From positions 1,116,001-1,180,000 of the forward strand of contig NZ_VZPG01000001.1 in the NCBI RefSeq assembly GCF_008801715.1: DNA of 64,000 bases. Reading direction: 5' to 3'. The notes under the pieces were generated by a model, which worked only from the letters and a program-made list of their open reading frames with translations, ran no database searches and was not told the origin of the DNA. Position numbers and translations under genes: made by a program. The first letter of the stretch is position 1, and each line of letters opens with the position of its first letter. The DNA comes from Pseudochrobactrum saccharolyticum (GTDB lineage: Bacteria; Pseudomonadota; Alphaproteobacteria; Rhizobiales; Rhizobiaceae). Positions 1 through 64,000 of this stretch are shown here, piece by piece.

Positions 1-67
1 AAGCGCCTTCATGCTTTCTGCCTGCAATTTGCAGCCGGAAAGCAGGATATTCGCAAGGAATAGATTT

Positions 68-1069
68 ATGAAAACCATTTTCACACCACTCTGTGTTGCC
101 AGCCTTCTTCTCGGCACTGCCGGTCTGGCACAGGCACATGTTTCGCTTGAAACAGCTCAGGCTAATGCAGGAAGCGGCTATAAAGCCGTCCTCAAAATCC
201 CGCATGGCTGTGAAGGTGCCGCGACCACACAGATCAATGTCAAAATTCCGGAAGGTTTCATTGCCGCTCAGCCGCAGATGAAAGCCGGATGGGATATTGA
301 AACTGTTAAATCCGACTACCAGCACAGCTATAAAGTGCACGGTAAAGACGTGAAAAACGGCGTGACCGAAGTGATCTGGAAAGGCGGCAAACTGCCGGGC
401 GATTTCTATGATGAATTCTCGGTTGTCGGCAAACTCGCAGCCTTCGACAAGGATACAACATTATCGTTCCCGACAATCCAGACCTGCGAAAACGGTAAAA
501 CCGAAAACTGGACGGATATCGCAGCAGAAGGCCAGAATCCGCATGATCTGAAAAACCCTGCGCCGCAATTGCTCGTGGCGGCTGCCACAAAACAGGCAAG
601 CCATGACGGCCACGGTGCGCATGGTGGCAATAGCGCCGAGGTGGTGACAGCCGGTGATCTTGAGCTTTCCGAAGCCCATAGCATCGCGACAATCCCGAAT
701 GCCCGCGTTGCAGGCGGCTATATTGTCATTACCAATAAGGGCAAAGAAGATGACCGCCTGATCGGCGGCACCACAGATGCAGCCGGAAAAGTTGAAATTC
801 ATGAAATGTCGATGAAAGACAATGTCATGAAAATGCGCAAGCTGAGCGAACCTCTGGCAATTCCCGCCGGTCAGACCGTGAAATTGGCACCAACCGGCTT
901 CCACATCATGTTTATGGATCTGGCCAAGCCGTTCAAAGAAGGTGAAACAGTCAATGTTGTGCTGGAATTTGAAAAAGCCGGAAAGGTTAATTTACCGTTT
1001 CACGTGAATCCATCCAAGGGTTCTTCCGGTAATGCTGGCGGCAAGGCCAATGACCATAGCCATCACTAA
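68..1069 (+). CDS. YcnI (DUF1775)-PCu(A)C fusion copper protein
   Basis: Predicted periplasmic copper-binding or copper-delivery protein of 333 aa. The ATG at 68 is preferred because AAGGA lies 7-8 nt upstream and the product starts with a signal peptide ending AQA. The mature protein would begin AHVSLE, and a histidine just after the cleavage site is the expected copper ligand of YcnI/DUF1775 proteins. A DUF1775 domain covers roughly residues 23-175. A His-rich linker (HDGHGAHGG) follows, then a PCu(A)C domain with H-x10-M (in IHEMSMKDNVMKM) and a later HIM. The tail is also His-rich (DHSHH). PCu(A)C proteins deliver Cu(I) to cytochrome oxidases. An in-frame ATG at 11 would destroy the signal peptide. 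Confident in the domains; the exact role is inferred. Confidence 0.9.
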   Translation: MKTIFTPLCVASLLLGTAGLAQAHVSLETAQANAGSGYKAVLKIPHGCEGAATTQINVKIPEGFIAAQPQMKAGWDIETVKSDYQHSYKVHGKDVKNGVTEVIWKGGKLPGDFYDEFSVVGKLAAFDKDTTLSFPTIQTCENGKTENWTDIAAEGQNPHDLKNPAPQLLVAAATKQASHDGHGAHGGNSAEVVTAGDLELSEAHSIATIPNARVAGGYIVITNKGKEDDRLIGGTTDAAGKVEIHEMSMKDNVMKMRKLSEPLAIPAGQTVKLAPTGFHIMFMDLAKPFKEGETVNVVLEFEKAGKVNLPFHVNPSKGSSGNAGGKANDHSHH

Positions 1070-1077
1070 TTTCTGTT

Positions 1078-1103
1078 TCTCCGAAACCGTATCGGTTCGG
1101 AGA
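1078..1103 (+). terminator. hairpin after the copper gene
   Basis: TCTCCGAA and TTCGGAGA form an 8-bp stem with an inner CCG/CGG pair. It begins 8 nt after the stop codon and is followed by TAAAAGA rather than a clean U tract, so it is a weak terminator or a 3'-end stabiliser. A second stem, GCGGAGCGCCG with CGGCGCTTCGC (one G-U pair), lies at 1116-1144. Confidence 0.45.
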
Positions 1104-1522
1104 TAAAAGACTAAGGCGGAGCGCCGGTCATATCGGCGCTTCGCATTGTGATTCTGGAACCGCTCCCTTTTGCCTGTCCTGTTTACAGGCTTCTGCATGA
1201 GGCGGGACGTCGCAGAGCTTAAAAATCCGGCCGGAATGTCGTTCAATCCGGCCAGCTGCGACAATCACGCAAAACATATACGGATTCATATAGATAGCAT
1301 TGCATTTTAGAATAAAAACATGAGTAAAATACTCTGGAATTATTCTAAGCTATTGAAATAAGAACACTTTTCTAAATAAATGCTGAAAATTAGGTTTGAC
1401 AACCGACCGTTTTCACCGGCATATTCCCGCTGTCAGAGCTTTCGGGAGGGATACTTCCGGCTCGTGGCAATAAATTCAACCTTTGATGTTTGGGCCTTGA
1501 ACCCGCTCTATTGGAGGACCTC
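1104..1522. other. intergenic region with a promoter-like site before the leader ORF
   Basis: About 420 bp without a convincing gene. It holds a second hairpin (1116-1144), then an AT-rich stretch (about 1270-1390). A sigma70-like TTGACA is at 1396-1401, with GCATAT at 1419-1424 after a 17-bp spacer. If used, transcription would start near 1431 and give a leader of about 90 nt before the small ORF at 1523. The 92-codon open frame running through 1380-1658 has no ribosome binding site. Confidence 0.5.
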
Positions 1523-1633
1523 ATGTTTGGTCAGGCACTTTACCGCCCAAGGGCGGTACTATCGTCGCGCCCTCAGCCGCGACGCATATTCATCGCTCCT
1601 TCGCGTCCGTTACAGATCGGATGCCGCCCATGA
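1523..1633 (+). CDS. 36-aa Arg/Pro-rich leader ORF
   Basis: ATG at 1523 follows GGAGG with good spacing (ATTGGAGGACCTCATG), one of the best ribosome binding sites in the window. The frame runs 36 codons to a TGA that overlaps the next ATG as ATGA (1630-1633). The peptide has 7 Arg and 6 Pro, begins MFGQALYRPRAV and ends IGCRP. No signal or membrane segment is seen. The DNA carries two perfect short hairpins (1541-1558 and 1563-1584), and its segment 1584-1593 is complementary to the start of the next gene. That suits a regulatory leader peptide or translational coupler better than a functional small protein. I recognise no family. Confidence 0.6.
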   Translation: MFGQALYRPRAVLSSRPQPRRIFIAPSRPLQIGCRP

Positions 1634-1639
1634 ATATGC
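1541..1639 (+). promoter_or_regulatory. stacked hairpins; start codon of next gene sequestered
   Basis: Four pairings are visible. TACCGCC/GGCGGTA (1541-1558) has a CAAG loop. CGTCGCG/CGCGACG (1563-1569 with 1578-1584) encloses 8 nt. GCATATTCAT (1584-1593) is exactly complementary over 10 nt to ATGAATATGC (1630-1639), which holds both candidate ATGs of the next gene. GCGTCCG/CGGATGC (1603-1609 with 1618-1624, one G-U) nests inside that helix. A ribosome finishing the leader ORF would open the 10-bp helix at its stop codon. This is consistent with translational coupling, attenuation or a thermosensor; the mechanism is inferred. Confidence 0.5.
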
Positions 1640-2136
1640 AGGTCAGAAATCTCTTTGAAACATCCAGTCATTATTTCGAGCGGCAGGCTGAAAAGCTGGT
1701 GCTTGAAGGCTATCGCCACTGGACATCCGGCTTCGAAACCGGATCGGTTATTCCGTGGGAAATGGCCTGGACGATTTACACTCAGGAGCTCGGCCTCGAT
1801 AAAGCCAAACTCGCGCTGGCCGAACTCTCCCATTTCATCCGCACCCTGCATTTTTGTGCAGCTTGTCAGCTCAAGGCCTTTCCTTATGGTTCGATGCATA
1901 TCTGCCGTGAAGAATGCCTGCTGATGGGACTGATCTCCGCCTTGCAAAACGGTGACGATACAACCCGTGATGCCTGTCTGGATGCTCTGGTAACCGGCAG
2001 CCGTGTCGCGGAAGTTAAAAAAGCCGCGCAGGATTATGCACAGGTCATGGCAGAGCTCGATCAGGTGCTGCTGCCTATCCCTCATTACGCCGTTGCCTGT
2101 GTTTTATCACCGGCAGGGCACAAAACCTTTCACTGA
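1630..2136 (+). CDS. conserved-looking hypothetical protein with Cys/His cluster
   Basis: A 168-aa protein of unknown function if started at ATG 1630, which overlaps the leader ORF stop; ATGs at 1621 and 1636 are also in frame. The sequence is mostly helical and soluble, with no signal peptide or membrane segment. A central block HFCAAC...MHICREECL holds four or five closely spaced Cys and two His, a plausible metal or redox site. It follows a copper gene, but nothing proves they are co-regulated. The strand opposite is also open for 170 codons but has no ribosome binding site and no better features. I do not recognise the family. Confidence 0.7.
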   Translation: MNMQVRNLFETSSHYFERQAEKLVLEGYRHWTSGFETGSVIPWEMAWTIYTQELGLDKAKLALAELSHFIRTLHFCAACQLKAFPYGSMHICREECLLMGLISALQNGDDTTRDACLDALVTGSRVAEVKKAAQDYAQVMAELDQVLLPIPHYAVACVLSPAGHKTFH

Positions 2137-2239
2137 TATGAAGAGCTGAAACTTCTTTCATAACTTTACCATGATTTTAGCCCAGTGACTGCGAGCGAAG
2201 CGCTCCGGATCCGCGGGCAAAACCGACAGGACGAATACA

Positions 2240-2434
2240 ATGAATGCAAAAACTGAAAAGCGCTTGGGTATTATGGCTGCGCTCCTGCTGACCGCAGCAA
2301 TGTTTGTGGCGCCTAATCCGATCCAGCAACAGCAGAATTTTCATTTTCTCAGCATGACTGAAGAAGCTGTCAAAGATGTACCAGCTCTGATTGTTGTTGC
2401 GCAAAACCATCAGTCCAGTTCAGCTATCCGCTAA
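2240..2434 (+). CDS. small secreted or membrane-anchored hypothetical protein
   Basis: 64 aa, starting at ATG 2240 after AGGACG about 7 nt upstream. Residues 8-26 form a hydrophobic helix (IMAALLLTAAMFVAPNP) after a Lys/Arg-containing N terminus, so it is either a signal peptide or a single membrane anchor. The remainder is short and polar (QQQQ, then a Gln/Ser-rich tail). No family recognised. It ends 62 bp before the nested terminator shared with the convergent L,D-transpeptidase gene. Confidence 0.45.
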   Translation: MNAKTEKRLGIMAALLLTAAMFVAPNPIQQQQNFHFLSMTEEAVKDVPALIVVAQNHQSSSAIR

Positions 2435-2495
2435 CAGCACCCATTTGAACTATCATATTTGATCCTTTTTTTATCACTGTCCTCCCAAGACAGAA

Positions 2496-2606
2496 AAAAG
2501 CCGCGCTAAAGCATTTTCAGCAAAAGTGGGAACCGGTTTTGCATATGAAAATGCGTAAAATAAATAGCCGGAGCATTTAAAAATGCTCCGGCTCAGCGCG
2601 GCTTTT
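2496..2606. terminator. bidirectional terminator with a repeat element in its loop
   Basis: AAAAGCCGCGCT (2496-2507) and AGCGCGGCTTTT (2595-2606) are a perfect 12-bp inverted repeat flanked by A and T runs, the signature of a bidirectional intrinsic terminator. The 87 nt between them hold a RIME-like element with its own 12-bp hairpin (2566-2577 with 2582-2593). It lies between convergent genes ending at 2434 and 2625. Confidence 0.65.
2508..2593. repeat. RIME-like palindromic repeat, copy 1
   Basis: Contains the core AAAGTGGGAACCGGTTTTG flanked by GCATTTTCA and GAAAATGC, then ATGCGTAAAA and a second palindrome AGCCGGAGCATT/AATGCTCCGGCT. Related copies are at 16061, 30253, 36669 and 53273. 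The two-palindrome layout matches the Rhizobium-specific intergenic mosaic elements known from Rhizobiales genomes. This copy sits inside a terminator loop. Confidence 0.7.
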
Positions 2607-2624
2607 ATTTTCAAATAGTTTTAA

Positions 2625-3338
2625 TCAGGCCTGCACAACAATCGGCGCTTTGCCCTGCACGCGATCATAAAGATCAATAATATCCTGATTCATCAGACGT
2701 ACGCAGCCGGAAGACATAGCCTGCCCGATCGACCACCATTCCGGATTGCCGTGGATACGATAGCCGGTATCAACGCCGTCGCGGAAAATATAAAGTGCAC
2801 GCGCACCCAGCGGATTGGCTGGTCCCGGCTCCTGACCATTACGGTATTTTTCCAGCTCCGGCTGGCGCTTGATCATTTCCGGCGGTGGTGTCCAGCGCGG
2901 CCATTGCTTCTTATATTGCACATTGGCGCGGCCTGACCATTCAAAACCTGCACGTCCGACACCGATACCATAACGCATGGCCTCGCCGCCCTGCAACACC
3001 AGATACAAATATCGCTCGTTCAGGCGTACAACAATGGTGCCCGGTGCCTCACCGGTCGGATCCGGCACGATCTGTCGGCGGAACTGTTTCGGCACTTTCT
3101 CATAAGGAATAGCAGGCAGGGAGTAACCATTCTCATGAACAGCCGCATACATCACTTCATTACTGGTGACGCCTTTATCAACGCTGATCTGCGGGCGCAT
3201 CACACTGCCGGTCGAAGACATATCAATATCCGGCTGAAAAGCCGACATATCCAGCGACTGGGTACAGCCAACCAGACCAAAGGCACCGGCGCCGGTCAGA
3301 AAAATGCGACGGTTCAGAATTTCACCCTGCTTTGCCAT
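2625..3338 (-). CDS. L,D-transpeptidase (YkuD/ErfK-YbiS family)
   Basis: 237-aa periplasmic peptidoglycan cross-linking or protein-anchoring enzyme. The N terminus has RR at 11-12, a short hydrophobic stretch and a lipobox-like LVGC, so it may be a lipoprotein (possibly Tat-exported). A YkuD catalytic domain fills the C-terminal two thirds. The active-site signature is present: His196 in RIHGNP and Cys212 in SSGCVRL, followed by a conserved DLYDRV helix. L,D-transpeptidases make 3-3 crosslinks or link outer-membrane proteins to peptidoglycan in Rhizobiales; which applies here cannot be told. Single gene with its own terminator. Confidence 0.92.
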   Translation of the reverse strand: MAKQGEILNRRIFLTGAGAFGLVGCTQSLDMSAFQPDIDMSSTGSVMRPQISVDKGVTSNEVMYAAVHENGYSLPAIPYEKVPKQFRRQIVPDPTGEAPGTIVVRLNERYLYLVLQGGEAMRYGIGVGRAGFEWSGRANVQYKKQWPRWTPPPEMIKRQPELEKYRNGQEPGPANPLGARALYIFRDGVDTGYRIHGNPEWWSIGQAMSSGCVRLMNQDIIDLYDRVQGKAPIVVQA

Positions 3339-3529
3339 GATAAATCCGTATCTTCAAAACCTTTTCAGAGGTCGGATTGTGCGCCCGCATGGTTGAAAAA
3401 TCATTAAATTCGCCGGATCTTCATTTACCATAAACAATCGCCACACATTAAAAATGCAGTAAAAAGCAAAAAACCGGCACAAATTTGTACCGGTTTTTCA
3501 ATTCGATCAGTATCCGCATCTCTGCCGGA

Positions 3530-6500
3530 TCAGTAATCTTTTTCGTAGAATACGCCCAGACCGGAATCACCATTCGTACCGACAGAGCCTTTGGCTTTGA
3601 GATCCCGCGTAATATCCAGATTGATCGTGCCTTTGGTGCCATTGGAACCGCTGGCTTCCACACCGAGATAAATATTATCGCGGATATAGCTGCCTGCGCG
3701 AACCGCTGCATTGCCCTTGCTGTCGGTGACAACATCAAGATCATCCAGCCCTACGCCCTGACGCAATGCACCCAGCAGATTGGCGTTTTTACCACCCGCC
3801 AGTTCAGCGGCAGCAGCGGCAAGCTGTGCAATTTGGAAAGGAGACAGTTCCGAGATTGAGCGTTTGAAGATCAAACGCGCCAGAACTTCATCCTGCGGCA
3901 ATTCCGGCTCCGAGGAGAATTTGATATCCGGATTATCCACTGTGCCCTGCACCGTCACAAGCACGATGATATCGCCGCCGTCACTGCGGGCAACGAAATA
4001 GAGCTGCGGGTTCATATCCCCGATCAGGGTCACTCGACCTTCATCAAAGGTTACACGCTGGGTCAGAATATCCAGACGGCCGCGCAGCAGTTCAAAACCA
4101 CCGACCGGACGCACATTGGTTACAGGGCCTGTCAGACGGACAGCACCGCCCAGTTCCGTATCCAGACCGCGACCACGCACGAAAATCTGGTTCGGTGCAA
4201 TCACGCGCACATCCAGTTGCGGCACGGTCGGACGGGATGTCGGCACCGGTGCTGAACCCTTGGCACGGGTTTCCACCTTGGCACGTTGCAACGTCATCAG
4301 CACTGATGCCGGTGTATTGACGTGGCGCACATCAATATTGGCACCGCCGCCGCCAAAACTTTCCGGCACGGTAATTTCCGCGCGTTCAATCTCGATCTTA
4401 CCGGCAATCAGCGGATCGCGCATCAACGGGCCGGTAATGGTCAGACCGCCATTAATGGTCGCAACCACCATGGAACCATCCGCATAACGTGCCTTATCGA
4501 AGTTGATACGCAAATCAGCAGGGAAATTCTGCGCGGCATTGATCGAAACCGTACCATCCGCATTAATTGAACCACCGGTAGACAAAGCTGCGCTTGCATT
4601 GCGCAAACGGATTGTCTGGCCTTCCATGCTGCCATTGATGGTAATATTATTGAGGCGGATGTTGGTTTCCGGATCAACCATCTGCGCGCCGCTTGTCGAG
4701 AACATGCCGCGAATTTGCGGATTGTCGAAACCGCCGCTGACATTGGCGGTCAAAGCCAGTGTACCGGTTGCCTGTGCGCCACGATCCGACAGAAAACGAT
4801 TGGCAAGCGCCAGCGGAATCTGCCCTGTCACATCAATACCCAAACCGCTGCCAGCCAAAGGCACGCGTCCCTGCGCGGTCACGCTGAGATTTTGCGGCCC
4901 GTCAACAGACAGCGAGCTGATATTGACGGTCTTATCACCATAGCGACCGGCAGCTTTCAGATTCAAAGGCGCAAGCCCGTTTTCGGCCAGCGGCTTGGCA
5001 CTCAGCGCGCGTCCGTTCAGATTGAACTCGGCGGCAGGATTTGTCAGAGCTCCGGTGACTTTTGCAGTGCCGGTAATATTACCGCCCAGATTCTGATCCT
5101 TCACCACGCCATTGAGCAGAGCCAGCGGCAGATTGGCCAGTTCAACATTCACATCCAGCGCACCGGCAGATTTATCCGTGCCCAGCGGCACAAAACCATT
5201 CACACGGGTATCAAGACCGTTACCGCCGGTAATCCGGCTGTCGACTTTCAGACGGTTCTGACCCGACGTACCTTTAGCTGTCGCATTCAATGCGCCGATA
5301 CCCAGTTCACGCGTCTGACGGGCAATCACATCACGCGCATTAATGTCAAAACTGACATCAGGCTGGTTACGCGAACCGGTAACCTTGGCCTGACCATTGA
5401 TTAGACCGCCAAGCCCCAAATCCGGCTGAATGCTGTTTGCCACGTTCAGCGGCAGATTATCGAGTTTCACATCCAGATTGAAATGATCAGCCAAAGCACC
5501 ATTAAGGCTCAGACGTCCTTCCCCCACCTGCATGATGATATTGTTAAAGGTAACATCGCTGCCTTTCAGCGCCAGAGATGCCGGTTGCGCCAGTCTGGTC
5601 AGCATTGTGCCCTGACGCAGTTCAGCACTGCTAAGCGACAGCAACAAACCACCGTCCTGCGGCTCCAATGCGCCGTTGACTTTAACTTTGGTACCGATTT
5701 TCAGATCAGTCGCAGCCTGAAAAACCGTTTTGCTGCCTTCAGACTGAGCCGTTGCATCAACCGTATTGATTTCAAATGTACCGGCGCGGATGGACTGTGC
5801 TTTCACAGTGCCGTCCACAACAGGAACATTAAACAGGTCGGCAAGCGTCGCATTAATATCCGCCTGCCCGATCACATTGCCTTCAACATTCAAATTACGG
5901 ATATCTGCTTTGACTGCCGCATTCTGGCGGTCATTTTCATAAGACAGATCAATATCCGCATTGATGCTACCGGTTGCTTTGGCAAGGAAAAGAGCGGCAG
6001 CGGTTGAAACATCCGGCGCATCCACCTTCAGGCGACCGGCGAGCAGGTTTTTGTCCGCAATATTCAGATCACCGCTGACACGCGTGCCGCCAGCAACAAA
6101 ACTCAGATCACTCAGGCGTTTGCCTTGCTCATCCAGCGCAATTTTACCGGCAAGATCGAGTTTTTCACCGCTTAAGAAGCCACTGCCGCTGAAACCACCG
6201 CTCAAAGACGGGGCAAGCTTCGGATCAGAACCGTCCAGCACAGCATTGAAGTCGAGCAGACCATCATTCAGTTTGCGCCCTTCCAGCGAACCGGAAGGCA
6301 CAGATGCGCGGGCAGCCAGAGCAATCCGGTTTTCTGTTCCGCGTGCACTGGCTTTCAGCGACAATGGTCCCGTTGCCTTGTCGGACAGATCGGCAATGTC
6401 ACCAATCTCAACGCCCAGATCGAAATCGGCATCTTTGCTGGAGAATGAGCCATTGGCAGTGATTGCATTTGCATCATTACCAATACGGAAACCACGGGCG

Positions 6501-8299
6501 GAAAAACCGTTTTCAGAACGCGCCAGACCACCGCTCAAAGTGGAGCGGCCATTGATAATACGGTCAGCAATATCCTCACCGGTTTTGATATTCTCTGCTG
6601 TGCCATCCAGCGTCAGGTCAAACCCGCCAGTGAGAAGCGCAACAGTACCGGTTGCTTTCAGATCAAGACTGCCGGCAAGCGAACGGTCTGCCAGTGCCGA
6701 GAACGGCATGAGGCTGTTTGCCTGTAAAACAATGTCACCGGTATAAATGAATTTATCGATTGCACCCTTTAAGGCAGCGCTCAGACCGTTACCGGTGAGC
6801 TGCAGTTTTTCAAGCTGCACAGGAGAACCGGCACGCCATTGCCCCGATACGGCCAGATCAAAACGATCCCCCAGCGCCTGCGCAACCTCAGGCTGCCTGG
6901 CATTAATTCCCGTTACATTCCCTATAATATTGAAACCGACATGGCGGTTTTGTGCGTCCTGCAGATTTTCTGCTGCGCCGCCCATATCCAGCACAGTCTG
7001 CTGTGCGGAGAAATCACCGGCCTGCAGACCTTCAACCAGCAGCTTGCCTGTCCAGTCTGCGGATTGGCGGTCGCCGTAATCCAGTGTCAGACGCGCAGAC
7101 GCCAGAGAGGTCTGGCCGCCGCTGACCGGCAGAAGCACACGGCCTTTTTCCCGATCTGCAATCAGCGCATCAAGGGTCAGACGTGTCAGAAAGCCGTCAT
7201 TGGCGGTTTCGGCCTTGGCCTGTACCTGCAGAGCGGCATTGGAAAGGTTGAAATTATCCAGACGGAAACCACCGCCATCCTTGATAAAACCATTGGCTGC
7301 AAGGCTTGAGGTTGCGCCAAAGAAATCACGGAATTTTTCCGGAATGAGTGCAGCAATCGGACCTTTGACATCCGCATTAAACACGCGGCCGGTAACAGTG
7401 CCGTCCGCATTGCGGTTCAGGGTCAGAAGTCCGGTCAGAATGCGCTGGCTGTCCGCATCAAGCGTCAGGTCAACTTTCAGATCATCAAGCTTGCCTGCGC
7501 CGGTCAGAGCCAGCTCAACAGGCGGTTTGCCTGCAATATTCAGAAGATTGGCGGCAATACCATTGGCAGGCTCGGAAAGACGCATATCCAGATCAAGCTT
7601 CTGATCGGCATTGGCGTAATTGGCTTTCAGCTTCATTGTGCCGCCCGGACCATCCAGACGCTGCATGTTAAACAGCGACTCCAGCGATCCGTCCTGAAGG
7701 GTCAGATTGCCTTTCAGCGCCACTTCCGATGCCAGACCAAAGACCGGCTGGCCGAATTTCAGGCGTTCAATATTCAGCTCACCCAGCAAAACCGCCAGCG
7801 GCAGTTCCGGCAAAGCGAAGCCACCGGCTTCCGGTGACGGCAGTCCCTCATCCGGCAAAGGTGTGCGGATAAACTCAACTTCCTTGGCCGAGAGTGTATC
7901 CACGCTCAGACGGCCGCGCAGAAGCGCCAGACGACTCCAGACAAGCTGGGCATCTTTAATGCGCAGCCAGATACCTTCGCGGTCAGCAACTGTGATAGCG
8001 CCGACTTTTGCCTCAGACGACAAAACGCCTTCAATACCGGTAATGCTGATCTTGCGGTTCGGCCCCGACAGTTTTTCTTCAACAAAAGACAGGAAGTAGG
8101 ACTTCTCCTCTTCGGCTTCCTGCGTGGAAACAGAAGTGTCAGCCTGTGCGGTCTGCGTACCTGAACCCGCAGGATTGCTCTGGCCGGTGGCAGGCGTCGT
8201 TACGCTGTCCGCTCCCTGAGGCAGCAGCGATGCCCCGATATAAATACCGAGCGGCAGAATGATAAAGAAAGTGGCTACGAAAGCGAGAAAACGGTTCAA
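3530..8299 (-). CDS. tamB: translocation and assembly module subunit TamB
   Basis: 1589-aa inner-membrane-anchored protein that spans the periplasm and works with TamA in outer-membrane protein assembly and lipid transport. It has one N-terminal membrane anchor (FLAFVATFFIILPLGIYIGA), then long repetitive beta-rich AsmA/DUF490-type sequence with many N-G, L-N-A and V-x-G steps. The C-terminal TamB domain is roughly the last 350 residues and ends LGVFYEKDY. Length is in the usual range for alphaproteobacteria. Its ATG overlaps the tamA stop as ATGA (8296-8299), so the two are translationally coupled. The opposite strand is open for long stretches, but these are composition shadows. Confidence 0.95.
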   Translation of the reverse strand: MNRFLAFVATFFIILPLGIYIGASLLPQGADSVTTPATGQSNPAGSGTQTAQADTSVSTQEAEEEKSYFLSFVEEKLSGPNRKISITGIEGVLSSEAKVGAITVADREGIWLRIKDAQLVWSRLALLRGRLSVDTLSAKEVEFIRTPLPDEGLPSPEAGGFALPELPLAVLLGELNIERLKFGQPVFGLASEVALKGNLTLQDGSLESLFNMQRLDGPGGTMKLKANYANADQKLDLDMRLSEPANGIAANLLNIAGKPPVELALTGAGKLDDLKVDLTLDADSQRILTGLLTLNRNADGTVTGRVFNADVKGPIAALIPEKFRDFFGATSSLAANGFIKDGGGFRLDNFNLSNAALQVQAKAETANDGFLTRLTLDALIADREKGRVLLPVSGGQTSLASARLTLDYGDRQSADWTGKLLVEGLQAGDFSAQQTVLDMGGAAENLQDAQNRHVGFNIIGNVTGINARQPEVAQALGDRFDLAVSGQWRAGSPVQLEKLQLTGNGLSAALKGAIDKFIYTGDIVLQANSLMPFSALADRSLAGSLDLKATGTVALLTGGFDLTLDGTAENIKTGEDIADRIINGRSTLSGGLARSENGFSARGFRIGNDANAITANGSFSSKDADFDLGVEIGDIADLSDKATGPLSLKASARGTENRIALAARASVPSGSLEGRKLNDGLLDFNAVLDGSDPKLAPSLSGGFSGSGFLSGEKLDLAGKIALDEQGKRLSDLSFVAGGTRVSGDLNIADKNLLAGRLKVDAPDVSTAAALFLAKATGSINADIDLSYENDRQNAAVKADIRNLNVEGNVIGQADINATLADLFNVPVVDGTVKAQSIRAGTFEINTVDATAQSEGSKTVFQAATDLKIGTKVKVNGALEPQDGGLLLSLSSAELRQGTMLTRLAQPASLALKGSDVTFNNIIMQVGEGRLSLNGALADHFNLDVKLDNLPLNVANSIQPDLGLGGLINGQAKVTGSRNQPDVSFDINARDVIARQTRELGIGALNATAKGTSGQNRLKVDSRITGGNGLDTRVNGFVPLGTDKSAGALDVNVELANLPLALLNGVVKDQNLGGNITGTAKVTGALTNPAAEFNLNGRALSAKPLAENGLAPLNLKAAGRYGDKTVNISSLSVDGPQNLSVTAQGRVPLAGSGLGIDVTGQIPLALANRFLSDRGAQATGTLALTANVSGGFDNPQIRGMFSTSGAQMVDPETNIRLNNITINGSMEGQTIRLRNASAALSTGGSINADGTVSINAAQNFPADLRINFDKARYADGSMVVATINGGLTITGPLMRDPLIAGKIEIERAEITVPESFGGGGANIDVRHVNTPASVLMTLQRAKVETRAKGSAPVPTSRPTVPQLDVRVIAPNQIFVRGRGLDTELGGAVRLTGPVTNVRPVGGFELLRGRLDILTQRVTFDEGRVTLIGDMNPQLYFVARSDGGDIIVLVTVQGTVDNPDIKFSSEPELPQDEVLARLIFKRSISELSPFQIAQLAAAAAELAGGKNANLLGALRQGVGLDDLDVVTDSKGNAAVRAGSYIRDNIYLGVEASGSNGTKGTINLDITRDLKAKGSVGTNGDSGLGVFYEKDY

Positions 8300-10239
8300 A
8301 ACGCCTGTCCTATGCCGACATAGAATGCAAAACTTGAGTCACCTGCCTTGCGGTTAAGCGGCACGGCAACATCGAAACGGATCGGTCCGAGACTGGTATC
8401 ATAACGCAAGCCCGCACCTGCCCCCAAACGCAGATTCTCCGCAAAATCAGGGTAGGATTCCTCCCCGACATATCCTCCGTCTACAAACCCGACCACACCG
8501 ATACTATCGGTAACTTTTGTGCGAACCTCGCCGGACATTTCCATCAGCGAACGTCCGCCGATCACCACATCCCCCGGCTTATTCACCCCGATGCTGCGAT
8601 AAGCATAACCACGGACAGAACCGCCGCCACCGGCAAAGAAGACTTTATCCGGCGGCAGATCGCTCATATCGGCACCGACAATCGATCCGACTTTAACACG
8701 ACCGGCCAGCACAACGCGTTTATCTTCACCAAAGCCGTAATAGCCACGGCCTTCTGCGGTAAATTTGGTCGAGAAACTGCCGTTTTTGAGCTCGTAGAAC
8801 GGCTCAACCACGCCCTCGGCATAATAACCGGAAGTAGCATTGGTCTTGTTATCGCGCTTATCCAGCAGAATACCGCCCAGCATCCCCACGGTGAAGAACT
8901 GGCGTTTGCCGTAATAATCATCATCAAACTGCGCACGAGACACATTGGCAAACAAACGTCCGCTCAGATCTTCATTGAAGATATGCGTAAAACCTGCCTG
9001 TCCGCCGACCGATGTCTCGGTATAATTATCCAGAACCTCACGCTTACCGGTCAGAGACGAAACGAAATCCGTATCCGGTGTGAACACGCCCGGTTTGGTG
9101 AAGGATGTGCCCAGCACATAGGTAAAGTTCTTCGGATCATAGGAATTATCCTGCGAACCGCCGATACCGCTGACCTTGGCATCAAAGCGCAGACGTTCCG
9201 CCTTGCCGAACAGATTACGATGCATCCAGAAGGCTTCCACCCCTGCACCGTCCAGCGTGGAATAACTCGCACCAAGACCGAAGCGGCGTGGTTTACGCTC
9301 CTGCACGATGAGATCCATCGGCAGAATACCGTCGCGGTTGATTTCCTGTGCTTCCTGAATCGATGTCGAGCGGAAAACATCCAGCCGTGCCAAACGGCGG
9401 CGTGCACGCTCAATATCATCCGGATCATATTCCTGACCCGGTTTCAGATCTGTCATATAGGCAACGAATTCCGGATCCATGCGGGCTGTGCCCTGCACTT
9501 TGACAGGACCGTAATGGGCAACACGTCCCGGTTCCAGCGTGATATCCGCATTCAGCACATTGCCTTCATGATCGGCAACAATATCCTCACGCGTAACTTT
9601 CGCCTTGGCATAACCCTGCTGACGCCATGCCTCAACAGCAAGACGCTCTGCCTTCAGGATTGTACCGGATTTGGCAATTTCGCCGCTTTTGAAACCGGCC
9701 TTTTCAGGCGACTGCACCTGATCGCGGCGGCCATCTGTCGGCGGTGCAAGTTCATTAATGCTGGCGCGGGCAAACAGGAATTGCGGGCCTGGATCAACAT
9801 TGATGACAATTTTAGATGTATCCGGCAATTGTGTATCCGGCGGCAGGTTTGCAGCTTCGCGACCATCAACCAGAATACTGATGGTGCCGCCATAACGACC
9901 TTCACCATAAAGTGCCATCAGAATACGGCGGTAATCACCACGTGCTTTGGCCAGCAGTCCGCCGGAGCCGGAAGCCGCTTTTTCTTCATCAGCCACAAGC
10001 CGTGAAGCGCCTTTAACCAGATCTTCCACATCGGCTGCCGTACCGTCTTTATTGGTGCGGGTGCCGCCGGAAGTGACTTCAACGCTGTAGCGTTTCGGTT
10101 CGGCAATGACATCATCGGCTTCTTCAGCCTTGTCTTTACCCCAAAGTTTAATGCCAAAGAGCTCAAAAGCATGCGCAGGCGATGCCGCCATAACCGGCAG
10201 CAGCGCAGTGAACAGCAGGAGGGTGCTGACTTTACGGAT
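8296..10239 (-). CDS. tamA: Omp85-family outer-membrane protein TamA, probable AUC start
   Basis: 647 aa if started at the ATC at 10239. It carries N-terminal POTRA-type domains (about residues 40-280), then a 16-strand Omp85 barrel with the lid motif GSVRGYAYRS and a terminal phenylalanine (GIGQAF) as beta signal. The first in-frame ATG (10191) starts inside a signal peptide, giving MAASPAHA with no charged or hydrophobic region. The ATC at 10239 begins xRKVSTLLLFTALLPVMAAS, a normal signal peptide, and AAGGAG lies exactly 7 nt upstream (10252-10247). No ATG, GTG or TTG exists in this frame between the Shine-Dalgarno and 10191. Identity is secure; the start is inferred. Confidence 0.93.
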   Translation of the reverse strand: MRKVSTLLLFTALLPVMAASPAHAFELFGIKLWGKDKAEEADDVIAEPKRYSVEVTSGGTRTNKDGTAADVEDLVKGASRLVADEEKAASGSGGLLAKARGDYRRILMALYGEGRYGGTISILVDGREAANLPPDTQLPDTSKIVINVDPGPQFLFARASINELAPPTDGRRDQVQSPEKAGFKSGEIAKSGTILKAERLAVEAWRQQGYAKAKVTREDIVADHEGNVLNADITLEPGRVAHYGPVKVQGTARMDPEFVAYMTDLKPGQEYDPDDIERARRRLARLDVFRSTSIQEAQEINRDGILPMDLIVQERKPRRFGLGASYSTLDGAGVEAFWMHRNLFGKAERLRFDAKVSGIGGSQDNSYDPKNFTYVLGTSFTKPGVFTPDTDFVSSLTGKREVLDNYTETSVGGQAGFTHIFNEDLSGRLFANVSRAQFDDDYYGKRQFFTVGMLGGILLDKRDNKTNATSGYYAEGVVEPFYELKNGSFSTKFTAEGRGYYGFGEDKRVVLAGRVKVGSIVGADMSDLPPDKVFFAGGGGSVRGYAYRSIGVNKPGDVVIGGRSLMEMSGEVRTKVTDSIGVVGFVDGGYVGEESYPDFAENLRLGAGAGLRYDTSLGPIRFDVAVPLNRKAGDSSFAFYVGIGQAF

Positions 10240-10252
10240 TGGAGCTCTCCTT
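10239..10252 (-). promoter_or_regulatory. ribosome binding site deciding the tamA AUC start
   Basis: On the minus strand AAGGAGAG (10252-10245) precedes the codon ATC (10239-10237). The seven bases between AAGGAG and ATC are optimal spacing. The ATG at 10191 lies more than 50 nt from it and has no Shine-Dalgarno of its own. Confidence 0.6.
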
Positions 10253-10751
10253 AATTTATTACCTGCATATCATCCCATTCAACGGGGTCAATACGCATAT
10301 TCCTCGGCATAGCCCGCTCCACCCATCGCGCGATGCCTAACAATCAAACTAGCGGAGAGTATAATCCAAAAGCTTACACTGCTTTTTTAAAATTTATGCT
10401 TAACAAAATATTAATTTGTATTTTCCTTTACCTAAAGAAAAACTTAATTTGTGGCTTTCAATCAAATATGAATTTTGAATATTTAATCTTAAGAAAGAAA
10501 CAAAAACGACAATCACAGAGGCATAAAGCCGTAAAACATTGAAAATATTTGTCTTTTAAAAATACAGCCGTACAGGGCAATTTAAAACCGACATGAAAGA
10601 TTGTTCCGGAAAGCATTTGTCATACGGATTGCAACACGTTCCAAGAAAATGCGCATTGGTTAAAATACAGCCACCTCCTTTAAAGAGTCCTGCCACGGAA
10701 CCACGTTTTCCATAACAGGGAATCGCCTTGCAGAATCTGCCTTATCAGATC
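10253..10751. other. AT-rich intergenic region, no gene seen
   Basis: About 500 bp between tamA and the SH3 protein gene. The part from 10360 to 10560 is markedly AT-rich, with many A/T runs and TTAA steps. It must hold the tamAB promoter, but I cannot single out a site. The open frame of 69 codons at 10333-10542 is Lys/Ile/Phe-rich, lacks a Shine-Dalgarno and is rejected. No clear hairpin or tRNA. Confidence 0.4.
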
Positions 10752-11270
10752 CTATCTGCGCCATCCTCCGCGCGGGAAGTGCACGGGCCCCACACCCCAT
10801 CGGGGGTTCCAGCCCTGCCGGCCAAAAGGACGAGGATTATAGCGTGGCCCATAAGGCCGGTAGCCCGGACGATACCAAGGCCGGTAATAAGGCGGATGCC
10901 AGCCCGTGTAATAAGGTTGATAATACGGAGCATAAAACGGATCATCATAAAAACCTGATCCGATATTCAGCCCGAAAGTGACTTGCGGCTGCGTATTATA
11001 GACCGGTGCTGCATTATAGCCCTGATAGGATTGGGATAAATAACGGCCACTTATCCAACCTATCCCCCAGCTGCTTCTGATCTGACACCAGCTGCCGCGG
11101 CAGTTCTCAATATGCACCGCCGCACCGCGCGGCAAAGCTGCAATCCGCGTATAGTTTGTGCCCGGCCCCTGCCGTAAATTGACAGTACCCGAAACAGTAG
11201 CGACCTGCGCCTGCACAATGCCGGTTCCTACCAGCAGCATTAGCCCTGAAATTATTGAAATAATCTTCAT
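10752..11270 (-). CDS. secreted bacterial SH3 (SH3b) domain protein
   Basis: 172 aa from ATG 11270 (GGTGA 5 nt upstream); a TTG at 11282 is the alternative. A signal peptide ends VQAQ. An SH3 type 3 domain follows (about residues 25-85) with the diagnostic VNLRQGPGTNYTRI and GWISGRYL. The C-terminal half is low-complexity, rich in Pro, Tyr, Gly, Arg and Trp (repeated PYY, RPWYRPGYRP). SH3b domains usually bind peptidoglycan or other cell-envelope ligands; the partner is unknown. Stands alone downstream of the cyo operon terminator. Confidence 0.8.
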   Translation of the reverse strand: MKIISIISGLMLLVGTGIVQAQVATVSGTVNLRQGPGTNYTRIAALPRGAAVHIENCRGSWCQIRSSWGIGWISGRYLSQSYQGYNAAPVYNTQPQVTFGLNIGSGFYDDPFYAPYYQPYYTGWHPPYYRPWYRPGYRPYGPRYNPRPFGRQGWNPRWGVGPVHFPRGGWRR

Positions 11271-11413
11271 CGAAATCACCAAATTAAAATTGAAGAAATT
11301 TAAATGAATGCAAGTTTTAAATGACGCGCTTTGAGAAGATCAAAATTATGAAAGAATAAGGACTGTAATTTGAGACAGGTTACCCATGCATCTCAATATA
11401 AAATGCATAAAAA

Positions 11414-11439
11414 AACGGCGCTGCCAAAGCAGCGCCGTT
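11414..11439 (-). terminator. terminator of the cyoABCD operon
   Basis: AACGGCGCTG and CAGCGCCGTT form a perfect 10-bp stem with a 6-nt loop. Read on the minus strand it is followed by a run of eight T. It lies 45 nt beyond the cyoD stop. Confidence 0.85.
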
Positions 11440-11483
11440 CATTGTTATTCCCGTGAGTGAGATAAGCTCACCCATATTGCACC

Positions 11484-11837
11484 TTATGGCAGCGCGCGCG
11501 CGGCCTCAGGGCTGACTTCCATCATATTGATGGCCAGATGGTTCATAATCCACAGCGAGCCGATCAGAACAATCGCCAAAATCAGCACGGTGAAGAGCAG
11601 AGCCAGCAATGTCCAGCCGCCCTCGGATTTGCAATCCATGTGCAGGAAGTAAACCAGATGAACAATCATCTGCACCGCGCCGAAAACCATAATAATGGCA
11701 ACGGTTGTGGTGGTGTCAAAATACTGTCCCATCACCACGCCGAAAGGAACGGCTGTGAGGATGACGGCCAGAATGAAACCGATAATATAATTCTTGGTTT
11801 CGCTGGCTGATGCTTCAGTTTTATGCGCGGAACTCAT
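11484..11837 (-). CDS. cyoD: cytochrome bo3 ubiquinol oxidase subunit IV
   Basis: 117 aa with three membrane helices ([59 protein letters not shown]), the fold of the COX4/CyoD subunit that supports assembly of the haem-copper centre in subunit I. Last gene of cyoABCD. It overlaps cyoC by 4 nt (11834-11837). No cyoE haem O synthase follows; a terminator comes next. Confidence 0.95.
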
Positions 11838-12460
11838 GCCTGAACTCCCATCAGATAAACAATCGAGAATACACCGATCCAGACAACATCAAGGAAGTGC
11901 CAGAACAGGCTGAGGCACATCAGACGGGTCTGGTTGGCTTCTGTCAGACCGGAACGCAGAACCTGCGCGACCAGAACCAGAATCCAGATCAGACCGAACA
12001 GAATGTGCAGACCGTGCGTACCGACCAATACGAAGAAGGCGGACAGGAATGCAGAACGGCCAGGACCGGCACCGATTTCGATCAGGTGATGGAATTCATA
12101 GATTTCCATCGCCAGAAAGGCTGCGCCGAGCAGGAATGTCACGGCAATCCAGCCAAGCATGGCGGATTGTTTTTTACGTGACATCGCGATCATCGCGAAG
12201 CCATAGGTCAGGCTGGAGAACAGCAGCAGAGCGGTTTCCACAGCAATGAAGTTCAGATCGAACAGTTCCCAGCCGGTCGGTCCTCCCGCGTATGAACGCG
12301 AGAGAACTGCAAAGGTGGCAAACAGACCCGAGAAGATGACACAGTCACTCATCAGGTAGATCCAGAAGCCGATCAGTGTCGTGCCGCGGGAATCGTGGTG
12401 CTCGTGATCGTCGTCATGCCCGTGGGCGTGATCGTTAGCGTGCGTTACAGCGGCACTCAT
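11834..12460 (-). CDS. cyoC: cytochrome bo3 ubiquinol oxidase subunit III
   Basis: 208 aa with five membrane helices. Conserved COX3-type sequence is visible in [21 protein letters not shown] and in [16 protein letters not shown]. The N terminus is His/Asp-rich ([17 protein letters not shown]), which may bind metal or simply be low-complexity; it is longer than the short N terminus of the E. coli subunit. It overlaps cyoB by 4 nt and cyoD by 4 nt, indicating tight translational coupling. Confidence 0.95.
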
Positions 12461-14442
12461 GGCTTAACTCCCAAAGACTGCAGCTTGAGCGTATGCTCAT
12501 CTTCGATGCGCTGCACTTCTTCCGCAGTGACATAGTAGTCGCGGTTATTGTTGAAGGAATGGATGATGCTGATCGCGATGATGGCCAGAGTAGCGGCAAT
12601 TGCCAGCCACCAGATATGCCATACACCGGCAAAACCAAGCGCGATACAAACCATACCGATGATGAAACCGGTGCCGGTATTACGCGGCATATGGATTGGC
12701 TTGAACTTGTCGGTTTTACGCTTCACGCCACGCTTCTTCATATCCCAGTAAGCATCAACATCCTGAACACGCGGTGTTTCAGAGAAGTTGTAGAACGGAG
12801 CAGGAGAAGCCACAGACCATTCCAGCGTACGGCCGTTTTCCCACGGATCACCGGTGTGGTCACGCAGTGCTTCGCGGTTGCGGATGGACACCAGAACCTG
12901 AATGATCTGACAGGCAATACCAACCAGAATGATTGCAGCACCGATAGCGGCAATAATCAGGTAAATCTGCCATGCCGGATTTTCAGTGTGGTTGATACGG
13001 CGGGTCATACCCATGAAGCCCAGAATATAGAGCGGCATGAAGGCAAGAATGAAACCGGTCAGCCAGCACCAGAATGCGCGTTTGCCCCAGGTTTCATCGA
13101 GACGGAAACCGAATGCTTTCGGGAACCAGTAGATGAAGCCGGCAAAACAACCGAACAGCACGCCGGAGATAATCACGTTATGGAAGTGCGCGATCAGGAA
13201 TACGGAATTGTGCAGTACAAAGTCCGCAGGCGGAATTGCAAGCATAACGCCGGTCATACCACCGACCACAAAGGTACACATGAAGCCGACAGTCCACAGA
13301 ACCGGCGTTTCCATACGCACGCGGCCTTTATACATCGTGAACAGCCAGTTGAAGATTTTCGCCCCTGTCGGGATCGAAATAATCATTGTCGCCACGCCGA
13401 AGAAGGCGTTAACGGAGGCACCGCCACCCATTGTAAAGAAGTGGTGAGCCCAGACGAGGAAGGCCAGAACGGTAATGGCAACGGTCGCATAAACCATTGA
13501 AGTATAACCGAACAGACGCTTGGCAGAGAAAGTCGCGATAACTTCCGAGAACACACCAAAGCAAGGCAGAACCAGAATATAAACTTCCGGATGACCCCAA
13601 ATCCAGATGAGGTTGATATACATCATCGGATTGCCGCCGAAATCATTGGTGAAGAAATGCATACCAAGATAACGGTCAAGCTGCAGGAGCGACAGGGTTA
13701 CGGTCAGGATCGGGAAAGCTGCAACGATCAGAATGTTCGAGCAGAGGGCAGTCCATGTGAAAACCGGAACCTGCATCATTGTCATGCCGGGAGCGCGCAT
13801 TTTGATGATGGTTGCGATAAGGTTCACACCGGAGAGCAGCGTACCCATACCGGAAATCTGCAAAGCCCAGAGGTAATAGTCAACACCGACACCGGGGCTG
13901 TATTCCAGTCCGGACAGCGGCGGATAAGCCAGCCAGCCTGTACGGGCGAATTCACCGACGCCGAGCGAGATGTTTACCAGAATAGCACCAGCAACAGTCA
14001 GCCAGAAGCTCAGGGAGTTCAGGTAAGGGAACGCAACGTCGCGGGCACCGATCTGCAACGGAACTGCAAAGTTCATCAGACCAACGATAAACGGCATCGC
14101 CACGAAGAAGATCATGATCACGCCGTGGGCAGTGAAGATCTGGTCATAGTGGTGCGGAGGCAGGAAGCCTTCATTGGCGCCGGAGGCCATAGCCTGCTGG
14201 GCGCGCATCATCACGGCATCGGAGAAGCCGCGGAACAGCATCACCAGCGCCAGAATGATATACATGATACCAACGCGCTTATGATCGACAGTTGTCAGCC
14301 AGTCACGCCACAATACGCCCCATTTACCGAAATAGGTAATGGCTGCGAACAGAGACAAACCGCCGAGTACAACGGCACTTAAAGTGACCACAAGTATCGG
14401 TTCGTGAAGCGGAATATCCGCCAGGGTAAGTTTTCCGAACAT
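12457..14442 (-). CDS. cyoB: cytochrome bo3 ubiquinol oxidase subunit I
   Basis: 661-aa catalytic subunit holding haem b, the haem o3-CuB centre and proton channels. It reduces O2 to water with ubiquinol and pumps protons. It shows the haem-copper signatures: [15 protein letters not shown] (a haem b ligand His), [12 protein letters not shown] (CuB ligand His cross-linked to Tyr), and [13 protein letters not shown] near the distal haem ligands. Length nearly equals that of the E. coli protein. It lies 76 nt downstream of cyoA. Confidence 0.97.
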
Positions 14443-14518
14443 TTCTCTACACTTTTAATGGCAAAACCATTGGCCATAATCTGCCAATGGTCTGCCTGCC
14501 TAAAGTCACGAAATCCCG

Positions 14519-15463
14519 TCAGTTAGACGCAGGTTCCGCAGGCGATTCTTTTTTCACAGAGGATGTGATGAATGGTGAAAGCTTCTGTACGCTGCCGCCG
14601 CCATGGCTGACACACGGGGTCTTGCCATCCACACAACGACCGATAACAGCACTGAACAAACCAGGCTCAGTTGAGGCATAATGTGTAACCGGATGCTTCT
14701 CTGTCGGCTGATCCAGCTCGATATAACCGGCACGGTTCAGTGCTTTGTCAGAGGTGCGGACTTCGGAAACCCATTTTTCAAAGTCGGCTTCGTTTTTCAC
14801 ATGGGTTGTGAAACGCATCTGCGCAAAACCGTCACCGCTATAGTTCGCGGAGATACCTTCATAAGCACCGATTTCATTACCGATAAGGTGCAGCTTGGTC
14901 TGCATGCCAGGCATTGCATAAACCTGACCGCCCAGAGCCGGAATGAAGAAGGAGTTCATCGTGTGACCGGAGGTGATACGGAAGTTCAGCGGACGATCAA
15001 CCGGTACGACCAATTCATTCACCGAAGCAATCCCCTGCTCCGGATAGATGAACAGCCATTTCCAGTTCATAGCCACAACTTCAACCTGAACCGGCTTTGC
15101 CGCATGTTCCAGCGGGCGGTACGGATCCAGCTCATGGGTCTTAATCCAGGTCACATAACCAAGAATGAGAATGACGATGCACGGAATAATCCAGACAGCG
15201 GCTTCAATCTTGTTTGAGTGATGCCAGTCCGGCAGATATTCATTATCTTTGTTGGCGCGATATTTATTCGCGAAATACAAGGTCGCGATAATGACCGGCA
15301 CAACAATCAGCGACATGATGACTGTCGCGAAAACAATCAGGTCGCGTTCTTTAATGCCGACTTCGCCTTTAGGAAACAGCACAACCTGCTGACACCCTGC
15401 CAGTATAGCCGTCAGCATCAGAACCGCACCGATACCTGCCGACCGGAATAATCTGTGTTTCAT
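14519..15463 (-). CDS. cyoA: cytochrome bo3 ubiquinol oxidase subunit II
   Basis: 314-aa lipoprotein subunit. Signal peptide with lipobox LAGC (Cys near residue 24), two membrane helices (LIVFATVIMSLIVVPVIIA and AAVWIIPCIVILILGYV), then a periplasmic cupredoxin-like domain. As in quinol oxidases the CuA-ligating Cys pair is absent. First gene of cyoABCD. The divergent upstream region has no neighbouring gene for over 900 bp, so the promoter lies in 15464-15650. Confidence 0.96.
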   Translation of the reverse strand: MKHRLFRSAGIGAVLMLTAILAGCQQVVLFPKGEVGIKERDLIVFATVIMSLIVVPVIIATLYFANKYRANKDNEYLPDWHHSNKIEAAVWIIPCIVILILGYVTWIKTHELDPYRPLEHAAKPVQVEVVAMNWKWLFIYPEQGIASVNELVVPVDRPLNFRITSGHTMNSFFIPALGGQVYAMPGMQTKLHLIGNEIGAYEGISANYSGDGFAQMRFTTHVKNEADFEKWVSEVRTSDKALNRAGYIELDQPTEKHPVTHYASTEPGLFSAVIGRCVDGKTPCVSHGGGSVQKLSPFITSSVKKESPAEPASN

Positions 15464-16060
15464 TTAATTTTTCCGTCTTGAATGCGCCCGGGACAGGCCA
15501 CATATCAACATTCACCAAGATATTTCAGGCTCATGAATAAGCTCAAAAACATCTTAACTGCTTTGAAATGCTGTATTATTTCTTATCTGACATTGTTTCA
15601 GACTAAGAAGAACATACAGTAGTTTCGGTAAATTCTGAAATTCATAAACAAAAAAGCGCCGTATTTCAACACCGGCGCCTATACGCACATATTTCAGAAA
15701 ACCCGGCCGGAGCAATTTCATCTCTCAAAAAAGATAAAAGCTGCTCCCATCAGACCGGAATATCGAATGTCTGAAGCCACAATTGACGGGCATATCAGAC
15801 CGATTCACTCCGGCATCCAGAACTTTTGCGGTTTCTATAAGCAGGAAAGCATCTAACAGCAAGATGAATCTCGGTCACGTTTCCGCGTCCGGAGCAAAAA
15901 CTATCCGGCAGGCATAAGACGGCACATGAAACAGGGAAATCAGGAAACAGCTGCAAAGGTCCAAAGCATTTCACAGTCAGGCGGGCTCAGCTTGACGCCC
16001 TGAACTTAGTCAAGTCGGGTCAACTTGACGGCAGTGATAATGCGACCAAATAAAGAATCT
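15464..16060. other. long intergenic region, possible small-RNA locus
   Basis: About 600 bp without a supportable ORF. A minus-strand intrinsic terminator (15650-15678) has no protein gene feeding into it from above, which hints at a small transcript starting somewhere in 15700-16180. Three interlocking TTGAC/GTCAA blocks sit at 15991-15996, 16009-16014 and 16024-16029 and can pair in two alternative ways. They could be operator sites or part of an RNA. The cyo promoter must lie at the lower end. Confidence 0.35.
15650..15678 (-). terminator. orphan minus-strand intrinsic terminator
   Basis: GCGCCG (15656-15661) pairs with CGGCGC (15673-15678) around an 11-nt loop. On the minus strand it is followed by TTTTTTGTTT. 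The nearest upstream minus-strand protein gene (stop at 16393) already has a better terminator at 16190-16211, so this one may end a non-coding transcript. Confidence 0.5.
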
Positions 16061-16117
16061 AGAGCATGCCGCAGAAAAACGGGCACCGGTTTTCCGATAA
16101 CGACATGCGTAAAACAA
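16061..16117. repeat. RIME-like palindromic repeat, copy 2
   Basis: AGAGCATGCC...GGCACCGGTTTTCCG...CATGCGTAAAACAAGG. It shares the CCGGTTTTxxG core and the ATGCGTAAAACAA end with the other copies. Only the first palindrome is clear here. Confidence 0.6.
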
Positions 16118-16189
16118 GGAGACAGAGCGAGCGATATGATGCAAACCGGACGTCAATCGCTTCAGGCAAAGAAGCTTTAGAAAATGAAA

Positions 16190-16211
16190 AAGGCCGGGAT
16201 GTCCCGACCTT
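16190..16211 (-). terminator. terminator after the 76-aa gene
   Basis: AAGGCCGGGA and TCCCGACCTT pair over 10 positions (one wobble) around a very short loop. On the minus strand a T-rich tail (CCTTTTTCATTTT) follows. It is about 180 nt beyond the stop codon at 16393. Confidence 0.6.
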
Positions 16212-16392
16212 CCATGAAACGCCTCAACCAATGCCAGTACATCCGTGGTCAATAGTCAGGCGAATTTCTTAAACTTTATTTATGTATAGGCCCCGATTAT
16301 TTCAAGAGCATGACAGATTTACGTTATCTTTGTGTCATCTATCTTGCTTTTGCATCCTGCTGCTCCGGCATAAGCACAGCCTGACAGCCGGA

Positions 16393-16611
16393 TTATGCTA
16401 CGGCGCGATCCTGATACAGTTCCTGTTCTCTTTCCTCTTCCTGCGCAATATAGGCATAAACCTCATCCATACATTGCTGCAGCATATCGAGATCAACAGG
16501 CCCCATGCGGCTGAGATAAATATCCATCTCGGAAGCAGGCACACCACGCTTAATCATTTCGACAATCGCCTGTACGACTATGGTTTTCTGATCAAATCTG
16601 TAGCGCTGCAT
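16393..16611 (-). CDS. small conserved-looking hypothetical protein
   Basis: 72 aa from ATG 16611 (GAGGTGG just upstream); a GTG at 16623 would add four residues. The sequence is soluble, Gln/Glu-rich and helical (RYRFDQKTIVVQAIVEMIKRG, then MLQQCMDEVYAYIAQEEER). No domain recognised. A strong GGGGAGGAG Shine-Dalgarno lies further upstream, in front of another ATG at 16627 that opens an 11-codon frame overlapping this gene. This could be a leader peptide or may mean the GTG is used. Monocistronic by its terminator. Confidence 0.65.
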   Translation of the reverse strand: MQRYRFDQKTIVVQAIVEMIKRGVPASEMDIYLSRMGPVDLDMLQQCMDEVYAYIAQEEEREQELYQDRAVA

Positions 16612-16815
16612 ACCCCACCTCACGCATCTCAGGGTTCTCCTCCCCTTTATGCACCCATATGGTTAATATGACGTGAAGATGGCACATTTAACAACAGCAA
16701 ATAACTGTCATTTTTTAACAAGATCTCCGCAAAATGATATTTCTGCGCAATAAAAACGATCTGCATTACATTATAAAATTATAACTTACATATATCTAAT
16801 AGCTTAAAAACAAAA

Positions 16816-16847
16816 ACTGCCCGCCGGTATATTTTCCGGCAGGCAGT
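16816..16847 (-). terminator. terminator of the ftsK-like gene
   Basis: ACTGCC-GCCGG pairs with CCGGC-GGCAGT (11 bp with one mismatch) around a TATATTT-type loop. On the minus strand it is followed by TTTTTGTTTTT. It lies about 45 nt past the stop. Confidence 0.75.
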
Positions 16848-16892
16848 ATTCATATTTCTATTTGCTGAAAGACAGCAGATCAGTTTAACGGA

Positions 16893-19800
16893 TTACATAC
16901 CGTCATTCTGGCCGATGATCTCGCGCTTACCGACATGATTGGCAGCGCCGACAAGACCTTCCTGCTCCATACGCTCCACCAGAGATGCGGCACGGTTGTA
17001 ACCGATCGACAGGCGGCGCTGGATATAGGATGTCGAGCATTTCTTATCCCGCAGCACCACTTTGACAGCCTTTTCGTAAAGATCATCGCCGTCATCGGAT
17101 GCCATATCGCTCTTGTCAAAGACCGCACTGTCATCTTCAACCGCTTCCGTGTCTTCTTCATCAGCAGTCACGGTTGCCAGATAATCAGGACGTCCCTGTT
17201 CTTTCAGGTGATTGACGACCTTTTCGACTTCCTCATCCGATACGAAAGGACCATGGACGCGGACGATGCGGCCGCCACCGGCCATATGCAACATATCGCC
17301 CTGACCAAGCAGTTGCTCAGCACCCTGCTCACCAAGAATGGTACGGCTGTCGATCTTCGACGTGACCTGGAAGGAAATACGGGTCGGGAAGTTCGCCTTG
17401 ATCGTACCGGTGATCACATCAACAGAAGGTCGCTGTGTCGCCATGATCAGGTGAATACCGGCCGCACGCGCCATCTGCGCCAGACGCTGGATCGCACCTT
17501 CGATTTCCTTACCAGCAACCATCATCAGATCGGCCATTTCATCGACAATAACGACGATGTAAGGCATTGGCGTCAGATCCATTTCCTGTTCTTCATACAG
17601 GATTTCACCGGTAGCCTTGTCAAAACCGGCCTGAACGGTACAGGTAACAGTCTCACCTTTTTCACGCGCTGCGGCTGCACGGGCATTATAGCCGTCAATA
17701 TTACGCACACCGAGACGCGACATCTTGCGGTAACGCTCTTCCATTTCGCGCACGGTCCATTTCAGCGCCACGACGGCCTTTTTCGGATCGGTTACGACAG
17801 GAGTGAGCAGATGCGGAATACCGTCATAGATCGACAGTTCCAGCATTTTCGGATCGATCATGATCAGGCGGCATTCTTCCGGCTTCAGACGGTAGAGCAA
17901 CGACAGGATCATGGTGTTGATTGCCACCGACTTACCGGAACCGGTCGTACCGGCAACCAGCAGATGCGGCATCTTTGCAAGCTCAGCAATTACCGGCTCA
18001 CCGCCGATGGTTTTGCCAAGGCAGAGCGCCAAACGGCAATTGGTGCGCTCGAAAGCAGGCGATTCAATCAGCTCACGGAAATACACGGTTTCGCGGATCG
18101 AATTCGGCAATTCAATACCGATCACATTACGGCCCGGCACCACTGCAACACGGGCAGAGAGTGCCGACATGGAACGGGCAATATCATCAGCCAGACCAAT
18201 TACGCGGGAGGATTTAACACCCGGTGCCGGTTCAAATTCATAGAGGGTGACAACCGGACCCGGACGCACATGGATAATTTCACCACGCACACCGAAATCT
18301 TCCAGAATGCTTTCCAGCAAACCAGCGCTGCGTTCCAGCATTTCCTGCGAAATAATCGCACCGTCTTTATAAACAGGCTCCTGCAACAAAGCACGAGGCG
18401 GATATTCATAACCTTCACCGGACATTACAGTTCCGGTTTCAATCGCGGTCGGCGAGAAAATCGACAAGTTGATCGAGGCCGACGGATTGCGCGGCGCAGG
18501 AGCGGCAGCGAATGTTACCGGTGCAACAGTTGGTGCGACAGGTGTTTCTTCCTGTTCTGCCACAGCTTCCTGCACCAGATCACAATCTTCCACCACAGTT
18601 TCAGCAACTGCTTCAGCAACTATTTCAGCTGGCATTTCTGCAAGCGGCTCGGCAGCAACGGCCACAGCTTCTTCTGCTACCGGTACGGACACTGCATTCA
18701 GCGGCGGCTGCATATTCAATGCCTGTGTGGCAATTGAATAGACCGGCATCTGATAACCGGACAGGCCAAAACTAAAGGATGGCAGGAACGGATTGCTGAC
18801 AGTCTGTGCAGGCTCCGCCGCAACAGCAACAGTTTCTGCAAGCTCAGCCACGGCTTCCGCAACCGGTGCCGGTGTTTCAGCTTCCATCTCAACTGCGGTT
18901 TCCACAACAGTTTCCGCTACGGTTTCAGCAATCTGTGCTTCTTCATGCGCCGGCCGCCATTCAACGGTGCGGAACATGCTCAGAATTGATTTTTCTTCCG
19001 CAACGGGTGCTGTTTTAGCGACAGGCATCACGGCCACAGGTGCCAATACAGGTGCAGGCATTTCTGCCGGTTCTGTCACTGTCTCAACAACAGCTTCCGC
19101 AGCAGGGGCAATTTCCGGCAATCCGGCAAATTCCCAGAAGGCAAAATCAGACAAATGGCTTAGCTGCAAACCGCCCTGCTCTGTCTCAGCAACCGGAGCA
19201 ACAGGTTCAGCAAGCACAGGCTGCTGCGGCTCAGGCAGATGCGAAACCACAGCATTGACCACTTCGGCTTCCGGCACGATTGAGACCACCGGCGTCGGCA
19301 CGGTACCGGCCAGAGGTGTCGCAGCTTCAACATGCGGTGCAACCGGAACAACCGGCAGGCGCAAACGCGCAGCAACAATCATGCTTGAAGGCCCGCGCAA
19401 AACCGGCGCAGTACGAACAGGCTGGGCAGTCACAGGAGCGGCGGCGGCAGTCTGCATGACAGGCGTTACGACCGCTTCTTTCTGCACAGGGGCAGATGGC
19501 TGCACTTCTTCTTCCGCACCGAATTCTTCAATCAGCTTGGCGCGCAAACGCTGCAATTCATTTTCAGGTGTGCGGGTAAAACGCACATTCTCGGCCAAAG
19601 CAAAAGCATTTTTCCAGACCTTTTCGCCGGAGCCGAATTGCTCACGTACAGACAAGCCCTGATAGGCCACATGCGGATTAGGCACGGTCATTGTCGGATT
19701 GGCCGGTTTCGGATGTACCGGAGCAGATACGGCCTGCGGCGCGGCAGGCACAGTTGCTGCAACAGGTTCCTGCGCAGCAGGCTGCGCGACAGCAGTCTGT

Positions 19801-20165
19801 TCTTCTGCCTTTGCGGATCTGTCCTGATCCATCCAATGCTTAACCGCAAAATTGTTGCTCATCTGCTTACTCCTAAGCGGGTATGACGGGGTAACGGGCA
19901 CAGGGGCGGCAGTCGATGCTGCCGGTGTGACTTCTGTCACAACCGCCGGAGCATAGCTGAGAGGGGCAACGGAGATTATTTCTGCCACCTCTGATTCTGT
20001 AACGACATGTTCCGCTTGCGGCTGTGATACGGGTGCAGGAGCGCCAGAAGCAGATTGTTCCGGCCTCTGTATTTCCTGCGGCTGGGATACCGGTTCACGC
20101 ATGTCAGCGGAAACCGCAAAGCGGTCAGTCGTTGCAATGGAGAAATTGGATCGGGGAATACGCAT
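16893..20165 (-). CDS. ftsK: FtsK/SpoIIIE-type DNA translocase lacking membrane segments
   Basis: 1090 aa from ATG 20165, or 989 aa from an internal ATG at 19862 that has a much better Shine-Dalgarno (TAGGAG, 7 nt spacing). Residues 1 to about 600 are a low-complexity Ala/Pro/Val/Glu-rich linker with no hydrophobic helices. The motor follows: alpha/beta FtsK domains with Walker [15 protein letters not shown] and Walker B-like [12 protein letters not shown], then [12 protein letters not shown]. The C terminus is a winged-helix gamma domain ([17 protein letters not shown]), which in the family reads KOPS/SRS polarity sequences. This is a full motor and reader without the usual four N-terminal membrane helices, so a second membrane-bound FtsK may exist elsewhere in the genome (inference). 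Confidence 0.9.
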
Positions 20166-20600
20166 GGACCTGAAAAACCAAAAATACGCTACTGAGTTCT
20201 GTCCACAAAGTAATAAAAAATGAAGGTTAATAAGTTCCTTCCAAATCGCATTTGTGATCGACCGAAAAAGACGAAAATCAGCCGTCTCTCTTGCGTGAAA
20301 TGTTAAATTTATAAAATATTTTCAAATATATAGCGGATGAGTAACGCAGGATTTCGATGCGCAACAATATTTCTGCACTGCCTTCACACGCGTAAACCAC
20401 AAGCAAAAGCGCAGCAGTCAGGCATTATGAGCCGGCCGGTATAATTTGCAGCTTCTCACGGCAGCCGATTATGGGAGAAAATACTCCGTAAAGACCGGTG
20501 TTCAGCAGAAAACAGCTCTGTTTTCCGCTCAATCACAATGAATTGCTCAAATTTTCCCTCAAATCCCCGCACATCAAAGCAATAATCCCTCTCGCAATCG
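20166..20600. other. intergenic region between divergent genes
   Basis: About 430 bp. The part 20200-20350 is AT-rich and probably carries the ftsK-side promoter. From 20400 it becomes GC-richer and leads into the structured leader at 20601. A short open frame on the minus strand (20456-20695) overlaps that leader and has no ribosome binding site, so I do not call it. Confidence 0.35.
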
Positions 20601-20673
20601 CTGAACGGGTGGGCTAAGGAGACGCCAACCGGTCGGGCAACCGACTCTTTCCCGTGAAGAGCGCCCCGTTCAG
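20601..20673 (+). promoter_or_regulatory. structured 5' leader, possible cis-regulatory RNA
   Basis: CTGAACGGG (20601-20609) pairs perfectly over 9 bp with CCCGTTCAG (20665-20673). Inside are GTCGG-GCAA-CCGAC, a stem capped by a GNRA tetraloop (20632-20645), and a short TCTT/AAGA stem (20646-20660), giving a three-way-junction shape. AAGGAG at 20616-20621 is unpaired in this model. The element ends about 25 nt before the coding start. It resembles no riboswitch consensus I can name. Confidence 0.4.
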
Positions 20674-20697
20674 GCTCATATAAAGATGGTGACAATC

Positions 20698-22347
20698 ATG
20701 CTCTCTTATCAGCGTTATGCAGTTCTCACTTGTGTTGCGCTCCTGACCATTGCCTCTTTTATCGGGGCAGTCTTTTACAGCGAATGGCTCCTTATCATCA
20801 CTGCCGTCTCAAGCTCACTGCTTGGGCTGGGCGTCTATGATATTTTTCAGTCCAAACACGCAATTCTGCGCAATTACCCGATCATCGGGCATATGCGCTT
20901 TATTCTCGAAAGTATCCGTCCGGAACTGCGCCAGTATATTATTGAAGGCGACCGCGATGAAGAACCGTTCAGCCGCGAAATCCGCGGTCTGGTTTATCAG
21001 CGCGCCAAAGGCGTTGAGGACAAACGTCCGTTCGGCACGATCGAAAATGTCTATAGTTCCGGCTATGCATGGCTGACCCATTCTGCTGTTCCTATGGTGA
21101 TTAAGGATACGGATTTCCGTGTCCGTATCGGCGGCTCTGCCTGCAAACAGCCTTATGATGCCAGCCTGTATAATATTTCGGCCATGAGCTTCGGCGCGCT
21201 TTCCGCCAATGCCATTCTTGCTTTGAACAAAGGCGCGAAGATTGGTGGTTTTGCCCATGATACCGGTGAAGGCAGTATCAGCCGCTACCACCGCGAAGGC
21301 GGCGGCGATCTGATTTATCAGGTTGCATCCGGCTATTTTGGCTGCCGTAATGATGACGGCACATTCTCACCGGAGAAATTTGCAGTTCAGGCTGCTGATC
21401 CTCAGGTCAAAATGATTGAGCTGAAAATCAGTCAGGGTGCAAAACCCGGTCATGGCGGCATGTTGCCAGCCAAGAAAATCTCACCGGAGATTGCCGAAGC
21501 ACGCGGCATTCCTATGGGCAAGGATTGCATCTCACCGCCTGCGCATAATACGTTCTCCACGCCGATCGGCATGATGAAATTTATCGGCCAGCTGCGTGAA
21601 CTCTCCGGCGGCAAGCCTGTCGGCTTCAAACTATGTATCGGTCACCGTCGTGAATTCATGTCGATGGTCAAGGCCATGCTGAAAACCGGCATTTATCCTG
21701 ATTTCATCGTCGTTGACGGTAAAGAAGGCGGCACCGGCGCGGCTCCGCTGGAATTTGCCAATCGCGTTGGCATGCCGATGCTTGAAGGTCTGACCTTTGT
21801 GCATAATACGCTGCGAGGTGCCGGTATCCGCCACGAGATCAAAATCGGTGCGGCCGGTAAAATCGTCTCGGCCTTTGATATTGCCCGTACTTTTGCTCTG
21901 GGCGCTGACTGGTGTAATTCGGCACGCGGCTTCATGTTTGCTGTCGGCTGCATTCAGGCGCAGTCCTGTCACACCAATACCTGTCCTGTCGGTATTGCCA
22001 CGCAGGATCCGTTACGTCAGCGTGCGATTGATGTCGGTGACAAGAGCAACCGTGTTGCACGTTTCCACCGCAATACAATGCATGCTCTGGGTGAGCTTGC
22101 CGGTGCGGCTGGTCTCAGCGATCCGCGTGACTTCATGCCTTATCATTTCATGTTCCGTCAAAAGGACAATGAGTTCCTCGACGGCAATGAAGTCTATCCG
22201 TATCTGCCAAACGGCTTTCTGGTCTCCGGCCCTGAGATTGAGGAGCTGTCTGACTGGTACAGCCGCTGGGATCGCGCTTCTGCTGAAACTTTTGCGCCGC
22301 CGGAAATCCCGCATGGACCGTTTATGCGCCGCAAAATTGCTGCCTGA
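20698..22347 (+). CDS. membrane-anchored FMN-binding glutamate synthase family protein
   Basis: 549 aa from ATG 20698 (GGTGA 5 nt upstream); ATG 20686 is an alternative. Two N-terminal membrane helices (AVLTCVALLTIASFIGAVFY, LLIITAVSSSLLGLGVYDIF) precede a TIM-barrel domain homologous to the FMN and Fe-S part of GltB: SAMSFGALS-type sequence, KPGHGGMLPA, VVDGKEGGTGAAP, and a Cys cluster SCHTNTCPVGIATQ that in GltB ligates a 3Fe-4S cluster. Such stand-alone domains lack the glutaminase and structural domains, so true glutamate synthase activity is not implied; an electron-transfer or amino-acid oxidoreductase role is possible. Confidence 0.88.
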   Translation: MLSYQRYAVLTCVALLTIASFIGAVFYSEWLLIITAVSSSLLGLGVYDIFQSKHAILRNYPIIGHMRFILESIRPELRQYIIEGDRDEEPFSREIRGLVYQRAKGVEDKRPFGTIENVYSSGYAWLTHSAVPMVIKDTDFRVRIGGSACKQPYDASLYNISAMSFGALSANAILALNKGAKIGGFAHDTGEGSISRYHREGGGDLIYQVASGYFGCRNDDGTFSPEKFAVQAADPQVKMIELKISQGAKPGHGGMLPAKKISPEIAEARGIPMGKDCISPPAHNTFSTPIGMMKFIGQLRELSGGKPVGFKLCIGHRREFMSMVKAMLKTGIYPDFIVVDGKEGGTGAAPLEFANRVGMPMLEGLTFVHNTLRGAGIRHEIKIGAAGKIVSAFDIARTFALGADWCNSARGFMFAVGCIQAQSCHTNTCPVGIATQDPLRQRAIDVGDKSNRVARFHRNTMHALGELAGAAGLSDPRDFMPYHFMFRQKDNEFLDGNEVYPYLPNGFLVSGPEIEELSDWYSRWDRASAETFAPPEIPHGPFMRRKIAA

Positions 22348-22348
22348 T

Positions 22349-22485
22349 ATAAAAATCCCGCCCATCTTTTACTTTCCCGCATTGTCCGACGCATCACAGC
22401 AGGAAAAGAAATCAGTCCGGCGAACTGATTTCCCTGCGGAGGCGCTTCGCACTTTTGCTGGAAATGCTTGAGGCGGGATTTTTAT
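22349..22485. terminator. bidirectional terminator with palindromic insert in its loop
   Basis: ATAAAAATCCCGCC (22349-22362) and GGCGGGATTTTTAT (22472-22485) are a perfect 14-bp inverted repeat ending in A/T runs. They are separated by 109 nt that contain GCAGG...CCTGC and GAAATCAGT/ACTGATTTC palindromes. It lies between convergent genes (stops at 22347 and 22490). The layout parallels 2496-2606, though the inserted sequence differs from the RIME-like family. Confidence 0.6.
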
Positions 22486-22489
22486 GCCT

Positions 22490-23755
22490 TCAAACTTCAG
22501 GATCACGCATGGTTTCTTTTTGCGTGATGAGACGGGCGCTTTGTAATCCGCTCAGATAAATCCAGAGCCAACTCCACGCGACTGCAAGTCGTGAACGCGT
22601 TCCGATCAGAAAATAGATATGGGCAAGCCCCCATATCCACCACGCCAGAATGCCTTTCAGCTTGAATTTTCCGAATTCGATAACAGCAACTTTTCGGCCG
22701 ATTGTCGCCAGGTTACCCTGATGGCGATATGTGAAAGCTTCAGGTGCAGGAGCACCTCTCAGCATGGCGCGAATGCATTTTGCAACAAAGCTGCCCTGTT
22801 GTTTGGCAGCGGGAGCAATGCCGGGCACGGATTGATCCTCACCCCACTTGACCGAGGCCGTATCACCGATCACAAAAATTGACGGATCATCCGCAAGCCG
22901 CAAATCCTTAGTGACAACCACCCTGCCCGCACGATCCGATTCTGCTCCAAGCCACTGCGCCGCAGGCGACGCCTGCACACCGGCAGCCCAGATGATTGTG
23001 CGACAGGCAATAGGCTCCTCACCGATTGTAATACCGCTCTCATCACAGGCTGTAACCGGCACGCCGGTACGCACGGTCACGCCGAGCTTTGTCAGTGCAT
23101 TGCGGACATAACCGGATAGATCTTCGCTGAAGCTCGGCAAAACACGCGCTCCGGCCTCAACCAGCAGAACTTTCGCCTGACGTGTATCAATACGGCGAAA
23201 CTCACGCGGCAGCGTGTGATGGGCAAGTTCTGCAATCATACCGGCCATTTCAACACCTGTCGGCCCCGCACCGATCACAGCGAATGTCAGTAATGCTTCA
23301 CGCTTGGCCGGATCCGCCTCCAGTTCCGCCTGCTCAAAAGCCAGCAACATGCGCCTGCGGATTGTCGTTGCATCTTCCAGTGTTTTCAGACCCGGCGCAA
23401 AGGCTTCCCATTTATCTTTACCGAAATAGGCGTGGCGTGCACCCGTTGCCAGAACCAGTATGTCATAAGGCAATTCAGCACTGTTGCGCAGGCGCACTGT
23501 TTTATGAACACGGTCAATTCCGACAACCTCATCAAGCAGAGTTGTCACTTCCTCGCGGTCACGGAAAAGATGGCGGATCGGCCATGCTATTTCAGATGTT
23601 GCAAGCACGGTGGTTGCAACCTGATAGAGCAAAGGCTGGAAAAGATGATGGTTGCGGCGATCCACCAAAGTAATGTCAATATCAGCATTTTTCAGCCCGT
23701 GAACGACCTGCAGGCCTGCAAAACCCGCACCAATAACCACAAGCTTCTTTTTCAT
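22490..23755 (-). CDS. ndh: type II NADH:quinone oxidoreductase (NDH-2)
   Basis: 421 aa from ATG 23755, which starts directly at the FAD-binding fold (KKKLVVIGAGFAGLQ); an upstream ATG at 23824 adds 23 unlikely residues. This is a single-subunit, non-proton-pumping NADH dehydrogenase on the cytoplasmic membrane face. Motifs are the N-terminal GxGxxG for FAD, RRNHHLFQPLLYQVAT (NDH-2 signature), the second dinucleotide fold VIGAGPTGVEMAG for NADH, and a C-terminal ADDPSIFVIGDTA plus KQQGSFVAKCI quinone-side sequence. The C terminus holds hydrophobic segments typical of membrane-bound members. It could feed quinol to the bo3 oxidase encoded nearby. Confidence 0.9.
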   Translation of the reverse strand: MKKKLVVIGAGFAGLQVVHGLKNADIDITLVDRRNHHLFQPLLYQVATTVLATSEIAWPIRHLFRDREEVTTLLDEVVGIDRVHKTVRLRNSAELPYDILVLATGARHAYFGKDKWEAFAPGLKTLEDATTIRRRMLLAFEQAELEADPAKREALLTFAVIGAGPTGVEMAGMIAELAHHTLPREFRRIDTRQAKVLLVEAGARVLPSFSEDLSGYVRNALTKLGVTVRTGVPVTACDESGITIGEEPIACRTIIWAAGVQASPAAQWLGAESDRAGRVVVTKDLRLADDPSIFVIGDTASVKWGEDQSVPGIAPAAKQQGSFVAKCIRAMLRGAPAPEAFTYRHQGNLATIGRKVAVIEFGKFKLKGILAWWIWGLAHIYFLIGTRSRLAVAWSWLWIYLSGLQSARLITQKETMRDPEV

Positions 23756-23888
23756 AACGCATCCCGTTCTGCATGAGATCTGTTCGGCTGAAAACATACC
23801 ACCTATTTTGCCACTATGCTGCATTAACCGTGCCTAAGGCATAGCTTAATGTGCAGGAAGTTCCTAAAAGCAGGTCTGAGCAACAAGG

Positions 23889-24119
23889 ATGGATGAAAGC
23901 AAACCAATGAATTTGAGCCTTTTTAAGAATCTATGCAAAGACGGTAAATTCAAAGAAGCACTCGCCTTGGCGACAACCGGCTACGAGGACGACAGGCTTG
24001 CCCCTACCCGCTTTTCCATGGACAAGAAAACCGGAAACCCGATCTTCTACCGGGGCAACAAGCGCGTAGAACTGAACGCCGACAATGAATGGCAAATCTC
24101 AAAGAACCTGAATTTCTGA
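23889..24119 (+). CDS. small hypothetical protein
   Basis: 76 aa from ATG 23889, with AAGG directly before it (unusually close); Met7 at 23907 is the alternative. The product is soluble and charged. Its middle (APTRFSMDKKTGNPIFYRGNKRVELN) looks like a short beta-rich domain. No family recognised. It lies between ndh and the tRNA-Ala gene; the good amino-acid composition is the main support. Confidence 0.45.
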   Translation: MDESKPMNLSLFKNLCKDGKFKEALALATTGYEDDRLAPTRFSMDKKTGNPIFYRGNKRVELNADNEWQISKNLNF

Positions 24120-24273
24120 TGAAGCTCTGAGCTTAATCAGAAGGTTTTCATTTGACTGACAGCCAATTGGTTCCTTTTCAGACAAGGCAAAACCCTTGAT
24201 CGGAATATGGAGAATCAAACAGAGCATCTTTTTCAAGACATTGTTTTATAGAATAAAATGTTTTGTGATTTTT

Positions 24274-24349
<76 letters not shown>

Positions 24350-24555
24350 ATTCCCGATCATGTTTTTGAAACATGCCGACCTGAGCGTCGGTTCCGGTGG
24401 TGCGAAGCAGATTGTGATCTGTTCGTGACGGCTACATAAATTGCCTTTTACGGAAGATCAAGAGCAAAAATCAAACTCTTTCAAAGTTATTCAAATTATT
24501 TGCAAATCCCGCAGCAAAACGTCTTTTCCGTAGTGCAAAAGCACTAAAAAACAAA
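24350..24555. other. intergenic region upstream of tRNA-Ala
   Basis: About 200 bp, AT-rich in its upper half. It must hold the tRNA promoter read on the minus strand. No ORF or further RNA gene seen. Confidence 0.4.
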
Positions 24556-24585
24556 ATGCCCTGCACTGGTGACAGTGCAGGGCAT
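24556..24585 (-). terminator. terminator of the FYDLN-protein gene
   Basis: ATGCCCTGCACTG and CAGTGCAGGGCAT form a perfect 13-bp stem with a 4-nt loop. On the minus strand it is followed by TTTGTTTTTT. It lies 30 nt beyond the stop at 24615. Confidence 0.88.
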
Positions 24586-24614
24586 TTGCAATTCAGGTTC
24601 GGAATGACCGGCGA

Positions 24615-25007
24615 TCAGCTTTCGTCGTCGTCGCCAACACCGCCGCCACCGCCGAGAAGACCGGACATATCATCATCGTCTTCGTCTTCATCATCTGTGG
24701 TCAGGAACGGATCATCGTCATCGCCGAGATCCACATCATCGTCATCATCCAGATCAGGAATGTCGTCGCCTTTTGCTTCATCATCCGCATCTTCCAGAGA
24801 TACGAATTCCGGTGCATCCAGTGCTGTATCCAGTTCTTCGGTTTCTGTCTCTTCTTCTTCCACGCGGGTATCAACGCTGGTTTCGAAATAAGACAGCGGA
24901 TAGGATTTGCCTGTATAAGGAGAAACAATCGGGTCCTTATTCAGATCATAAAATTTCTTGCCCGTTTCCGGATCGATACGTTTTGTGCCAAGTTCAGATT
25001 TTGCCAC
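24615..25007 (-). CDS. FYDLN acid domain protein (TIGR02300 family)
   Basis: 130 aa from GTG 25007, chosen because the product then starts MAKSELGTKR, the usual beginning of the family, with GAGG 6 nt upstream. Residues 1-45 hold the conserved core with GKKFYDLNKDPIVSPYTG, resembling a degenerate zinc-ribbon. The rest is extremely acidic (runs of D and E, DDDDD blocks) and ends in GGGGG. The family is restricted to alphaproteobacteria and has no assigned function. It is transcribed towards the tRNA-Ala gene and ends with a strong terminator. Confidence 0.85.
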   Translation of the reverse strand: MAKSELGTKRIDPETGKKFYDLNKDPIVSPYTGKSYPLSYFETSVDTRVEEEETETEELDTALDAPEFVSLEDADDEAKGDDIPDLDDDDDVDLGDDDDPFLTTDDEDEDDDDMSGLLGGGGGVGDDDES

Positions 25008-26709
<1,702 letters not shown>

Positions 26710-26714
26710 CCGCA

Positions 26715-27356
26715 ATGCAGGATAAAGCTTTTATCATCGCCATTGACGGGCCTGCAGCTTCCGGAAAAGGGACGCTGGCCCGCAATCTTGCCAAGCATTA
26801 CGGTTTTCACCATCTGGATACCGGCCTCACCTATCGTGCAGTTGCTAAAGCCCTGATTGATCAGGGTTTACCGCTCGATGATGAAGCGATTGCTGCGCGC
26901 GCTGCACAGGAACTCGATCTCAAAGGGCTGGATCGCACTGTGCTGTCCGCCCATGATATCGGGGAAGCAGCCTCGAAAGTGGCCGTCATGCCGGAAGTGC
27001 GTCATGCCCTTGTGGAAGCGCAGCGCAAATTCGCAGAAAACCTGCCCGGCACTGTGCTGGACGGCCGTGATATCGGCACGGTTGTCTGCCCTGATGCGCC
27101 GGTGAAACTCTATATCACCGCTTCAGCGGAAGTACGTGCAGAGCGCCGTTTTAATGAAATGCGTGCAAAAAACGCGGATGCGGATTATAATGAAGTTCTG
27201 GACGATCTGAAGCGCCGTGATGAGCGCGACATGAACCGCTCTGCTTCGCCTTTAAAACCTGCAAGCGATGCGCACTTGATCGATACCAGTAAAATGGATA
27301 TAGAAGCGGCATTTCTAGAAGCTAAAAAGCTGATAGATGCTGCATTGCGCGCCTGA
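26715..27356 (+). CDS. cmk: cytidylate kinase
   Basis: 213-aa nucleoside monophosphate kinase that phosphorylates CMP and dCMP for nucleic acid synthesis. The P-loop [16 protein letters not shown] is at residues 8-23. [10 protein letters not shown] and [20 protein letters not shown] are typical CMP-kinase substrate and lid sequences, and the C terminus carries [10 protein letters not shown]. Start ATG 26715 lies five bases after the aroA stop, indicating one transcript. Confidence 0.96.
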
Positions 27357-27532
27357 CATTGGTCTGAATTTCAGAAAAATCGTCGAATTGTGCGTCTTTT
27401 ATATAAAAATTGTCTGTTTTCAGGCCATGCGCCGGATTGTTCTTTTTAAGAACGGCTTGTCTTCAGACTTTCTCGAAACACCAACCCCCGGCGCCGTATC
27501 CCGTGAATTTCACGGATACATCAGGAGTCTAC

Positions 27533-29233
27533 ATGTCAGATTTTAACCCGACACGCGAAGATTTTGAAGCTCTGCTGGCTGAGTCCTTCGCCAATAATGA
27601 CCTTGCAGAAGGTTATGTTGTTAAGGGCCGTATTGTTGCCATCGAAAAAGACATGGCAATCATCGATGCAGGTCTCAAAGTTGAAGGCCGCGTGCCGCTG
27701 AAGGAATTCGGCGCTAAGGGCAAAGACGGCTCGATGAAGCCGGGCGACGAAGTAGAAGTTTACGTTGAGCGTATCGAAAACGCGCTTGGCGAAGCTGTTC
27801 TGTCGCGCGAAAAAGCTCGCCGCGAAGAAAGCTGGGTTCGCCTCGAAGAGAAATTCGGCAAAGGTGAGCGCGTTGATGGCGTTATCTTCAATCAGGTTAA
27901 GGGTGGTTTCACCGTTGATCTCGATGGTGCCGTTGCGTTCCTGCCACGTTCACAGGTTGACATTCGTCCGATCCGCGACGTGACCCCTCTGATGCACAAC
28001 CCGCAGCCGTTTGAAATCCTGAAAATGGACAAGCGTCGCGGCAACATCGTTGTGTCCCGCCGTACCGTTCTGGAAGAATCCCGTGCGGAACAGCGTTCTG
28101 AAATCGTTCAGAACCTTGAAGAAGGTCAGGTTGTTGACGGCGTTGTTAAGAACATCACCGATTACGGTGCGTTCGTTGACCTCGGCGGCATCGACGGCCT
28201 GCTGCACGTTACCGACATGGCATGGCGCCGTGTAAACCATCCGTCCGAAATCCTGACCATCGGTCAGCAGGTTAAGGTTCAGATCATCCGCATCAACCAG
28301 GATACACATCGTATTTCCCTGGGCATGAAGCAGCTGGAAAATGATCCTTGGGATGGCATCGGTGCGAAATATCCGATCGGCAAAAAGATCACCGGTAACG
28401 TAACCAACATCACTGACTACGGTGCATTTGTTGAAATCGAACCAGGTATCGAAGGTCTGATCCACGTTTCTGAAATGTCCTGGACAAAGAAGAACGTACA
28501 CCCAGGCAAAATCCTGTCGACCTCTCAGGAAGTCGAAGTTGTTGTGCTCGAAGTGGATCCGGTCAAGCGCCGTATTTCGCTCGGTCTCAAGCAGACCCTC
28601 GACAACCCATGGACAACCTTTGCTCAGAAATACCCAGCCAACAGCGTTGTTGAAGGCGAAGTCAAGAACAAGACCGAATTCGGCCTGTTCATTGGTCTCG
28701 ACGGCGATGTAGACGGCATGGTTCACCTGTCGGATCTCGACTGGAACCGTCCGGGCGAACAGGTTATCGAAGAGTTCAACAAAGGTGACGTTGTTAAGGC
28801 AGTCGTTCTCGATGTAGACATCGAAAAAGAACGTATCTCCCTCGGCATCAAGCAGCTGACCGGCGACAGCGTTGGTGAAGCAGCTTCTTCCGGCGACCTG
28901 CGCAAAAACGCAGTTGTTTCCTGTGAAGTAACCGGCATCACCGATGGCGGCATCGAAGTTAAACTGGTTGACCACGACATCGAAAGCTTCATCAAGCGTT
29001 CGGATCTGTCCCGTGACCGTGACGAGCAGCGCCCAGAGCGTTTCTCCGTTGGCCAGAAAGTTGACGCACGCGTTATCTCCTTCGACAAGAAAACCCGCAA
29101 GCTGCAGGTTTCCATCAAGGCTCTCGAAATTGCTGAAGAAAAAGAAGCAGTTGCTCAGTACGGTTCCGCAGACAGCGGTGCATCGCTCGGCGACATTCTT
29201 GCAGCAGCAATGAAGAAGTCCGAAAACAACTAA
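27533..29233 (+). CDS. rpsA: 30S ribosomal protein S1
   Basis: 566 aa from ATG 27533, with CAGGAG 6 nt upstream and the usual MSDFNPTREDFEALL start; an upstream in-frame ATG (27410) adds 41 non-conserved residues. It has six S1 RNA-binding repeats, each with a VxDYGAFVDL/EI or equivalent and RISLGxKQ segment. Repeats 3 and 4 are the closest to each other. S1 recruits mRNA to the 30S subunit. It lies 176 nt downstream of cmk and ends at a strong terminator. Confidence 0.97.
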   Translation: MSDFNPTREDFEALLAESFANNDLAEGYVVKGRIVAIEKDMAIIDAGLKVEGRVPLKEFGAKGKDGSMKPGDEVEVYVERIENALGEAVLSREKARREESWVRLEEKFGKGERVDGVIFNQVKGGFTVDLDGAVAFLPRSQVDIRPIRDVTPLMHNPQPFEILKMDKRRGNIVVSRRTVLEESRAEQRSEIVQNLEEGQVVDGVVKNITDYGAFVDLGGIDGLLHVTDMAWRRVNHPSEILTIGQQVKVQIIRINQDTHRISLGMKQLENDPWDGIGAKYPIGKKITGNVTNITDYGAFVEIEPGIEGLIHVSEMSWTKKNVHPGKILSTSQEVEVVVLEVDPVKRRISLGLKQTLDNPWTTFAQKYPANSVVEGEVKNKTEFGLFIGLDGDVDGMVHLSDLDWNRPGEQVIEEFNKGDVVKAVVLDVDIEKERISLGIKQLTGDSVGEAASSGDLRKNAVVSCEVTGITDGGIEVKLVDHDIESFIKRSDLSRDRDEQRPERFSVGQKVDARVISFDKKTRKLQVSIKALEIAEEKEAVAQYGSADSGASLGDILAAAMKKSENN

Positions 29234-29291
29234 TATGGATTAAGCAGGACTTGTCCTTGTGATCTGAGTCCTGTTTCATTCCAGAATTGAA

Positions 29292-29323
29292 AATCCCCCG
29301 TCGGAGCAATCCGGTGGGGGATT
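29292..29323 (+). terminator. terminator of rpsA
   Basis: AATCCCCC pairs with GGGGGATT, with an inner G-U-containing GTCGG/CCGGT extension, and TTTTTTT follows. It lies about 60 nt past the stop. Confidence 0.88.
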
Positions 29324-29508
29324 TTTTTATTACAACAATACAAATACAAAACAGCAATATTAAAATAACAACAAATGAAAATCATTTTATACTTTAAATA
29401 AAAAATTTCACACGCGTTTTAAATTGAGTTAATATACTTATCGTACTGCAGTATTTTTATATTTTATACATTGATTTTTAAAAATAAATTTCAACGAAAG
29501 GAAACACC
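29324..29508. other. strongly AT-rich upstream region of the muramidase gene
   Basis: Roughly 185 bp dominated by A/T runs between the rpsA terminator and the muramidase start, with several TATA-like hexamers. Its base composition contrasts with the flanking genes. It could hold a promoter bound by silencing proteins, or mark acquired DNA. Confidence 0.4.
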
Positions 29509-30252
29509 ATGGCAAAAGGGACATTTTTAAACGTCTTGCCATATGTCTTCGAAGAAGAGGGAGGATATGTTAATCATCCGGCAGATCCGGGCGGCCACAC
29601 CAATATGGGGATCACTCTGGCTACCTTATCCGCATGGATGGGAACAAAGGCATCTGCTGCCGATATCCGCAATCTCAGTCAGAAGACAGCAGCCGACATT
29701 TATAAGAAAAATTATTGGGATAAAATCGCCGGCGATGTGCTGCCCGCCGGTATTGACTATGCAGTATTTGATTTTGCCATCAATTCCGGCCCTGCCCGTG
29801 CCGCAAAAGCTCTGCAGAAAATTGCCGGAACCTCTCAGGACGGGATTATCGGCGATCAGACACTCAGCGCACTCAATCTTCGCGACCCTGCCTCTGTCAT
29901 CAATAATCTCTGTGACCTGCGGCAGAACTGGCTGCAAACACTCTCTGCCTTCAAAACTTTTGGCAAAGGCTGGACAGCCCGCGTCAAACGCGTACGCAAC
30001 CGTTCCCTTGCTCTGGCCAATGAGGCTTCCGGCCAGTCTAAAAAAACAAAACCAAATCAGCCGCGGGAAACAAAGATTTCAATCCCGCCAATCCTCAAGA
30101 AACCAGAAACGCTGGCACCGCTCAGCGGTGCACTCACCGGCATCACCGCTATGGCCTCCGGCAATGGCCCCGTTCAGATTGCTGTCGCGGTTATTCTGGT
30201 TGTTCTGACCATTGCTGTTCTGTGGCATTTCCTCAGCCGCAGAAAGAACTGA
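29509..30252 (+). CDS. GH108 N-acetylmuramidase with C-terminal membrane anchor (SagA-like)
   Basis: 247 aa with AAAGGA 7 nt upstream. The N-terminal GH108 domain (1 to about 85) has the catalytic-glutamate signature EEEGGYVNHPADPGGHTNMGIT, followed by a C-terminal GH108-associated region with NSGPARAAKALQ and QDGIIGDQTL, a peptidoglycan-binding-type helix pair. A Lys/Pro linker leads to one membrane helix (IAVAVILVVLTIAVLWHFL) and RRKN. The fold is phage-endolysin-like. In Brucella a GH108 protein (SagA) locally opens peptidoglycan for envelope machinery, so a domesticated role is plausible. No other phage genes are near. Confidence 0.85.
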   Translation: MAKGTFLNVLPYVFEEEGGYVNHPADPGGHTNMGITLATLSAWMGTKASAADIRNLSQKTAADIYKKNYWDKIAGDVLPAGIDYAVFDFAINSGPARAAKALQKIAGTSQDGIIGDQTLSALNLRDPASVINNLCDLRQNWLQTLSAFKTFGKGWTARVKRVRNRSLALANEASGQSKKTKPNQPRETKISIPPILKKPETLAPLSGALTGITAMASGNGPVQIAVAVILVVLTIAVLWHFLSRRKN

Positions 30253-30335
30253 AAAGTGAGAACCGGTTTCGGAGAAGATACGCGAGAGAAGAAATAGAGC
30301 ATTTCCAATGACTCAAGATAAACCGGAAATGCTCT
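30253..30335. repeat. RIME-like palindromic repeat, copy 3
   Basis: Starts with GAAAAGTGAGAACCGGTTTCGG and ends with the palindrome AGAGCATTTCC...GGAAATGCTCT. The first palindrome is degenerate. It lies directly between a stop codon and a terminator. Confidence 0.6.
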
Positions 30336-30367
30336 ATTGCCCGCCCGTTTAAAAGCGGGCGGGCAAT
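30336..30367. terminator. bidirectional terminator between convergent genes
   Basis: ATTGCCCGCCCG and CGGGCGGGCAAT form a perfect 12-bp stem with an 8-nt loop. It is short on T runs on both sides, so its efficiency is uncertain, but its position between the stops at 30252 and 30394 supports the call. Confidence 0.65.
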
Positions 30368-30393
30368 ATGCGTTTAAGAATTTGATGCAAAAA

Positions 30394-31410
30394 TCAGGCT
30401 ACGCCCAGCAGATCAATCAGTGACAGGCTGATTGCTCCCAAAGCCAGCAGGCAGAAGACAGCGGTCAGCGTGACACGGCCACCGGCCTTCATCACCGTAC
30501 GCACATCCACACCAAGTCCGAGACCAGCCATTGCAATCACTGTCAGGGCTGTACTTGCCTCATGCAGCGGAGGCAGCACCGCTTGCGGGATCAGAGACAG
30601 GCTGCGCAGCGCCATCATTCCCAGAAAGCCGATAATAAACCATGGCACCATCTGCGACAGCTTCGGACGGGCACCACCTGACTTTGCACCGATTACACCG
30701 ATTGCCACAATAACCGGCCCCAGCATCAGCACGCGCACCAGCTTGACCAATGTACCGATCTGCACACTCAATGCAGCCACAGGGGCTGTTGCAGCCAACA
30801 CCTGCGGCACCGCATAGACTGTCAGGCCTGCCAGAATACCATATTGTGCGGCAGACATATTCAGCAGCGGCACCAGCAAAGGCAGACACAAAACAACGAC
30901 AACACCCAGCACAGCTGTAAAGGCAATGGACGAGGCCACATCATCACTATTTGCACCGATCACCGGCGCTGTGGCGGCGATTGCCGAGTTACCGCAGATA
31001 GAATTACCGCAAGCCACCAGCACAGCCATACGATGCGACAGGCGCATCATCCGGCCGATTGAATAGCTGATACCAATCGACAGCATCACAACACCGGCAA
31101 TCCCGCCAATCAAAGCTGGCCCCGCCTGCATCACCGCTTCAGCACTGATGGATGCGCCGAGCAACACAATCGCAATTTCTAGAACCATCTTGGATGAAAA
31201 CTGGATGCCTGCATGATACCGGCCAGACAGGCTGAACAGTGAACGCACTGCGGCGCCTATCAGAATAGCCAGCACGATTGATTCCAGCCATGCCCGCCCG
31301 AAATAGTGCGCCTCGATATATTCCAGAGCATAGGCAGCGATACTGACCAGAAGGCAGAGCATAAATCCGGGTAAAATGCAGGAGAAATTAGAATGAAGCT
31401 TGTGTGGCAT
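30394..31410 (-). CDS. yeiH: YeiH/UPF0324 family putative anion (sulfate) exporter
   Basis: 338-aa inner-membrane protein with about ten helices. Start ATG 31410 has GGAAT at good distance; the frame is open to 31458. It shows the family's inverted-repeat helices, with SSKMVLEIAIVLLGASIS, LVACGNSICGNSAIAATAPVIGA and TVIAMAGLGLGVDVRTVMKAGGR. It is annotated in databases as a putative sulfate exporter, but the substrate is not experimentally settled. It is divergent from a LysR regulator, the same arrangement as yeiE-yeiH of E. coli, which suggests direct control. Confidence 0.88.
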   Translation of the reverse strand: MPHKLHSNFSCILPGFMLCLLVSIAAYALEYIEAHYFGRAWLESIVLAILIGAAVRSLFSLSGRYHAGIQFSSKMVLEIAIVLLGASISAEAVMQAGPALIGGIAGVVMLSIGISYSIGRMMRLSHRMAVLVACGNSICGNSAIAATAPVIGANSDDVASSIAFTAVLGVVVVLCLPLLVPLLNMSAAQYGILAGLTVYAVPQVLAATAPVAALSVQIGTLVKLVRVLMLGPVIVAIGVIGAKSGGARPKLSQMVPWFIIGFLGMMALRSLSLIPQAVLPPLHEASTALTVIAMAGLGLGVDVRTVMKAGGRVTLTAVFCLLALGAISLSLIDLLGVA

Positions 31411-31515
31411 GACTGCTATTCCGATAATTTTTCCAATTCTATCGCTTATTTCAACCATTCATTCCATTTGAAAATATGGTATATTTCATTCAGTAAAATC
31501 GAACGATTGAGCACC
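31411..31515. promoter_or_regulatory. divergent promoter region of yeiH and its LysR regulator
   Basis: 105 bp between divergent starts. It is AT-rich (TTCATTCCATTTGAAAATAT), with dyad-like ATTTC/GAAAT and ATTCATTCC/ATGG segments suitable for a LysR-type regulator. No single T-N11-A site can be assigned with confidence. Confidence 0.4.
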
Positions 31516-32403
31516 ATGACCCTTGAACAATTACGGATATTTGCGGAAGTCGCCCGTCAGCAGCACCTGACCCGTGCGGCCGAAAGCCTGCATCTGACAC
31601 CATCAGCGGTCAGCGCTGCAATTAAAACGCTGGAAGAACGCTATGCGACACAACTCTTCAACCGTATCGGCAGACGTATTGAGCTGAATGAAACGGGGCG
31701 TATTTTTCTGCATGAAGCCGAGGCTGTGCTTGCCCGTGCGCAGGCTGCCGAATTGACACTAACCGAAATTACCGGTCTGCAGCGTGGCAGCCTGCATATT
31801 TATGCCAGCCAGACTACAGCCAGCTACTGGCTGCCGCCACTGCTGGCACGGTTTCATACCGCCTATCCGCAGATTGAACTGAAGCTCTCCATCGGCAATA
31901 GCGAGCAAGTGGTCGATGCTCTGCGGGAGGGACTGGCAGATGCGGGATTTATTGAAGCAGAGACTGATGACGCGCTGCTGCATAAAGAACCGGTTGCCTA
32001 TGACGAACTGATTACAGTCGTCAATCCCGCACATCCGTGGGCACAGCTTGAAACTTTACCGGCAGAACAACTGAGCGAAAGCTTCTGGATTTTGCGCGAA
32101 CAAGGCTCGGGCACCCGCGCCGTCTTTGAAACTTACTTGCGCGAGCAAGGCTACGATCCGGCGGATTTACCGCTGGCGCTGGAACTGCCGTCCAACGAGG
32201 CGATCTGCTCCGCACTGACAGCAGGCAATTACGCTACTGTGTTGTCCGCCCTAGCAGCCCGTCCGCATCTGGCAGCAGGCACATTGAAACAAGTGCCGTT
32301 TACACTGCCACCACGACAATTCTGGCTACTGAACCACCGCGAGCGCTACCAGAGCCATGCCTTTAAAGCGCTATATAAGATGATTATCAGCGGATTGCCT
32401 TGA
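31516..32403 (+). CDS. LysR-type regulator, YeiE-like
   Basis: 295 aa from ATG 31516 (MTLEQLRIFAEVARQ), the normal LysR beginning; the frame is open upstream to 31393 without a motif. The winged helix-turn-helix is residues 1-60 (LTRAAESLHLTPSAVSAAIKTLE). The C-terminal part is a periplasmic-binding-protein-like effector domain. It resembles the CysB/YeiE subgroup. Its divergent neighbour is yeiH, its likely target. The 3' end overlaps the convergent mltB-type gene by 17 bp. Confidence 0.88.
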   Translation: MTLEQLRIFAEVARQQHLTRAAESLHLTPSAVSAAIKTLEERYATQLFNRIGRRIELNETGRIFLHEAEAVLARAQAAELTLTEITGLQRGSLHIYASQTTASYWLPPLLARFHTAYPQIELKLSIGNSEQVVDALREGLADAGFIEAETDDALLHKEPVAYDELITVVNPAHPWAQLETLPAEQLSESFWILREQGSGTRAVFETYLREQGYDPADLPLALELPSNEAICSALTAGNYATVLSALAARPHLAAGTLKQVPFTLPPRQFWLLNHRERYQSHAFKALYKMIISGLP

Positions 32404-33664
32404 CCAGCGCCTTATCAGGAAAACAGGTGGCAGGCTGGCCGTTCTTTGCCTGCCAGACACCGATAGAGCGACGGGTTTTAAATCCGGCCAGACCATCCGG
32501 TTTACCGACATCATAGCCCTGCTTTTGCAGACGTTTCTGCATGGCGGCGACATCGGAGCGATAAAGCCCACCGACAGCACCCCAACCTTGCTGAAAACCA
32601 CCGGCGCCATAACTCATCCGGTCAGAGACATGACCGATGAACAGCGCATAGAGATCGCTCATATTATAGTTTTTCAGCACGTAGAAATTCTGCGTCACAA
32701 TAAATGCAGGCCCGTGACGACCGGCAGGCATCAGCAGAAAGCCCTCCTGCCCCATCTCCTGTGACGGAAACGCCTTGCCATTCACACGAGTGACACCCAG
32801 TGCCGACCAGTCTTTGAAGCTCTTACCCTGATCCGGCCCTTCCAGTGAGCAGGAGACATTTTGCGGCACATTGACCTCAAAGCCCCAGTCGCGGCCTTTC
32901 TGCCAGCCGAAATGCTGCAAATAGGCCGCAATAGAAGCCAGTGTGTCCGGCACGGAGTTCCAGATATCGCGCCGTCCGTCACCGTCATAATCGACGGCAT
33001 GTTCTAAGTAAGAGGTCGGCATGAATTGCGGCTGACCGAGCGCACCCGCCCAAGAGCTTTTCAGATGTGCACTATCCATATAGCCCTTCTGCACAATTTC
33101 GAGCGCTGCCAGTAATTCCGCACGGAACATATCCTTGCGGGTTGCCATAAAGGCTTTGGTCGCAAGCACTTCAAAACCGTTGTAAGGAATTTTTACCGAG
33201 CCGAAGGCTGATTCACGTCCCCAGACAGCGACAACAATACCGGCAGGCACGCCGAAATCACGCTCGATTTTCGCTAACAGGCTCTTATGGGCATTGAGCT
33301 TCACCTTGCCATTGCTGACAACGGAATCAACTGTGCCTTTGCGGAAATAATTGGCCGGAGAGCCGAACTCAGACTGTGTCTGCTGCTTTGGTGTTTGCGG
33401 CTTGGTTCCGGGCGGCACCAGATCAGGCAGTTTCCAGTTCAGCTGCACACCGGATAAAGACTGATTGAACACACTGCGGCTGATGCCGCGCTGTTGCGCC
33501 TGCGGCCACAGATCATTCTCCAGCCATTGCTGAAAGGCCGCATTGGTTTTGGATTGGAGTGCAGCAGAATAAGTCTGTGCCTGCGCCACTGTCGAGGTGA
33601 GGGGTACGGCAGCACAAAACAGGCTGAGCGCCACCAAAGCCTGACGGAGGAAAGTCTTCTGCAT
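32387..33664 (-). CDS. MltB-type lytic murein transglycosylase
   Basis: 425-aa periplasmic enzyme that cleaves peptidoglycan glycan strands. Signal peptide ends VAQAQ. The catalytic SLT2/MltB domain spans about residues 30-330, with the active-site glutamate in VAVWGRESAFG and the supporting GALGQPQFMPTSY and YDGDGRRDIWNSVPDTLASIA. A C-terminal PG_binding_1 domain (about 355-420) has MQKRLQKQGYDVGKPDGLAG. No lipobox, so it is probably soluble. The gene is convergent with the LysR gene and overlaps its end. Confidence 0.92.
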   Translation of the reverse strand: MQKTFLRQALVALSLFCAAVPLTSTVAQAQTYSAALQSKTNAAFQQWLENDLWPQAQQRGISRSVFNQSLSGVQLNWKLPDLVPPGTKPQTPKQQTQSEFGSPANYFRKGTVDSVVSNGKVKLNAHKSLLAKIERDFGVPAGIVVAVWGRESAFGSVKIPYNGFEVLATKAFMATRKDMFRAELLAALEIVQKGYMDSAHLKSSWAGALGQPQFMPTSYLEHAVDYDGDGRRDIWNSVPDTLASIAAYLQHFGWQKGRDWGFEVNVPQNVSCSLEGPDQGKSFKDWSALGVTRVNGKAFPSQEMGQEGFLLMPAGRHGPAFIVTQNFYVLKNYNMSDLYALFIGHVSDRMSYGAGGFQQGWGAVGGLYRSDVAAMQKRLQKQGYDVGKPDGLAGFKTRRSIGVWQAKNGQPATCFPDKALVKAIR

Positions 33665-33724
33665 GGCTGCTCCTGTTATACAAAATCCACCTGAAACTTG
33701 GATAAAAAATCGGTAGGTCAGGTT

Positions 33725-34330
33725 TTATAATGTTGTTCTGGCGCGCAAAGCCGCTGCCAATGTCCCCTCGTCGAGATAATCCAGCTCGCCACCTACCGGC
33801 ACACCATGCGCAAGACGGGTGATTTTCACATCCATGCCGTCGAGCTGATCGGTGATATAATGCGCTGTGGTCTGCCCTTCGACCGTGGCATTGACAGCGA
33901 GAATAATCTCTTTGATCTCACCGCCCGCCACGCGCTCAATCAGACCTTTAATGTTGAGATCATCCGGCCCCACACCATCGAGCGGTGACAAACGGCCGCC
34001 CAGCACATGATAGCGCACATTCATGGTGCCAGCGCGTTCCAGTGCCCAAAGGTCGGATACGTCTTCAACAACGATCAGTGTGGAAGGATCACGGCGCGGA
34101 TCTTCGCAGACTGTGCACGGATCGCTGGTATCCACGTTCCCGCAACAGGAACAGATACGCACCTTTTCTGCAGCTTCCTGCATGGCAGAGCCAAGCGGCA
34201 CCAGCAATGCATCTTTTTTCTTAATCAGATGCAGCGCGGCACGGCGTGCAGAACGGGGCCCGAGCCCCGGCACACGGGCAAGAAGCTGGATCAGACGTTC
34301 AATTTCAGGACCGGCGATTCGTTTTGACAT
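33725..34330 (-). CDS. recR: recombination mediator RecR
   Basis: 201 aa, normal length. N-terminal helix-hairpin-helix ([20 protein letters not shown]), C4 zinc finger ([16 protein letters not shown]), Toprim domain ([17 protein letters not shown]) and C-terminal Walker B-like segment. It works with RecF and RecO to load RecA on gapped DNA. It lies 80 nt after ybaB in the conserved dnaX-ybaB-recR cluster. Confidence 0.96.
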
Positions 34331-34411
34331 AGTGAAGACTTAAAACATTTAACGCCCGAATAGAATCGGGCGTTAATTTATAATCACATGATGTATGGAT
34401 AATCTGTCGCC

Positions 34412-34735
34412 TTAAAACGGCAGTTTCATGCCCGGAGGGATTGGCAGACCGGCGGTCAGCGCCTGTGTCTTTTCAGCCATCATCGCTTCCAGCTTGGCTT
34501 TTGCATCATTATGCGCAGCAATAATCAGGTCTTCCAGAATTTCGCCTTCGCCTTCTTTAAGCAGCGACGGATCAATTTTCAGACTGGTCAATGTACCCTT
34601 GCCAAGCAGGGTCAGGCTGACCAGACCACCGCCGGAAGTGGCGCTGACTTCCATCTGCGCGATTTCTTCCTGCATAGCCTGCATTTTGGCCTGCATTTCT
34701 TTTGCTTTGCTCAGCATCCCCATCATGTCACGCAT
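34412..34735 (-). CDS. ybaB: YbaB/EbfC nucleoid-associated protein
   Basis: 107 aa. It starts [22 protein letters not shown], the dimerising helix of the family, followed by the beta hairpin ([18 protein letters not shown]) and a second long helix. The family binds DNA as a tweezer-like dimer. It sits between dnaX and recR as in most bacteria, probably on one transcript with them. Confidence 0.95.
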
Positions 34736-34808
34736 GTGGCAGAACTCCTCGAATTACTCTTTTTCAATAAATGGTTCACAGCTTTGGTCGTTTCAACCAC
34801 AGCTAATA

Positions 34809-36635
34809 TTAATCGTCATCATCCAAATCGCCGCTATCCACGCCCGGATCAGGCATTTGCATTTCCAAATCCGTGTCGTCATCCGGCGTGGTAATACGCA
34901 CGTCGATGATTTTTGCACCCGGAAATTTCGCAAGGATCGCCGCTACATCCGGATCAGCGCGGGCATCTGTCACCAGTTCTTCGCGCCTTGCAGTTTCCAC
35001 TTCAGCCACGGTCTGGCCGCCGCCGTCACGGGCAACCGAAACCATCCAGCGTTCACCCGTCCAGTCCAACAGGCGCTGCGCCATATCGGTGGCCAGCGTT
35101 TTCGGTGCATGTTCGGTCAGCGCAATTTCCATACGGTTCTGACCGATGGAAACCAGCCGTACGAAATTCTTGACCAGAACTTTGAACTGCAGATCGCGTT
35201 TATTGCCCGCCAGATTGACGATGTCATTCAGGTCGCGGATACGCACGGCCTGCGGAGCAGGCTCTGTTTTAGGCTGGACAACGGCTTGCGGCTGCATCAC
35301 CGGCTGTGCAGTTGGCTCGGCCAATCGAAGAGCGGCACCACCATTATTCTGGCGTTGAACCATTTGACCGGAAACAGCATCGGTAGATGCATAAGCTGTT
35401 GCACCACCACCGGAACCATTACCACCGCCGCCGCCTTGCAGAGCAGATGGCGCAGAACTACCGCCAACCTGACCATTGGCAATGGCTTTCAGCGCCTCAT
35501 CCAGTGTCGGCAGATCAGCGGAATGTGCCAAGCGGATCAGCAGCATTTCTGCTGCCTGCACCGGACGCGATGAGGTTTCCACCTCATGAATACCTTTGAG
35601 CAGCATCTGCCAGCAGCGCGACAGCGCGCGGATCGACAGTGTTTTGGCAAATTCAGCACCGCGCACGCGCTCGTCTTCCGACAGCGACATATCCTGCGCA
35701 ACTTCCGGTGTGAAACGCAGGCGTGTGACCAGATGATTGAAGTCCGCCAGATCGCTCAGCACAACAGAAGGATCAGCGCCCACATCATATTGCGCGCGGA
35801 ATTCTTTCAAAACGCCTGCCACATCACCGCGCATCAGCATTTCAAACAGGTCGATAATACGCGCACGGTCGGCAAGGCCGAGCATTTCACGCACAGTCTG
35901 GCTGTCGACTGTGCCGTTGCCATGAGCAATCGCCTGATCAAGGATCGACAGGCTGTCGCGCGCAGAGCCTTCACCGGCACGGGCAATCATCGCCAGCGCC
36001 GTGTCATCAGCCTGCACATTTTCAAGGCCGGTGATCTTGCGCAACAGGCTGGTCAATGTGCCGGATTCAATGCGGCGCAGGTCAAAACGCTGACAGCGTG
36101 ACAGAACAGTAATCGGCACTTTGCGGATTTCTGTTGTCGCGAAAATAAACTTCACATGCGGCGGCGGCTCTTCCAATGTCTTCAGCAGGCCGTTGAAAGC
36201 CTGATTAGAGAGCATATGCACCTCATCGATGATATAGACTTTGTAACGGGCAGAAACCGGACGGTAACGCACCTGTTCAATAATCTCACGAATATCATCA
36301 ATACCGGTATGCGAGGCAGCATCCATCTCGATCACATCGACATGGCGGCCTTCCATAATCGCCTGACAGTGCTCCCCCAATTCGGTCAGATGCACACTCG
36401 GCTGATCAATCGTATCGGTTTTATAATTCAGGCCGCGCGCCAGAATACGTGCCGTTGTGGTCTTACCCACCCCGCGCACACCGGTCAGCATCCAGGCCTG
36501 AGCAATGCGTCCTGCTTCAAAAGCATTGGTCAGGGTGCGCACCATCGGCTCCTGACCATATAGATCGTCAAAATTCTGCGGGCGGTATTTACGGGCGAGA
36601 ACGCGATAGGCGTTGTCTGCCGGTTTATTATCCAT
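34809..36635 (-). CDS. dnaX: DNA polymerase III subunits gamma/tau
   Basis: 608-aa clamp-loader ATPase. AAA+ domain with Walker A GVRGVGKTTTARIL, Walker B DEVHMLSNQAFN and sensor 1 FIFATTEIRKVPITVLSRCQRFD. After residue 370 comes a Gly/Ala/Gln-rich linker (GGGGGNGSGGG), then a C-terminal tau domain. The zinc module, normally four Cys, is reduced to one (Cys in GEHCQAIMEGRH), as I recall for Rhizobiales. I see no clear slippery A6-G frameshift site, so separate gamma production is uncertain. First gene of dnaX-ybaB-recR. Confidence 0.96.
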   Translation of the reverse strand: MDNKPADNAYRVLARKYRPQNFDDLYGQEPMVRTLTNAFEAGRIAQAWMLTGVRGVGKTTTARILARGLNYKTDTIDQPSVHLTELGEHCQAIMEGRHVDVIEMDAASHTGIDDIREIIEQVRYRPVSARYKVYIIDEVHMLSNQAFNGLLKTLEEPPPHVKFIFATTEIRKVPITVLSRCQRFDLRRIESGTLTSLLRKITGLENVQADDTALAMIARAGEGSARDSLSILDQAIAHGNGTVDSQTVREMLGLADRARIIDLFEMLMRGDVAGVLKEFRAQYDVGADPSVVLSDLADFNHLVTRLRFTPEVAQDMSLSEDERVRGAEFAKTLSIRALSRCWQMLLKGIHEVETSSRPVQAAEMLLIRLAHSADLPTLDEALKAIANGQVGGSSAPSALQGGGGGNGSGGGATAYASTDAVSGQMVQRQNNGGAALRLAEPTAQPVMQPQAVVQPKTEPAPQAVRIRDLNDIVNLAGNKRDLQFKVLVKNFVRLVSIGQNRMEIALTEHAPKTLATDMAQRLLDWTGERWMVSVARDGGGQTVAEVETARREELVTDARADPDVAAILAKFPGAKIIDVRITTPDDDTDLEMQMPDPGVDSGDLDDDD

Positions 36636-36668
36636 GGATTTCGCGCGCTCCTTCAGATCCCGTCTTTA

Positions 36669-36767
36669 AAGCATTTCCAGCAAAAGTGGGAACCGGTTTT
36701 GCGTAGGATAATGCGTAAAACAATAATTAGAGCGGTTCCAACAGTTCATCACAACTGGAACTGCTCT
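36669..36767. repeat. RIME-like palindromic repeat, copy 4 (most complete)
   Basis: First palindrome GCATTTCCAGCAAAA...CCGGTTTTGCG...ATAATGCGTAAAACAA, then second palindrome AGAGCGGTTCCA/TGGAACTGCTCT (one G-U). This two-palindrome unit of about 100 bp is the best example in the window. It lies between dnaX and the SRP RNA gene. Confidence 0.75.
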
Positions 36768-36876
36768 AAGCATCACTGCTGTAGCACAGATCGTCAGCCG
36801 ATTGAAAACAGAAAGCGGCCTCTCGGAAAACTTAGCTTTTCCGTGCACAACAATCTGATTTTCAGGGGAGAAAAAG

Positions 36877-36977
36877 GTGGGAGGCTGGCACGATGACCCG
36901 TGCCGAGCTCGTTAGGGCTGCTTCCTTCCGGACCTGACCCGGTTGGCGAGTGGTACGTCCACCACCAACCTCCCGCG
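36877..36977 (-). ncRNA. ffs: signal recognition particle RNA (small, 4.5S type)
   Basis: On the minus strand the conserved SRP Alu-less domain IV core GGTCAGGTCCGGAAGGAAGC occurs, with the GGAA tetraloop and asymmetric loop. The ends pair: GGGAGGTTGG at the 5' side (about 36975) with CCAGCCTCCC at the 3' side (about 36879), giving a rod of about 100 nt. TTTTTCTCCCC follows as a terminator-like tail. It pairs with Ffh to target membrane proteins. Location next to dnaX is common in alphaproteobacteria. Exact ends are approximate. Confidence 0.95.
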
Positions 36978-37130
36978 CTTCATATCGGAAATTTGAACAC
37001 AAAATGCAAGGCTCAAATAAGCTGAGATAAAAAAATATAGATTATTTTCATGCATTTTATGTTTGAATAGTTCCAGACTAACCGCAAAACTGCCGGACAA
37101 GAACAATATTCCTCACAAAGGCACCGCATC
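36978..37130. other. intergenic region with divergent promoters
   Basis: About 150 bp holding the SRP RNA promoter on the minus strand and the HIT-protein promoter on the plus strand. AT-rich around 37010-37080. No gene seen. Confidence 0.4.
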
Positions 37131-37541
37131 ATGCCAGATTTCGCCCTCGATCAACGCCTGCAAAATGACAGCTTTCCTATCGGTCCGCTTGGCCTGTGCC
37201 AGCTTTTACTGATGAATGACAAGCGTTGGCCATGGCTGATCCTTGTGCCGCAACGCGCGGATATGTCTGAAATTCACGAGCTGACCCCGCTCGATCAGAC
37301 CATGCTCAGCTTTGAGACTTCTATGGTTGCCGAAGCCATGAAAACAGCGACCGGCTGCGAGAAAATCAACAGTGGTGCGCTCGGCAATATTGTGCGCCAG
37401 CTGCATATTCACATTGTTGCACGCAACAGCGGTGATGCAGCATGGCCGGGTCCGGTCTGGGGCCATGGCACGCGCGAACCTTATACGGACGAAGAAGCAA
37501 GCAAGCTCATCAGTGATTTGCGCGACCGTCTTTCTGCCTGA
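37131..37541 (+). CDS. HIT-family nucleotide-binding protein
   Basis: 136 aa of the histidine-triad superfamily, which act as nucleotide hydrolases or transferases. The signature is VRQLHIHIVAR, with two His of the HxHxH triad kept and the third position occupied by Val, as often seen in this proteobacterial branch. PWLILVPQRADMSEIHEL and WPGPVWG are further typical stretches. The gene is followed 23 nt later by nudC, probably on one transcript; both act on nucleotide derivatives. Confidence 0.88.
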   Translation: MPDFALDQRLQNDSFPIGPLGLCQLLLMNDKRWPWLILVPQRADMSEIHELTPLDQTMLSFETSMVAEAMKTATGCEKINSGALGNIVRQLHIHIVARNSGDAAWPGPVWGHGTREPYTDEEASKLISDLRDRLSA

Positions 37542-37564
37542 TTTTGGCTGCCTGAGTTTATTAC

Positions 37565-38512
37565 ATGACAGATAATAACCATGGTCTTGGCTTTGCCGGC
37601 AGGACACTTGACCCGCAGGCCGAGAAACGGGATGAAACAAGTTTAGCCAAAGCATTGGCTGATCCGGATGCGAAATTTCTGCTTTTTGCCGGCAATAAGA
37701 TTATTTTGAAGCAGGACGCACCGGAACACCGTGCCTTGTTCAGCCATGCGGAGCGACGCGCCCTGCAAAATGGCTCGGATTTATCTGCCGGTGACAATCT
37801 GATTTTGCTGGGTGAAGCAGAGGGTATCGCCTATCTTGCGCTGGATACCGGACTGGACGCGGAGGCACTTCCTGCGCCTTATGAAGCTTCGGAATATCGC
37901 GCACTCTATACGCATCATCTTTTGCCACCTGCACTGAGCGGTATGGTTGCGCAAGGCGCAGCGCTACTTGCCTGGCACCGGACACATCGCTTTTGCGGGC
38001 GTTGCGGCAACCGGACAGAAATGCGGATCGGCGGTTTCAAACGGGTGTGCACGTCCTGCAATGCCGAGCATTTTCCACGTACCGATCCGGTGGTGATTAT
38101 GCTGGTCACCCGCAAAACCGACAATGGCGACATGTGTCTGCTTGCGCGAAGCCCGCATTTTGCTCCGCTGACCTATTCCTGCCTTGCCGGTTTTGTGGAA
38201 CCGGGTGAGACGATTGAAAATGCTGTCCGGCGTGAAGTGCGCGAAGAATCAGGCCTGCCCGTCGGACAGGTCACTTATCATGCCAGCCAGCCATGGCCGT
38301 TTCCCTATTCCCTGATGATCGGCTGTTTTGCGCAAGGCTTGTCCGATCAGATCACGCTCGACTATGAGGAGCTGGAAGACGGACGCTGGTTTACCCGCGA
38401 TGAGGCAAGAGCAATGCTGGATAATGTCCATGCTCAAGGCTTACGCACACCACCTGCCGGTGCCATCGCCAGCGCCCTGATCCGTCATTGGGTAGAGTGT
38501 TCAGACAAATAA
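37565..38512 (+). CDS. nudC: NAD(H) pyrophosphatase (Nudix), NudC type
   Basis: 315 aa. N-terminal NUDIX-like domain, then a C4 zinc ribbon (CGRCGNRTEMRIGGFKRVC...C) near residues 140-160, then the Nudix box GFVEPGETIENAVRREVREESG with the REVREESG metal-binding core. A following SQPWPFPYSLMIGC is the NudC SQPWPFPxS motif specific for NADH and NAD-capped RNA. Hydrolyses NADH to NMNH and AMP and decaps NAD-RNA. Ends at a strong bidirectional terminator. Confidence 0.95.
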   Translation: MTDNNHGLGFAGRTLDPQAEKRDETSLAKALADPDAKFLLFAGNKIILKQDAPEHRALFSHAERRALQNGSDLSAGDNLILLGEAEGIAYLALDTGLDAEALPAPYEASEYRALYTHHLLPPALSGMVAQGAALLAWHRTHRFCGRCGNRTEMRIGGFKRVCTSCNAEHFPRTDPVVIMLVTRKTDNGDMCLLARSPHFAPLTYSCLAGFVEPGETIENAVRREVREESGLPVGQVTYHASQPWPFPYSLMIGCFAQGLSDQITLDYEELEDGRWFTRDEARAMLDNVHAQGLRTPPAGAIASALIRHWVECSDK

Positions 38513-38542
38513 AAAAGCGCCGGATCACTCCGGCGCTTTTTT
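38511..38542. terminator. bidirectional terminator between nudC and pheA
   Basis: AAAAAAGCGCCGGA and TCCGGCGCTTTTTT form a perfect 14-bp stem with a 4-nt loop and A/T runs on both sides. It serves nudC (stop overlapping at 38512) and pheA from the other side. Confidence 0.92.
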
Positions 38543-38561
38543 CAAACTGAATAAGGCGACT

Positions 38562-38617
38562 TTATTCCGCAGCAAGCAGTTGCTTGGCCTTACTCAGCTG
38601 CAAGCAGTTGCTTGCGG
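38562..38617 (-). repeat. tail duplication of pheA
   Basis: GCAAGCAGTTGCTTG occurs at 38572-38586 and again at 38600-38614. Read on the minus strand both copies encode KQLLAAE-stop, the end of PheA. The functional copy ends at the stop 38590-38592; the second, in another frame, ends at 38562-38564. They differ at three synonymous third positions (GCA/GCT, GCT/GCG, GAG/GAA). Confidence 0.6.
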
Positions 38618-39456
38618 TTTTCACTGCCCGGATAAACACCGACAATACGCACTTCCTTGGTGAAGAAGGCCAATTCTTCCAGTGCCAGCTGCACGGAACG
38701 ATCATCCGGATGGCCTTCAATATCCGCATAGAACTGCGTGGCCATGAAAGTGCCGCCGATCTGGTAGCTCTCCAGCTTGGTCATGTTGATGCCATTGGTC
38801 GCAAAACCGCCCATCGCCTTATAAAGCGCTGCTGGAACGTTGCGCACGCGGAATACAAAAGTCGTCACCATCAGCTCGTCCGGTGACTTGCGCGGTGCCC
38901 ATTGCTCTTGTTTGGACAGCACAACAAAGCGCGTAATATTGTTTTCCGCGTCTTCGACATTATGCTGCAGGATTTCCAGCCCGTAGAGTTCTGCGGCCAG
39001 CAATGGTGCTAAGGCCGCCTTGCTCTTATCGCCCAGATCCGCCACCTGACGGGCAGCGCCTGCGGTATCACCGGCAATCACCGGTTTCCAGCCATTGCCG
39101 CGAATGATTTTACGACATTGTCCCAGCGCATGAATATGGCTGTGAACGCTTTTGATATCTTCCATTTTGGTGCCCGGCAGCACCATCAGCTGAAAATGGA
39201 TCGGCAGGAAATATTCACCGATAATATGCAAGCGTGATTCCGGCAAAAGATGATGAATATCCGCAACACGTCCGGCCAGCGTATTCTCAATCGGAATCAT
39301 CGCCAGATCGGCTTCGCCATTTTCAACGGCATTAAATGCATCTTCAAAAGTCGCACATGGCAGCGGCTCCATCGTCGGAAACATATTGCGGCAGGCCGTA
39401 TCGGAATTTGCTCCCGGTTCACCCTGAAACGATATTTTATTGGTCTTCGCTGCCAT
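38590..39456 (-). CDS. pheA: prephenate dehydratase
   Basis: 288-aa enzyme converting prephenate to phenylpyruvate in phenylalanine synthesis. It starts with ISFQGEPGANSDTACR, has the catalytic TRF motif (NNITRFVVLSK) and ends with an ACT domain for feedback control (NMTKLESYQIGGTF, replacing the usual ESRP). No fused chorismate mutase. The 3' end carries a duplicated tail (38562-38617). It is followed on the minus strand by the terminator shared with nudC. Confidence 0.95.
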   Translation of the reverse strand: MAAKTNKISFQGEPGANSDTACRNMFPTMEPLPCATFEDAFNAVENGEADLAMIPIENTLAGRVADIHHLLPESRLHIIGEYFLPIHFQLMVLPGTKMEDIKSVHSHIHALGQCRKIIRGNGWKPVIAGDTAGAARQVADLGDKSKAALAPLLAAELYGLEILQHNVEDAENNITRFVVLSKQEQWAPRKSPDELMVTTFVFRVRNVPAALYKAMGGFATNGINMTKLESYQIGGTFMATQFYADIEGHPDDRSVQLALEELAFFTKEVRIVGVYPGSENRKQLLAAE

Positions 39457-39505
39457 TTTGGTGCCTTTGACTATTTATAAAATGCTTTTCTGTTTTCCCT
39501 GAATT

Positions 39506-40249
39506 TCAGCGGGACAGAAACTGACGCGCCTTTTCCAGATCTTCCGGTGTATCCACACCGAGCGGGAAGGATTGAACCACTTCCACATCGATTCGCATAC
39601 CCGCTTCCAGAGCCCGCAACTGTTCCAGTTTTTCACGCAATTCCAGAACCGAGGGCCCGAGCGCGACAAATTTTTCCAGTGCCGCACGGCGATAGGCGTA
39701 GAGACCGATATGATGGTAAAGCGGGCCATCGCCATAAGGCGCAGTGGCGCGGGTAAAATAAAGCGCGCGCAATTTATTGGCACCGGCCAGCGGCGAGCCG
39801 ACGATCTTCACCACATTCGGATTGGTCTTCTCTTGGGGATCTGTGATCTCAACACCAAGGGTGGCGATATCCGCAGGCCCGTCAATCAGCGGCTGCAAAG
39901 CGGTTTTAATCAGCGCCGGATCAATCACTGGCAAGTCGCCCTGAACATTGATTACGGCATCAAATTCTTTATTTGGATCAATAGTTTGCAAAGCCTCATA
40001 AATTCTGTCCGAACCGGATTCATGATCGCTGCGTGTCATCACCGCTTCAAGTCCGTGCGCCTCGACAGCCGTTTTAATCTCTGCACTATCCGTTGCCACA
40101 ACCACGCGTCCCAGACCGGATGCAACTGCACGCTCGGCCACATGCACGATCATCGGCTTGCCGGCAATGTCGGCCAGCGGCTTGCCCGGAAGACGGGTTG
40201 AGGCCATGCGGGCGGGGATCAGGATCAGCGATTTAAACGGCTTAGACAT
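39506..40249 (-). CDS. kdsB: 3-deoxy-manno-octulosonate cytidylyltransferase
   Basis: 247 aa. It makes CMP-KDO from CTP and KDO for the lipopolysaccharide inner core. Nucleotidyltransferase signature [18 protein letters not shown] at the N terminus, then [37 protein letters not shown] and [14 protein letters not shown]. Lies 49 nt upstream of pheA on the same strand and may share its transcript. Start ATG 40249 fits the family. Confidence 0.95.
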
Positions 40250-40430
40250 GGCTATTCATCCGAAAGTGTCAAAAAGTCACGGGTACTGCAGTTCTTATAG
40301 GTGTTGCCAGCGCCAAGTAAAAGACCTAGTTTCCGGCGAAAGTCAGCAATGGAGGGCAACCCTCCCCTAAGACGTATCAATAATTACCGCCAAGCTAAAG
40401 GCGTTGGGGAAGAGGAGCGCTAGCGGCCAC

Positions 40431-41111
40431 ATGGAATCGTCTCAGTCCAACAAGTTTATCATGGCCTTTCTGGCCACAGTTTTTGTTGTAATGACTATTG
40501 GTATTTCATCCGATGCGATTTTCTCGACCTCGCATCCTGAAAAAGCCGGTTATGAAATTGCAGCTGCAGAAGGCGGCGCACCGGCAGCCGGTGGCAAGGA
40601 AGCAGCTGTTGCTGTTCCGATTGCAACCTTGCTGGCATCAGCTGATCCTGCACGCGGTGCAACAGTGTTCAAACGCTGTGCAGCCTGTCACACGAGTGAA
40701 AAAGGCGGCGCGAACAAAGTCGGTCCGCATCTCTGGGATGTTGTGAACCGTCCGATGGCGACCGTTGAAGGTTTCAGCTATTCCGCAGCCATGAAAGAAT
40801 TTTCACAGGGTGGCAAAGAAGTCTGGGATTATGAGCATCTCAATAAGTTCCTGACCTCGCCTAAAGGCTATATCAAAGGCACAGCTATGGGCTTTGCCGG
40901 CGACAAAAAAGACAATGAACGCGCTGATCTGATTGCTTATCTGCGCTCGCTGTCTGACAATCCTGCGCCGCTGCCTGCACCGGAAGCTGCCGCACCTGCT
41001 GAAGCACCAAAACCGGCAGAAGAAAAGCCTGCTGAAGCTCCGGCTGCACCGGCAACAGAAACTCCGGCACCTGCCGCACCGGAAGCACCGGCAACGCAGC
41101 CCGCCAACTGA
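40431..41111 (+). CDS. cycM: membrane-anchored cytochrome c (CycM type)
   Basis: 226 aa from ATG 40431 (GAGGAG about 14 nt upstream, slightly far; TTG 40404 is the alternative). An uncleaved N-terminal anchor ([17 protein letters not shown]) leads into a class I cytochrome c domain with haem motif CAACH ([23 protein letters not shown]) and distal Met in KGTAMGFAG. The C-terminal 45 residues are Ala/Pro/Glu-rich with APAAPE-type repeats. Rhizobial CycM carries electrons from the bc1 complex to aa3 oxidase. Confidence 0.9.
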
Positions 41112-41135
41112 TCTTAAGATCATTTGAATATTATC

Positions 41136-41158
41136 AAGCCGGGCTTAATGCCCGGCTT
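41136..41158 (+). terminator. terminator after cycM
   Basis: AAGCCGGGC and GCCCGGCTT form a perfect 9-bp stem with a 5-nt loop, followed by TTTATTTTG. It lies 25 nt after the stop. Confidence 0.85.
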
Positions 41159-41180
41159 TTATTTTGAAGGAAAATGTCTC

Positions 41181-41405
41181 ATGTCTGATGAACCAATTGT
41201 ACGCGACAGCAACGGCACCCAGCTGCAGGACGGTGACTCTGTCACCCTCATCAAAGACCTCAAAGTCAAAGGCACATCTGAAACTATCAAGCGTGGCACC
41301 TTGGTGAAAAATGTCCGCCTCAACGGCCGTGACGGTGAAGTTGAGTGCAACACCAAACAGGTCAAAGGTCTGGTTCTGAAAACCGAATTCGTCAAAAAAG
41401 CCTGA
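41181..41405 (+). CDS. PhnA/YjdM-like domain protein without zinc ribbon
   Basis: 74 aa from ATG 41181 (AAGGAAA 8 nt upstream). It matches the C-terminal beta-barrel domain of PhnA/YjdM proteins: VRDSNGTQLQDGDSVTLIKDLKVKG, then IKRGTLVKNVRL and VKGLVLKTEFVKK. The N-terminal zinc-ribbon half of full-length PhnA is absent. Despite the old name, the family has no proven role in phosphonate use. Separate transcript, between the cycM terminator and the yej operon. Confidence 0.82.
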   Translation: MSDEPIVRDSNGTQLQDGDSVTLIKDLKVKGTSETIKRGTLVKNVRLNGRDGEVECNTKQVKGLVLKTEFVKKA

Positions 41406-41530
41406 TTATTACAAAGATTTAATCCGCCACTTCCGATTTTTGCTCTGCTTCTGCCCGCTTTCCCTTTTAATTCATACAGGGATCATTAAAGTGGAAGCTT
41501 ATTCTTGTGAGCAAACTATCGGGTGGCGGA

Positions 41531-43363
41531 ATGAAAACAGCATTGCGGATTATGCTTCTTGCAGGTTTGGGGCTGTATAGCAGCCTCGCTTCCGCTCAGG
41601 ATTTGCCATGGCGCCATGCCAACAGCCTGACAGGTGAGCCTAAATATGCCGCAGGCTTTAAACATTACGACTACGTCAATCCTGATGCGCCTAAAGGCGG
41701 TACGCTCAATCAGGTTGCTGTCGGTTCATTTGATACGCTGAACCCCTATGTGGTACAGGGTGTTGCGGCTGCCGGTCTCGCCAATTTCGGCGGCGGCAGG
41801 CTCTATGACACGCTGATGGATCAGTCGATGGATCAGAGCTCGACATCCTACGGGATGATTGCCGAAGCCATGCAATTTCCCGATGATTTCTCCTGGGTGA
41901 AATTTCGTCTCAACCCGAAAGCCGCCTGGCATGACAAGACCCCGATTACTGTGGAAGATGTGATCTGGTCTTTCGAGACGCTGAAAAAACAATCCCCGCT
42001 CTATAACCGCTATTATGCGGACGTCGTGAAAGCCGAGAAAACCGGCGATAATGAAGTCACCTTCACCTTTGACAAGAGCGGTAACCGCGAATTGCCGAAC
42101 ATTATGGGTGATCTCGTCGTGCTGCCGAAACATTGGTGGCAAGGCAAAGATAAAAACGGCAAGCAGCGTGATATCAGCCGCTCCACTCTCGAAATTCCGC
42201 TCGGCTCCGGCGCCTATAAAATCGCTTCCGTTAATCCGGGTAAATCCATCATCTGGCAACGCGCAGAGGATTACTGGGGTAAAGACCAGCCGACCCAGGT
42301 CGGACGCAATAATTTCGATCAGGTCAAATACGAATATTTTCTGAACAATGACGCGACATGGGAAGCCTTCAAAAAAGGCGGCATCTATGATTTCCGTCTG
42401 GAAAACATAGCTCAGCGCTGGAAAGAACAATATAATTTTCCGGCTGTGGAGCGCGGCGATGTTATCAAAGCCAGTTTCCCGTTTCATGCAGCAGGACGTA
42501 TGCAGGGCGCATTCCTGAATACCAGAAAAGCCAAATTTCAGGATGTACGGGTTCGTGAAGCACTGAACTGGGTGTTTGATTTTGAAAGCATGAACCGTCT
42601 GTTGTTTTTCAACCAGTATAAGCGGATTGAAAGCTATTTTGCCGGTATTGATCTGGCCTCTTCCGGCCTGCCTTCCCCTGAAGAGCTGAAAATTCTGGAG
42701 ACCGTGCGCGGGGAAGTTCCGGAAGCTGTTTTCACCAAGCCGTATAAGCTGCCGGTCTTCGACACGCCACAGGCCATGCGCACCAATCTGCGCCATGCCA
42801 TTGATCTGTTTGCACAGGCCGGCTGGGCGGTGAAGGACGGCAAGCTCACCAATGACAAAGGCGAGGTGTTTACTCTCGAATTCCTGACCAATAATCCGAA
42901 CGAAGAGCGCGTTGTAAATCCGTATATCAACAATCTGCGCCGCGTCGGCATCAATGCGTCACTGCGCGTTGTTGATGATGCGCAATATCAGGCACGGGTG
43001 AATGACTTCGATTACGATATTATCACCACGGTTGTGGCGCAGAGCCAGTCACCCGGCAATGAACAGCGGGAGATGTGGAGCACCCAGTCTGCCGATCTGA
43101 AGGGCAGCAAAAACTATGCCGGTATCAAAAATCCGGCCATCGACAAGCTGATCGACCGCGTTGTCTATGCCAAAGATCACGACGAGCTGGTGGCTGCCAC
43201 CCGCGCGCTCGACCGCGTGCTGCTGTGGAATTATTACACCGTGCCGCAATGGTATTCCGATACGATCAATGTTGCCTATTGGAACAAGTTCGGCCTTCCG
43301 GACAAGCAGCCTGATTATGCCGGGATTGATCCGTTCTCCTGGTGGGTAAAGCCTAAACCATAA
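41531..43363 (+). CDS. yejA: peptide ABC transporter solute-binding protein, YejA-like (first copy)
   Basis: 610-aa periplasmic family-5 binding protein (610 from ATG 41531; GTG 41507 is possible). Signal peptide ends SLASAQ. Domain signatures: HYDYVNPDAPKGGTLNQ at the N terminus, and KFRLNPKAAWHDKTPITVEDVIWSFE. It belongs to the YejA/microcin C branch that imports oligopeptides. First gene of a five-gene importer: two binding proteins, two permeases, one double ATPase. In Brucella the Yej system is linked to peptide resistance and virulence. Confidence 0.92.
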   Translation: MKTALRIMLLAGLGLYSSLASAQDLPWRHANSLTGEPKYAAGFKHYDYVNPDAPKGGTLNQVAVGSFDTLNPYVVQGVAAAGLANFGGGRLYDTLMDQSMDQSSTSYGMIAEAMQFPDDFSWVKFRLNPKAAWHDKTPITVEDVIWSFETLKKQSPLYNRYYADVVKAEKTGDNEVTFTFDKSGNRELPNIMGDLVVLPKHWWQGKDKNGKQRDISRSTLEIPLGSGAYKIASVNPGKSIIWQRAEDYWGKDQPTQVGRNNFDQVKYEYFLNNDATWEAFKKGGIYDFRLENIAQRWKEQYNFPAVERGDVIKASFPFHAAGRMQGAFLNTRKAKFQDVRVREALNWVFDFESMNRLLFFNQYKRIESYFAGIDLASSGLPSPEELKILETVRGEVPEAVFTKPYKLPVFDTPQAMRTNLRHAIDLFAQAGWAVKDGKLTNDKGEVFTLEFLTNNPNEERVVNPYINNLRRVGINASLRVVDDAQYQARVNDFDYDIITTVVAQSQSPGNEQREMWSTQSADLKGSKNYAGIKNPAIDKLIDRVVYAKDHDELVAATRALDRVLLWNYYTVPQWYSDTINVAYWNKFGLPDKQPDYAGIDPFSWWVKPKP

Positions 43364-43381
43364 AATGGCTCACTCTGACTG

Positions 43382-43424
43382 GGTCTTGTATTTTGGTGTA
43401 TAATTTTATGCCCGATACAAGACC
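43382..43424 (+). promoter_or_regulatory. hairpin between the two yejA genes
   Basis: GGTCTTGTAT (43382-43391) pairs perfectly with ATACAAGACC (43415-43424) across a 23-nt loop. There is no T run, so it is unlikely to be a full terminator. It may protect the upstream mRNA 3' end or tune expression of the second binding protein. Confidence 0.5.
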
Positions 43425-43454
43425 GGATCACAGCTGCAAAGCGGGAGAAAAATC

Positions 43455-45356
43455 ATGGCAGAGCATCATAAAAGCCTTACGAACCGGCGGCAGATTCTTG
43501 TGTTAAGCGGGGCAGTGGCACTGAGTTCCGCTCTCCCCTTTCAGCTCAGAGCGCAGGAGAACAAAAACACGGCCAGTCACGGGCTGGCCGTGTTTGATGA
43601 TCTGAAATACCCTGCCGGTTTCAGCCATTTTGATTATATCAATCCGCAGGCACCCAAAGGCGGAAGCTTTAATTTCTCTGTCAATGAATGGACGCTGAAT
43701 CAGGCTCCGAACACTTTCAACACGCTCAATACATTTTCCGCTTTGGGTGATGCGCCGCCACGGATGGAAATCTGTTTCGATACATTGATGACCCGTGCAC
43801 TGGATGAACCGGATGCGGTTTACGGTCTGATCGCAGAAAGCGTGACTGCCAGCGATGACGGTAAAAGCTATCTGTTCAAACTGCGCGAACAGGCGCGTTT
43901 TCACGATAACACACCACTTACCGCGCATGATGCCGCTTTCAGCTATGATCTGCTGAAAGAAAAAGGTCATCCGGCGCTCCGCCTGTTACTCGCCAAAATG
44001 GAAAGCGCGGTTGCCGAGGATGACTATCGCCTGAAGCTGACTCTCAAAGGTGAAACAGCAGCCCAAAACCGCCGCCTCATCACCAGCATGGTATTGCTGC
44101 CCGTGCTCTCCAAAGCCTATTACACAGAGCATAGTTTTGACGGAAACAGCCTGACTATTCCGCTCGGCTCCGGTGGCTATAAAGTCGGTGCATTCTCTGC
44201 CGGACAATTTATCGAATATCAGCGCAATGAAGATTATTGGGCTAAAGATCTCAATGTGAATATCGGGCGCAATAATTTTGACCGTATCCGCATCGAGTTT
44301 TTCCGCGACAGACAACCGGCTTTTGAGGCTTTCAAAAAAGGCATTCTGGACTGGCGCGCGGAAAGCGTCTCCAAATCATGGACCAATGATTATAATTTCA
44401 GCGCGGTAGAAACCGGCAAAGTCATCAAGAAACGCTTTCCTGCATGGAAATTTCCGTCCATGCAAAGCTGGGCGCTCAACCAGCGCCGCGAGCGTTTTCG
44501 TGACAAGCGGGTGCGCGAGGCGATAGGACTGTGCTTTGACTTCGAATGGAGCAACAGAAACCTGTTCAGCAATCTGTATCAGCGCCAGCAATCCAATTTC
44601 AGCAATTCTGACTTTGAAGCCAAGGGCAAAGCCTCCGCCGCTGAACAGGCAGTTATTACCCGCCATGCTGCACTGATTGATGAGGAAACCCGCGCTGCTC
44701 TGCTCGATGATCCGGTGACAATGCCGGCAACAGACGGCAGCGGCCGCAATCGTGAACACTTGCGCCGCGCGGCAGACTTGCTGAAAGAGGCGGGCTATCA
44801 GCGTAAAGGCCAGTGGCTGGTTGGTGCTGACGGTCAGATTTTCACGCTGGAAATTCTCAACGATTCCGACGGATTTAACCGCGTCTATAATCCGATGATT
44901 AAGAACCTTCAGGCCATCGGGATCAATGCGACAGTGCGCATGGCAGAAGCGGCGACTTATCAGAAGCGTCTGCTGGATTTTGATTATGACATGATGGGGC
45001 TTGCCTTCAGCACATCGCCGACTTTGGACAGAGCCACACTCGCTGTCATGTATGGCTCAGAGAGCGTCAACATGCCGGGTTCACAAAATCATACCGGCAC
45101 CAGCAGCCCTTTGATTGATGCATTGCTGGATGATGTGGCACAGGCGGATAATCGCAAAGACCTGACCGCCACTGTCCTTATTCTCGACCGGTTGTTACGT
45201 TACCGCAGAGACTGGATCCCCTGCTGGTCAGCAGGCGGAAAACTGATCGCCTATTGGGACAAATTTGGTATGACAGAATCGCCTCCCTATGGCGGCTATC
45301 CGGAATTTTACTGGTGGTATGATAAAGCGAAAGCCGGACAGCTTGGTAAAACATAA
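43455..45356 (+). CDS. yejA: peptide ABC transporter solute-binding protein, YejA-like (second copy)
   Basis: 633-aa second family-5 binding protein. GGGAG lies 9 nt upstream of ATG 43455. The N terminus (NRRQILVLSGAVALSSALPFQLRAQ) has a twin-Arg-like start and a signal peptide. Same landmarks as the first copy: HFDYINPQAPKGGSFNF and FKLREQARFHDNTPLTAHDAAFS. The two proteins are clearly homologous but divergent, so they probably bind different peptide sets and share the same permease. Followed 60 nt later by yejB. Confidence 0.92.
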   Translation: MAEHHKSLTNRRQILVLSGAVALSSALPFQLRAQENKNTASHGLAVFDDLKYPAGFSHFDYINPQAPKGGSFNFSVNEWTLNQAPNTFNTLNTFSALGDAPPRMEICFDTLMTRALDEPDAVYGLIAESVTASDDGKSYLFKLREQARFHDNTPLTAHDAAFSYDLLKEKGHPALRLLLAKMESAVAEDDYRLKLTLKGETAAQNRRLITSMVLLPVLSKAYYTEHSFDGNSLTIPLGSGGYKVGAFSAGQFIEYQRNEDYWAKDLNVNIGRNNFDRIRIEFFRDRQPAFEAFKKGILDWRAESVSKSWTNDYNFSAVETGKVIKKRFPAWKFPSMQSWALNQRRERFRDKRVREAIGLCFDFEWSNRNLFSNLYQRQQSNFSNSDFEAKGKASAAEQAVITRHAALIDEETRAALLDDPVTMPATDGSGRNREHLRRAADLLKEAGYQRKGQWLVGADGQIFTLEILNDSDGFNRVYNPMIKNLQAIGINATVRMAEAATYQKRLLDFDYDMMGLAFSTSPTLDRATLAVMYGSESVNMPGSQNHTGTSSPLIDALLDDVAQADNRKDLTATVLILDRLLRYRRDWIPCWSAGGKLIAYWDKFGMTESPPYGGYPEFYWWYDKAKAGQLGKT

Positions 45357-45416
45357 TTCAGTTCTTTGCGCTAAATTCACAAAACACAATAAGAAACAAA
45401 CAGGATTATTCATCTG

Positions 45417-46511
45417 ATGGGCGCTTATATTCTCCGACGCCTGCTGCTCATGATTCCAACCATTTTCGGCATCATGGCCATTTCTTTTGCCGTCATCCAG
45501 TTTGCCCCCGGCGGCCCCGTAGAGCGTGTGATTGCGCAATTGCAGGGACAAGGCGGCGATGCCATGGACAGGCTTTCAGGCGGAGGCGCTGATGCCGGCG
45601 CAATATCAATGGACAGCGGCAGCTCCTCGAAATATCGCGGTGCGCAGGGGCTTGATCCTGAATTTATCGCCAGTCTGGAAAAGCAGTTCGGCTTTGATAA
45701 GCCGCCGCTGGAACGCTTCGGTCTGATGCTGTGGAACTATGCACGTTTTGACTTCGGACACTCCTATTTCCGCGATATTGAAGTGATTGATCTGATCAAG
45801 GAAAAGCTGCCGGTTTCGATTTCACTCGGCCTGTGGCTCACCCTGATTTCCTATATGATCTCTATTCCGCTCGGTATTCTCAAAGCTGTGCGCGACGGTT
45901 CACGTTTTGACGTCTGGACCAGCGCGGTGATTATTGTCGGCTATGCAATTCCGAGTTTTCTTTTCGCCATCATGCTGATCGTGCTGTTTGCGGGCGGTTC
46001 ATTCTTCGACTGGTTCCCGCTGCGCGGCCTGACTTCGCCGGATTTCGACCAGATGAGCCTGTGGGGCAAAATCACAGACTATATCTGGCATATGGCGCTG
46101 CCGGTGCTGGCGCTGGTGCTGTCGGCCTTTGCGACAACCACCCTGCTCACCAAAAACTCGTTTCTGGAAGAAATCCGCAAACAATATGTCACCACAGCAC
46201 GCGCCAAAGGCCTGACAGAACGGCAGGTGCTTTACGGTCATGTGTTCCGCAATGCGATGCTGATTGTGATTGCCGGTTTTCCCGGTGCGTTCATCACCGC
46301 CTTCTTCACCGGCTCGCTGCTGATTGAAACCATCTTCTCGCTCGACGGTCTCGGCCTGCTTGGCTATCAGTCCGTTCTCAACCGTGATTATCCTGTGGTC
46401 TTTGCCAATCTGTTTATCTTCTCGCTGATCGGCCTGCTGGTCGGCCTGCTCTCCGATCTCACTTATACATGGATTGATCCGCGTATTGATTTTGACCGGA
46501 GGGATGTGTGA
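45417..46511 (+). CDS. yejB: microcin C/peptide ABC transporter permease YejB
   Basis: 364-aa inner-membrane permease with about six helices, starting [19 protein letters not shown]. The binding-protein-dependent transport loop is in [21 protein letters not shown] (EAA loop). It carries the YejB-type insertion after helix 1 (Gly-rich [17 protein letters not shown]). It overlaps yejE by 4 nt. Confidence 0.95.
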
Positions 46512-47647
46512 TGAGTGCTGTCACGGCTACCCCTCCTGCACGTGTGAAACGCCCGTTTCTGTCACCGCTCAACCAGCGACGCTGGCGCAATTTCAAGGCC
46601 AACCGGCGCGGCTGGTGGTCACTGTGGATTTTCCTGTTTCTGTTTGTGACCTCGCTCTTTGCCGAATTTATCGCCAATGACAAACCGATACTGGTTTCCT
46701 ACAAAGGCGAAATTCTGATGCCGGTGCTGGTTGATTATCCGGAAGAGAAATTCGGCGGTTTCTACGCCGTTACCGATTACCGTGATCCGGTCATTCAGGA
46801 TGAAATCAATCAAAACGGCTGGGCAATCTGGCCGCCGGTTCGCTATTCCTACCGCACCGTGAACAACGAGATTCCGGAAGCCGCACCGTCCAAACCGTTC
46901 TGGCTGATGTCGAAAGAACAGCGCTGCGCCCGCTATGCGGAAGGCGTGAATGATCTCAATTGCACCATCGGCAATATGAACTGGCTCGGCACTGACGATC
47001 AGGCACGCGATGTGTTTGCCCGTGCGCTCTACGGTTTCCGTATTTCCGTGCTGTTCGGCCTCATCCTCACCGCCTTTTCCGGTGTGATCGGTGTAACAGC
47101 CGGTGCGGTACAGGGTTATTTCGGCGGCTGGGTTGATCTTATTTTCCAGCGTTTCATCGAAATCTGGTCGTCGATACCGGTGCTCTATCTGCTGCTGATT
47201 ATCGCTGCCATTCTACCGCCGGGCTTCTGGGTACTGCTGTTTATTATGCTGCTGTTCTCATGGGTTGCCTTTGTCGGTGTTGTCCGTGCCGAATTCCTGC
47301 GCGCCCGTAACTTTGAATATGTGAATGCAGCACGCTCGCTGGGCGTCAATAACCGCACCATCATGTGGCGGCACTTGCTGCCCAATGCGATGGTCGCAAC
47401 CCTGACCTTCCTGCCGTTTATTCTCAACGGCTCGATCACCACGCTGACCTCGCTCGACTTCCTCGGCTTTGGTCTGCCGCCGGGTTCAGCGTCGCTTGGT
47501 GAAATGCTGGCACAGGGTAAGAATAATCTTCAGGCACCATGGCTTGGCATAACCGGTTTTGTGGTTATCTCGCTGATGCTGTCGCTGCTGATCTTTGTCG
47601 GTGAAGCAGTGCGTGATGCCTTTGATCCGCGAAAGGCTTTTAAATGA
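46508..47647 (+). CDS. yejE: microcin C/peptide ABC transporter permease YejE
   Basis: 379-aa second permease. A soluble N-terminal part and anchor ([21 protein letters not shown]) precede a periplasmic insert (about 45-165), then five helices and the EAA loop [21 protein letters not shown]. The insert is typical of YejE. Overlaps yejB and yejF by 4 nt each, so the three are translated in a coupled manner. Confidence 0.95.
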
Positions 47648-49287
47648 GTTCCCATGAAAAAGCCGAAGTGCTGCTCAGCGTTCGCGATCTGTCGATTGCC
47701 TTTCATCAGGATGGTCAGGACAGGGTTGCTGTCGATCATATTTCCTTCGACATTCACAAAGGCGAAACTGTCGCTCTGGTGGGGGAATCCGGCTCGGGCA
47801 AATCTATCTCCGCTTTGTCGGTGCTGAAACTGCTGCCCTATCCTTCCGCCAGCCATCCGTCCGGTCAGATCCTCTTTGAGGGGCAAGACATGCTGACCAT
47901 GCCGGAAAACAAACTGCGCGGTGTTCGCGGCAATGACATTGCCATGATCTTTCAGGAGCCTATGACCTCACTCAATCCGCTGCATGTGGTTGAACGTCAG
48001 ATTAGTGAGATCTTGCGTCTGCATCAGGGCATGGGCGAAAAACAGGCGCGCGCACGGACACTAGAACTGCTCAATGAAGTCGGCATCCGCGAACCGGAAA
48101 AGCGCCTGCAATCCTATCCGCACCAGCTTTCCGGCGGGCAGCGCCAGCGCGTGATGATCGCTATGGCGCTCGCCAATAAGCCGAAACTGCTGATTGCCGA
48201 TGAGCCGACCACTGCGCTTGATGTGACAGTGCAGGCACAGATTCTGCAATTGCTGGCCGAGTTAAAGCAATCACAGGATATGTCGATGCTGTTCATCACC
48301 CATGATCTGGGTGTGGTGCGCAAAATTGCCGACCGCGTTTGCGTCATGCATCACGGTAAAATCGTGGAAAGCGGCAAGACAGAAGATATTTTCACCAATC
48401 CGCAGCATGATTATACCAAGCATTTGCTGAGTGCCGAGCCGAAGGGCGCACCATTGCCTGCGGAAGAAAATGCACCGCTGGTCATGAGCGGAGAAGATAT
48501 CAAAGTCTGGTTTCCGATCAAAAAAGGCTTTCTGCGCAAGACAGTCGATTATGTGAAGGCCGTTGACGGTATCAATGTGGAACTACGTGCGGGACAAACA
48601 CTGGGTGTGGTTGGTGAATCCGGCTCCGGCAAAACCACCCTTGGTTTGGCGCTGTCGCGCATGATTTCATCCAAAGGCAAAATCCGCTTTGGCGACAAAA
48701 ATATCGACCGGTTTTCCTTCAAGGATATGCGTCCGCTGCGCCGTGAAATGCAGATTGTGTTTCAGGATCCGTTCGGCTCTCTCAGCCCGCGCATGTCGGT
48801 TGCGGAGATTATCGCCGAGGGATTGCAGGTGCATGAACCGAAACTCTCGGCTGACGAGCGCGATGATAAAGTCGTTGCCGCTTTGCATGAGGTTAATCTC
48901 GATCCGGAAAGCCGCTTCCGCTATCCGCATGAGTTTTCCGGCGGTCAGCGCCAGCGCATCGCCATTGCCCGTGCCATGGTGCTCAATCCGCGTTTTGTGA
49001 TGCTGGATGAGCCGACTTCAGCTTTGGATATGAGTGTGCAGGCACAGGTTGTCGAATTGCTGCGCAATTTGCAGAAAAAACATGAATTAAGCTATCTTTT
49101 CATCAGTCACGACTTGCGCGTGGTCAAAGCCCTTGCCAATCATGTGCTTGTGATGCGCAATGGCAAAGCAGTGGAATATGGTCCGGCGGAGGAAATCTTC
49201 GGAGCGCCGAAAACCGATTACACCCGCGCATTGATGGCAGCAGCCTTCCGTTTGGAGACGGCTGAAAAGGGAGTGGTAAATCAATGA
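47644..49287 (+). CDS. yejF: microcin C/peptide ABC transporter ATPase YejF (double domain)
   Basis: 547-aa protein with two fused ATPase domains that power the importer. Domain 1: Walker A GESGSGKSISALS, signature LSGGQRQRVMIAMALA, Walker B LLIADEPTTALD. Domain 2: Walker A GESGSGKTTLGLA, signature FSGGQRQRIAIARAM, Walker B MLDEPTSALD. Both sites look catalytically complete. Its stop overlaps the ghrA start by 4 nt, so ghrA is part of the operon. Confidence 0.96.
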   Translation: MSSHEKAEVLLSVRDLSIAFHQDGQDRVAVDHISFDIHKGETVALVGESGSGKSISALSVLKLLPYPSASHPSGQILFEGQDMLTMPENKLRGVRGNDIAMIFQEPMTSLNPLHVVERQISEILRLHQGMGEKQARARTLELLNEVGIREPEKRLQSYPHQLSGGQRQRVMIAMALANKPKLLIADEPTTALDVTVQAQILQLLAELKQSQDMSMLFITHDLGVVRKIADRVCVMHHGKIVESGKTEDIFTNPQHDYTKHLLSAEPKGAPLPAEENAPLVMSGEDIKVWFPIKKGFLRKTVDYVKAVDGINVELRAGQTLGVVGESGSGKTTLGLALSRMISSKGKIRFGDKNIDRFSFKDMRPLRREMQIVFQDPFGSLSPRMSVAEIIAEGLQVHEPKLSADERDDKVVAALHEVNLDPESRFRYPHEFSGGQRQRIAIARAMVLNPRFVMLDEPTSALDMSVQAQVVELLRNLQKKHELSYLFISHDLRVVKALANHVLVMRNGKAVEYGPAEEIFGAPKTDYTRALMAAAFRLETAEKGVVNQ

Positions 49288-50252
49288 GTGCAGCAGTAAA
49301 AAACACGGGTAAAATCTATTTTGCAGCGACCGGCTGGGATCCGGAAATCTGGATCAAAGCCTTTGCCAAAGCTGCGCCGGAGCGTGAAATCGTTACTGAG
49401 GTCAAAGCCGGTGAAGAAGCATCCATTGATTATGCGCTGGTGTGGAAACAGAAACGCGGCTCGCTTGCTAATCTGCCCAATCTGAAAGTCATCTTCTCGC
49501 TCGGTGCCGGTGTGGATCATGTGTTCCATGATGATCAGGTGCCGGATCTGCCGATCGTGCGTACCGTTTCGCCTGATCTGACCATGCGCATGACCGAATA
49601 TGTAGTCTGGCAGGTGCTGGATCATCATCGTCTCGGCCCTCAATATCGCGCGCAGCAACTCAAGAAAATCTGGCGTGAAGACCGCCGCCAGCCTGCGGCC
49701 AATGAGGTCAATGTCGGGATCATGGGCTTAGGCGTTTTAGGACGTGATGCTGCCGACAAGCTGAAACATCTTGGTTTCAATGTCAGCGGCTGGAGTCGCC
49801 GCCCGCAGGATGTTGCAGGTGTTGCCACCTATCACGGTAAAGACGGATTGTCCGAATTCCTAAAACAGGTTGATATTCTTGTCTGCCTGCTGCCGCTGAC
49901 ACCGGACACCAAAGGTATTCTGTCCATGTCCGTCTTCGGGCGCATGAAAGAGGACGGTCCGCTCGGTGCACCTATCCTGATTAATGCAGGGCGCGGCGGT
50001 TTGCAGAATGAAGCCGATATTCAGGCAGCGCTTGAACGCGGCCTGCTTTCTGCTGCCTCGCTTGATGTGTTTGAAACCGAGCCGCTGCCTGAAAACAGCC
50101 CGCTCTGGGGCAATCCGAAAATCACGATCACCCCCCATGCGGCGGCCAGTTCCTCGGCCAATGCTCTGGTGCCGGAGATTATTCGCATGATCCGCGACTA
50201 TGAGCGCGACGGCACGCTGATCAATCTCGTTGACCGCGAGAAACAATATTAA
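49284..50252 (+). CDS. ghrA: glyoxylate/hydroxypyruvate reductase A
   Basis: 322-aa D-isomer-specific 2-hydroxyacid dehydrogenase of the GhrA group, reducing glyoxylate and hydroxypyruvate with NADPH. Dinucleotide fold NVGIMGLGVLGRDAADKL followed by SRRPQ (Arg residues favour NADPH), LVCLLPLTPDTKGI, and NAGRGGLQNEADIQAALERG with catalytic residues, then LDVFETEPLP and HAAASSSANA. Its overlap with yejF is the only hint that its role is connected with peptide uptake; that is inference. Confidence 0.93.
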   Translation: MSAAVKNTGKIYFAATGWDPEIWIKAFAKAAPEREIVTEVKAGEEASIDYALVWKQKRGSLANLPNLKVIFSLGAGVDHVFHDDQVPDLPIVRTVSPDLTMRMTEYVVWQVLDHHRLGPQYRAQQLKKIWREDRRQPAANEVNVGIMGLGVLGRDAADKLKHLGFNVSGWSRRPQDVAGVATYHGKDGLSEFLKQVDILVCLLPLTPDTKGILSMSVFGRMKEDGPLGAPILINAGRGGLQNEADIQAALERGLLSAASLDVFETEPLPENSPLWGNPKITITPHAAASSSANALVPEIIRMIRDYERDGTLINLVDREKQY

Positions 50253-50259
50253 GAACATA

Positions 50260-50286
50260 AAAAGAGCCGGAAATTCCGGCTCTTTT
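50260..50286. terminator. terminator after ghrA
   Basis: AAAAGAGCCGGA and TCCGGCTCTTTT pair perfectly over 12 bp with a short loop and further T residues. It serves ghrA and, from the other strand, the aconitase X small-subunit gene that ends at 50287. Confidence 0.88.
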
Positions 50287-50724
50287 TTATAAGATACGAA
50301 TCGTCCCCTGCTCATTGATATGCAATTGCCGCTGATCTAAACCGGCATATGTATCGCGATCCAGTTGATAGGCAGGCGGGAAGGTCAGCCCCATTTCTTC
50401 CGCAACAATCAGGCCCAGTAACAGAATCGCATCCGGTTCATGCAAGAGAATCGCTGCCGGTGCGCGGTTACTGTGCACCAGTTCCAGCAGCACAGCAGCT
50501 GCCGAAGAAGACCCGACAGTTGCAGGCAGGCACAGAACCTTGCCTGAGACGGACTGGCCATATTGCGGATGGCGCACATTGGCGATCAGGCCGGTTTGCG
50601 GATCAACCCCACCCCAAAAGCTGATCGGAGCCGTTAAAGCAAAACCAGCCGCCTCCACCGGCGCACCTGCGACCAGTATTTTTGCCTGAAATCTGTCTTG
50701 TAAGAGTTGCGCCACCATCACCAT
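50287..50724 (-). CDS. aconitase X swivel (small) subunit
   Basis: 145 aa, the DUF126 swivel domain of aconitase X. Conserved ISFWGGVDPQTGLI and VLCLPATVGSSSAAAVLLEL, the Ser-rich substrate-binding loop. Start ATG 50724 overlaps the end of the large-subunit gene by 7 nt. Two-chain AcnX enzymes in proteobacteria are reported as cis-3-hydroxy-L-proline dehydratases; archaeal relatives act on mevalonate-5-phosphate. The proline-derivative role is the likelier one here, but the substrate is inferred from the family. Confidence 0.88.
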   Translation of the reverse strand: MVMVAQLLQDRFQAKILVAGAPVEAAGFALTAPISFWGGVDPQTGLIANVRHPQYGQSVSGKVLCLPATVGSSSAAAVLLELVHSNRAPAAILLHEPDAILLLGLIVAEEMGLTFPPAYQLDRDTYAGLDQRQLHINEQGTIRIL

Positions 50725-51977
50725 GCCTCCTCAGCGAATCGGACGCGGCCTGTGACAGCGCTTTCAACACATTCCTGCAAAGAACCATAGACAACACCGT
50801 AACCGGTATTGCCCGGCGCATAATGGGCGAATTTTCCGGAATTTGTCATCAGCACCGCATTGTCTTTCTCCGGCAGAATCGGGGTGACAACCACACAAGT
50901 GTCAGCCACCACAATCACGCCGGCCTGTTCCAGTCTTTGCCGGCGCTGATTCTTGTCCAGCTCACGCAGCACATGCCGCCCTGTACAAGCATAAAGCGGC
51001 ACAGTGAGACGCCGGTCTGAAATTGCCGTTTCAAGAAGACCAAACTCGTCGAGCGATAAATGCGGACTGCCGATTGCCACCGCATCGATTCTGTCTGCCT
51101 CAATCGTGGAAAGAGCTTTGCGTGCTTCCCGCACCATTTGTGGTGTTACACGGATAATTTCCAGCGGCGCATGGCCTTGTAGTGCCGTTTCGGCATCCGG
51201 TGCCTCCGGCGTGCGCCCTGCAATATGAAAAAGCCCGACAGCACCGGATGAGGCAGAGGCAGCACCAAAGGCTTTCAGATCATCCTCTGTCAGCAGTTCC
51301 GGTGCAACGCCTGTCACCACGCCAATAGAATCACCAATCAGGCGTCCGTAAAGATTACCCAGCACCGGCCATGCCACAGCCTGACTTAAAAGTGCAGAAT
51401 CAAGAGCGCTCAGATCAACTACAATTGTGGCACGGCGATTCTCTGATCTGTGTAATCCGTAATCCGGCGCACGACCGGCAATAGCACAGGCAATATCGAG
51501 ATAATCGCCGTAGCGATTCGTACGGGCGCCCAGAACCGAATTGCAAAATACCACGGCATTCGATTCGCCCCATGCCACATCCGCTCCCGTTTGCGGCCGG
51601 TGCCCTGCCTGATAGGGTGCGCAGGTCCATGACGGTTCGCAACCAAGTTTGAGATAGGCCTGCATCATGCGCTTTGCCATAGCCGCCTCATGGAGCGGCA
51701 AACGATTGCCGGAGCAACCGGTCAGATCCAGTGAACCGACATTCAGCGTCGAGCGAACGCGCACCTTCGCCTGCCCCTCCACCAGCTTCTCTGCAAAGTA
51801 GGTACCGCTGTCACCATGATAGAGCGCACCGTCAATATGTGCGGAAGCTATGGGGATCAGCCTCGGCGCGCCCATCAGTTCGGCAGTTCTGGCAACAATG
51901 CGCATGGCCATTGCCGCGCCTGCACCATCCCGCCCGTTGATAATGGCACGCTCCTCCGCGCTCAGTGCCAGCACCAT
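50718..51977 (-). CDS. aconitase X catalytic (large) subunit
   Basis: 419 aa, DUF521/AcnX catalytic domain. Recognisable blocks: SLDLTGCSGNRLPLHEAAMA, CEPSWTCAPYQAGHRP, WGESNAVVFCNSVLGARTNRYGD and VAIGSPHLSLDEF. The cysteines (GCSG, TCAPY, VFCNS and others) are candidates for the iron-sulfur ligands of the family. Followed by the swivel subunit with a 7-nt overlap. Upstream on the same strand are a GNAT and a MoeB-like gene, separated by 19 nt, so a longer transcript is possible. Confidence 0.88.
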   Translation of the reverse strand: MVLALSAEERAIINGRDGAGAAMAMRIVARTAELMGAPRLIPIASAHIDGALYHGDSGTYFAEKLVEGQAKVRVRSTLNVGSLDLTGCSGNRLPLHEAAMAKRMMQAYLKLGCEPSWTCAPYQAGHRPQTGADVAWGESNAVVFCNSVLGARTNRYGDYLDIACAIAGRAPDYGLHRSENRRATIVVDLSALDSALLSQAVAWPVLGNLYGRLIGDSIGVVTGVAPELLTEDDLKAFGAASASSGAVGLFHIAGRTPEAPDAETALQGHAPLEIIRVTPQMVREARKALSTIEADRIDAVAIGSPHLSLDEFGLLETAISDRRLTVPLYACTGRHVLRELDKNQRRQRLEQAGVIVVADTCVVVTPILPEKDNAVLMTNSGKFAHYAPGNTGYGVVYGSLQECVESAVTGRVRFAEEAW

Positions 51978-51996
51978 AGGTTCCTCCCGAATATGA

Positions 51997-52488
51997 TTAA
52001 AGCAGAGCTTTACGCATTGTCAGCGATGTCACGCGGGTAAAGCCCGGATGCATGGTTTCTCCGACCACTTCAAAGCCCAGTTTTTTGAATAGTTTTTGAT
52101 TGTCGGTCAGTTCGATACGTACTTGCAGGTCAATATGCGACATGCCGCGCTCACGCCCCAGCTTTTCGGCCTGCTCAACCAGACAACGTGCAACGCCAAG
52201 CCCGCGAAACGGAGCGGCAACAGCCAGTTTGCCTAAATAAAGATGATCGCCTCTATCTGCCAGAAACACGCATCCGGCCAATTGTCCGTCGCTCAGCACC
52301 CCATAGGCTGTTTCTGTGCCTGCTTTGCCGCGCAGAATCGCTGCATTCAGTAATCCGGCAGAACTCGGCGGATCAATCACCCCATCCATCGTGGCAAAAG
52401 CATCCTGAATGAGCAGCAACAGAGCGTCGAACCCGTCATAATCAGGTGTGATTGTAAAAACCTGATAGGATCGGTTCTGCGCGCTCAT
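51997..52488 (-). CDS. GNAT-family N-acetyltransferase
   Basis: 163 aa. Acetyl-CoA-binding motif A is visible as LAVAAPFRGLGVARCLVEQAEKLGRERG, followed by LQVRIELTDNQKLFKKLGFEVVG (motif B). Substrate unknown. Start ATG overlaps the MoeB-like gene by 4 nt (52485-52488), suggesting coupled translation. No signal peptide; cytosolic. Confidence 0.88.
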   Translation of the reverse strand: MSAQNRSYQVFTITPDYDGFDALLLLIQDAFATMDGVIDPPSSAGLLNAAILRGKAGTETAYGVLSDGQLAGCVFLADRGDHLYLGKLAVAAPFRGLGVARCLVEQAEKLGRERGMSHIDLQVRIELTDNQKLFKKLGFEVVGETMHPGFTRVTSLTMRKALL

Positions 52489-53261
52489 TGGTCTGCTGCC
52501 TTCCGCCGTTTATAGCGCATGGTCTCAAACCGCGCCGACAGAGAATCATAAAGCAGCAAGCGTCCCAGCAAAGGTTCTCCTATGCCGGTAATCAGTTTAA
52601 TCACTTCCATCGCCTGTAATGAGCCGAGAATCGCTGGTAAGGCACCGATCACGCCCGCTTCCGCGCAGGAGGGAATCAGTCCTTCCGGCGGCGGTTCAGG
52701 AAACAGATCACGGTAATGCGGCAGTGGATTGCCCTCAGAATCACTCTCATAGGGTTTCAGCACCGTCAGCGAGCCGTCAAACCGCCCCATGGCTGCGGTG
52801 ACCAAAGCTTTTTCCAGCAATGCCGCATGATCCGCCACCAGATAGCGGGTGCTGAAATTATCCGAACCGTCAACGATAATATCATAGGCCGAAAACAGCT
52901 CCGTCACATTCTCCGGTGTGAGCCGCAATGTATGACAGGCAATTTCAATATGCGGATTGATACGGTGAATCGTAGCCGCGGCACTGTCGGTTTTATTCTC
53001 GCCGATACTGTCGGTGTGATGCACCACCTGACGTTGCAGATTGGACAATGTCACCATATCATCATCGACAATGCCGAGATGGCCGACACCCGCAGCGGCG
53101 AGATAAAGCAGTGCCGGACTGCCGAGCCCGCCTGCACCGATCACCAGAACCCGCGCATTTTTAAGCTTCTGCTGCCCTGCCCCGCCGATTTCCGGCAGGA
53201 TAATATGGCGCGCATAACGCTCGATTTCTAATCCGCTGAAAGGTTCTGACTGTGTGCTCAT
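52485..53261 (-). CDS. moeB: MoeB/ThiF-family sulfur-carrier adenylyltransferase
   Basis: 258-aa E1-like enzyme that adenylates the C-terminal Gly of a sulfur-carrier protein (MoaD or ThiS). Motifs: ERYARHIILPEIGGAGQQKL, ATP-binding GAGGLGSPALLYLAAAGVG, NLQRQVVHHT, and DGSDNFSTRYLVAD. The zinc-binding C-terminal CxxC pair of classical MoeB is not apparent, so a ThiF/HesA-type role is possible. No sulfur-carrier gene is adjacent. Confidence 0.88.
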   Translation of the reverse strand: MSTQSEPFSGLEIERYARHIILPEIGGAGQQKLKNARVLVIGAGGLGSPALLYLAAAGVGHLGIVDDDMVTLSNLQRQVVHHTDSIGENKTDSAAATIHRINPHIEIACHTLRLTPENVTELFSAYDIIVDGSDNFSTRYLVADHAALLEKALVTAAMGRFDGSLTVLKPYESDSEGNPLPHYRDLFPEPPPEGLIPSCAEAGVIGALPAILGSLQAMEVIKLITGIGEPLLGRLLLYDSLSARFETMRYKRRKAADQ

Positions 53262-53272
53262 TGATAAAGTTT

Positions 53273-53326
53273 AGAGCGTATCCTGAAAAGTGTGAAGCGG
53301 TTTTCGGATAAGATACGCGTAAAACA
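53273..53326. repeat. RIME-like palindromic repeat, copy 5
   Basis: AGAGCGTATCCTGAAAAGTGTGAAGCGG...TTTTCGGATAAGATACGCGTAAAACAAA. It forms GCGTATCC/GGATA...GATACGC dyads and ends with the ACGCGTAAAACAA variant. It lies between recF and the moeB-like gene; only the first palindrome is present. Confidence 0.65.
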
Positions 53327-53353
53327 AAAAGACAATGCAGAAACCCTGCCGGT

Positions 53354-54529
53354 TCAAATATCATAAGCTGTCAGGTTTGCCCCGCTGACATTGAAAAACT
53401 GCGCCTCACCTTTAAGGTCACGAAACAGAGCACGATCCGTGCCGGTCATGAAAGCCTGCGCGCCCAGATCGTCAATAATATCAAACAAAGCGGCACGTCT
53501 GCCCTCATCGAGATGAGCGGCAATTTCATCCAGCAGCAGCACCGGCGTCATATTGGCAAGATTGGCCGTCAGCCTTGCATGGGCAAGCACCAGACCGATC
53601 AGCAGCGCCTTCTGCTCGCCTGTCGAGCACAGAGCCGCCTGCATGCCTTTAGGCCGGTGATGCACCACCATATCCGTGCGGTGTGGCCCGTCCAGCGTGC
53701 GCCCTGCCGCGCGGTCACGGCCCCGCATATCGCGCAAAGTGCGGCGGAAATTCTCTTCCAGATCCAGCGCCGCCTCAAGACGAATACGCCCTTCCAGCTC
53801 GCCTTCCAGAAAGCAATCCACTTTCGGGAACGGACTGTCATCCGGCGTCTGCTCAATCATCGCGGCAATCAGGCTCATCAGCTCGGCACGTGCCGCAGCA
53901 ATGGCCGTACCAAGCTCGGCCATTTGCGCTTCAATCGCATCCAGCCATTGGGCATCGCTGTTGTAATCCGAAATCAGCCGGTTGCGGCTGCGCATAGCCT
54001 TTTCATAATCCAGCACGCGTTTGCCATGGCTGACATCAATCGCCAGCACCATACGGTCGAGAAAGCGACGGCGGTCACCGGCGGAACCGGTAAACAGCCC
54101 GTCCATAGCCGGAATGAGCCAGATGATACGGGAATAATCAAGCAACTGATCAGCGCTGGCCGGTGCGCCATTAATCCGCACTTTGCGCCCTGCCTCGCCA
54201 TTGGTACCAGCTAAACCGGTGCCGATTTCAGCCTCGCCATAGCTTGCCGATTCCAGCAGCGCATGAATGGCAAAACCATCAGGCGCTCCGCTGCGGCTGA
54301 CATCAGCATAGGCAGCACGACGCATGCCGCGACCCGGCGACAAAAAGGAAACCGCTTCCAGAAGATTGGTTTTACCTGCACCATTCTCGCCGGTCAGCAC
54401 CACATGGCCACCGCTCAGCGGCAGCGACAGGCTCTCATAATTGCGAAAATGCGCAAGCCGCAGACGACGGAAACTCACCCGTTCGCTGCGACCTGAAATT
54501 TGTGCATCAATGTTTATATTCGTGCTCAC
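53354..54529 (-). CDS. recF: DNA replication and repair protein RecF
   Basis: 391-aa SMC-like ATPase that helps load RecA at gaps. N-terminal LRLAHFRNYESLSLPL and Walker A LTGENGAGKTNLLEAVSFLSPGRGMR, signature LCSTGEQKALLIGLVLAHA, Walker B PVLLLDEIAAHLDEGRR. Follows dnaN on the same strand after 8 nt, the classic dnaA-dnaN-recF order. Confidence 0.96.
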   Translation of the reverse strand: MSTNINIDAQISGRSERVSFRRLRLAHFRNYESLSLPLSGGHVVLTGENGAGKTNLLEAVSFLSPGRGMRRAAYADVSRSGAPDGFAIHALLESASYGEAEIGTGLAGTNGEAGRKVRINGAPASADQLLDYSRIIWLIPAMDGLFTGSAGDRRRFLDRMVLAIDVSHGKRVLDYEKAMRSRNRLISDYNSDAQWLDAIEAQMAELGTAIAAARAELMSLIAAMIEQTPDDSPFPKVDCFLEGELEGRIRLEAALDLEENFRRTLRDMRGRDRAAGRTLDGPHRTDMVVHHRPKGMQAALCSTGEQKALLIGLVLAHARLTANLANMTPVLLLDEIAAHLDEGRRAALFDIIDDLGAQAFMTGTDRALFRDLKGEAQFFNVSGANLTAYDI

Positions 54530-54537
54530 CCGTGCAC

Positions 54538-55656
54538 TTATACACGCATCGGCATCAGAACATAGATCAGATGTTCGTCGCCTTCATCGCGCACCAGCAT
54601 TGGTGAACCGGCATCAGCCAGCATGAATACGGCTTCCTTGCCGGAAAGCTGCGATGTGATATCGAGCAGATATTTCGAGTTGAAGCCGATTTCCATCGGC
54701 TCACTGTCATAGCCTGCCGGTACTTCATCGGTTGCGGAACCGGAATCAGGATTGTTCACGGTCAGCGTCAGAAGACCATCGGAAATGCTGAGCTTAACCG
54801 CACGGCCTTTCTCATTGGAAATGGTCGATACGCGGTCAACAGAAGCGGCAAAGCTCTGGCGGTCAATCACCAGCTTGCGGTCATTACCGGCCGGAATCAC
54901 GCGCTTATATTCAGGGAATGTGCCGTCGATCAGTTTCGAGGTCAGAACAACTGTGCCGACAGTGAAACGGATTTTCACATCCGAGACTTCAATCGTCACC
55001 TGCATATCCGGTGCATCAACCAGTTTCTGCAATTCCGCAACGGTTTTGCGCGGAATGATGATCGCAGGCATGCCTTCAGCACCGCTTGGCGCTTCCATCG
55101 CTGCGCGTGCCAGACGGTGACCATCGGTGGCCACTGCACGCAGTTCCAAACGACCGTCATCTTCACCGGCATAGAGGTGAATACCATTGAGGTAATAGCG
55201 GGTTTCTTCCGTCGAGATCGCAAAATTGGTGCGGTCGATCAGACGTTTCAGCGCGCTCGCATCCATACGGAATGTATGGGTGAAGCTGCCCGCTGTCAGT
55301 TCAGGGAAATCGGACTGCGGCAGGCATTGCAGACGAAAGGACGAGCGGCCGGATACAACCGACATGGCTGTGCCGTCTTCATTATTGGCCAGCATCACTT
55401 CAGCGCCGTCCGGCAACTTGCGCACGATGTCATAAAGCAGATGCGCCGGAACTGTTGTGGCTCCTGCCGTATCAATTGCCGCTTCGGTCGATTCGGTTAC
55501 TTCCAGATCAAGGTCAGTAGCCTTGAGCTTCAGCACGCCGTCTTCTCCCTGCAACAGCACATTGGAGAGAATCGGAATCGTATTCCGGCGTTCAACCACG
55601 CGATGCACATGGTTGAGAGATTTCAAAAGATTTGAACGTTCAATAGTTACGCGCAT
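54538..55656 (-). CDS. dnaN: DNA polymerase III beta subunit (sliding clamp)
   Basis: 372 aa, the normal length. Begins MRVTIERSNLLKSLNHVHRVVERRNTIPILSNVLL and ends VLMPMRV, the conserved PMR-type C terminus near the client-binding pocket. Three clamp domains of about 120 residues each. It forms a ring-shaped dimer that tethers polymerase III to DNA. It starts 246 nt downstream of dnaA. Confidence 0.97.
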   Translation of the reverse strand: MRVTIERSNLLKSLNHVHRVVERRNTIPILSNVLLQGEDGVLKLKATDLDLEVTESTEAAIDTAGATTVPAHLLYDIVRKLPDGAEVMLANNEDGTAMSVVSGRSSFRLQCLPQSDFPELTAGSFTHTFRMDASALKRLIDRTNFAISTEETRYYLNGIHLYAGEDDGRLELRAVATDGHRLARAAMEAPSGAEGMPAIIIPRKTVAELQKLVDAPDMQVTIEVSDVKIRFTVGTVVLTSKLIDGTFPEYKRVIPAGNDRKLVIDRQSFAASVDRVSTISNEKGRAVKLSISDGLLTLTVNNPDSGSATDEVPAGYDSEPMEIGFNSKYLLDITSQLSGKEAVFMLADAGSPMLVRDEGDEHLIYVLMPMRV

Positions 55657-55852
55657 GATGTACAGAACTCGCTAACATCTGTCCGGCAACAAACAGAGCT
55701 GTACCGGAGATCACGGCGCGACAGGCGCCTCTTGGACGGCTAAACTGCCAGAATTTCAGGGGTCTTTGCAAGTCCGCAGAACAGCACAGCAGCGATTTCT
55801 TCTGCATAATGACTGATGAACCCGCTCTTTGCCCCGATATTCCGCCTATGAA

Positions 55853-55880
55853 CTGTATCGCGACCAGAGCCGCGATACAG
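55853..55880 (-). terminator. hairpin between dnaA and dnaN
   Basis: CTGTATCGCG and CGCGATACAG form a perfect 10-bp stem with an 8-nt loop, 22 nt beyond the dnaA stop. There is no T run on the minus strand, so it may be a Rho-related or stability structure and not a full terminator. A dnaN promoter may lie in 55657-55850. Confidence 0.5.
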
Positions 55881-55902
55881 AATCATCGGTATCTGTGACA
55901 GC

Positions 55903-57510
55903 TTATGCGGATTGTTCGTTGATCAGGCGCTTCAGCAGTTCCAGCTCCTGCGCCAGTTTAAGATCAGCACCGACCAGATCTTCGATCTTGCGGACAGCAT
56001 GCAGCACTGTGGTGTGATCGCGTCCGCCAAAACGACGGCCGATTTCCGGCAATGAGCGCGGAGTCAGCATTTTCGCCAGATACATCGCAACCTGACGCGG
56101 CTTCACGATGGTGCGGGTACGGCGGTTGGACAGCAGATCCTGCTTCGACACATTGTAATGACGGGCAACAATGCGCTGAATTTCCTCAATACGGATGCGC
56201 TTTGGCTCACCGGCACGGGTCAGATGACCCAGCAGCTCATCAACGCGGTCGATCGACAGGTTCGGTTCAAAGGACTGACGGAACAACAGCTGGTTGAATG
56301 CGCCTTCCAGTTCACGGCCGGAACCGGTCACAGTGCGTGCCACATGGGCCAGAATATCGTCCGCAATATCAATATTGCGTTCTTCTGCCTGCGCAGCGCT
56401 CAGGCGGCGCTTGAGCATTTCCACGCGCATTTCATAATCCGGTGCGGCCATTTCCAAGGCTACACCGCCCTGCAGACGGGAGCGCACGCGCACATCCAGC
56501 GATTCCAGCTCGGAAGGGGCGCGGTCTGCGGCCACAACAACCTGCTTGGCGCTGTCGAGCAGCGTGTTGATCAGATGGCAGAATTCGTGCTGGATGGATT
56601 TACCCTGCAGGAACTGCATATCATCAATAATCAGAAGATCGATATCGCGCAGCTGTTCTTTGAAAGACAGCGCATTATTGTCACGGATTGCCGTTGCAAA
56701 GCGCCACATGAAATATTCAGCGGTCAGATAGACAACGCGCGGCTTATCCTGACGCTGCAAAGCGCTGGCGGCAATAGCCTGCAAAAGATGGGTTTTACCA
56801 AGACCAACGGAAGCGTGGATGAACAGCGGGTTGAAGCGTACGGCGCTGGAGCCGGCTTCGGCAATGGTGCGGGCAGCAGCAAGTGCCACACGGTTGGAAG
56901 CACCGTCAACAAAGCTGTCGAAAGTATAGCGCGGATCGAGCGGAGAACCGAGTACGGCACCGGCAGCGGCGCTCTGAGCGGCCACTTCTGCCTGACTTGC
57001 GCGTTTTTCAGCCGAGAAGCTCTGGCCAACCGGGAAGACCGGCTTTTCGCGCTGCGGCGCAGCAAGCTGCGGGATTTCCGCCACGATATCAGCAACAGGT
57101 GCCACAGGACGGGCGGTACGGCTCATGCCGCGCACCACAACTTCAACTTTCAGAATCTGCGGATTTTCTTCCTGCCAGAGCATGGTCAGCATTTCAGCAT
57201 AATGGTTGTTGATCCATGAGCGCAAAAATGCGGTCGGCACCGAAAAACGTACAACACTCTTGGAGACTTCATCCAGCTTCAGACGACCAAACCACGAAGA
57301 GAATATTTCACTGCCGACGCGTGCTTTCAGCTTGCTCAGCAGTCGTTCAAAGGCCTCATCCGGAGAAGCGGTTGTCAAAGTCATATTCTCTTTCTCACTC
57401 ATAAAATCCGGCGCCGCATCAAACTGACCCTGCAGGCTGCGATTGATCGGCGGGACTGGCTGACCGGCTTCGCTCATCACGTCCAGTTTAGCCTCATTCT
57501 TTGCAATCAT
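55903..57510 (-). CDS. dnaA: chromosomal replication initiator DnaA
   Basis: 535 aa from ATG 57510 (GAGG 6 nt upstream). The frame is open to an ATG at 57555 that would add 15 residues; ATGs at Met27, Met52 and Met58 of that longer frame are also possible. Domain I ([25 protein letters not shown]), a linker, then AAA+ domain III with Walker [15 protein letters not shown] and Walker [13 protein letters not shown]. Domain IV is a DNA-binding helix-turn-helix with [17 protein letters not shown]. The N terminus is longer than in many DnaA proteins. Preceded by a 1-kb regulatory region and rpsT. Confidence 0.96.
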
Positions 57511-58110
57511 TTTCGCCTCACAATAGTGTTCAGTTTTTTGGTTGCGGCAGATCATTCCATCATACCGGATGCATCCTGTTCAGATGCTCGTTACTCAGCG
57601 GTTTGGCCGGGACTGTCCCTCAGCTTCCGCTCTGATTTTTTTGTTCGTTATAAAATTCTGTTCGCTTCAGTCTTGCCGGTCTTTTGCAGCGTGTCTTTCT
57701 CCGGCTCTTTTTCCGATTGTCCGGTGAGTATCCCGCAAGGAACGACTCATATTCCGGTCACTCCATGCTGATTGCCCGTATTGAACCATTCAACAACCTC
57801 TGTTTCCATCTGCAGCTGCGCAAAGCTTTTTTAGGGTTAATGGCCGGTAAATGATGTCATTACTCATCATTTCAGAACGGCCTTACTCTTTCCGGCAACC
57901 GCAGGTCGGATCCTCATTCAGGATATTTCCCCCCGCAGTGCCGATCATTCGCAGACACACAGATACTCTTTCGCAGAACGGGAAATTCTGCGTCAGATCA
58001 CTTTGCACGCCATGAAATTATAACCGGACGCCGAGAGCCTTTAGGCCAATGGTCCAGAGCACTGATCGGCTAACATTAGCGAAATCTTTGGCCTTAGGGC
58101 AAGACCGCCG

Positions 58111-58125
58111 TTAAGAGTTTTTTAA
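58111..58125. promoter_or_regulatory. CtrA-type binding site TTAA-N7-TTAA
   Basis: TTAAGAGTTTTTTAA matches the full consensus of the alphaproteobacterial cell-cycle regulator CtrA exactly. It lies about 600 bp upstream of the dnaA start. Confidence 0.5.
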
Positions 58126-58192
58126 TCATTTGATCTGTCTTTCGGTACGCATAACTATTCTGATACAGGGTCTGAAATTAATAAGACCTTTG

Positions 58193-58437
58193 GATTCAAC
58201 ATCTTTTTATCGGAGCAATTATTAACCCTTCCGGAATCTCCGGAGCGAAAAAAAATAATAATAATTCACTTGACTCAGGCTCCTCCGAGGCAATCCCCAG
58301 ACTCAGTTCAGAACTGTGCATAAAGACGGGTTCTGCGCTTAAAATTTATTGCAAATATAAAAATATAGAAAAAGAGATTCTCCCAATATTTTAGAGATTC
58401 CTTCTAATATTGCTCCCGATTCTGATCTTCTGAATAT
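58193..58437. promoter_or_regulatory. cluster of seven GANTC (CcrM) sites and GATTC...AATATT units
   Basis: GANTC occurs at 58193, 58234, 58272, 58300, 58376, 58396 and 58418 (first base of each). Random expectation is about one per 256 bp. The last three are each followed by AATATT after 4, 5 and 10 nt, giving three related units about 20-22 bp apart. CcrM methylates GANTC in alphaproteobacteria and controls dnaA timing in Caulobacter. Confidence 0.55.
58315..58323 (-). promoter_or_regulatory. DnaA box (TTATGCACA)
   Basis: TGTGCATAA on the plus strand is the complement of TTATGCACA, a perfect match to the TTATNCACA consensus. It is the only consensus box I found between dnaA and rpsT. Confidence 0.55.
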
Positions 58438-58464
58438 TCAGGAGAAACATAAAATTCAGACACA

Positions 58465-58494
58465 AAAAAACCCGGCACTGAGGCCGGGTTTTTT
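58465..58494. terminator. terminator of rpsT
   Basis: AAAAAACCCGGC and GCCGGGTTTTTT form a perfect 12-bp stem with a 6-nt loop. On the minus strand it ends in a T run and lies 21 nt past the rpsT stop. It insulates rpsT from dnaA. Confidence 0.9.
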
Positions 58495-58515
58495 AAACTG
58501 AAAGACAGTCTGATA

Positions 58516-58782
58516 TTAGGCAGTCATGCCTTTAAGACGTGCAGCCAGACGCGAAACTTTACGCGAAGCAGTGTTCTTATGAACAACGCCTTTAGAAGCG
58601 GCGCGCATCAGTTCAGGCTCAGCAATCTTGAAAGCAGCCTGTGCAGCAGCTTTATCACCGAGTGCTACAGCATCTTCGAACTTACGTACGAAAGTGCGCA
58701 CGCGGGAACGACGGGATTTGTTGACCTCGGTGCGGGCTTCGATTTTACGAACCGCTTTCTTGGCCGAAGGTGTATTGGCCAT
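58516..58782 (-). CDS. rpsT: 30S ribosomal protein S20
   Basis: 88 aa, normal length. Starts [36 protein letters not shown] and ends with [17 protein letters not shown], the helical bundle that binds 16S rRNA. Its position directly upstream of dnaA is the usual alphaproteobacterial arrangement. Confidence 0.97.
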
Positions 58783-59043
58783 AAATGCCTCTCTTTTTCT
58801 GTCAGCTTTCCAGCGGGCTTTTCAGCATCGATATTCATATCGAAGGGGCAGGCCACCGGGCAAAAATCTATCCGGACAGCCCGAAAGCCGTCTCACTGTT
58901 GCGCGCTTATAGATCAGCTTGTCCGCGCCGTCAATCTGGATTCTCTCTCCACAAAGGGCTGAAACCCGTAAAAGATGGTTTCCAGAACGTTTTCTGACAA
59001 GTGGCGCTGCGGTTTTACGGCCGGAGCGCCCCTATAAGACGAC

Positions 59044-59817
59044 TCAGCGGCTGGAGAAAGACGGGCTGCGCTTATCGACAAATGCCGACATGCCTTCTTT
59101 CTGGTCTTCTGTAGCGAAAAGCGCATGGAAGGAACGGCGCTCATATTTCAGCCCTTCCTGCAATGTCGTCTCAAAAGCACGATTGACCGATTCTTTTGCC
59201 ATCATCACTGAGAGCCGCGAGAAAGCAGCAATCCGTTCTGCCGCTTTCAGCGCTTCATCCAGCAGCACTTCCGGCGCTACTACGCGTGACACCAGTCCGC
59301 AACGCTCAGCCTCAGCCGCGTCCATCATTCGGCCGGTCAGCACCATATCCATAGCTTTGGCTTTGCCGACAAAACGCGCCAGACGCTGGGTGCCGCCCAT
59401 ACCCGGAATGATTCCAAGCGTAATTTCCGGCTGACCGAACTTGGCATTATCCGCAGCAATGATGAAATCACACATCATCGCCAGTTCGCAACCGCCGCCC
59501 AGCGTATAGCCGCTGACCGCAGCAATTACCGGCTTACGAATGGCATTGATCCCTTCCCAGTCGCTGAGAAAATCCTGCCCGTAAGCATCGGCAAAACTGA
59601 GATTCTGCATTTCCTTAATATCGGCACCGGCAGCAAAAGCCTTCTCGGAACCGGTCAGGACAATCGCACCGATCGCATCATCCCGGTCGAATGCCTGCAG
59701 CGCATCTGTCAGTTCGGTAATCAGCTGTGTGTTCAGTGCATTCAGCGCCTGCGGACGGTTGAGCCGGATCAGACCGGTTTTGCCGCGTGTTTCCGCAAGA
59801 ATCGTTTCATAGGCCAT
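59044..59817 (-). CDS. echA: enoyl-CoA hydratase
   Basis: 257 aa from ATG 59817 (GGGGGAG upstream, TTG 59820 alternative). Crotonase fold: [13 protein letters not shown] (oxyanion hole and first catalytic Glu side), [48 protein letters not shown] with the second catalytic Glu. Hydrates trans-2-enoyl-CoA in fatty-acid beta-oxidation. Between mutM and rpsT, a conserved rhizobial order; the gap to mutM is 46 nt. Confidence 0.93.
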
Positions 59818-59863
59818 CAAGATACTCCCCCAAGGCAGTGATTATTTATGAACGGAAAAGAGA

Positions 59864-60751
59864 TCAGGCGCTGCAGGCAGCGCAAAAGAAAGTTGAGCGT
59901 CCGTTCTGCACAATGCGCTGTATCGTTGCGCCACAACGCCGGCATGGCTCATCCTCGCGGTCATAGACCGCAAAACTATGCTGGAAATAGCCCAGCGTGC
60001 CATCAGCCTGACGATGATCACGCAGACTGGAGCCGCCTGCCACGATGGCTTCGGCAATCACCTCGCGAACAGAAGTCGCCAGCGATTCTGCCAGTTGCGG
60101 ATCCTGCGCGACATCTCCAGCAGCACGCAAAGGTGAAAGGCCGGAGCGCCACAAAGCCTCGCAGACATAAATATTGCCAAGGCCGGCAATCAACCGCTGA
60201 TCCAGCAGTGCCGCCTTTAAAGTGATTTTCTTGTTGCGGAATAAGTCTGCAAGTACCGCGCCTGACAGGCTGTTGCCTGTCGGCTCAATGCCAAGATCTT
60301 TCAGGGACGGATGCGTTTCCAGCTCTCCGGCACCGCATAACAGCAAAAACCCGAAACGACGCGGATCATTATAGATCACCTGACGCTGCCCGTAATTTTC
60401 TGTCTGTAAGTGAAAAACCACATGGTCATGGGCTGTATTCTTAGAACGCGGATAATGAAAATCATCTGCCAAGCGATGTCCGGATGAAGAACGCAGATCA
60501 GGTTCAATCCTGTAGGAGCCGGACATACCCAGATGACTGATGAGACTGGCACCGTCTTCAAATTCGATCAGCAGATATTTGGCACGCCGCCCCAGCGAGA
60601 TAATTTTTTGCCCCTGCAGACGCTCACTCAGCTTTTCAGGAAAAGGAAAACGCAGGTCAGGACGGTTTAAGACCAGACCTTCAACAGTTGCGCCTTCCAT
60701 AACCGGTTGCAAACCGCGACGGACCGTTTCCACCTCCGGTAATTCAGGCAT
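59864..60751 (-). CDS. mutM: formamidopyrimidine-DNA glycosylase
   Basis: 295 aa from ATG 60751, giving the catalytic N terminus [14 protein letters not shown] (Pro2 after Met removal, Glu3). The frame is open 3 nt further to GTG 60754. The C-terminal zinc finger C-x2-C...C-x2-C is present ([24 protein letters not shown]). Excises oxidised purines such as 8-oxoguanine. It starts inside the end of deoB (60744), an 8-nt overlap. Confidence 0.96.
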
Positions 60752-61985
60752 CACTCTCTCCGCTGCGTTCTGACTGCCGATAGCCGGTATGAGCCGTCAG
60801 AAAATCTTCACCGGCAAGCTCATTTTTCAACCCCAGATAGGCGGCTACAGATTTACCAATATCCGCAAAACTGTTGCGCATACCGATTGTGCCGCTCTCC
60901 GCACCGGCGATCAATACAGGCACACATTCACGGGTATGGTCACTTCCCTGCCAGCCCGGATCACAACCATGATCTGCGGTCAGAATTAGCACATCCCCCT
61001 CGCGCATTTTGCCGAGAATTTCCGGCAGGCGCTTATCGAAGGCTTCAAGTGCGGCAGCATAACCGGCAATGTCGCGCCTGTGGCCATAGAGCATATCGAA
61101 ATCCACCAGATTGGTGAAAATCAGATCGCCGTCACCGGCCTCATTCATTGCCTCCAGCGTGGCATCAACTAAGGCCTGATTGCCATGCGCTTTGCGCAAT
61201 TGCGTCACGCCTGACCCAGCAAAAATATCACTGATTTTTCCGACCGCATAAACATCATGTCCGGATGCTTCGACAATATTCAGCAATGTAGGCTGCGGCG
61301 GCGGTACGGCAAAATCGCGCCGGTTGCCGGTGCGTTCAAAGCTCTCCTGCGTTTCCCCGATAAATGGCCGTGCAATGACACGGCCGATATTCAGCGGATC
61401 CACCAGCAGACGCAAAGCTGCACAAAGATCATAAAGCCGCTGCAAGCCGAAATGTGCTTCATGGGCAGCTACCTGCAACACGGAATCTGACGATGTATAG
61501 AAAATCGGTTTTCCGGTTCGGATATGCTCCTCACCATATTGCGCAATAATTTCAGTGCCTGAAGCATGGCAATTGCCCAATATTCCGCTCAAACCTTCCT
61601 GACGGATAATCGTATCCGTCAAATCCTCAGGAAAGGCCGGAATACTATGCGGGAAATAACCCCAGTCAAAAGGTACCGGCAGACCTGCAATTTCCCAATG
61701 GCCGGAAGGTGTATCCTTGCCTTTCGAGACTTCACTCGCAGCGCCCCACAAGCCATGAGACCGTAAGGCTGCATTGATACCGGCAGGGAAAGCGCCGCTC
61801 GCACATTGCGCGGCACGCCCTAATCCCAGTTCCAGCATATGCGGAATATGTAATGGTGCCTGTTTATCCGCACAAAAGCGGGCAATTGTCCCCAGCGTAT
61901 TGGCTCCTTGATCGCCAAAGGCGGCCGCATCCGGTGCGCCGCCAATGCCGAAAGAATCAAGGACAATAAGGATAACCCGTCGCAT
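60744..61985 (-). CDS. deoB: phosphopentomutase
   Basis: 413 aa from ATG 61985 ([20 protein letters not shown]); ATGs upstream to 62033 add an unlikely N terminus. Alkaline-phosphatase-superfamily metalloenzyme interconverting ribose-1- and ribose-5-phosphate in nucleoside salvage. Metal-binding and catalytic stretches: [11 protein letters not shown] (active-site Thr), [21 protein letters not shown] and [20 protein letters not shown]. Overlaps mutM by 8 nt. Confidence 0.95.
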
Positions 61986-62071
61986 GAGAATAATGCCTTC
62001 AGACCACTTCATTGAGTATTTCATGAAAGGCATATCATGAAAACTACCTCAAGCGTCAAGCAAGGAAATCA

Positions 62072-62704
62072 TCAGCACTGAGGGCAAGGAATAACATCTG
62101 AATAGCGCGGACTGGCAAAATAAATTTCTTCCATGTCTATATTGGGAAGAACCGATGAGAGCAGAGGTATATAAGTATATTGCGTCTCAACACGAATATA
62201 ATTCATTGGCTCTTGTCGCAGTTTTTCCGGAAGATAATCCCGCTTTGCTTGTTGCTCCTTTGGATTCCCTTTTTCGATGAAGCCAGGTGTCTTGCGTGAC
62301 CAATCCAATCTGACAACAAGTTTATTACTATTATTTACTCTCTCAACTCTGAGAAACGAAATCCTCATTTCGGGTTTGGTTACGGACGGAAACATTATCG
62401 TCGAGCCAATAGTAAAAATGTCATCGAGTTGTGCCGGCAGCACACTGATCTGCCGGCTCACCAAATCTCCGACAACACTGGCAACCCGATTCACTTTGCG
62501 GTTTGCATCCACGCCACGCGAAACATCAGCGACACCGGCATAAATAAAAATCATCACCGGTAAAAGAAGCGCAAACTCCACTGCGGATATACCGCGTTCG
62601 TCTTTGCTAAATTTTCTTGAGAGTGCAAATATATTCACACAGAACTTTCGCAAACTGCCGGTCAAAGTCAATCGTGCCCCGTTTATATTACAATGGAACC
62701 TCAT
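62072..62704 (-). CDS. TadE/TadG-family pilus assembly pseudopilin-like protein
   Basis: 210 aa. A short cytoplasmic N terminus leads to DERGISAVEFALLLPVMIFIYAGVADVSRG, the TadE-like signature (Gly-x-x-Ala-Val-Glu-Phe-Ala) with one membrane helix; the rest is periplasmic. Such proteins are minor pseudopilins of Tad/Flp pili. The start ATG overlaps the preceding gene's stop as ATGA (62701-62704). A later start, closer to the signature, is also possible. Confidence 0.82.
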   Translation of the reverse strand: MRFHCNINGARLTLTGSLRKFCVNIFALSRKFSKDERGISAVEFALLLPVMIFIYAGVADVSRGVDANRKVNRVASVVGDLVSRQISVLPAQLDDIFTIGSTIMFPSVTKPEMRISFLRVERVNNSNKLVVRLDWSRKTPGFIEKGNPKEQQAKRDYLPEKLRQEPMNYIRVETQYTYIPLLSSVLPNIDMEEIYFASPRYSDVIPCPQC

Positions 62705-63270
62705 CCTGAAAACGGTTCATTCTGCCAGGTCACAGTCGTAAACAGAGGAAGTACTCTGTCTCCATTTTCTGGTTTTGGATTTAAATAATAAAAAATATTG
62801 GTCAGAACCGGCCAGCGATATAATACATTTAGCTGATTAATTGTTGATGGCCCACCCAGATTAATCTGGGTAGGAAGACCAAGTTTTCCGTTGCTGGTTA
62901 CAAGATTTTTAACAGGAACATCAGAAAAAGTACTATAATTATTCAAATTAATCTGAAGATTTTTTTCGCAATCAACGACAGGTATAAATTGTATTTTTTG
63001 ACAAATACGATCTTTCAACGCTTCCGGCGTTGTATTTTCTTTCGTATCCTGTCCTGTATAAAATCGCCGGCTTGCATCTTCTGTCGCATAAGTCAGCATT
63101 TGCTGTACAGTGAAACTCAGCCCCAGTTCGACAATTGCGAAAATCAAAAACAAAAACGGAAAAGCGACCAGCGCAAACTCCACCGCTGTAACGCCTCGTT
63201 CATCCCGCCGGAACGAGCGAAGTGACTTTACAAAATGTCGGACAGAGTTTTTCTCAGCTCGGCTACTCAT
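62701..63270 (-). CDS. tadE: TadE-family pilus assembly protein
   Basis: 189 aa. Signature DERGVTAVEFALVAFPFLFLIFAIVELG with one membrane helix; the region around the signature is the prepilin-peptidase cleavage site in the family. The periplasmic part contains a Cys pair (ICQKIQFIPVVDCEKN). Forms a pair with the next gene in an ATGA overlap, as expected of the TadE/TadF/TadG pseudopilins needed for tight adherence pili. Confidence 0.85.
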   Translation of the reverse strand: MSSRAEKNSVRHFVKSLRSFRRDERGVTAVEFALVAFPFLFLIFAIVELGLSFTVQQMLTYATEDASRRFYTGQDTKENTTPEALKDRICQKIQFIPVVDCEKNLQINLNNYSTFSDVPVKNLVTSNGKLGLPTQINLGGPSTINQLNVLYRWPVLTNIFYYLNPKPENGDRVLPLFTTVTWQNEPFSG

Positions 63271-63323
63271 GATCTATTAAATTTTCCTGCAGTAGGACAG
63301 AAAATTGAAAACCTAGAATATAA

Positions 63324-63740
63324 TCAGGATCTTGGCGGAGCCACAACTTTAACTTTCGGCTCACAAATCGGCGTGCAGGACAATACAATCATATTGGAGC
63401 CCCGAAAAACACGGGTCGTTGCCAGATCGTTTTGTCCGACCATGACTTTTTCATCCAGTAATGTATCCCCGCTCTGATCTATAACAACCAGATTGGTGAC
63501 ACCATTATTACGTCCGGTCAGAATAATGGTTTTGGCATCCTGCATAACGGCATCAGCAATAGCATCATTTCCAATAATGACTGACTTAACAGGCTTATCC
63601 AGTCGCAAAATATGCGCCTGATCTGTCTGAACCTGTATTGCCTGAATTTCTGTCGCCCCAGCCGGATAGGTTAAGATACCTGCCCCCAGCAAAGCTGCAA
63701 CTATAAATTTTTTCAGATCTGTCATCTTCTTATCAGCCAT
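63324..63740 (-). CDS. short pilus secretin N-domain protein (CpaC/RcpA N-terminal type)
   Basis: 138 aa from ATG 63740; GTG 63761 is the alternative. Signal peptide ends PAGATE, followed by the pilus-assembly N-terminal domain (IQVQTDQAHILRLDKPVKSVIIGNDAIADAVMQD, then TNLVVIDQSGDTLLDEKVMV), which in full CpaC secretins precedes the channel-forming part. No secretin barrel follows; the frame simply ends after a Cys pair (SCTPICEPK). It is 53 nt upstream of tadE and in the same direction. Confidence 0.8.
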   Translation of the reverse strand: MADKKMTDLKKFIVAALLGAGILTYPAGATEIQAIQVQTDQAHILRLDKPVKSVIIGNDAIADAVMQDAKTIILTGRNNGVTNLVVIDQSGDTLLDEKVMVGQNDLATTRVFRGSNMIVLSCTPICEPKVKVVAPPRS

Positions 63741-63945
63741 AAAATATGCCCCGTAGCTCACCGCACTATGCGCAACAGGGATGAAAGAACAATTAATAGC
63801 TATATTTCCCTCATCGCCGATCTGGATGTTCTCCGTAAAATACTATGGCATCCGGCAGCATTAACCTGAAGGTAAACAGCATACAGTATCTCTGGCAGCA
63901 ACAGGATGAAACTCAAACAATGCTATTGTAAAATTCAGGCCGCAT

Positions 63946-64000
63946 ATGCTCGCTTTTCTCACTGCTCTGATTTTTTGCGGCACCATGATCTATGCTGCAG
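63946..64000 (+). CDS. cpaA: start of a possible CpaA/TadV prepilin peptidase, cut by window end
   Basis: The last 55 bases open with ATG and read MLAFLTALIFCGTMIYAA, a membrane helix like the N terminus of CpaA (type IV prepilin peptidase of Tad loci). Only 18 codons are visible and no strong Shine-Dalgarno precedes it (CAGG, 7 nt upstream). The divergent tad genes support the reading. The 3' part lies outside the window. Confidence 0.35.
   Translation, partial: MLAFLTALIFCGTMIYAA

Follow-up and report, generated by a model that had tools for sequence, protein, structure and literature searches.

The window analysed here (64,000 nucleotides of the Pseudochrobactrum saccharolyticum genome) contains, near its beginning, a gene for a 168-aa protein whose start codon is overlapped by a short upstream open reading frame (uORF); ahead of this uORF lie an Irr-box-like site, a putative promoter and a conserved RNA element (Table 1). 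Just upstream of the locus, positions 68-1069 encode a single protein that combines a DUF1775 domain with a copper chaperone PCu(A)C domain.

Table 1. Features of the leader region and the gene that follows it (positions in the window; MFE of 1472-1522 where an MFE fold is given).
Feature	Position	Strand	Basis or remark
Irr-box (ICE)-like site TCTGGAATTATTCTAAG	1333..1349	+	11/14 positions of the presumed consensus
Putative promoter, TTGACA 1396-1401 and CATATT 1420-1425	1396..1425	+	by eye
Conserved RNA element, 48 nt (models R1/R2)	1472..1519	+	50.3 bits with R1, 48.8 bits with R2; 7/7 genus genomes
P1 5' strand, anti-SD CCUUUGAUG	1480..1488	+	MFE; pairing kept across copies
P2 hairpin, 1491-1494 with 1502-1505; heptaloop CCUUGAA 1495-1501	1491..1505	+	MFE and copies
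P1 3' strand UAUUGGAGG, includes uORF SD GGAGG	1509..1517	+	MFE and copies
uORF Shine-Dalgarno (SD) GGAGG	1513..1517	+	ahead of uORF ATG 1523
uORF, 36 codons, reads MFGQALYRPRAVLSSRPQPRRIFIAPSRPLQIGCRP	1523..1633	+	stop TGA 1631-1633 overlaps gene ATG 1630 (ATGA)
7-bp perfect hairpin within uORF	1541..1558	+	fold computation
6-bp perfect hairpin within uORF	1564..1583	+	fold computation
Start-sequestering helix, upstream arm	1584..1593	+	10-bp complementarity, genus alignment
Start-sequestering helix, downstream arm over gene ATG	1630..1639	+	10-bp complementarity, genus alignment
168-aa protein of unknown function, CAAC and CREEC motifs	1630..2136	+	homologues in 25/61 genomes searched

The 168-aa protein matched no Pfam or NCBIfam model at E ≤ 1 and had no convincing relative in the PDB (the sole match had an E-value of 0.58). 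It is 92% identical in relatives that include P. kiredjianiae and P. asaccharolyticum, and across 18 members of its family (hereafter the window family) the residues C92-R93-x-E95 are nearly invariant to invariant. In some loci, window-family genes were seen by eye to adjoin genes for iron-binding proteins or imelysins. A locus of the Pseudochrobactrum type, again with 92% protein identity, also occurs in an entry titled Bacillus subtilis SK6B4 (L028; JAHREI010000001.1), which is probably mislabelled or contaminated.

The uORF and the start-codon helix in Pseudochrobactrum

The local features from which the original prediction started are all present in the sequence: a 36-codon ORF behind a GGAGG, with seven Arg and six Pro codons and an ATGA overlap with the next start; two perfect hairpins within that ORF; and an exact complementarity between its later part and the start region of the following gene, which folding confirms as a 10-bp helix (1584-1593 with 1630-1639) that encloses one more hairpin. 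The fold of the surrounding 161 nt (1500-1660) reaches -56.6 kcal/mol, against a mean of -43.95 kcal/mol for shuffled sequences (z = -3.45; 0 of 200 shuffles as low). By eye, the gene at 1630 is without a clear SD of its own just upstream.

The uORF occurs with identical length and the same overlap in all seven Pseudochrobactrum genomes. Substitutions among these genomes fall mostly at third codon positions, and pN/pS, summed over genome pairs, is 0.32 in the uORF's own frame and 1.43 and 1.10 in the other two. At the level of sequence comparison, this supports a real uORF that is under coding selection within the genus and is positioned for translational coupling.

By the original prediction, conserved uORF codons and compensatory changes in the two helix arms among relatives would count in its favour; the codons are conserved within the genus, but two-sided pair changes in 1584-1593/1630-1639 are absent among the seven genomes. 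All ten positions pair in six of them and nine of ten in the remaining one (G004), which has one change to G-U and one broken pair. Because covariation is lacking, and because the uORF codons and the gene start constrain the same bases, conservation of the helix within the genus is weak evidence for it. When the interior of the uORF was shuffled, the start region of the native sequence proved the less accessible in all seven genus sequences (of 60 shuffles, 0 to 7 gave a value as low as the native one or lower); outside the genus, only 4 of 23 other rows (22 places) had at most 5 of 60 shuffles at or below it. The start-sequestering helix looks like a genus-level feature, and by this accessibility test it is unsupported as a general one. 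The idea that ribosomes must reach the uORF stop in order to expose the next ATG is, then, plausible within Pseudochrobactrum, where the helix is real; in other genera the helix is mostly absent.

A conserved fold over the Shine-Dalgarno sequence

The block CCTTTGATGT-TTGGGCCTTGAACCC-N-ATTGGAGG, which lies ahead of the uORF, also occurs upstream of window-gene homologues in other genera, and a pattern search of 61 genomes found it before iron genes unrelated to the window gene. In the isolated 51-nt window element, the MFE structure is exactly P1 plus P2, at -10.5 kcal/mol. Its stability is unremarkable (z = -0.73, with 44 of 200 shuffled sequences doing as well), and in a longer fold of the window (1430-1660, 231 nt) other pairings are preferred, P1 being absent from the MFE. 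Across 107 copies, the MFE contains the P1 core in 76 and P2 in 86; shuffling the 5' strand as a control left the P1 core in 42 of 1070.

Conservation of the fold was measured on 84 fetched matches (81 distinct rows), which were aligned with a model lacking the outer helix. In the 81 distinct rows, 88.4% of the cells in P1 and P2 are paired, against at most 57.9% in controls in which the structure was slid along the alignment. Cells with a double change number 52; shuffles give 16.6 ± 3.4, none of 500 reaching the real value, and the slid versions give at most 26. Of the 52, 36 are in P2. Two of the five structure measures fail to stand out. The number of pairs changed on both sides is reached by 79 of 500 shuffles and exceeded by a +2 slide; the number of further pair types is reached by 15 of 500 shuffles, and slides of +1 to +3 come close to it, match it or go beyond it.

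Because the SD strand of P1 (AUUGG) is nearly invariant, support for this helix is mostly one-sided. Its partner strand varies almost only between C and U opposite G and between G and A opposite U, which is the pattern that would be expected if pairing were being kept. The loop reads C C U U (G/U) A (A/C), its columns (24-30) being nearly invariant while the stem changes. The loop might also pair with the SD (CCUUGAA with UUGGAG, as a pseudoknot or an alternative hairpin); the two are mostly pairable except at one position (canonical fraction 0.17 for columns 28-42 and 0.54 for 24-46), and since neither side varies appreciably, the alignment speaks neither for nor against such pairing. The first start codon follows the SD hexamer by 5-8 nt in 101 of 118 rows, and by 6 nt in 65. 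One trait of riboswitches is thus found here: the fold is conserved, covers the SD and stands ahead of genes of related function.

Distribution of the element

Two covariance models were used to search for further copies. R1, which describes the inner stem only, was built from 15 examples (nine from the window family, three of FbpA/FutA type, two before bfd and one DUF2325-like), among them a copy of the window's own place; it matched in 112 of 397 Hyphomicrobiales genomes. Within the own genome it matched at two places, 1472-1519 and one before bfd. This second copy (L090; G000:C2:420921-420966) precedes bfd-bfr and has a 55-codon uORF of its own that overlaps the bfd start. R2, which describes both helices, matched in 15 of 41 relatives, including all seven of the genus; in a 299-genome sample of the phylum it matched in 10 genomes, all of them Hyphomicrobiales, and in a 385-genome sample of the class the own genome was the sole match. 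Searches spanning more than 40 genomes were run with stricter filters and a small number of scored candidates per genome, so that absences are not firm, and the restriction to Hyphomicrobiales holds only at the search sensitivity used.

Rfam 15 contains no covariance model that matches at the element, either in window positions 1000-2600 (E ≤ 1) or in 15 fetched loci (E ≤ 0.1). The only Rfam match within 1000-2600 is a sub-threshold one to the Brucella sRNA CI27 at 2499-2600 (34.9 bits, with a gathering cut-off of 59.8; E = 1.8e-5). In four genomes of one genus (g68), the space between divergent genes holds two copies of the element, back to back and on opposite strands (L121/L129, L127, L112, L120/L132). 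One window-gene homologue (L019, genome G008) has a HemP/HmuP-like small ORF (...YRLKITRQGKLILNK, by eye) directly upstream, and G008 gave no match with R2.

Genes and promoters associated with the element

The genes behind the element were tallied for 117 distinct copies, comprising strong copies among the matches listed and 14 of the 15 training places. These correspond to 118 rows, since L015 and L094 are one place, and the 35 rows of the window family to 34 places; the training copy L055 was left out, and L039, where the pattern occurs ahead of a SufA-like gene, belongs neither to the training set nor to the counts. Gene groups are BLAST clusters, in each of which one representative was checked, the window family excepted. 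Five protein groups lie behind 112 of the 117 copies: substrate-binding proteins (SBPs) of FbpA/FutA type (51), the window family (34), imelysins (13), bfd (10) and cupredoxins (4). The remaining five are an FeoA gene followed by an FeoB-like ORF, an Fe-S_biosyn (Fe-S biosynthesis) gene, a DUF2325 gene and two cut-short copies. None of the 15 training examples stood before an imelysin, cupredoxin or FeoA gene.

The SBP representative matched FbpA (1q35; E = 5.6e-112) and further iron-binding proteins in the PDB, and its iron label derives from this match to proteins of known structure; in Pfam it matched general SBP models, and in NCBIfam other substrate families, far below their cut-offs. The imelysin and cupredoxin representatives matched Peptidase_M75 and Cupredoxin_1 in Pfam, and FTR1-like ORFs (one checked) follow two of the four cupredoxins. 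The bfd representative, with no match in NCBIfam or the PDB, is labelled from a Pfam match below cut-off (Fer2_BFD) and from the bacterioferritin gene that follows bfd in L090.

Farther upstream, TTGAC tends to stand some 40-70 nt ahead of the element in the copies (a tendency noted without a control) and lies 76 nt before it in the window. Sites scoring at least 11/14 against what we take to be the Irr-box (ICE) consensus occur within 220 nt upstream of 86 of 116 copies, where 2.6 would be expected from shuffles. Most copies would in this respect qualify for the Irr regulon by their putative ICE-like sites. Irr boxes are described as lying near the promoters of target genes, and most iron-dependent genes of Rhizobiales as being Irr-regulated (PMC3413700). 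This link supports an iron regulon and leaves the direction of control unsettled, because in the species covered by that account Irr represses under iron depletion (PMC3413700). Irr acts on transcription, as described there; the element would be a second, RNA-level feature of the same genes.

Overlapping uORFs across genera

Before FbpA/FutA-type genes, the SD of the element starts the gene itself, with no uORF, in 51 of 51 copies. Elsewhere, 28 rows (27 places) have a uORF whose stop overlaps a main start, by exactly -4 in 17 of them; in this test every ATG or GTG in frame within the main ORF was accepted as its start. The first ORF behind the element is a short overlapping one in 20, the main ORF in 6 and neither in 9 of the 35 window-family rows; the corresponding numbers are 6, 3 and 1 for the 10 bfd rows, and 2, 5 and 6 for the 13 imelysin rows. 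The stop/start overlap typical of coupled cistrons is kept across relatives, making these putatively coupled. Three imelysin leaders of one genus (L074, L089 and L150; g104) have mutually similar first ORFs, M(A/S)DFYGAF...MVGLCFYEP, which may encode a small protein and not a relay.

When 43 uORF peptides were compared, only three, all of this genus, matched that of the window; the next best match had an E-value of 0.02 over 13 residues, and conservation of the peptide was absent among the 40 from elsewhere. On the simplest interpretation, the element would gate any ORF started by its SD, and a uORF, where present, would pass this control on by coupling.

Comparison with known systems

A leader RNA that gates an SD is of a known kind; the fold and the loop, here tied to iron, were not found described, and a search of the open-access literature returned no published description of the element. 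The closest arrangement that we found comes from the same order: in the SAM-II riboswitch leader of Sinorhizobium meliloti metA, the SD is likewise sequestered in a folded leader with a start further downstream (PMC9373788). The metA case differs in ligand and genes, and its AUG2 lies 74 nt downstream in frame, whereas the window has a separate, overlapping uORF.

HmuP is reported to be a post-transcriptional activator in E. meliloti (PMC9131926), and the HmuP-responsive elements (HPRE) described in heme-receptor 5'UTRs likewise concern post-transcriptional control of iron acquisition in a member of this order (PMC9131926, PMC9241770). The HPRE given for C. violaceum consists of GCCAGCC-like repeats, and with this HPRE as the only reference, 6 of the 118 element rows have GCCAGCC no more than 60 nt away. 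The own assembly (G000) has no hemP (PF10636) match, and among the 397 genomes hemP is as frequent with the element (40 of 112) as without it (102 of 285; Fisher p = 1.0). On this co-occurrence, and with the C. violaceum HPRE as reference, HmuP acting through such elements is disfavoured as the mechanism. Among metal-related uORFs, the copper uORF CruR has a conserved peptide that is thought to matter, whereas the peptides of element-linked uORFs vary between genera. By description, CruR, of Bordetella, is likewise a uORF in a metal-related operon (PMC9426467).

Discussion

Sequence comparison points to a conserved RNA element whose fold is kept, which sits on an SD, which is associated with iron genes, and which in some copies precedes a uORF that overlaps the next gene. 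We think it probable that this leader is a two-stage translational gate belonging to the iron regulon, with the uORF serving as a coupling relay. In the first stage, P1, in which an anti-SD YYGAU pairs with AUUGG and which encloses P2 and the CCUUGAA heptaloop in an element of 40-odd nt, would hide the SD of the first cistron; the binding of a ligand or a trans-acting factor, most simply through the nearly invariant loop, would decide whether P1 opens. Because the associated genes are mainly import genes, P1 would probably stay closed under iron sufficiency and open under iron scarcity. In the second stage, at the window gene, ribosomes translating the uORF would open the helix that covers the main ATG and pass on to the gene at the ATGA overlap; before other genes, such as those of FbpA/FutA type, the same element would drive the main ORF directly. 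That iron is the signal, that control runs in this direction, that the loop is recognised and that the cistrons are coupled is what we infer from these features. Speaking against the gate are the structural points given above (mostly one-sided support for P1, two measures that fail to stand out, unremarkable stability of the isolated element, P1 missing from the longer fold) and the limited reach of the start helix; in addition, bfd is not an uptake gene, and in some rows (9/35 of the window family, 6/13 of imelysin and 1/10 of bfd) the first ORF is neither the main one nor an overlapping one.

The original prediction had also allowed for a metal sensor. That guess pointed the right way, because the genes behind the element are iron genes. 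The likely switch lies in front of the uORF, on its SD, rather than inside the uORF. Stalling at the Arg/Pro codons fared less well. A ribosome halted there would mask 1584-1593 and free the gene start, and the uORF codons are indeed under selection in the genus in which the helix is present; but the start helix is mostly absent elsewhere, the peptides of other genera do not resemble that of the window, so that the conservation across relatives expected of a stalling attenuator ends with the genus, and none of the 51 FbpA/FutA-type copies has a uORF in which a ribosome could stall. Since the peptides differ and these copies lack a uORF, stalling is unlikely as a general mechanism, and we give attenuation very little chance at this locus. 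Plain, unregulated coupling, in which the uORF merely supplies an SD to a gene without a clear one of its own, is scarcely more probable, as it would leave unexplained a loop and an anti-SD strand that are conserved across the order before iron genes.

A thermosensor had been proposed as well, and P1 could be a weak SD-covering helix that melts with temperature; the SD does lie under a helix rich in G-U pairs. FourU thermometers have four U opposite the SD, and 8 of 118 rows have UUUU within columns 5-20, the window having three U. ROSE-like, ROSE-G and fourU thermometers likewise cover the SD with an imperfect helix (PMC12857270, PMC11182007), and ROSE types are reported before ABC-transporter genes (PMC12857270). 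The anti-SD motifs given as defining ROSE-like and ROSE-G are rare or absent in the element, with U(U/C)GCU opposite the SD (columns 5-20) in 1 of 118 rows and CUGCU in none, while the element has a conserved heptaloop; melting alone fails to explain this nearly invariant loop together with the iron gene set. A thermometer stays a rival, and an unlikely one. Less probable still is that the block is a DNA operator for a transcription regulator or encodes a conserved short peptide, FDVWALNPxDW. High sequence conservation would suit both, and the peptide's frame is open in several loci, but nested pairing is kept through changes and G-U pairs and the distance to the start codon is near-constant; as a primary explanation the peptide was rejected on this pairing and because the spacer of L016 is one base shorter (by eye), which breaks the frame.

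A further reading is a form of the two-stage gate and does not exclude it: a trans-acting RNA or an RNA-binding protein may recognise the loop and the SD, the element then being a binding site and not itself a ligand sensor. The near-invariance of loop columns 24-30 while the stem changes, and an SD strand that is invariant beyond what an SD needs, are consistent with such a factor; no candidate for it was found, and HmuP/HemP does not fit. We regard this version as possible but rather doubtful. Returning to the gate in its broadest form, the element could be an order-wide iron-, Fe-S- or heme-responsive translational switch, in which the heptaloop RNA would sense the iron state directly, as a riboswitch, or through a dedicated RNA-binding factor, and would control a main ORF or a relay uORF. 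We advance this proposal, of a bacterial element whose role would resemble that of the iron-responsive element in animals, tentatively, as something a little short of an even prospect.

In the literature consulted on this order, iron control is described as transcriptional, through Irr and RirA, with HmuP in addition. If the present reading is true, an RNA layer over the starts of FbpA/FutA-type, imelysin, cupredoxin, FeoA and bfd genes would amount to a second arm of iron control, and the sensor of this second arm can be sought directly. The arrangement suggests that short uORFs are exchangeable relays by which one SD-gating element controls different genes, and a protein family without a Pfam model gains an iron context.
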